DNA of 25,888 nucleotides from positions 1 to 25,888 of the IMG/VR virus record IMGVR_UViG_3300042898_001470. One strand, written 5' to 3'. Below are positions 1-25,888 of this stretch, one piece after another; position 1 is the first letter of the stretch; each line of letters begins with the position of its first letter. A model generated the notes under the pieces. It saw only the letters and a list, made by a program, of their open reading frames with translations, was not told where the DNA came from and ran no database searches. This stretch comes from a virus. The translations under genes and the position numbers were made by a program.

Positions 1-1740
1 TACACTTTCTGCTGTTGCCATGGGATTGTCACCAGCCTTGGGCTTGTCAGCATACTGCTTTTTCTCACGATTTAAGTCGTTGCCCTGGCGTATGATAGCA
101 TCAACGTTTTCAACTTCTTCGTCTGGGCTATTAGCATACTCAGGTGCCTCTTCAACATCAGTGTCGCCATATTTCTTGGCTTCAGCCAAAGCTGCTTCTG
201 CTTTAGTAGTGTCAAGACCAGCAATACGCATCATGTCCAACATCTGTTCTGCTTCTTTGATGTTCTTGGAGATCTTTTCACGACGTGCTTTTATATACTC
301 GTCTGACGAGTCTGTGTCACCATCATTGTCCACGTCATCATCTTCTTTGCCCACTGGATCCAGAGCTTCGTCAACTTCTTTAGCATCTTGGGCAGCTTTC
401 TTCATGGGCTCTTTTTTGTCGCCGTCTTTGTCTAGATCAATGTAGTCTGGTTTAGCGGCTTCAGATACTTCCAGCCCAGCTAAACGTGCTAATTCATTCA
501 GATCATCTTCCATAGTGGGCTGTGGTGCAGGAGCCGACTGCGGTGCAGGTTGACCAGTTATAACTGACAAACGTGTAGCTGGTACAGTGGTTTCATCACC
601 AAAGCGATTGGCAACTTTGACCATGCCACTGGCCATGTCAACAGCAACTACTTTAACTACTTCACCATTACTGGATTTAACTTGCTCGCCAGGTTTAAAT
701 GTATGGGCTTGCATTTGTTGGCCTTGAACGGACATAGGATTTACAGCTTCTGCCATGCCCATGTCAGCCGACAGACGATCGGTGATCCAATTGTATGGAT
801 CACCAGTGCGAGCTTTGGCCACACCGTAGGGCATTTCGCCTGAGTCCATGTAATAATCAAACAATGCTTCGTATAAGTCATCGTCCAACTCACCAGTCTG
901 TTCAAACTGTTTTACTTCGTGCTTAAAGCGATTTAATACGTGTTGTAGTGTTTCGTTGGCGCCGTCCATAATCCGGGCTTCGTCCATGCGATGCACTGTG
1001 CCTTTGGCTTGTTTACCTTTGGGTAGATTGCCCACCATAAAGTTTTGTAGATCTTTTGCTCCACTGTAAGTGGGTGCTGCGGCCTTTTTGGGGCGACCAC
1101 GACCTAGTTTTTCACCAGCAGCTGGTTTAGGCTTAGCCATTCCTTTTGCAGGGCGTCCACGTTTCTTAGGACCTTTTTCTGCTGAGGCGGCTGCTGCTTC
1201 TTCTTCATCTGCATCGCCCTGATATTCTGTACCGTAACTGCCACGATGGCGTATACCTTTACCTGTCTTGGTAATTTCGCCTTCTGCGACTTCAGGTGGT
1301 AATCCGTCATCGGCACCAGCAACTTTTCGCTGCATAGCAATTTTATTCTTTTCACGCTGTAGTTTGTTAGGCTGTGCTGCTAATTTAGCCTGTGCAAACT
1401 TGTCCAATCCCAGCTGATCAGCTGGTAACTTGGCATAAGTAGCAGTCTCTTTGACTTTCTTGGCAATGTCATGTGCCTTGGTGATAGTGCTCTTCTTCAG
1501 AGGCGGCGCATCACCAGTGCTCTTCATTGCCTGTGCCATGCCAACAGCATAAGGATTTTTTGCCTTTTCAGCAATATAGGCTTCTGACAATTTCTTTTCT
1601 ATGCCAGCAACACCGGTCATAATGCTACCTTTGGCCTCTACACTTTCGTAGATGGGCTTACTTTCAGTAGTCTTGGGAGCCTCTTTGGGTTCCAGATTTT
1701 TTAGTGTGTTTAAAATATTGTATATGTTGTTGGACGACAT
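1..1740 (-). CDS. Long modular structural-region protein, 3' end cut by window
   Basis: An open frame starts at ATG 1740 and runs 580 codons to base 1 without a stop, so the C-terminus lies outside the window. An AAGGAAAG ribosome site sits in the end of the preceding gene, whose stop is 4 bases upstream. Visible segments in order: a Lys/Ala/Glu-rich N-terminus; two AT-hook-like cores at about residues 190-220 (KKRGRPAKG and GRGRPKKAA); a helical segment around residues 290-330 with MPYGVAKARTGDP; an SH3/KOW-like stretch at about 345-395 (FKPGEQVKSSNGEVVKV); and two acidic Asp-rich loops at about 433-475 (DLDKDGD and DVDNDGDTD) that look like EF-hand or dockerin calcium loops. Similar Asp loops followed by KEPMKKA or DEYIKARRE occur in other environmental T4-like phage proteins (recalled, not searched). 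The function is unknown. Position beside packaging and head genes suggests an internal or head-assembly role, which is inference. Confidence 0.85.
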   Translation of the reverse strand, partial: MSSNNIYNILNTLKNLEPKEAPKTTESKPIYESVEAKGSIMTGVAGIEKKLSEAYIAEKAKNPYAVGMAQAMKSTGDAPPLKKSTITKAHDIAKKVKETATYAKLPADQLGLDKFAQAKLAAQPNKLQREKNKIAMQRKVAGADDGLPPEVAEGEITKTGKGIRHRGSYGTEYQGDADEEEAAAASAEKGPKKRGRPAKGMAKPKPAAGEKLGRGRPKKAAAPTYSGAKDLQNFMVGNLPKGKQAKGTVHRMDEARIMDGANETLQHVLNRFKHEVKQFEQTGELDDDLYEALFDYYMDSGEMPYGVAKARTGDPYNWITDRLSADMGMAEAVNPMSVQGQQMQAHTFKPGEQVKSSNGEVVKVVAVDMASGMVKVANRFGDETTVPATRLSVITGQPAPQSAPAPQPTMEDDLNELARLAGLEVSEAAKPDYIDLDKDGDKKEPMKKAAQDAKEVDEALDPVGKEDDDVDNDGDTDSSDEYIKARREKISKNIKEAEQMLDMMRIAGLDTTKAEAALAEAKKYGDTDVEEAPEYANSPDEEVENVDAIIRQGNDLNREKKQYADKPKAGDNPMATAESV

Positions 1741-1744
1741 GATA

Positions 1745-2332
1745 TTACTTTCCTTTTCTCACTGGGCTAGGGATTTTATTCTGGTGTGTACCGACGGGGC
1801 TTGTAGTCCCTTCTTTGTCAGTAGACATAGCACCAGCAGTTTTTTCTGTTGCTGCAAATTCGTATTTGCGACTTTCCAATTCTTTTAACAGGCTACCCAC
1901 ACGAACTTGGCCGGCCAATTCCTGCCCACCAGCATCAGCAGTCAATTCAGGCTCATTTAAATATGCACCTTCGTGGTCTTGTCCGCGCAGCTCTGCTTCG
2001 TCGGTATAACCATGTTCATCCAGTGTGTATACGCATACACACTCAGAATTGAGACCCGCACGTTCAGCTACCAGCTGACGAATCTGTGGAGCGATTGTTG
2101 GGTAATTTACACCAATATCAATGACATAGCATTCGCAAGGTCCCATTTTGGGAAAGTCTCGGTGTTCCTGGATGGGTAAACGTTTGGGAGCTGTGATTGT
2201 TTCTAGTTGGAAAGCTTCTAGCGCACTCTTAAGGCGCTCCACTGCTGGCTTATCCATTTCGTGTTGGGCAATTTTGATCCTAAATTCATAGATCTTTTTT
2301 GCTTCGTACATGTATTTTTGGAATGATTTCAT
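1745..2332 (-). CDS. Head-region protein with T4-like capsid-targeting N-terminus
   Basis: 195 aa starting at ATG 2332, with AGGATTAA upstream and a late-promoter octamer 21 bases before the start. The N-terminus MKSFQKYMYEA closely resembles the capsid-targeting sequence of T4 internal proteins (MKTYQEFIAEA), which is cut after Glu by the prohead protease gp21. The body at residues 15-105 alternates strands and helices (YEFRIKIA, then AVERLKSALEAF, then CECYVIDIGV, then IAPQIRQLVAERAGL, then ECVCVYTL), compatible with a ferredoxin-like alpha/beta fold. The C-terminal third is hydrophilic and looks disordered, ending SPVRKGK. I do not recognise the family. The targeting sequence suggests an internal or scaffold-associated head protein; that reading is inference from the first eleven residues and the context next to gp16 and gp4. 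Confidence 0.8.
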   Translation of the reverse strand: MKSFQKYMYEAKKIYEFRIKIAQHEMDKPAVERLKSALEAFQLETITAPKRLPIQEHRDFPKMGPCECYVIDIGVNYPTIAPQIRQLVAERAGLNSECVCVYTLDEHGYTDEAELRGQDHEGAYLNEPELTADAGGQELAGQVRVGSLLKELESRKYEFAATEKTAGAMSTDKEGTTSPVGTHQNKIPSPVRKGK

Positions 2333-2353
2333 CGCATTAATCCTGTGTAGTAG

Positions 2354-2361
2354 TATTTAGC
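2354..2361 (-). promoter_or_regulatory. T4-like late promoter (GCTAAATA)
   Basis: The minus strand reads GCTAAATACTACTACACAGG, two mismatches from the T4 late octamer TATAAATA and sharing the TAAATACT core found before other structural genes here. It lies 21 bases before the start of the 195-aa gene, leaving room for its AGGA ribosome site. Confidence 0.6.
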
Positions 2362-2369
2362 CTGCACTA

Positions 2370-2903
2370 TTACTTTTGGGTTGACTGGTTGCTTAGAATT
2401 TGTCTTAAAAGTTCGTTACGGTCCAGAATAATGCCTTTCCCCTCGACAGGAGTAGCAGTGCCGCCCTCACCTTTGGCATTGTCCTTGGCGATCTGATGAT
2501 CTAACTTGGCTTTGGCCATTTGCAATTGTAAGGTACGTAGTTTACGATCTATTTTGGCTGTTTTGGCTGTGATGGCCATGCCCAGCATACTACTGGCAGT
2601 CTGTAGTATAACACCAGCAAATCTGGGGTCAACATTAAGACCCAGGTCCATCATGTCTTCTGCTTTACTTTTGGCGTAGTCTGCCAACTCGTCCATTTCG
2701 TCATCTGATGCGTCCAGGGCGCGAACACCGGGCATGGCTGCATCCAGTTTATCAATGGCAGTATCCACTTGTGCGATCATTTCGCGATTTTCTTCAATAA
2801 ATACTTTGGCTTCTTCTACGGAATTTACTGTATCCAATGAAGGCTGGTCGATAAATTGTGATGCTGGGGCCAAATTTAGAAGTTCTTCTAGTTTGCGTGT
2901 CAT
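2370..2903 (-). CDS. gp16: Terminase small subunit (T4 gp16-like)
   Basis: The small terminase subunit recognises DNA and regulates the large ATPase/nuclease gp17 during head filling. I start it at ATG 2903 (MTRKLEELLNLAP, 177 aa), 10 bases after the gp4 stop, because cyanophage gp16 proteins begin with this KLEELL-type motif; the frame is open up to 3017 but that extension lies inside gp4. The central helical region is diagnostic: ADYAKSKAEDMMDLGLNVDP at residues 74-93, then FAGVILQTASSMLGMAITAK and a long basic helix KLRTLQLQMAKAKLDHQIAK at 121-140. The length matches T4 gp16 (164 aa). The large subunit gp17, next to gene 16 in T4, is not in this window. Confident by recalled family similarity. 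Confidence 0.85.
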   Translation of the reverse strand: MTRKLEELLNLAPASQFIDQPSLDTVNSVEEAKVFIEENREMIAQVDTAIDKLDAAMPGVRALDASDDEMDELADYAKSKAEDMMDLGLNVDPRFAGVILQTASSMLGMAITAKTAKIDRKLRTLQLQMAKAKLDHQIAKDNAKGEGGTATPVEGKGIILDRNELLRQILSNQSTQK

Positions 2904-2913
2904 AGTATTGTAT

Positions 2914-3348
2914 TTACTTGGATCGACCTTGGGCGAATAAATCAAATTCAGTAATAATTCTAAATTTAATATTATTAGCCGCACAGTAGGCCCTGGCTGC
3001 TTGCCATTTGCAGGCATTTAGTATAGCATATGCTTGATCACGTTTACTCTTGGCTGCCTCTAAAGTAGTTTCTTTACTGGGTTTTACTTCCCATAGTTCA
3101 GCATGAGTCTTGCCATTGGCATCCTGAAATGTAACAAAGAAGTCGGGAATATAGATTGTGTTTTTATTAGTAAATGGATTTTTATATGGTATATGTATGG
3201 CTTCGTTGGCCCACTGTAAAATAGCCGGATTGTTATCGCACATGCGCATTACTGCATGTTCCCAACTGCTACGAAAATGTGGAGTTTTTTTACCTACATA
3301 TTTGGCTGGATTCAATAATTGGTAGAATCCATTTGCATATTTACTCAT
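2914..3348 (-). CDS. gp4: Head completion nuclease (T4 gp4-like)
   Basis: 144 aa, close to T4 gp4 (150 aa), a protein needed to finish the packaged head before tail joining. The sequence carries a PD-(D/E)XK nuclease core: Glu30 in SSWEHAVMRMC, Asp69 in YIPDFFVTF, and Glu87-x-Lys89 in LWEVKPSKE. All expected acidic and lysine residues are present, so the fold should be catalytically competent. The start ATG 3348 overlaps the stop of the upstream 124-aa gene as ATGA, pointing to translational coupling. The 3' end is followed 10 bases later by gp16. The family match is strong; whether the nuclease trims DNA ends at the portal is known only by inference in T4. Confidence 0.85.
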   Translation of the reverse strand: MSKYANGFYQLLNPAKYVGKKTPHFRSSWEHAVMRMCDNNPAILQWANEAIHIPYKNPFTNKNTIYIPDFFVTFQDANGKTHAELWEVKPSKETTLEAAKSKRDQAYAILNACKWQAARAYCAANNIKFRIITEFDLFAQGRSK

Positions 3349-3719
3349 GCTATAATTGATCTTTTGATATATTTCCCCACAATGGGCTGATTGTTAATTC
3401 CCAAATAACTAGTTCCTTTTCTATTTAAATTTAGAAACATAGCCAGATAGCTATCAATTTGTCCCTTGGGTAATTTAATAAACTCCTGTAATACACTCAT
3501 GGGATTAATTCCCTGCGCAAGACTTGTGTAAATAACCGCACTTGCTAGAGCATCTGCTGCAATCTTGTTGCCGCTAGTATATTGTTGAAAATACCCAACG
3601 ATTGCATCGTTTTGGTTTCCAGATACTGTACTGGATACTGTAAAAAAGTTGTTAAAATATTTTTTCTGATCACTTACAGAATTTAAATTAACTGAACCTA
3701 AATTATTTGTTGTAGTCAT
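3345..3719 (-). CDS. Small conserved T4-like structural-module protein
   Basis: 124 aa between the tube-fold baseplate candidate (5-base gap) and gp4 (4-base ATGA overlap), clearly part of one operon. The N-terminus is Asn/Ser-rich. The core at about residues 40-110 is helical (GYFQQYTSGNKIAADALASAVIY, written here in part: NDAIVGYFQQY and ADALASAVIYTSLAQG), followed by MSVLQEFIKLP, SYLAMFLNLNR and SYLGINNQP. Similar short proteins occur at this place in marine T4-like phages (recalled), with no assigned function. It has no signal peptide, membrane segment or recognisable catalytic motif. The small size and the position between tail and head genes suggest a minor virion or assembly protein. 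Confidence 0.75.
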   Translation of the reverse strand: MTTTNNLGSVNLNSVSDQKKYFNNFFTVSSTVSGNQNDAIVGYFQQYTSGNKIAADALASAVIYTSLAQGINPMSVLQEFIKLPKGQIDSYLAMFLNLNRKGTSYLGINNQPIVGKYIKRSIIA

Positions 3720-3724
3720 AATTT

Positions 3725-5344
3725 TTAAAAGTTTCCTGTTGATTCGTTATAAGCATCAGCTTCGGCCTGTTCACGATCAATATCAGATTGTTGTAAAAAT
3801 TGAGGATCTGAATAATCAACCACTGGATACGCCACTGCCCCTTGTTCAAATCTTGGAGATCCGGAAGATAAGTATGTGGTTTCTGCAGGACTTGATGAAG
3901 TTTGTGCTCCAAATACTTGCGAATATTCTCTGAGACTATTGGTTGGACCCGGTGAACTATTTAAATTAATACTAGCTAGAGCGTTGGCCCCGGCATTGTT
4001 CCCAACACTTGCTGCGTAATTCGTCGCATCAACATCTGAAAAGCCACGAGATTTGGCATCTTCATATGCTGCGCTTCTGGCAGCTAAACTAATTGAAGCA
4101 GCATCATAACTTATGGTTCTCTGACCAGTTACTGGATCTACAGTAACCGTGGTGTTCAATCCTGCACCATTGCTAGTGGCCACGCCACCACCTGATCCAT
4201 AATTTGGTTGCGAATAACTACTAAAAAATGCGTTGCTGTCTGAGATTCCAGGAATATTATATGAGTTTTGTGAATTTGCACCATTTCGACTTAACGACAA
4301 GAAACTGGATGCTCCCATTGCGCCAAATACACTGGATCCACCCCCACCACCAAATGTTCCACCAAAACTAGGGATTTGTATCTTAGATAGAGGGTTATTA
4401 CCAGTTAAAATGTTCATGCCAATGGTTTTTAATTCATTAGATGCTATTTGTCCTAGGTTTGCGCCTTTAAATGTGTTAAAGCTTTTAAATGCTGTTAATC
4501 CAGCACCCAGCCAATTTCCCTGTCCTAATTGGTTGCTAACTACATCTAATGCCGAAGTTAACCCACCTGGTCCTAAAATACTCTGTGTACCACCACCCTG
4601 TGGTGTTAGTGGACTAGGAGTTTTGTCGTAATGCAAAATAGCAAATCCATTGACTGTCTGACCAGGGACAATGGTGCCAAAGCTGTATAGAACTGCTTCA
4701 TATGCCACCGTCATGGTGATTTCCATGGTGTTATTGTTGGCATTATTCTCATGATCACCAAACTTAAATGATGTGATAGTGGGATTTATTAAAGTATATT
4801 CAGTAAATTTTCTCTGATGCATACTGTAAACACGAATTGAATTTAGCATGCGTTCAACACTACCTTCAGTATTAGAATAGGCTGCCGGACTGTATCCCCA
4901 ATTTTGTGTCTGCCTGTCAGAGTATTTGCTAGGTTGATTAAATGTCTGAGGGGTATGATCGCTGTCGCGATAATAATGTTGATAATAATTCCACCAAAAA
5001 TATCTAATGACATCAGCACTGTCATCATGAAAGGTGATGGTAATTGGATCGTATTTTAACTTTGTCTGGACAATATTAGGTCGATTGTATGCGTTGTATA
5101 CTTTGTTGTCAACGGTAAATTTAGGTAGTTGTGCTGATTTAACCAACATACCTGCTTCCAATATGGCCTCATTGGATAATCTATTTAAGTTAGGATTTAA
5201 GTCGAAGGCCACATGGAATAAAAATCCATATTTAGGGGCTAGTCTATAATTACTGTCAACAAATAGCCTGGTGGCGTGCTTGTAATCTTTAAGATTAGTG
5301 CCACCACCCAATTGATTTAAAAAATTATTTATTATATTGGCCAC
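3725..5344 (-). CDS. Tail-tube-fold baseplate protein candidate (gp48/gp54-like)
   Basis: 539 aa beginning at GTG 5344 with a weak GGAA upstream and a CATAAATA late promoter 21 bases ahead. The N-terminal 245 residues contain the pattern of the gp19 tail-tube family: FLFHVAFDLNP at 41-51, LPKFTVDN at 73-80, YNRPNIVQTKLKYDP at 86-100 and ITITFHDD at 101-108, then aromatic WWNYYQHYYRD. Its place directly after the tail tube gene fits a baseplate-to-tube adaptor such as T4 gp48 or gp54, but it may be another tube-fold virion protein. Residues 250-539 are a low-complexity Gly/Ser/Asn/Ala extension including a run of five glycines, with no recognisable domain. The structural role is fairly secure; the exact T4 equivalent is not. 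Confidence 0.75.
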   Translation of the reverse strand: MANIINNFLNQLGGGTNLKDYKHATRLFVDSNYRLAPKYGFLFHVAFDLNPNLNRLSNEAILEAGMLVKSAQLPKFTVDNKVYNAYNRPNIVQTKLKYDPITITFHDDSADVIRYFWWNYYQHYYRDSDHTPQTFNQPSKYSDRQTQNWGYSPAAYSNTEGSVERMLNSIRVYSMHQRKFTEYTLINPTITSFKFGDHENNANNNTMEITMTVAYEAVLYSFGTIVPGQTVNGFAILHYDKTPSPLTPQGGGTQSILGPGGLTSALDVVSNQLGQGNWLGAGLTAFKSFNTFKGANLGQIASNELKTIGMNILTGNNPLSKIQIPSFGGTFGGGGGSSVFGAMGASSFLSLSRNGANSQNSYNIPGISDSNAFFSSYSQPNYGSGGGVATSNGAGLNTTVTVDPVTGQRTISYDAASISLAARSAAYEDAKSRGFSDVDATNYAASVGNNAGANALASINLNSSPGPTNSLREYSQVFGAQTSSSPAETTYLSSGSPRFEQGAVAYPVVDYSDPQFLQQSDIDREQAEADAYNESTGNF

Positions 5345-5365
5345 AAAAATATTCCGGTATATTAG

Positions 5366-5373
5366 TATTTATG
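5366..5373 (-). promoter_or_regulatory. T4-like late promoter (CATAAATA)
   Basis: The minus strand reads CATAAATACTAATAT, one mismatch from TATAAATA, placed 21 bases before the GTG start of the 539-aa gene and just downstream of the gp19 terminator. The pair separates transcription of the two tail genes. Confidence 0.75.
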
Positions 5374-5380
5374 TCAAAGA

Positions 5381-5406
5381 AAAACCTGGGTATTACTCCA
5401 GGTTTT
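5381..5406 (-). terminator. Intrinsic terminator after tail tube gene
   Basis: On the minus strand a 9-bp perfect stem (AAAACCTGG paired with CCAGGTTTT) encloses an 8-base loop and is followed by TTCTTT, giving a TTTTTCTTT tract. It lies 20 bases past the gp19 stop. Tail tube is needed in high copy number, so ending its transcript separately is sensible. The stem is A/T-heavy at its base, which extends the U-rich tract. Confidence 0.8.
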
Positions 5407-5425
5407 CTAATAGCGTACTATAAAA

Positions 5426-6043
5426 TTAACCAGTAATTGTTGCGCCAATAGTACGTGCTATTGCTGTACCAACACCAGTACCAATGGGTGCCTGTAATGC
5501 ATTGTCATACTTGATAGTCAATGAAATTGTAGCTGGATCATTGGTTGCATAATTCATATCACCGTAATCCACTTGACTAATAAAGCATCCATAAATTTCC
5601 CAAGTTTCTAAGATATTAGGTTGATTGGCACCGTTGCCACCGTCCAATACTTCATAATTCAATTGAAATTTATAGTCGATTCCAGAAGCTGCTGTGGCTT
5701 GCTCCATGAAGTCGAATTGCTTCTGCAATTGTTCGCCCACCAACTTGCTGACATTACCACCAGCGTCGTCTCGCAGCATAACTGTAATATCTTGCCACTC
5801 AGGTTTACCAATCAACTTGACTTTACTGTTGTAAACATCAATGGTAATATCACCAAATGTCACACTGGGTCGTTTAATTTCTGAAACTTGCTTGGTCATT
5901 TCAACTACGTTTGTACTAACACCAAAATTTAAAAAGCTAGTACGGAAACGAAATTTCAACTTGGGCATCAACAGACCCTGTGCGCTAGCACTCTGGTTGC
6001 TTGCTAAGGGTACCGTCATTCTTGTTAAGGATGCTACTGCCAT
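5426..6043 (-). CDS. gp19: Tail tube protein (T4 gp19-like)
   Basis: 205 aa (T4 gp19 is 163 aa). It forms the inner tube of the contractile tail through which DNA passes. Family marks are the N-terminal KLKFRFRTSF, then VEMTKQVSEIKRPSV, FGDITIDVYNSKVKL, PEWQDITVMLRDD, and near the C-terminus WEIYGCFISQVDYGDMNYA followed by TISLTIKYDNA. It has a strong AGGAGAT ribosome site 7 bases before ATG 6043 and the only perfect TATAAATA late promoter in the window, and is closed by a good terminator. This matches a protein needed in many copies per virion. It lies 34 bases downstream of the sheath gene, the same 18-19 order as T4. Confidence 0.92.
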   Translation of the reverse strand: MAVASLTRMTVPLASNQSASAQGLLMPKLKFRFRTSFLNFGVSTNVVEMTKQVSEIKRPSVTFGDITIDVYNSKVKLIGKPEWQDITVMLRDDAGGNVSKLVGEQLQKQFDFMEQATAASGIDYKFQLNYEVLDGGNGANQPNILETWEIYGCFISQVDYGDMNYATNDPATISLTIKYDNALQAPIGTGVGTAIARTIGATITG

Positions 6044-6062
6044 ATATATCTCCTGTTATACT

Positions 6063-6070
6063 TATTTATA
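6063..6070 (-). promoter_or_regulatory. T4-like late promoter, perfect TATAAATA
   Basis: The minus strand reads GTATAAATAAG in the gap between gp18 and gp19. It is identical to the T4 late consensus and leaves a 19-base leader region with AGGAGAT before the gp19 start. Confidence 0.85.
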
Positions 6071-6077
6071 CGTTCTT

Positions 6078-9000
6078 TTATGCGCCCAAGTTACCAATTG
6101 CGCCGGGGTTTAACAATCTTATTGGAATATAGATAAATTCAACACCTTTCATTGGTTCTATCGCAATATCCACATACAACTCATTACGAGCAATACGATC
6201 TGTGGTATTGTTGCTAGTATCGCAAACTACCAAGTAATCGTAAATGCCGCGTTTAGCTACTAAATCGTTCATTGCACCTTCAATAATAGCTTTAATTTGA
6301 TCACGTGTAATTTTATCGTTAGGTTCAAACAAGAATCCATTACCAGTCTTAGCTAGGATTGTACGGATATAATTAACCAGGCGAGCCACGTTAACACGAT
6401 CCATTGAGCTAGTAGTTGGATTACGGGTTTTTTGTCCAAAAACTACAATTCCAGTACCAGTAATGATTGTAATAGGATTAATATTAATTTGATATAAGCT
6501 ATCACGCAAACTTTGACTAATGCCAGTTCTTTGGAATTCGCCAGTCAAAGCATTAATGTATCCGATGTCAGTCATATTATCAACTAAACCTCGACGGGTA
6601 CCAGCTGGAGCAAACCATTGATACGCTAGATTATCATTTCGGATATATGTACGTAATGCAGCGTGACTTGGTGGTACACAAATAGTGTTGCCCTGAACAT
6701 CAGTAGCTAATCCACTAGGATAATATACTGCCAAGTAAGGATCAGCAGTTGTGAGCCCACCTTCAGTGACCCCGTTGCTCCAGTTGGTTAAACCAACAAC
6801 GTTGGTACTCAATGTCATTGGGGTATCACCGATAACAAATGCTGTGTTGGCGCGATCGTTGTTTAATGCAACCATATTACTAATTGCTTCTGGGTAGCCA
6901 GGAGCCAATATCAAGTTGTATTCAAATTGGTCTTCACGGATCTGTGTATTGCCGTCAATCGCTGACTTAATCGCCTCAATGATCATTGAACGCTGTGCCT
7001 GGTGGCCAGCATACATAGATCCATCGGTTTTATTACCGCTAGCAGTGACCCAGGCGCCAGCTGTTATTTCTTCCCAATACGCACTGCTAGATGATGGAGT
7101 TTGGTTAGTGCTGGATAGTGTTGCTACATATATTGATGTACCATATGTAACATGATCATTTACTGCATAAGAAGATGTACTGGCCCAGACACTAACTTCG
7201 CCTGTATAGTCAGTAAAGTTAAAATAGTCTCCCACAAATCTTTTGACATTATAACCGCTACGACGGGTATTAAATAATAATATACCGCGTGGATATAAAC
7301 GTGCATCAGGAGCATCTAGATCAATATAGTTACTAGTAGCTAGTGATGTGACTGTTGGTAGTGTTCCAGATATTGGATCCACAATACCAGTTGAATCCCA
7401 TCTTGCATCAGCAAATACTATACCATTCTGGCTAATCTGATCAGAATTGTCAATTGCTACCCAACTTGTTCCATTATATCGGCTCAACTTGGGGAAATTT
7501 TCTAAATCACTAGTATCTAACCATATATCACCAGATACTAAGCTGGAATTGTCCGATTGAGTCATTGGTTGTGACGCACTGACAATTACCCCGGCTGGAC
7601 TTGTTGCTGTCAAATTATATCCTCGAGCATCCGCACCAAGGTTCTGATAGCCTTTCCAATTAGTTCCATCATTGACCATAATATCAATTACGGTGGCATC
7701 GTTATAATACCATAATGTACCATCCACTGGATCAGCGTATGGCTGCGAAATGCTAAAGGTATAATCTAAAAATGCCCAACCAGTTATGAATCTTTCCGTA
7801 CCAAAGACTACAATATTGGTAATACCGGATACAAATCCAGCAACTGACGGTATGTCTTGATTACCATCAATTGTATTCAGGGTAATTATTCCACCAGCCT
7901 GGTGCGTCATACTAATAGCACCGTTAGATTCAATTGCAGCAGTAACATTGGGTATATTTGTACGTAATATAGCTGCCACGAAGTCGGAAGCCGTAGTTCC
8001 AAGCAAAGTGATAGTGTAAGTGGTGTATGAAGCGGATCCGGGTTGAGAAGCTCGTAACGTAAATGAATCGTTTTCAACAAATGCGCTGGTTGGTGCATTG
8101 GCTGCTGTTGCTTTCACTGCTCCGGATGTCACTCTAACATAAGGTCTAAAAGCACCCATGTTTAAACTAGTGGGAGCGGCACTCACAGGATTTGTATCCC
8201 CACCCATGTAAATTGTTCCCGCAGCAATATTAGATCCGCCACCAGCTGGATCTAATCCGTATATGGCACCATTTTGACCTAAATAGGTAGACACTGCCTG
8301 TGCTGTCCAAGTGTCTGTTAAAGCATTGTATTTCTTAAATACAAAATTATTACCACCACCCAATGCCCCGGTCTTTAACCAGACACCACCGCTTGGAGAA
8401 CTGGCAGTTCCGCTAGTGTCCCATTGTGGGGCTTCAGCGTATGATCCATATACAACCCCAGTAGTCCCACCAATACCCAAGGTGTTATAAGTACCAGCAG
8501 TTAGTCCCAAAAGGGTTAGTAAGGTTCCAGTACCGGCCGCGATAGCTAAACGTCCATTAGTGGTTGCTCCATCACTACGTGAGTTCTTTGTGGCATAAAT
8601 TGCCAATCGATTATTAACTACTCGGGCTGTTACGCCAGTAATAGCAGCATCATTAATACTAGTGGCCATTGCTGTAACAGTAGTTCCAACTAAAGTCACT
8701 GTGGTGGTATTAATCAACAAAGTGTGTCCGTTAGTCAGTGTTGGACTAGTAGCTGATCCTGTGACCACTGGCCAGGCATTCTGCCACCCAGTAGTACCAA
8801 TTGGATACCAAACATTGTCATAACGCTTGTAAAAAATACGATTGGCTGCTGTTGTTGTTACCACAGCATAACTACCAATCTGCCCAATACTAGTCAATGG
8901 TGTAGGCTCATTGGTTAATAGCGAGTCATAACTTACTGCGCTAGTATCTGATGTAGATGTAATTAATATTGGAGTATATTCTGTGAACGACTGTGTGCTG

Positions 9001-9446
9001 GCGCTCCATTCATAAATTCCCCATCTGGTATCAGCCAAATCGAGCCAAGTGGTGCCATCAGCCACTGTACCAGCTGGTCTGACTGTCGATCCGGTCAATT
9101 GTGCTAGATCAATATCAGCACGAACAGCATAAACACGGTTGCCTAGGCCTAGAGCACTATAAGCAGCCATTAGGCCATATTCGTTACGCTCATCACCATG
9201 AATTGGTGTACCAGCAGCAGTTTGCTGAAAACTTGGGTAACCCAATGCGGATACCAGTTCTCTTTGGCTTCCAAAAATTTGTAATTTGCCAGCATTTGTT
9301 GCGCTGGTGCCAGTCGCTGCCGAGCCATTGATTAATTTATCTTGTGCAGTTGCCAGAAAGACTAGAGGTACTGTACCAACTGCTGCTGATACATATTGAC
9401 TTTCATCGGTAACTGTAATTTGTAAACCTGGGGATACTAGTGCCAT
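6078..9446 (-). CDS. gp18: Tail sheath protein (T4 gp18-like) with large insertion
   Basis: 1122 aa against 659 in T4. The sheath contracts to drive the tube through the host envelope. Conserved parts are the N-terminus (SPGLQITVTDESQYVSAAVG to NRVYAVRADIDLAQL, about residues 1-120) and the C-terminal third from about 815 (DQFEYNLILAPGYPEAISN, YQWFAPAGTRRGLVDNM, GIVVFGQKTRN, VARLVNYIRTILAKTGNGFL, VEFIYIPIRLLNPG), which holds the tube-binding and inter-subunit strands. The middle, about 130-800, is a Ser/Thr/Gly-rich beta-type insertion with at least five K/R-Y-N/D...W hairpins and, at about 750-797, a module like carbohydrate-binding family 5/12 (VWASTSSYAVNDHVTYG ... YWEEI). Such insertions would sit on the outside of the tail. 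AAGGAAT precedes ATG 9446 and a late promoter lies upstream. Identity is very secure; the function of the insertion is not. Confidence 0.95.
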   Translation of the reverse strand: MALVSPGLQITVTDESQYVSAAVGTVPLVFLATAQDKLINGSAATGTSATNAGKLQIFGSQRELVSALGYPSFQQTAAGTPIHGDERNEYGLMAAYSALGLGNRVYAVRADIDLAQLTGSTVRPAGTVADGTTWLDLADTRWGIYEWSASTQSFTEYTPILITSTSDTSAVSYDSLLTNEPTPLTSIGQIGSYAVVTTTAANRIFYKRYDNVWYPIGTTGWQNAWPVVTGSATSPTLTNGHTLLINTTTVTLVGTTVTAMATSINDAAITGVTARVVNNRLAIYATKNSRSDGATTNGRLAIAAGTGTLLTLLGLTAGTYNTLGIGGTTGVVYGSYAEAPQWDTSGTASSPSGGVWLKTGALGGGNNFVFKKYNALTDTWTAQAVSTYLGQNGAIYGLDPAGGGSNIAAGTIYMGGDTNPVSAAPTSLNMGAFRPYVRVTSGAVKATAANAPTSAFVENDSFTLRASQPGSASYTTYTITLLGTTASDFVAAILRTNIPNVTAAIESNGAISMTHQAGGIITLNTIDGNQDIPSVAGFVSGITNIVVFGTERFITGWAFLDYTFSISQPYADPVDGTLWYYNDATVIDIMVNDGTNWKGYQNLGADARGYNLTATSPAGVIVSASQPMTQSDNSSLVSGDIWLDTSDLENFPKLSRYNGTSWVAIDNSDQISQNGIVFADARWDSTGIVDPISGTLPTVTSLATSNYIDLDAPDARLYPRGILLFNTRRSGYNVKRFVGDYFNFTDYTGEVSVWASTSSYAVNDHVTYGTSIYVATLSSTNQTPSSSSAYWEEITAGAWVTASGNKTDGSMYAGHQAQRSMIIEAIKSAIDGNTQIREDQFEYNLILAPGYPEAISNMVALNNDRANTAFVIGDTPMTLSTNVVGLTNWSNGVTEGGLTTADPYLAVYYPSGLATDVQGNTICVPPSHAALRTYIRNDNLAYQWFAPAGTRRGLVDNMTDIGYINALTGEFQRTGISQSLRDSLYQININPITIITGTGIVVFGQKTRNPTTSSMDRVNVARLVNYIRTILAKTGNGFLFEPNDKITRDQIKAIIEGAMNDLVAKRGIYDYLVVCDTSNNTTDRIARNELYVDIAIEPMKGVEFIYIPIRLLNPGAIGNLGA

Positions 9447-9477
9447 AGCATTATTCCTTTATTAATACGCTTGTAGA

Positions 9478-9485
9478 TATTTATT
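9478..9485 (-). promoter_or_regulatory. T4-like late promoter for tail sheath (AATAAATA)
   Basis: The minus strand reads GAATAAATATC, one mismatch from TATAAATA, 31 bases before the gp18 start. It faces away from the divergent HNH-type gene. The 112-base gap also contains a 12-bp perfect palindrome, CCTTTATAAAGG, at 9517-9528, of unknown role. Confidence 0.7.
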
Positions 9486-9545
9486 CATATGCTCATTTTT
9501 TTGCTAGTTATGGTGCCCTTTATAAAGGTTTAATGCTGCAAACTG

Positions 9546-9553
9546 CTTAAATA
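9546..9553 (+). promoter_or_regulatory. Possible late promoter, nearly leaderless (CTTAAATA)
   Basis: The plus strand reads CTTAAATACTACT followed by the ATG at 9559. It shares the TAAATACT core of the other late promoters here. Only 5 bases separate the octamer from the start codon, so initiation about 6 bases downstream would produce a leaderless mRNA. No ribosome site is visible. The match is weaker than most, so this is tentative. Confidence 0.4.
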
Positions 9554-9558
9554 CTACT

Positions 9559-9909
9559 ATGACAGAACGCAAAATTTGTCCCATGTGCAATCAACGACCC
9601 AGGGCAGTCAACTACATTAAAAATGGCCGGCATTATTACCGTAGCGTATGTGATGTCTGCAATCGTGCTGGCAGACGAGTCAAGCAACGAGCACCGGCCT
9701 GGCATCTAGCGGGTTATAGAAAAAAGCCACAATGCGAACGCTGTGGCTTTAAATTCAAATGGCCCGAACAATCGGGGGTATTTTATATAGATGGTAATCT
9801 TAAAAACAATAACTGGGCCAATTTAAAAACAGTGTGTCTCAACTGTCAGCACGATGTTATCAAGAGCCGACTGGGTTGGCGTCAGGGGCCGCTAATACCA
9901 GATTTTTAA
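9559..9909 (+). CDS. Zinc-ribbon HNH-family protein lacking catalytic His
   Basis: 116 aa with four CxxC pairs (Cys7/10, 31/34, 59/62, 93/96), enough for two zinc sites. The C-terminal half has the layout of an HNH endonuclease: CERCGF at 59-64, then IDGNLKNNNWANLKTVCLNC at 77-96, matching the usual HHxDGN..NN..NL..LC..C pattern. The histidine pair expected before IDGN is replaced by Phe75-Tyr76, so DNA cleavage by the normal mechanism is unlikely; a DNA-binding role is more plausible (inference). It is a single plus-strand gene between gp18 and the dNMP kinase. Its 3' end overlaps the convergent kinase gene by 50 bases, an unusually long overlap, which I accept because both C-termini look intact. 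The start is fixed by the first zinc site lying only 6 residues in. Confidence 0.8.
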   Translation: MTERKICPMCNQRPRAVNYIKNGRHYYRSVCDVCNRAGRRVKQRAPAWHLAGYRKKPQCERCGFKFKWPEQSGVFYIDGNLKNNNWANLKTVCLNCQHDVIKSRLGWRQGPLIPDF

Positions 9910-10522
9910 CACTAGTATACAGATCGTCAATACTGCCGTCGTTGTTTAATTCAACATCAAACTTGGTACCTACCCAGGCGGTTTCACTGGCGTGAATTTT
10001 ATAGTTTTCCAGGATCGCTTTATTGCTGGCCCAGCTTAGGTTGTGTGTGGGTCCACGGTTTACCGTTGCGGCGTATTCAAACCATTCAGGGTCTGGCCCT
10101 CGTTTGGTGCGGATAATGATTCCACCAGCATCACGAATACTACCAATCTCGTTGGGGAAGCGACAATCACTGATAACAATGTTGTCTGTAGTGTTGCGCA
10201 GTCGGTTTTCCAGACTGGCTATCCAGATGTCGTCGTGGAATCCGCGTCTGCACACTTCAGTGCCCCACTGCTGGAGGATATATCTGGGAGTTAGATTGGG
10301 TATTCCTAATTTGCTGGACCACCAGGGATCAACTTGTTCGCGCCAGGCACGGGCTTGGTTAGTGCGACCCTCTAATAGAGTTCGATCCCAGCCAAATACT
10401 GCGGCCACTGCGTCTTTAAGAGTTCCTGCGAAGCTTTCTCTTCTGAAGCCATGAAAATTAACGCAATAATCTGCTACTGTATCCTTGCCTGAACCAATTA
10501 GTCCGACGATACCGATAATCAT
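9860..10522 (-). CDS. gp1: Deoxynucleoside monophosphate kinase (T4 gp1-like)
   Basis: 220 aa (T4 gp1 is 241 aa). The enzyme phosphorylates dNMPs, including modified ones in T4, to dNDPs for phage DNA synthesis in the cytoplasm. It has the P-loop GLIGSGKDT at residues 7-15, the family motif TPRYILQQWGTEVCR at 78-92, and SDCRFPNE at 118-125 with the conserved Asp and Arg. An AGGAG site lies 8 bases before ATG 10522, preceded by a sigma70-type promoter rather than a late octamer, fitting early expression of a nucleotide-metabolism enzyme inside a structural region. The last 50 bases overlap the opposite-strand HNH-type gene. Confidence 0.9.
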   Translation of the reverse strand: MIIGIVGLIGSGKDTVADYCVNFHGFRRESFAGTLKDAVAAVFGWDRTLLEGRTNQARAWREQVDPWWSSKLGIPNLTPRYILQQWGTEVCRRGFHDDIWIASLENRLRNTTDNIVISDCRFPNEIGSIRDAGGIIIRTKRGPDPEWFEYAATVNRGPTHNLSWASNKAILENYKIHASETAWVGTKFDVELNNDGSIDDLYTSVKNLVLAAPDANPVGS

Positions 10523-10546
10523 TAAAAAATACTCCTGTTTTGTTGT

Positions 10547-10575
10547 ATTATTACATACGACAGATTCAGTGTCAA
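10547..10575 (-). promoter_or_regulatory. Sigma70-type promoter for dNMP kinase
   Basis: On the minus strand a perfect TTGACA -35 (10570-10575) is separated by 17 bases from AATAAT (10547-10552), one mismatch from TATAAT. It lies in the gap just after the gp13 stop and upstream of AGGAG and ATG 10522. This predicts early transcription by unmodified host RNA polymerase. Confidence 0.7.
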
Positions 10576-10583
10576 GTTTTAGA

Positions 10584-11486
10584 TTATCCAGTTACCCAGG
10601 TCAGCGGAGTACTACCGTCCACGTAGGTCTTGAGATCTTCCTCCAGCTTTTCCATTTCAGCTTGTGCTTCTGACTTTAATGCGTCACCGTTTAAGCTGGT
10701 TCCGCCCTGTGGTCCTACAATACTCTGGAATTTACTACGAGCCTCACCCAGGATGCGTTTAGCAAAACTATAAGCATATTCCTGGATCCAGGGAAAAGCA
10801 TACGTGTCGCTCAGTATCATCTGATCAGGTTTGACGTTATATATGTGTAGCAGTACACTTTCTGCTTGGTCACCAGCATAACCAAATGGCATTTTACGCA
10901 CAATAGTTAGTTTCTTGGTAACTGGATTAAATGTAAAATTCATAAATCCACCAAACATACGCATGGCCAACTTCTGATAATCTACAAATAGTTCGTAGTT
11001 AGTTAGACCACCCACGCGACCAGCCACCAGCATATATGTATTCAGGTAACCAGATGCAAACGGTTCAAACTGGCTAGCAGTAGTTCCAGTCACACTTCCG
11101 ATACCGCGGCGATAGATCAGCTTGACTGTCTGAATTTCTGGGGGCAGTATGTATTCCTGTGTTTCTGGCAACAGGTCCAGGAACGCATAGCTTTCCTCAG
11201 TGCTGTTGCTGGCACGTTGGCGATACTTGACCAGGGCCTGCTTGATGGACATCTCGTAATGCTCTTTATCCAGTTCCACATCCACAATACCATCGCCCAG
11301 ACGCATACGGATATAGTCAGTAATTTCGGCTCGTTTAGCGTCTGTTGTGGGCAACACACTTCCGTCAAACTCAATATTACCGGGCCCGGATCCAGCTATA
11401 TTGCTGTATAGACTTTTAGTGGGAAGACTGCCGCGAGCAGTTAAATTACCGGTGATTGCTGGGGTGGTGGCTGGAATACTGGGCAT
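10584..11486 (-). CDS. gp13: Neck protein (T4 gp13-like)
   Basis: 300 aa, very near T4 gp13 (309 aa). gp13 joins the filled head to the tail together with gp14. Family marks are ITDYIRMRLGDGIVDVELD at about residues 55-73, KQALVKYRQRASNSTEESY at 82-100, a TQEYILPPEI strand, and the C-terminal IQEYAYSFAKRILGEARSKF followed by a helical tail. The first 50 residues are a flexible Ser/Gly/Pro-rich lead. AAGGAAC precedes ATG 11486 and a late-type octamer lies upstream. In T4 genes 13, 14 and 15 form one co-directional run; here gp13 is on the opposite strand from gp14-gp15 and separated by two early-type genes. Confidence 0.85.
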   Translation of the reverse strand: MPSIPATTPAITGNLTARGSLPTKSLYSNIAGSGPGNIEFDGSVLPTTDAKRAEITDYIRMRLGDGIVDVELDKEHYEMSIKQALVKYRQRASNSTEESYAFLDLLPETQEYILPPEIQTVKLIYRRGIGSVTGTTASQFEPFASGYLNTYMLVAGRVGGLTNYELFVDYQKLAMRMFGGFMNFTFNPVTKKLTIVRKMPFGYAGDQAESVLLHIYNVKPDQMILSDTYAFPWIQEYAYSFAKRILGEARSKFQSIVGPQGGTSLNGDALKSEAQAEMEKLEEDLKTYVDGSTPLTWVTG

Positions 11487-11506
11487 GTGTTAGTTCCTTA
11501 TGCCAG

Positions 11507-11514
11507 TATTTAGC
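11507..11514 (-). promoter_or_regulatory. T4-like late promoter for gp13 (GCTAAATA)
   Basis: The minus strand reads GCTAAATACTGGCATAAGGA, with the octamer 20 bases before ATG 11486. It is the same octamer as the one before the 195-aa gene and has the shared TAAATACT core. Confidence 0.6.
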
Positions 11515-11527
11515 AGCCACCAATGCA

Positions 11528-12700
11528 TTATTCTACTTTGAGTAGTACAATGTCAGTACTGATACGGCCGTTCAACTTAGTGTCAGTAGCACGGATATCT
11601 TCCAGGAATTTGCGTAGCTGAACTTTGGTAGCTTTGCGGAATTCTTGTAGCTTTTCCTCGGGCTTTCTAATGGTCTTGCACACCGACTTCGCTTCGTCGT
11701 AGCCCACAATACTGGTGCCTTTGACACCTAACGTACCCACGTGGCTGTCTGCTACATATTTGCCCAGCTTACGAGTCTTGGTGTTGTAGATCCAGAGAGT
11801 ACTGGCGCCGATAATGTCAGCTGGGTTGATACTAACCAGTTTGAGTGTTTTATCCTCAGTGGCGTATTTCATCCTGTTCACCAGCTTTTCCTTGCTGGGC
11901 ACTTTCTTGACACGAGCTTTTTTTGTTTGCTTCTTGACGCTACGATATTGCTCAATGGCTGTGATGCAGTTGGTCAGGAACGTCAACAGTCGCTTGAAGT
12001 CAGTGGCTTTGTAATGCTTATAACCTTCAGTCAGTTGCTCATCAGACTTTTGGCTTGCTGCCAATAGTTCTTTAGCACGAGCCGCCAGCACGGCTTCGTA
12101 CTTGCCCAGCTGACTTTGTGGCACAGCATTGGCAGTTAAAAAGTCGTAAAACTTAAATCCAGTCTTGCCACGCACTGCTTCGTCGTAATGACCTTCCAGC
12201 TCACCCAGAGTCTCAGCAGTCTTTTCGTTCATGCGATCCTGGATAGTGGGACGGTATACCACCTGTTCTGGTGTATTCACAATCTCCACCACTTCGTCAC
12301 CAGCCAGTTCAATACTGAACTGAATGGCTTTGCGAATATAGGTCACGTGGCGTTCTTTAAGTGGCATACCCTGGCGATGTGCCATGACCAGCGAACATGC
12401 TGTCATGGTCAGTGTGCGATCTGGGCTACGAATAAATGTACTAAGTTCTGCTTTAGTTAATACATCAGCAGTCTGCACCCATTCAATCACATATTTTTTT
12501 AGATCTTTTGTAGCATAGTGATAGTTGTAATAGTTCATGCTCTTGCGCAAGAAATTATCAAACAGGTCGTCATCCATTTTCAGGGCACGTTCAGTATCCC
12601 AGACCGGCTCTGTACCAGTGTATTTTTCATCGGCTGCCTGATTGCTACGTGGAGCCTTGAGTTTTGCTTTAACTGTTTTACCGTCGATTTTGATAGCCAT
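11528..12700 (-). CDS. Conserved T4-like phage protein of unknown function
   Basis: 390 aa, mostly helical and highly charged. The N-terminus (MAIKIDGKTVKAKLKAPRSN) is basic. The middle contains helices such as RALKMDDDLFDNFLRKSMNY and LGKYEAVLAARAKELLAAS, then a Lys/Arg-rich stretch at about residues 255-275 (KKQTKKARVKKVPSKEK) that could bind nucleic acid. The C-terminal part has ADIIGASTLWIYNTKTRKL and GVKGTSIVGYDEAKS, resembling strands of a compact domain. I recall related proteins of this size in marine T4-like phages without known function. It has a good sigma70 promoter, so it is probably expressed early, and an AGGGA site before ATG 12700. It is 41 bases upstream of gp13, which carries its own late promoter. 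Confidence 0.85.
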   Translation of the reverse strand: MAIKIDGKTVKAKLKAPRSNQAADEKYTGTEPVWDTERALKMDDDLFDNFLRKSMNYYNYHYATKDLKKYVIEWVQTADVLTKAELSTFIRSPDRTLTMTACSLVMAHRQGMPLKERHVTYIRKAIQFSIELAGDEVVEIVNTPEQVVYRPTIQDRMNEKTAETLGELEGHYDEAVRGKTGFKFYDFLTANAVPQSQLGKYEAVLAARAKELLAASQKSDEQLTEGYKHYKATDFKRLLTFLTNCITAIEQYRSVKKQTKKARVKKVPSKEKLVNRMKYATEDKTLKLVSINPADIIGASTLWIYNTKTRKLGKYVADSHVGTLGVKGTSIVGYDEAKSVCKTIRKPEEKLQEFRKATKVQLRKFLEDIRATDTKLNGRISTDIVLLKVE

Positions 12701-12732
12701 GGTATTCCCTACTGAAAAGTAAATGATACTAC

Positions 12733-12761
12733 ATTATACATTAAACTGATTAATGGGTCAA
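12733..12761 (-). promoter_or_regulatory. Sigma70-type promoter for 390-aa gene
   Basis: The minus strand has TTGACC (12756-12761), a 17-base spacer and a perfect TATAAT (12733-12738). The -35 overlaps the stop codon of the 97/92-aa gene. The flanks of the -10 (AATGTATAATG) match those of the promoter at 13043-13072, suggesting a shared early-promoter type. Confidence 0.8.
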
Positions 12762-13036
12762 GCCATCATTATTGCTGTCATGACCAACTGCTCTAGTAAG
12801 TCCAGACCATCACTAAGTTTTGTATAGTGTTCCGAGTATTTCGCAGTTTCCTTGCCTAACCTACGACATTCTACACTCTCACGATCCAGATCCTCGTACA
12901 TCAACCGAATATTTGCCATCATTCGCTGTAATTCGTTAACTCGGTGTAACTGCGAATAGGTGGACACAGCTACATTGTTTTTAAGCTGAAGCTCTATTTC
13001 AAGTATTCGCTGTAGAATCTGGGCTTTCTTATCCAT
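12758..13036 (-). CDS. Small coiled-coil early protein, unknown function
   Basis: 92 aa from ATG 13036 (MDKKAQILQRILEIEL). An in-frame ATG at 13051 would add five residues, but it overlaps the -10 box of the promoter and so would not be transcribed; I therefore use 13036. The protein is almost wholly helical with heptad-like hydrophobic spacing in ILQRILEIELQL, VNELQRMMANIRLMYEDL and SDGLDLLEQLVMTAIMMA, indicating coiled coil or helical-bundle assembly. It has one Cys and no membrane segment or catalytic motif. No ribosome site precedes either start, and the predicted transcription start falls on the ATG itself. It is divergent from gp14. The function is unknown; small early phage proteins of this kind often act on host targets, which is only a general expectation. 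Confidence 0.75.
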   Translation of the reverse strand: MDKKAQILQRILEIELQLKNNVAVSTYSQLHRVNELQRMMANIRLMYEDLDRESVECRRLGKETAKYSEHYTKLSDGLDLLEQLVMTAIMMA

Positions 13037-13042
13037 AACACC

Positions 13043-13072
13043 ATTATACATTTAATGATATTTTACTGTCAA
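13043..13072 (-). promoter_or_regulatory. Near-consensus sigma70 promoter, leaderless prediction
   Basis: Perfect TTGACA (13067-13072) and perfect TATAAT (13043-13048) on the minus strand with an 18-base spacer. Seven bases beyond the -10 is base 13036, the A of the ATG of the small coiled-coil gene. It is divergent from, and 6 bases away from, the plus-strand late promoter of gp14. Confidence 0.85.
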
Positions 13073-13077
13073 ACGGC

Positions 13078-13085
13078 AATAAATA
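13078..13085 (+). promoter_or_regulatory. T4-like late promoter for gp14-gp15-Nudix (AATAAATA)
   Basis: The plus strand reads CAATAAATACTGTATA, one mismatch from TATAAATA, 22 bases before GTG 13108 with AAGGA in between. It is the only promoter seen for the three-gene plus-strand operon. Confidence 0.75.
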
Positions 13086-13107
13086 CTGTATATTTAAGGA
13101 TTCCACA

Positions 13108-14508
13108 GTGGCAAGATTATCATTATGGCAGAACGGCCGTCATAGCAACGATTATAAATTTATGGACCGTCGCATTAGTGAAATGTTCACTATCGGTGCT
13201 ACTGGAATTCTGCTACACAAATATCTAGGAACCAACATACAAGGTAGACAGCAAAATACCAGTACCAGCCAATTAAATTCTGGTACTACTTTGACTTTTA
13301 GCAATACTACCAATATAATACTAGGAGATCACGTTTACGGTGCTGCTATACCGGCGAATACCACAGTGCTGACAAAGAATGCCACCACAATAACCCTAAG
13401 TGCAAATACCACCGTTGCAGTAGCATCAGGAACTACTATTGGATTTAGTAGTGATGCTACCGTACCCAGTTATGTTAATCAGAGTGAACAAAACATTCAA
13501 GATCTACTATTTTTAGAAAATCGGGATCGTAAATACGATCCTGACATATATAGTATGCGTGGACATTATCAGGTGGCAGACCAGGATTTTGACCTGAGTC
13601 AGTTTGGTCTGTTCCTGGCCACTGGTACACTGTTCATGACTTTCCATTACAACGACATGATTAATTCAATTGGCCGTAAAATCATGTCCGGTGATGTGTT
13701 AGAATTAGCACACCTTGTGGACTACGATCCATTGAATCAGGATATACCAGCAGCACTCAAGCGATTCTTTGTAGTAGGGGATACTAGTTTTGCCAGTGAG
13801 GGATTTAGTCCCACCTGGTGGCCGCACCTATGGCGTGTTAAATTAAATCCGTTAGTGGATAGTCAAGAATATAAGGAGATCCTCAATAACGTTCTGGTGG
13901 ACACCAATAACGATGGATTGGCTGATACTGCAATTGGTAATATTATCAGTACCGGACAAACTGTTATGTCCATCAATGATGCACTGATAGCCCAGGCAGA
14001 ATCAGATGTGCCAGCCAGTGGATACGACGTTAGCCGCCTATATGTTAAATCCCTGACCACCGATGGTCGAATTGTTGACAATGCCGATCGAACTGCAGAC
14101 AATGTATTGTTAGATGGTAGTACTGTAGCTGCCACTGCTGATGAATCAGTAGTGACACCAGATTCCACAGTGGCTGGTTATTTGACTGGTGACGGTCTGG
14201 CTCCTGACGGCTTCCCAGTAGTGGCTGGAATTATGTTCCCCACTATGCCCATTGTTGGAGATTATTGCTTGCGTACCGATTACGTACCCAATCGATTATT
14301 CCGGTACAACGGTAGTCGTTGGGTTAAAATCGAAGATGCAGTACGTACTGGATTGACTCGTGGTCAGGACAATTATCAGACACTACGTGGCACTTTTGTT
14401 AATAACACTAATACATATACTACTCGTGACATTTCCGGAAATGCAGTAGTTCAGAGCGAAAAACAGAGTTTATCACAAGTATTACGTCCCAAGGCAGATA
14501 ACCAATGA
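13108..14508 (+). CDS. gp14: Neck protein (T4 gp14-like) with inserted beta domain
   Basis: 466 aa from GTG 13108, with AAGGA 7 bases upstream (T4 gp14 is 256 aa). With gp13 it forms the neck that seals the head and receives the tail. The conserved core is NDYKFMDRRISEMFTIG at 14-30 and HKYLGT at 37-42, resuming at 124 with NQSEQNIQDLLFLENRDRKYDPD and continuing through FSPTWWPHLWRVKLNPLVDS at 233-252. Between these, residues 51-116 are a Thr/Asn-rich beta-type insertion (LTFSNTTNIILGDHVYGAAI, then TTITLSANTTVAVASGTTI). Residues 265-466 are an extension containing DTNNDG, a calcium-loop-like motif, and LFRYNGSRWVKIED near 400, a hairpin also seen in the sheath insertion. The stop overlaps the gp15 start as ATGA, indicating coupling. 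Confidence 0.88.
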   Translation: MARLSLWQNGRHSNDYKFMDRRISEMFTIGATGILLHKYLGTNIQGRQQNTSTSQLNSGTTLTFSNTTNIILGDHVYGAAIPANTTVLTKNATTITLSANTTVAVASGTTIGFSSDATVPSYVNQSEQNIQDLLFLENRDRKYDPDIYSMRGHYQVADQDFDLSQFGLFLATGTLFMTFHYNDMINSIGRKIMSGDVLELAHLVDYDPLNQDIPAALKRFFVVGDTSFASEGFSPTWWPHLWRVKLNPLVDSQEYKEILNNVLVDTNNDGLADTAIGNIISTGQTVMSINDALIAQAESDVPASGYDVSRLYVKSLTTDGRIVDNADRTADNVLLDGSTVAATADESVVTPDSTVAGYLTGDGLAPDGFPVVAGIMFPTMPIVGDYCLRTDYVPNRLFRYNGSRWVKIEDAVRTGLTRGQDNYQTLRGTFVNNTNTYTTRDISGNAVVQSEKQSLSQVLRPKADNQ

Positions 14509-15872
14509 GTATTGACAATTCCAATTATTTTTATTCCGGCCAGATTCGAAGATTTATCAATCAATTTATACGTATGGTATCTAACTTTGAAGTACAATTT
14601 GGCCAGAACAGCAATGGAGATTCTGTGCTGCAACGGGTACCTGTAATTTACGGTGATCAAAGTCGGCAAGCCGCACAAATCGTTCGTGGGAATAGTGCCA
14701 ATACACTGAATACTGTACCAGCCTTGGCTGTATATGTTAGTGCCCTGCAGTTTGACCGAGATCGCGTACAGGATCCCACTCTGATACAAAAAGTACATCT
14801 ACGTGAACGGCAATTTAATCATATTACTGGAACTTACACCCAAAACCAAGGCGAAGCATATACCGTAGAACGATTGATGCCGGTTCCCTACAAGCTGACA
14901 CTGAAGTTAGATATTTGGACCAGCAATACTGAACAAAAATTGCAATTAATCGAACAGCTCAGTCAATTATTCGATCCTGCTATGGAAATACAGAATACCG
15001 ACAATTATGTGGATTGGGGCAGCTTGAGTTATGCCCTGTTAACTGATATCACCTGGAGTAGTAGATCTGTCCCCACTGGATCGGATGAACCCATTGATAT
15101 TGCCACTATGTCTTTTGAACTACCCATCTGGATTAGCAGTAGTGCTAAAGTAAAAAAATTGGGAGTCATACAAACAGTAGTCAATAATCTAGACAGTATG
15201 GATGGTCTGGAAATATTTGGCAGCCGATTATTAACACTTCTGGATTATGGAATATTTTTATCAAGAAACAACGGAACTTATATTCTAAATTTGCTCAAGA
15301 GTGGCGGAATCCGCAGTAACAATCGAACTGTTGTAATTGGCAGTAATTATAACTGGAAACAACTGCTGGATCAATATGGCAGAGTGGTGTCAGGATCCAG
15401 TCGTATTCGATTGAGGCAAGAAAACGGATCTGAAATTGTTGGTACTATTGCTGAACACCCAACCGATCCGTTTGTTTTGATCTACACACCATTTGAAGAT
15501 ACTTTACCAGCCAACACGTTGGATCCAATTGACGCTGTGATTGACCCATTGAATGTAAGTGTAGAAGGCTTTCTTTCAAACACCACTGCTGGAACTAGAT
15601 ACTTATTGACACAGGATATTGGTAGTGATAGCAATGATCAAGGTGCGTTGGGTTGGCGTGGACCAGACTTTTTGGACCTAATCGCACACGGTGGAGACAT
15701 CATTGAATTTAACGGTGATCATTGGGAAATATCTTTTGATAGTCAAACAGAAAGTTCTCTTCAATATTGTACCAATTTGATAACTGGCATACAATATAAG
15801 TGGTCCAATGGTGAATGGTTACAGAGTTTTGAGGGATCATACCCAGGCGGACAATGGGCTATAGCATTGTAG
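14505..15872 (+). CDS. gp15: Tail sheath stabiliser (T4 gp15-like) with C-terminal extension
   Basis: 455 aa (T4 gp15 is 272 aa). gp15 caps the head-proximal end of tail tube and sheath and joins the tail to the neck. The N-terminus FYSGQIRRFINQFIRMVSNF and the following RVPVIYGD align well by eye with T4 gp15 (FYNSSFRRYATLMGDLFSN, RVPITYA). Further marks are PYKLTLKLDIWTSNTEQKLQ and DNYVDWGSLSYALLTDITWS. The core ends near residue 230 (KKLGVIQTVVNNL). Residues 231-455 are an added region with GTRYLLTQDIG, DIIEFNGDHWEISFDSQ and GIQYKWSNGEWLQSFEG, repeating an NG..W hairpin style found elsewhere in this phage. It is translationally coupled to gp14. Confidence 0.88.
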   Translation: MSIDNSNYFYSGQIRRFINQFIRMVSNFEVQFGQNSNGDSVLQRVPVIYGDQSRQAAQIVRGNSANTLNTVPALAVYVSALQFDRDRVQDPTLIQKVHLRERQFNHITGTYTQNQGEAYTVERLMPVPYKLTLKLDIWTSNTEQKLQLIEQLSQLFDPAMEIQNTDNYVDWGSLSYALLTDITWSSRSVPTGSDEPIDIATMSFELPIWISSSAKVKKLGVIQTVVNNLDSMDGLEIFGSRLLTLLDYGIFLSRNNGTYILNLLKSGGIRSNNRTVVIGSNYNWKQLLDQYGRVVSGSSRIRLRQENGSEIVGTIAEHPTDPFVLIYTPFEDTLPANTLDPIDAVIDPLNVSVEGFLSNTTAGTRYLLTQDIGSDSNDQGALGWRGPDFLDLIAHGGDIIEFNGDHWEISFDSQTESSLQYCTNLITGIQYKWSNGEWLQSFEGSYPGGQWAIAL

Positions 15873-15879
15873 GATATCG

Positions 15880-16347
15880 ATGAGAGAGAAAAATTACCAT
15901 TCTGATGCCTTGGCTCGAACAAAATCGTCTCCATTAATCAGTGCTGGTGCCCTGATCTATTGCCCTTCCACTTACAGATATTTATTTTTATTACGTAACG
16001 GACATAGTCATGATGGCAGTTGGGGTCTGGCTGGTGGCAAGATAGACACTGGTGAGACTGTAATTGCTGGATTATTACGAGAGATTCAGGAAGAATTAAA
16101 CCTGGACGTCAGTGACAACAAAATTATCCCGGTGGAAAAGTTTACCAGTGAATCTGGTCATTTTGTCTATCATACCTTTGTTATTAGAGTTGACTCAGAG
16201 TTTGTTCCGGAACTAAATCACGAACATCGCGGCTACTGTTGGGTACCCTTAGATGATTATCCCAGGCCATTGCATCCTGGGGTCTGGCGTACTGTAAACT
16301 TTCAGAGTATTATGGAAAAGATCCGAACACTGGAAACTGTATTATAA
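15880..16347 (+). CDS. Nudix hydrolase
   Basis: 155 aa. Nudix enzymes hydrolyse nucleoside diphosphates linked to another group; the substrate here is not evident. The Nudix box runs from Gly53 to Leu75: GKIDTGE, then seven residues, then REIQEEL. The usual Gly near its end is Asn74, a tolerated change, while the metal-binding Glu residues (68, 71, 72) are present. Around it are the expected strand YRYLFLLRNG and the C-terminal CWVPLDDYPRPLHPG. AGGAT precedes ATG 15880, 7 bases after the gp15 stop, so it is the last gene of the late gp14 operon, an odd place for a metabolic enzyme. Its last 6 bases overlap the convergent DUF115-like gene. Confidence 0.88.
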   Translation: MREKNYHSDALARTKSSPLISAGALIYCPSTYRYLFLLRNGHSHDGSWGLAGGKIDTGETVIAGLLREIQEELNLDVSDNKIIPVEKFTSESGHFVYHTFVIRVDSEFVPELNHEHRGYCWVPLDDYPRPLHPGVWRTVNFQSIMEKIRTLETVL

Positions 16348-17091
16348 ATCAACTTCCACGACAAACTCACGCCAGCTGATTTGTCTCAGGTTCAATTGAT
16401 AGCGCCACTCCTCTGGCATCTGCCAGGCCGCTGTGGGCATGACTCTGACAAAGTCCACATCATTATAAGTATCCATCACCAACTTCAGGGACTTGATGTA
16501 GAAAGCTTCTGTACTGGGTGCGTCAATACCAGGGTAATTGGCTGTGCCGGCATAGGCATTGTAGAATGCTACGTCGTCGTTGCAATCACAATCGTATCCC
16601 AACAAGTAGATGGTCTTGTGGCCATCAAAACAGGCCAGATATGCAGCAATGGCGCCGGCGTCCCAGTGCGGGTTCTGTGGGGTCAAATAAAACTTACCAG
16701 GATAATCCAACACAGCATTCTGTGTGCTGTAGACAATTTCATCAGCACAGTAACCACTGTCGGCAATTTCTTCAATGATGCCAGGCCCGTTAGCCACTAG
16801 GAAGTCTGGGGTAAAATCACGGTACAGCGCATTACATCCGTAGGTCTGAACAGCGTTGGCTGCTAATAGCCCTGCTCGGTGGTTGGCTAACAAGTTGAAT
16901 AGATTTAAATCCAGCTCCAGTCTGCTGGTGCCGTTGCCAATTACCACAGCACGATTACTGATCTGCTCGTTGATGATGCTGTTGGGCACGTATTCTCTGG
17001 TTTCGTTCCAGGTGCTGCCCTGCCAGACCAGGTCTCTGACTACATCCTCACCCAGATAATCTTTACGGTATAATTTTTTTATGGTTTGCAT
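16342..17091 (-). CDS. DUF115/MptE-like Rossmann protein in fibre cluster
   Basis: 249 aa. The nucleotide-binding-like motif AVVIGNGTSRLELDLN (about 48-63), then QTYGCNALYRDFTPDFLVAN at 82-101, YLLGYDCD near 160 and a C-terminal FVRVMPTAAW resemble the DUF115/MptE-like and sialyltransferase-like Rossmann proteins in which a GxGxS loop opens the fold. Relatives occur in many environmental phages without proven function (recalled). It starts at ATG 17091, sharing one base with the TGA of the upstream fibre gene, so it is probably translated with the fibre. Placement suggests sugar or fibre modification, but this is inference and no catalytic residue can be confirmed. The 3' end overlaps the Nudix gene by 6 bases. 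Confidence 0.7.
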   Translation of the reverse strand: MQTIKKLYRKDYLGEDVVRDLVWQGSTWNETREYVPNSIINEQISNRAVVIGNGTSRLELDLNLFNLLANHRAGLLAANAVQTYGCNALYRDFTPDFLVANGPGIIEEIADSGYCADEIVYSTQNAVLDYPGKFYLTPQNPHWDAGAIAAYLACFDGHKTIYLLGYDCDCNDDVAFYNAYAGTANYPGIDAPSTEAFYIKSLKLVMDTYNDVDFVRVMPTAAWQMPEEWRYQLNLRQISWREFVVEVDL

Positions 17092-18302
17092 CAGAATCTT
17101 CCCACGACCACTTCAATGGTCTCGATAGTATTGGAATTTATTGTCGCCAGTGCTTTGCCTAGTACACACCCAGGAACATATTTTGTATTATCAATTCCCT
17201 GGGCTGTGCCTAAAGTGGTACTGGTCACCAGAACTTGCCCTTTAAATACTGGACCCTGAACCAGACAAGGTACTCTGCCAGTCAGTGCCACTGGTAGTCC
17301 TGGATTGGCTGCATTCATCAGGTAAGCTGGATCTGTAGATATAACTCCAGCTGCCCTGGGATCATGGCTGATGTCAGTTGTTGTAATTTCTTGTTCACCA
17401 CCAAATACCACCACAGTTCCAGGACCGTATAGATCATCTGCGGTATAATGTTCAGCCAAGTCGGCATATTGTGCTTGTATGGCTTTACCATACATATTAT
17501 TCCACCAGGCTGTTGGTGATCCCAGATTATATGTTAGATTGGCACTGGGTACTATGTTCCCCGTTGTAGTTATACCACCAGTTAGTGTCAATGCTCCGGC
17601 ACCAGTTAATTGGAAACAGTTGGCTGTTGCTGACCATCCGCCAATCCTAAACACGTTGTCAGTATCCAGGCCCATGTTAATAGCATATGCTGCTGGACGA
17701 TGGAATGATATCACTGCGGCATTTGTTGTATCTCCACGTATTGACAACGACCCACTATCATTGGATACTGCCGAAACACCACCGGTGTTGGTTTTGCCAG
17801 TAATAGTTCCACCGACAGTCATCGTTCCAGCAACACCTGCACCGCCCTTGACCACCAGGGCACCAGTGGTTGTGGTTGTTGATGTTGTAGTGGCATTAAT
17901 AACTAAATTACCAGCTGAAGATATTTTAACTCGTTCTCCATCCACACCAGAAAATACATATCCAGTATAAACGGTTTGATCACCATAAAAATATAACAAT
18001 CCGTCAGTGGTGCTTCTACCAATATTATAACCATATCCATTGGTGCTGTCAGAAATTCTAGTGTTGTATCCGTCTTGAGAAATTTGCAATTTGTGAGTCG
18101 GATTCGATGACCCAATGGCAACGCATCCAGTAAATTTGTTGGCTGTTCCTGCTGTAACAATATTTCCAGCAATGCCTGCACCGCCAGCCACAACCAATGC
18201 ACCAGTTGTTGTGCTGATACTGGTGGTTGTGCCAGTGATATTAGCCCAGGTATCTATTGTCAGATTACCATAAATTCGTGTTCCGGAGTTGAGTTTTGCC
18301 AT
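17091..18302 (-). CDS. Tail fibre with linker repeats and C-terminal chaperone-like domain
   Basis: 403 aa. The N-terminus (MAKLNSGTRIYGNLTID) is followed by two copies of the linker STTTGALVVxGGxGxAG at about residues 27-50 and 145-165, in a Thr/Gly-rich beta region that is probably trimeric. Residues about 245-403 form a separate domain: NLGSPTAWWNNMYGKAIQAQ, YADLAEHYTADDLYGPGTVV, AGVISTDPAYLMN, ALTGRVPCLVQGPVFKGQ, ending EVVVGRF. This domain is repeated at the end of the 305-aa fibre gene. Its YADLAE and GVIS..P layout reminds me of Peptidase_G2-type intramolecular chaperone domains that cleave themselves from fibres, but I cannot verify the catalytic residues. The start ATG 18302 lies only 7 bases from a late octamer and has no ribosome site. 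Confidence 0.85.
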   Translation of the reverse strand: MAKLNSGTRIYGNLTIDTWANITGTTTSISTTTGALVVAGGAGIAGNIVTAGTANKFTGCVAIGSSNPTHKLQISQDGYNTRISDSTNGYGYNIGRSTTDGLLYFYGDQTVYTGYVFSGVDGERVKISSAGNLVINATTTSTTTTTGALVVKGGAGVAGTMTVGGTITGKTNTGGVSAVSNDSGSLSIRGDTTNAAVISFHRPAAYAINMGLDTDNVFRIGGWSATANCFQLTGAGALTLTGGITTTGNIVPSANLTYNLGSPTAWWNNMYGKAIQAQYADLAEHYTADDLYGPGTVVVFGGEQEITTTDISHDPRAAGVISTDPAYLMNAANPGLPVALTGRVPCLVQGPVFKGQVLVTSTTLGTAQGIDNTKYVPGCVLGKALATINSNTIETIEVVVGRF

Positions 18303-18309
18303 AGTCTAG

Positions 18310-18317
18310 TATTTATG
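18310..18317 (-). promoter_or_regulatory. T4-like late promoter, nearly leaderless (CATAAATA)
   Basis: The minus strand reads CATAAATACTAGACT followed directly by ATG 18302. Only 7 bases separate the octamer from the start, so the mRNA would begin at or within a couple of bases of the start codon. The octamer sits in the 20-base gap between the lectin gene and this fibre gene. Confidence 0.7.
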
Positions 18318-18322
18318 GTAAG

Positions 18323-19198
18323 TTAAACGTTGTATCTACTACGCAGAGCGTTGAAATTTGTGGTGATTTCATCGGCTGTTAAAATGCGATTATACATTTT
18401 TACACCTTCAAAATACCCATTTCCATAATTTCCAGCAGTACTGTAGGTAGCACCAAGTCTGAATACTCCACTTCCGGCATAGGCAGATTGTGCCTGTTGT
18501 GGTGTGCCTGTTTGAGCCACTGCATTGAGATAGAAACCTTTGGTGTAGGGACTGCTGTGGTTGTAGGTGAATATCATATGATACCAGCGGCCTGTGCTGG
18601 TTGACACAGTAAAATCAGTGTCGTTGGCATACATACCAAATCGTATTGTGGTATCGGCAATGTACAAAATATGCAATCCAATATTAGAAGCAGTAGATCC
18701 TTGCCCAAATATAGCAAAACCATTTAATACACTTTGATTGACCCAGGCTTCAAGTGTAAAATTCTGTTGTAAATTCAATGATGCTGTTGTGGCAGTTTGA
18801 TTAGTTCCGTTGAATAAAAAAGTTCCGCCGCCCACAGTTGAACTAAAAGTAGGACTGTTGGTCAGTGTGCCTGTGTTGGATTGTCCGCTTAGGTCGGTCC
18901 AGGTACTGCCTGAGCCAGAGTAACTGGCGGTTTGAGCAGCATCCAACCAAAGTTGTAAACTGGTATCTACCACAGGTGCTCCGGTAAATTCATCAAATAT
19001 GTCTTTGACTTGTAATACACCCGTATTAACTTCTCTCTTGGCCACAGCACCACCTGAAATAGTTACTTCATCAAGTTCTCCAGCAAACACTGTGGTTGAT
19101 GCTGTGCGGAATTTTGCTGGGGCTATAGAGGTATTTTCGTCAAAGATACCGTTGACCAGGAGTGTTCCTGTTTTGGTGAGTCTTGTGGCTATTGGCAT
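18323..19198 (-). CDS. LamG/concanavalin-A-like lectin adhesin
   Basis: 291 aa. The first 75 residues hold a short duplicated unit, TGTLLVNGIFDEN and TGVLQVKDIFDEF, probably a virion attachment segment. From about residue 80 there is a LamG/Laminin_G_3-type jelly roll: LQLWLDAAQTASYSGSG at 81-97, WTDLSGQSNTGTL at 100-112, FLFNGTNQTATT, the hallmark FTLEAWVNQ at 147-155, RWYHMIFTYN, and near the end YFEGVKMYNRILTADEITTN. Such domains bind sugars or proteins, so this is a good candidate for a receptor-binding or virion-surface adhesin. The start overlaps the stop of the 1517-aa fibre gene as TAATG, indicating coupled synthesis. The fold call is strong; the ligand is unknown. Confidence 0.88.
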   Translation of the reverse strand: MPIATRLTKTGTLLVNGIFDENTSIAPAKFRTASTTVFAGELDEVTISGGAVAKREVNTGVLQVKDIFDEFTGAPVVDTSLQLWLDAAQTASYSGSGSTWTDLSGQSNTGTLTNSPTFSSTVGGGTFLFNGTNQTATTASLNLQQNFTLEAWVNQSVLNGFAIFGQGSTASNIGLHILYIADTTIRFGMYANDTDFTVSTSTGRWYHMIFTYNHSSPYTKGFYLNAVAQTGTPQQAQSAYAGSGVFRLGATYSTAGNYGNGYFEGVKMYNRILTADEITTNFNALRSRYNV

Positions 19199-22100
19199 TA
19201 TCCAAACACCGTATCAATGCTATTAGTGGTGCTGTTGAAATATGTATAAGCACTACTCACTGAGTTTGCACCCCATACAAACCCCATGCGGTTACCTACA
19301 TATACGTTACCGCCCACACCCAGCCCACCAGCACCAGAAACCACCACTGCGCCAGTCACATTACTAGACGATACTGTACCAGCAGTAGCCACCACGTTGC
19401 CGCTACCTGATATGTATATCAGACTGGCTGCACCAGCAAATGCACCTGCATTATTATACTGAATTTGCGTTGTACTGCCGCCAGGAGCAGTACTACCACC
19501 ACCCGTGCTGACCGCGGCATTGTTTGCTGACCAAAATAGTCCACTGACAGCACTGCCAGAACCAATGAATACGCCAGTGGCAAATACGTTGGCTGATGTA
19601 ACATTGCCAGCAATACCAGCACCACCTTTGACTACCAGAGCGCCAGTAGTAGTTGATGTGCTGGCAGTTGTAGCATTGATCACCACGTTGCCGCTTGACG
19701 CAAGACGCATGATTTCAGTGGTGCCAGAACCAATGGCTACCCCATACGTGGCACCCACGGGATTAAATTCAATGTATCCCTGTGGTGTTACGTCAATCAT
19801 TTGTTGTATTCTGGTATTGGCCGATGTCCAGTCCGCACCCTGTGCGTGTCTGTTGTTGAGTATTCTCAGATACGAACCGTTAGTATTGGTGGTATAAAAT
19901 TCTGCCAATGCTATTGAACTACCAACACCAGCATTTAAGTTGCCACCAAATACCAGCAAGTTGGCACGTGTCTGGTTCATGTTACCCACAGTCAGGTTAC
20001 CACCAAATACTCCCTGTCCTGCTACACCGACACCACCAGATACCAACAATGCGCCGGTTGTGGTGCTGGTTGACGACATGGTGTTGGCCACTGACAATTG
20101 CGATGCTGATCCAATTGTTAATATTTTGGTACCAGTGTCATTGAATAGGCCGCCCCGTGCCCTTAATGCTGCTTCAGTATATACCACACCACTGTTAAAA
20201 TATGCTCCGCCAGGAAAGTATATGTAGCTGGTGGCATTGATCCAGGGGTTGGCTGCGGTGAATACTATCTCTGGTGCTGCGCCAGTAAAATTAATTGCAT
20301 CACCAATTGTTACATTACCAGCAATGCCTGCACCACCTGCCACCACCAGGGCACCAGTTGTTGTACTGGTTGTTGCTGTAGTTCCTGCCAAAACTAAATT
20401 ACCAGTGCTGGGATTGAATACCAACCCAGCAGCAGTGAAGCCAGCAGTATTGCCCGTAGCAATGCCTGATAACACTGGATAATGTGTAGCGTTGGTTGTA
20501 GTAGCCGTTACACTTTCATATAAGCTGACATTGGCTGTTGAAACCGTACCGTTAGTAGTTCCCGTAAAGTTAATGTTACCACTACTAAAATTAGTAGCCA
20601 CTGCTGTAGTGGCCGCCAGACTGGCAATGGTACCTAACGCAGTGATTCCAGTTGCTGATGTAATGTTATTTTGTGCGCCAGAACTCAATGTTCCAGTTAA
20701 TACAGCACCTGAATTACCAATAGTGCCCGCGTTGACAGTTGTTGCTATCAGTGTACCGGTTAGTGTAGCACTTGCACCACTGAATACAGCACTGGCATTA
20801 CCAATGGTACCTGCATTGACTGTTGTTGCTGTTACTGTGGTGAATCTGCCAGTGGTGTGTGTTGTAGCACCAACAGTAACGTTGTTAATGCTACCACCGG
20901 TTATCACCGCATTGGCTGCACTAAACCCCGTAGTTGCTACCAATGTTCCTATGTTACCAAATGTGGCATTTTGTGTGACTACGTATTCTGTGGTCTCATA
21001 CGTAGTGTTATTGATGATATTTTGAGTACCGTTTACTGTCAAATTACCAGTGACGGTCAAATGCCCAGCGGCAGTTGTAACCACACTAGCGGTACCAAAT
21101 CCAGTCAATCCAGTCATCGTGGTAATACTGTTCTGTGCAGCAGTACTTACGGTACCAGTTAACGTTGCGCCTGAGTTACCAATAGTACCTGCGTTGATGG
21201 TACTGGCTATGATGGTACCTGAGCTGGTGATGGCTGCTGCTTGTGTGGCACCACCAACATATAAAGCACCAGCAATGCCGACTCCACCTGCCACCACCAG
21301 GGCACCGGTTGTGGTACTGGTACTTGTAGTTGTTGCTACCACCACTAAATTACTGTTGGTGTTTGTGCCTATTTTGGTATTAGCGTAAGCTTCAAATGCG
21401 CCTAAATTGGCCTGTGTGCTGACATTACCTAAGAAAAGCGTACCAATATTGGCATTTGTAGTATTCTGATATGCACCCAGGTTGGCCTGTATTGTACTAA
21501 TATTTGTAGTAGCTGTACCCAGGTTGGCATTGATAGTGTTGATTGATGTAGCCTGAGTGGCAGCATTACTGGTTAAAGTTGTAATATTTGTAGTAGCAGT
21601 ACCTAAATTGGCATTAATAGTGTTGATTGATGTAGCTTGTGTAGCAGCATTGGCTGTCCAGGCAGTTGTTATTGCACTGTCCTGTGTGTCAACATAACTC
21701 TTTAGTGAGGTGTTGGCTGTTACTATGGCAGCATTTGCTGCGTTGGTATTGGCCGTAATTGCTGTACTCAGGTTATTATTGATAGTACCAACAAAACTCA
21801 CCACCGCACTGTTAGCTGTAACTATGGCAGCATTGGCACCAGTAATCTGATTGGCTTGACCTGCTGCATTACTGAACAATGTGGTAATGTTGGTAGTGGC
21901 AGTGCCCAGGTTGGCATTAACAGTGTTCTGATATGAACCCAGGTTAGCATTGATGGTGTTGATTGATGTTGCCTGAACGGCGGCATTGCTAAACAAAGTT
22001 GTAATATTGGTAGTAGCTGTACCTAGATTGGCATCCAATGTGTTTAGTGCAGCGGCTTGTGTGGCAGCATTACTGGTTAGAGTGGTAATGTTGGTAGTGG

Positions 22101-23751
22101 CAGTTCCCAGGTTGGCATTAATGGTGTTGATTGATGTAGCCTGTGTGGCAGCATTACTGGTTAGAGTTGTAATGTTGGTAGTAGCAGTACCTAAATTGGC
22201 GTCCAGAGTTTGTATCTGGCCAGCCTGTGTGACAGCATTGGCAGTCAGTGTGTTGATACTGGTGGCCTGCGTGGCGGCATTGCTAAACAATGTGGTAATG
22301 TTAGTAGTGGCTGTACCTAAATTGGCATCAATGGCCACAATCTGACCTGCTTGTGTTGCGGCATTGGCCGTCAATGTAGTCAATGATCCTGCCTGAGTGG
22401 CGGCATTGCTGAACAATGTGGTGATGTTGGTAGTTGCTGTGCCCAGGTTGGCATCCAGTGTGGTAATTCTCACATTGGCTGCTGTTTGTCCTGCGGCCAC
22501 ATTGGCAATACTGGTGACCAGTGTGGCACTTAAATTAGCATCATTACCCAGAGCGGCTGCAATTTCATTTAGTGTATCCAGAGTGGCGGGAGCACCGCTA
22601 ATTAAATTACTGATCTGTGTGTCTACATAACTCTTCAGGGCTGTGTTGGCTGTGACTATGGCAGCATTGGCACCGGTGATCTGATTGGCTTGGCCTGCTG
22701 CATTGCTGAATAGCGTGGTGATATTTGTAGTGGCAGTACCTAAATTGGCATTTGTAGTGTTCTGATATGAACCCAGGTTGGCATTAATGGTATTGATTGA
22801 TGTTGCTTGAGTGGTAGCATTTGAGAACAGAGTTGTAATATTGGTAGTGGCCGTACCTAAATTGGCATTGGCATACTGATAAAAAGAACCAATATTGGCA
22901 TTTATAGTGTTGATACTGGTTGCCTGAGTCGCAGCGTTTGATGTCCAGGCAGTGGTGATAGCTGAGTCCTGTGTGTCAACATAGGACTTCATATTGGTGT
23001 TGGCTGTTGTTGCAGCCGTGTTGGCTGCGTTGGTATTGGCCGTAATTGCAGTGCTCAGGTTACTGTTAACCATACCAATGAAGCTGACCACAGCACTGTT
23101 AGCCGTCACGATAGCGGCGTTGGCACCAGTAATCTGATTGGCTTGACCTGCTGCATTGCTGAACAACGTAGTAATGTTGGTAGTGGCTGTACCTAAGTTG
23201 GCATTAACAGTGGTCTGATATGCACCCAGGTTAGCATTGATACTGTTCAGTGATGTTGCTTGTGTAGCAGCATTACTGAATAATGTGGTAATATTGGTAG
23301 TAGCAGTACCTAAATTGGCGTCAATTGTGGTAATTCGGGTATTGGCCCAGCCCTGATAAGCTCCTAGATTCGACTGAATTCCAATGATTGTCGAATTAAC
23401 AGGTAAGTATGCTGCAACCTCAGTATTACCATAGCTACTGCTACTGAAAACTGCACCGTTGGCCCAGAAAAAAGCTGCGGCCGTGATGTTACCAGTTCTG
23501 ACGTTGGCATAGCTGGTAGTTGATATATTCGAGTTATTTGCACCAGTGCCCGTGGTGTATGCTGTGGTAAAGGTCTGATCGGTTTCACTCCAGTATAGGG
23601 CCACATTACTGACTAACCCGTTGGCGCGATTGAATATGAAACCGACATCTACGTTAGCCTGAGTGGCACCACCGTTTAGAACCGTAATCGGGTCATTAAA
23701 CGCTGTGATAGTAGTATCAACTTGGTAAAACTTTGGTCTGGTTAATGCCAT
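19198..23751 (-). CDS. Giant repeat-rich tail fibre (1517 aa)
   Basis: 1517 aa, the largest gene here. Residues 1-105 are a compact N-terminal domain (ALTRPKFYQVDTTITAF ... VALYWSETDQTF) that presumably attaches to the virion. Residues about 140-800 contain some 12 copies of ANLGTATTNITTLFSNA with heptad-spaced Ile/Leu/Ala, a predicted coiled-coil shaft, and one STLDTL-type segment (GAPATLDTLNEIAAALGND) common in phage fibres. Residues 800-1517 are Thr/Gly/Ala/Val-rich beta repeats with INAGTIGNSGA units and four clear STTTGAL(V/L)V linkers. The end (GNRMGFVWGANSVSSAYTYF) is the likely tip. A late octamer lies 21 bases before ATG 23751, and a terminator isolates it from the upstream fibre gene. 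Host adsorption is the likely role, by analogy with long tail fibres. Confidence 0.9.
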   Translation of the reverse strand: MALTRPKFYQVDTTITAFNDPITVLNGGATQANVDVGFIFNRANGLVSNVALYWSETDQTFTTAYTTGTGANNSNISTTSYANVRTGNITAAAFFWANGAVFSSSSYGNTEVAAYLPVNSTIIGIQSNLGAYQGWANTRITTIDANLGTATTNITTLFSNAATQATSLNSINANLGAYQTTVNANLGTATTNITTLFSNAAGQANQITGANAAIVTANSAVVSFIGMVNSNLSTAITANTNAANTAATTANTNMKSYVDTQDSAITTAWTSNAATQATSINTINANIGSFYQYANANLGTATTNITTLFSNATTQATSINTINANLGSYQNTTNANLGTATTNITTLFSNAAGQANQITGANAAIVTANTALKSYVDTQISNLISGAPATLDTLNEIAAALGNDANLSATLVTSIANVAAGQTAANVRITTLDANLGTATTNITTLFSNAATQAGSLTTLTANAATQAGQIVAIDANLGTATTNITTLFSNAATQATSINTLTANAVTQAGQIQTLDANLGTATTNITTLTSNAATQATSINTINANLGTATTNITTLTSNAATQAAALNTLDANLGTATTNITTLFSNAAVQATSINTINANLGSYQNTVNANLGTATTNITTLFSNAAGQANQITGANAAIVTANSAVVSFVGTINNNLSTAITANTNAANAAIVTANTSLKSYVDTQDSAITTAWTANAATQATSINTINANLGTATTNITTLTSNAATQATSINTINANLGTATTNISTIQANLGAYQNTTNANIGTLFLGNVSTQANLGAFEAYANTKIGTNTNSNLVVVATTTSTSTTTGALVVAGGVGIAGALYVGGATQAAAITSSGTIIASTINAGTIGNSGATLTGTVSTAAQNSITTMTGLTGFGTASVVTTAAGHLTVTGNLTVNGTQNIINNTTYETTEYVVTQNATFGNIGTLVATTGFSAANAVITGGSINNVTVGATTHTTGRFTTVTATTVNAGTIGNASAVFSGASATLTGTLIATTVNAGTIGNSGAVLTGTLSSGAQNNITSATGITALGTIASLAATTAVATNFSSGNINFTGTTNGTVSTANVSLYESVTATTTNATHYPVLSGIATGNTAGFTAAGLVFNPSTGNLVLAGTTATTSTTTGALVVAGGAGIAGNVTIGDAINFTGAAPEIVFTAANPWINATSYIYFPGGAYFNSGVVYTEAALRARGGLFNDTGTKILTIGSASQLSVANTMSSTSTTTGALLVSGGVGVAGQGVFGGNLTVGNMNQTRANLLVFGGNLNAGVGSSIALAEFYTTNTNGSYLRILNNRHAQGADWTSANTRIQQMIDVTPQGYIEFNPVGATYGVAIGSGTTEIMRLASSGNVVINATTASTSTTTGALVVKGGAGIAGNVTSANVFATGVFIGSGSAVSGLFWSANNAAVSTGGGSTAPGGSTTQIQYNNAGAFAGAASLIYISGSGNVVATAGTVSSSNVTGAVVVSGAGGLGVGGNVYVGNRMGFVWGANSVSSAYTYFNSTTNSIDTVFG
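21380..23335 (-). repeat. Coding tandem repeat, about 12 units of fibre shaft
   Basis: Within the 1517-aa fibre, the unit ANLGTATTNITTLFSNAATQ recurs about twelve times, separated by 10-100 residues; in three copies LFSNA becomes LTSNA and the last is ANLGTATTNISTIQANLG. A longer super-unit, QITGANAAIVTANSAVVSF followed by NLSTAITANTNAAN and KSYVDTQDSAITTAWT, appears twice nearly intact, with a shorter third version. The DNA copies differ mainly at third codon positions, so selection acts on the protein. Confidence 0.88.
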
Positions 23752-23772
23752 CGTGAATTCCGTGTTATCTGG

Positions 23773-23780
23773 TATTTATC
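23773..23780 (-). promoter_or_regulatory. T4-like late promoter for giant fibre (GATAAATA)
   Basis: The minus strand reads GATAAATACCAG, one mismatch from TATAAATA, 21 bases before ATG 23751 and just downstream of the terminator at 23799-23821. Confidence 0.75.
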
Positions 23781-23798
23781 TAATTGAAAAAGATGACA

Positions 23799-23821
23799 AA
23801 AGGGTGTTTAAAACACCCTTT
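23799..23821 (-). terminator. Intrinsic terminator after 305-aa fibre gene
   Basis: A perfect inverted repeat centred on base 23810 (AAAGGGTGTTT against AAACACCCTTT). On the minus strand the stem ends CCCTTTTGTC, giving a short U-run. It lies 26 bases past the stop of the 305-aa fibre gene and upstream of the giant fibre's late promoter. The stem is symmetric and may also stop transcription from the other side, though nothing reads in that direction here. Confidence 0.75.
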
Positions 23822-23846
23822 CCACTTGCTACTAAATTACCAAAGT

Positions 23847-24764
23847 TTATACTCGTCCCACCACCACTTCAATCACACCCTTGGTGTACATGGGATAATC
23901 TTCCAGAGCTTTTCCTATTACTTGCCCAACTGATGGGGATTCGTTAGATCTAGCATAGCCAAAACCAGCTGATATCATCATATCACCTTTCTTGACCGGA
24001 CCAATGACCATACAGGGAACTCGCCCAGTCAGTGCCAGTGCTACAACATTGGTGCCTGACAATTGTCCGTTCATTAAGTGAGCTGGATTAGTGGAAACCA
24101 CGCCCGCCACTGCTGTGGTCGCAACATCAGCCAGGGTAACTTCATATGTGCCGCCAAACATCAATACTGTACCAGGATTGTATGATTTATCTGCCTGGTA
24201 ATTTTCTGCCAAGTCGGCGTATTTTGCTTGTGTTGACACACCAAAGAATGTATTAAACCAAGCACTGACACTACCCACGTTAATGGTCAAGTTGGCGTTG
24301 GGGACGATGTTGCCAGAAACAGTCAACCCAGTCAAGGTGCCCACGCTAGTTAAACTAGATGCTGTTACTCCGGAACCCAGTGTAGTGGATGTCAGTACTG
24401 ATGTACCGTTTATTTCATATTGCTTACCAGTCAGAAGATTAAAATCTTCGCTGCTGGTCCAGGCGGCTGTGGCATTAACCCAGTTAAGCGTCTTGTCTGT
24501 TGCACCTTTGATGGTAATACCAGCACCATCTGCTGTGGTATTAGTGGGGCTTGCAACGTCAGCAACAATAATATTTTTGTCTTCTACAACCAAGTTTGTT
24601 GTATTAATATTGGTGGTTGTACCGTTTATGGTTAAGTTACCAGAAACAGTTAAATCGCCAGTGGCGGTGACTGTACCCGGAGTATTAATACTACCAGTTG
24701 CTGCATCTATTGTCAGTGGCCCCACTGTCAGACCGTTTTGTACTACAAAGTTACTGTTTGCCAT
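23847..24764 (-). CDS. Tail fibre with paralogous C-terminal chaperone-like domain
   Basis: 305 aa from ATG 24764 with a GGGGAA ribosome site. The N-terminus (MANSNFVVQNGLTVGPLTID) is typical of phage fibre subunits. The next part is beta-repetitive (DLTVSGNLTINGTTTNINTT, then LVVEDKNIIVADV). Residues about 150-305 repeat the C-terminal domain of the 403-aa fibre: GNIVPNANLTINVGSVSAWF, KYADLAENYQADKSYNPGTV, GVVSTNPAHLMN, ALTGRVPCMVIGPVKKGD, ending EVVVGRV. Matching ends with different beginnings look like modular duplication. It is followed by a terminator. A TATAAAAA octamer at 24831-24838 could be its promoter, which would place a strong hairpin in the 5' leader. Confidence 0.85.
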   Translation of the reverse strand: MANSNFVVQNGLTVGPLTIDAATGSINTPGTVTATGDLTVSGNLTINGTTTNINTTNLVVEDKNIIVADVASPTNTTADGAGITIKGATDKTLNWVNATAAWTSSEDFNLLTGKQYEINGTSVLTSTTLGSGVTASSLTSVGTLTGLTVSGNIVPNANLTINVGSVSAWFNTFFGVSTQAKYADLAENYQADKSYNPGTVLMFGGTYEVTLADVATTAVAGVVSTNPAHLMNGQLSGTNVVALALTGRVPCMVIGPVKKGDMMISAGFGYARSNESPSVGQVIGKALEDYPMYTKGVIEVVVGRV

Positions 24765-24801
24765 TTAATTCCCCGGTTCCATATTCCCCGTTAAGGATTG
24801 C

Positions 24802-24828
24802 ATCAGGGCCAGCCCATCCGGCCCTGAT
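24802..24828. terminator. Strong hairpin between fibre genes
   Basis: A 9-bp perfect stem (ATCAGGGCC with GGCCCTGAT) encloses a 9-base loop, 5 bases past the stop of the partial fibre gene. The T-run (TGTTTTTATATT) follows it on the plus strand, opposite to the direction of all nearby genes; on the minus strand GCAATCC follows, with no U-run. It may protect or pause minus-strand mRNA, or sit in the 5' leader of the 305-aa gene. Confidence 0.55.
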
Positions 24829-24833
24829 TGTTT

Positions 24834-25888
24834 TTATATTACCATGTACTCTTTTCTGATTCTGACGTTATTGGTGGCATTAGCGGCAATAAACTGTACC
24901 ACTGTGGTGCCACCACTGACTGTTGCACTGATTACACCCAGGTTGCCGCCAGTCCGAACTATACCATATTCAGCTACGTTGGCATTTGTGCCATTCTGGA
25001 TAACCAGGGCCTCGGATACCTGATAACTGGCGCCGTTTGTGACCTGAATCACGTACTTGGCGCTGCGATACACGCTGTTGGTAATGGTATCAACTGTAGT
25101 CAATGTATTGGCACTGGCCACTGACACGTTGGCAACATTGCTGACAAAGCCACCAGTTGTATCAAAGTAGTTGAATACTGTTGCACTGGCTGTACCTGTG
25201 CTGATATACACACCGTCGTTATCTGCACTAACTCCCATATATCCATTAACACTGGCTATGGCAGTAACAGTGGTGGTAGTTGTTAATACACGCACATCAA
25301 TTACGTCGGCACTGGCAGGAGCCTCAGTGAATGTTATTGCACTACCAGTCAAGCTATATGCCAGAGTTGGTATCTGTACCACACCGTTGATGCTGACTAT
25401 CAGACCATTGGTGGTCGCAGCAGCAAAGTTTACACTGGTAAATGTTGTTGTACCACCGTCACCACTAAACTGTGTGTCGGTGACCACAGTAAATGCTGAA
25501 CCTGCGGTCTGCCAGCTGCTACCGTTATAGAATTCCAAGCTATTACTGGTGCTGTTATAACGAATCATACCGGCTGTATCAGTACCGCCAGTTGAGCTGG
25601 GACGCTGAGCTGTGGTGCCCACTGGAATCATTATACTGTCAGTTGTATTGACTATCAGTTTAGCACCAGTCACCAATGTACTCGTGGTGGCTGAGTTACC
25701 AATGACCACTTGGTCGTAGCTGGCACCAGGACGAGCCCAGATCAGGGTGTTGTCTGTCTTGCCTCTGACAACAAAATCCATGCCAGCAGTCTTACCACTG
25801 TTGAATATCGCTGCTTTGCCAGCAGTTACGTTACCAGCAATACCAGTACCACCAACAACCACCAGAGCACCTGTTGTTGTACTGGTAC
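24834..25888 (-). CDS. Tail fibre protein, N-terminus beyond window
   Basis: The frame is open to the right edge (base 25888), so only the C-terminal 350 or so residues are seen. A GTG at 25862 is not a real start: the STTTGALVVVGGTGIAGNV linker continues upstream of it in the same frame. Then come MDFVVRGKTDNTLIWARPG, a tail-fibre segment PVGTTAQRPSSTGGTDTAGM leading into MIRYNSTSNSLEFYNGSSW, a beta domain with TQFSGDGGTTTFTSVNF and GLIVSINGVVQIPTLAYSL, and a C-terminal domain SAKYVIQVTNGASYQVSEAL ending VRIRKEYMVI. All are typical of virion fibre or adhesin proteins. It heads the minus-strand fibre cluster. Confidence 0.85.
   Translation of the reverse strand, partial: TSTTTGALVVVGGTGIAGNVTAGKAAIFNSGKTAGMDFVVRGKTDNTLIWARPGASYDQVVIGNSATTSTLVTGAKLIVNTTDSIMIPVGTTAQRPSSTGGTDTAGMIRYNSTSNSLEFYNGSSWQTAGSAFTVVTDTQFSGDGGTTTFTSVNFAAATTNGLIVSINGVVQIPTLAYSLTGSAITFTEAPASADVIDVRVLTTTTTVTAIASVNGYMGVSADNDGVYISTGTASATVFNYFDTTGGFVSNVANVSVASANTLTTVDTITNSVYRSAKYVIQVTNGASYQVSEALVIQNGTNANVAEYGIVRTGGNLGVISATVSGGTTVVQFIAANATNNVRIRKEYMVI

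Follow-up and report, generated by a model that had tools for sequence, protein, structure and literature searches.

Carbohydrate-binding modules of family 5/12 (CBM5/12; PF02839) share a three-stranded fold of ~45 residues and are found on enzymes. Solved examples include the chitin-binding domain (ChBD) of chitinase A1 (1ED7), S. griseus ChiC (2D49), and a Vibrio chitin oligosaccharide deacetylase (4nz1, 8yfp). In CBM5, an adjacent pair of exposed aromatic residues (WW/YW) binds chitin, a third aromatic residue helps and two others build the core (PMC8449059). The CBM12 of chitinase A1 has Trp687 as its putative binding residue (PMC2265269). Modules with the same fold also occur in phage fibres and other virion proteins, including the F2-pyocin tail fibre (25vf), the fibre of Agrobacterium phage 7-7-1 (9rkv), VR7 and Aeromonas tail fibres, and proteins of Pelagibacter phages. 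The carbohydrate-binding domain (CBD) of one phage fibre, the short tail fibre of A-1(L), did not bind cells alone and did so only together with the stem (PMC10966104).

Two further systems place additional domains along the tail itself. In contractile sheaths of types 2 and 3, extra domains, mostly Ig-like, interrupt the conserved core; they are bigger and more numerous in jumbo phages, and roles in adhesion or stability have been proposed for them (PMC9230969). In the 936 lactococcal siphophages, TpeX, an extension of the major tail protein with a BppA-type CBM, binds host cells when fused to GFP (PMC6669499). There is thus precedent for additional domains on sheaths, for tail-borne CBMs in phages and for fibres with modules resembling CBM5/12. 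By contrast, the literature searched, which covered few subscription journals, yielded no description of a contractile sheath with a CBM5/12 module.

We analysed such a module in a 25,888-base virus fragment, IMG/VR record IMGVR_UViG_3300042898_001470, referred to here in its entirety as the window. Among 50,697 phage records compared, none was a near DNA relative. Its genes are those expected of a large T4-like (jumbo) myophage and include genes for a sheath, tail tube, dNMP kinase, neck protein and sheath stabiliser as well as tail-fibre-like genes. The gene at 6078..9446 (−) encodes a protein of 1122 residues that matched the Pfam family Phage_sheath_1C (E 1.8e-13) and the tail sheath family PHROG 10581 (E 6e-210). 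The AlphaFold2 model of the full-length protein, built with 53 sheaths, had a mean pLDDT of 85.9 and, in Foldseek searches, matched the sheaths of T4, Klebsiella phage KP1 and other contractile systems. The protein therefore possesses the conserved sheath core and C-terminal domain of the gp18 family, the latter domain (Phage_sheath_1C) comprising residues 1012-1110 (6117..6413, −). Its alignment with T4 gp18 was confident only in the C-terminal part, and placement around the segment described below was unreliable. The nearest named sheaths were those of Agrobacterium phage Atu_ph07, Sinorhizobium phage Phosso, and Pseudomonas phage Paride and its relatives, with 44-46% identity across about 64% of the protein. 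All of these phages have large genomes, which suggests that the source phage is itself a jumbo phage.

The genes around the sheath gene include several of separate interest. Directly downstream lies the gene of a tail tube protein homologous to gp19 (5426..6043, −; PHROG 4542, E 1.7e-51; weak PF06841 match, E 0.0038). This tube gene, of canonical size (205 residues), adjoins one encoding a second tail-tube-like protein of 539 residues (3725-5344, −), in which residues 34-220 matched phrog_4542 (E 1.9e-15) and about 320 residues lie beyond the match. A head-closure-type protein encoded at 2914-3348 (−) (phrog_218, E 8.5e-40) also matched the N-terminal domain of a TnsA-like endonuclease (Pfam, E 6e-23). 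Two nucleotide-metabolism genes occur inside the tail/neck cluster: a dNMP kinase gene (9860-10522, −) and a NUDIX hydrolase gene (15880-16347, +), the latter adjoining the sheath stabiliser gene. The dNMP kinase gene is directly upstream of the sheath gene, as it is in Paride, 121Q and GAP32; in Phosso it is one gene farther off.

The original prediction had recognized a CBM5/12 pattern in the sheath protein at 7056-7195. The peptide in question, VWASTSSYAVNDHVTYGTSIYVATLSSTNQTPSSSSAYWEEI, is present exactly, within that interval and at residues ~753-794. In the context of the whole protein, the window copy matched the Pfam CBM_5_12 profile with an E-value of only 0.96; a 61-residue segment matched with an E-value of 0.00099 and 19.5 bits. 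Taken alone, the window copy scored 19.5-20.2 bits, below the curated cut-off of 26.2 bits. At the level of the family, the match was clear: CBM_5_12 matched 20 of the 23 different sheath inserts searched (best E 8.2e-9). Moreover, the top PDB match of a profile built from the inserts was 1ED7 (E 1.9e-5); next came further proteins with such domains and the F2-pyocin tail fibre, and phage tail fibres were matched as well. No further CBM5/12 copy was detected in the other window proteins scanned with Pfam. Among the loci scanned, the insert profile matched a single non-sheath ORF, and weakly so (L057, residues 209-250 of a + strand ORF that starts near base 219; E 0.004).

Structure prediction agreed with the profile searches. 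A model of the module alone, built with 26 sequences, had a pLDDT of 82.8, with values of ~90 or more over most of the module. According to Foldseek, this model superimposed on solved CBM5/12 domains with a probability of 1.00 and an RMSD of about 1 Å over ~46 columns. The corresponding E-values were only ~0.01, as is expected of so small a domain. Each of the best 50 PDB matches was nevertheless a protein active on chitin, a chitin-binding domain, a phage fibre or spike, or a protein of a contractile injection system. In a viral structure library, the matches included many tail-fibre and collar proteins, one of which bears the name 'Carbohydrate-binding module family 5/12'. In the model of the full-length sheath, in which pLDDT was about 80-91 over the module, the segment is predicted to remain a three-stranded unit of its own and not to merge into the core sheath fold. 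Together, the Pfam matches of the inserts, the insert profile and the module model identify residues ~751-795 (7062..7196, −) as a CBM5/12-fold domain, with strands at 765-768, 771-775 and 791-793. The domain shares with PF02839 the core Y/V/Y/W positions and the Gly-Asp-x-Val-x-Tyr turn.

Two side observations concern similar folds elsewhere. The module model resembled parts of the Anabaena contractile injection system, namely PDB 7b5h chain AE (All3316) and 7b5i chain AB (Foldseek E 0.05 and 0.17, respectively); folds of the CBM5/12 kind may therefore have been used more than once on contractile machines. Within the window sheath, residues ~126-160, 351-385, 573-600 and 636-667 look alike by eye (P..G..W...... 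Y....W), which suggests that the large middle region may hold more small repeated modules.

The module behaves as a separable insert: at a fixed site, some related sheaths have it and others do not. To characterize this site, we collected ten close sheath relatives and then many more from IMG/VR, yielding an alignment of 175 sheath ORFs, some of them from contigs retrieved in overlapping stretches and one from the window itself. At a single precise point, which lies between the strand N733-V-K-R-F-V738 (7233..7250, −) and the strand at W799 (7044..7055, −), both conserved, the sheaths fell into two length classes. Most carry a linker of ~28 residues at this site and the rest carry 66-75 residues that include the module, although these counts do not represent natural frequencies as the relatives were drawn with an insert-bearing query. 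Relative to the short-linker sheaths, the insert extends over residues ~748-797 (7056..7205, −), and 26 different inserts were recovered. The original prediction had placed the module just before the conserved C-terminal domain. It does lie directly before the block W799-V-T-A-S-G, with which the conserved C-terminal half of the core begins, but Phage_sheath_1C itself starts about 200 residues farther downstream.

We then mapped the module onto a tree of 109 sheaths calculated without the insert columns. The module occurred in separate places: in a clade of ten around the window, in the pair L114 and L115, and in scattered members of a third group. Grouping the module-bearing sheaths as one clade, as expected of a single origin without loss, was rejected (p-AU 2e-42). 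Presence and absence of the module required about 6 changes on this tree, with at least five to six needed. A single gain would entail 16-18 losses, and an origin by one gain followed only by losses is accordingly disfavoured. With equal costs, the reconstruction yielded six gains; when gains were made costlier, it yielded three gains and five losses. These data settle that the module has changed state recurrently, whether by gains alone or by gains and losses. Presence or absence at a fixed site is the pattern expected of an extra domain that is tolerated externally.

Inspection of the 26 modules revealed an intact core and a missing chitin-binding site. Y760, V766 and W791 are invariant, and positions 754 and 773 are aromatic in all modules. 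The core aromatic residues of CjCBM5, Y265 and W299, thus have counterparts (Y760 and W791) in 26 of 26. By contrast, the positions that alignments equate with the exposed CBM5 pair, 777 and 778, are aromatic in only 1/26 and 0/26 modules, respectively, and position 782, equated with Trp687 of CBM12, in 0/26. The window module has L777, S778 and Q782, and nearly all other sheath modules have small or polar residues at these positions. We compared nine modules of unrelated phages, borne by tail fibres, by a lectin-like protein and by other proteins; they share with the sheath module this absence of chitin-contact aromatics, and their common phage-type signature is close to STGN.P...YW. Judged by these residues, the sheath module is a phage-virion-type derivative of CBM5/12 that lacks the chitin-gripping residues. 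Most copies have a Tyr before the last Trp; this residue, Y790 (aromatic in 20/26), and W/Y754 are candidates for an alternative ligand site. The original prediction had suggested that the module could coat the tail with sugar-binding sites. The CBM5/12 fold and the separable insert support this prediction in part, but the idea of working sugar-binding sites finds no support in that form given the absent chitin-contact aromatics. A more conventional sugar-binding candidate in this phage is encoded at 18323-19198 (−), amid tail/fibre-like genes: a protein whose lectin domain is of the concanavalin A-like type (Laminin_G_3, E 9e-19).

Substitution rates provided a further view of the module, although the estimates are rough as the module is short. 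Within pairs of sheaths, dN/dS in the module was well below 1, and about 0.1-0.2 in several pairs. In diverged pairs, dN was several times higher in the module than in the core: 0.221 versus 0.023 in L001/L103, and 0.148 versus 0.035 in L049/L065. Purifying selection combined with faster change than the core is the pattern that would be expected of an exposed module that is functional or at least folded.

The sheath module differs from each of the systems to which it is most similar. Unlike the classical CBM5/12 domains of enzymes, it resides inside a sheath protein; unlike the fibre and virion modules, which are present in few copies, it is carried once per subunit on a contractile sheath. 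Like the extra sheath domains of types 2 and 3, it interrupts the conserved core, but it has a CBM5/12 fold rather than an Ig-like one and is a single small module whose presence or absence is tied to a precise site. In the multi-domain type 3 sheaths, the extra domains lie on the outside, away from the tube; the window insert sits at a fixed, tolerated loop and changes faster than the core. TpeX, which furnishes the side of the tail with many copies of a CBM, is the closest working precedent. However, TpeX belongs to a non-contractile tail tube, has another and larger CBM fold, and is made by a frameshift, whereas the sheath module is an insertion in every subunit.

The reading we favour, at about even probability, is that the module is an accessory, high-copy, low-affinity attachment patch: a phage-type CBM5/12 insert in a loop of a jumbo-phage sheath. 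The independently folding module occupies the loop between two conserved sheath strands and, because every sheath subunit carries it, many copies would be displayed along the tail. Each copy would attach weakly to host-surface or environmental glycans through a site other than the chitin-binding site; the avidity of many copies would strengthen this attachment and benefit adsorption. The module probably faces outward, as the extra domains in sheaths of known structure sit away from the tube (PMC9230969). A role in adhesion is likewise suggested by analogy (PMC6669499, PMC9230969). The occurrence of the same module type in tail fibres, lectin-like proteins and other virion proteins of unrelated phages argues for attachment. 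The missing chitin-contact aromatics and the absence of the module from most relatives argue against it, as does the CBD result for the short tail fibre protein of A-1(L), which matched the insert profile. A broader scenario, in which jumbo-phage sheaths possess a preferred docking loop where repeated gain and loss of phage-type CBM5/12 modules gives a tunable, multivalent glycan-adhesion tail whose ligand site differs from the one in chitin-binding CBMs, is less likely than not.

The main rival, somewhat unlikely in our estimation, casts the module as a cement or spacer with a structural role: it would touch adjacent subunits of the sheath or hold another protein of the virion, such as tail hairs or whiskers, and would bind no sugar. 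Retention of the fold core in the absence of the canonical sugar-contact residues is consistent with such a role, and a stabilising function has been proposed for extra sheath domains such as domain II of phage 812 (PMC9230969). Nevertheless, an interlocking contact fits poorly both with the frequent changes in presence among close relatives and with substitution faster than that of the core, and use of the same module on fibres and other host-facing proteins also speaks against it. The module might instead be mobile and nearly neutral, dropped by recombination into tolerated loops and kept since it is harmless. In keeping with this, the site has seen several gains independent of one another, or both gains and losses, and comparable modules recur across many unrelated virion proteins of phages. 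We consider it improbable in light of the core preserved in 26 modules and the purifying selection, although the latter could reflect only the need to fold. The original prediction leaned towards a canonical chitin- or cellulose-binding domain anchoring the phage to particles or hosts rich in chitin. This would accord with the closest solved relatives of the module, which are CBM5/12 domains of chitinase and chitin deacetylase. It is very unlikely because small or polar residues replace the contact aromatics of both CBM5 and CBM12. Finally, chance resemblance in a low-complexity Ser/Thr-rich loop, which the sub-threshold Pfam score of the window sequence alone might have suggested, was ruled out by the family-wide insert matches, the agreement of profile and fold searches, and the invariant core aromatics.

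These results bear on how phage proteins and sheath surfaces are interpreted. Since the nine phage modules lack the chitin aromatics, a CBM_5_12 label on a phage protein is no proof of chitin binding. Earlier ideas on adhesion by the sheath domains of large phages concerned mostly Ig-like folds and had no clean test case. The occurrence of one sheath family with and without a small, defined module at a single site constitutes a natural comparison, which makes the role of sheath surface domains directly testable.
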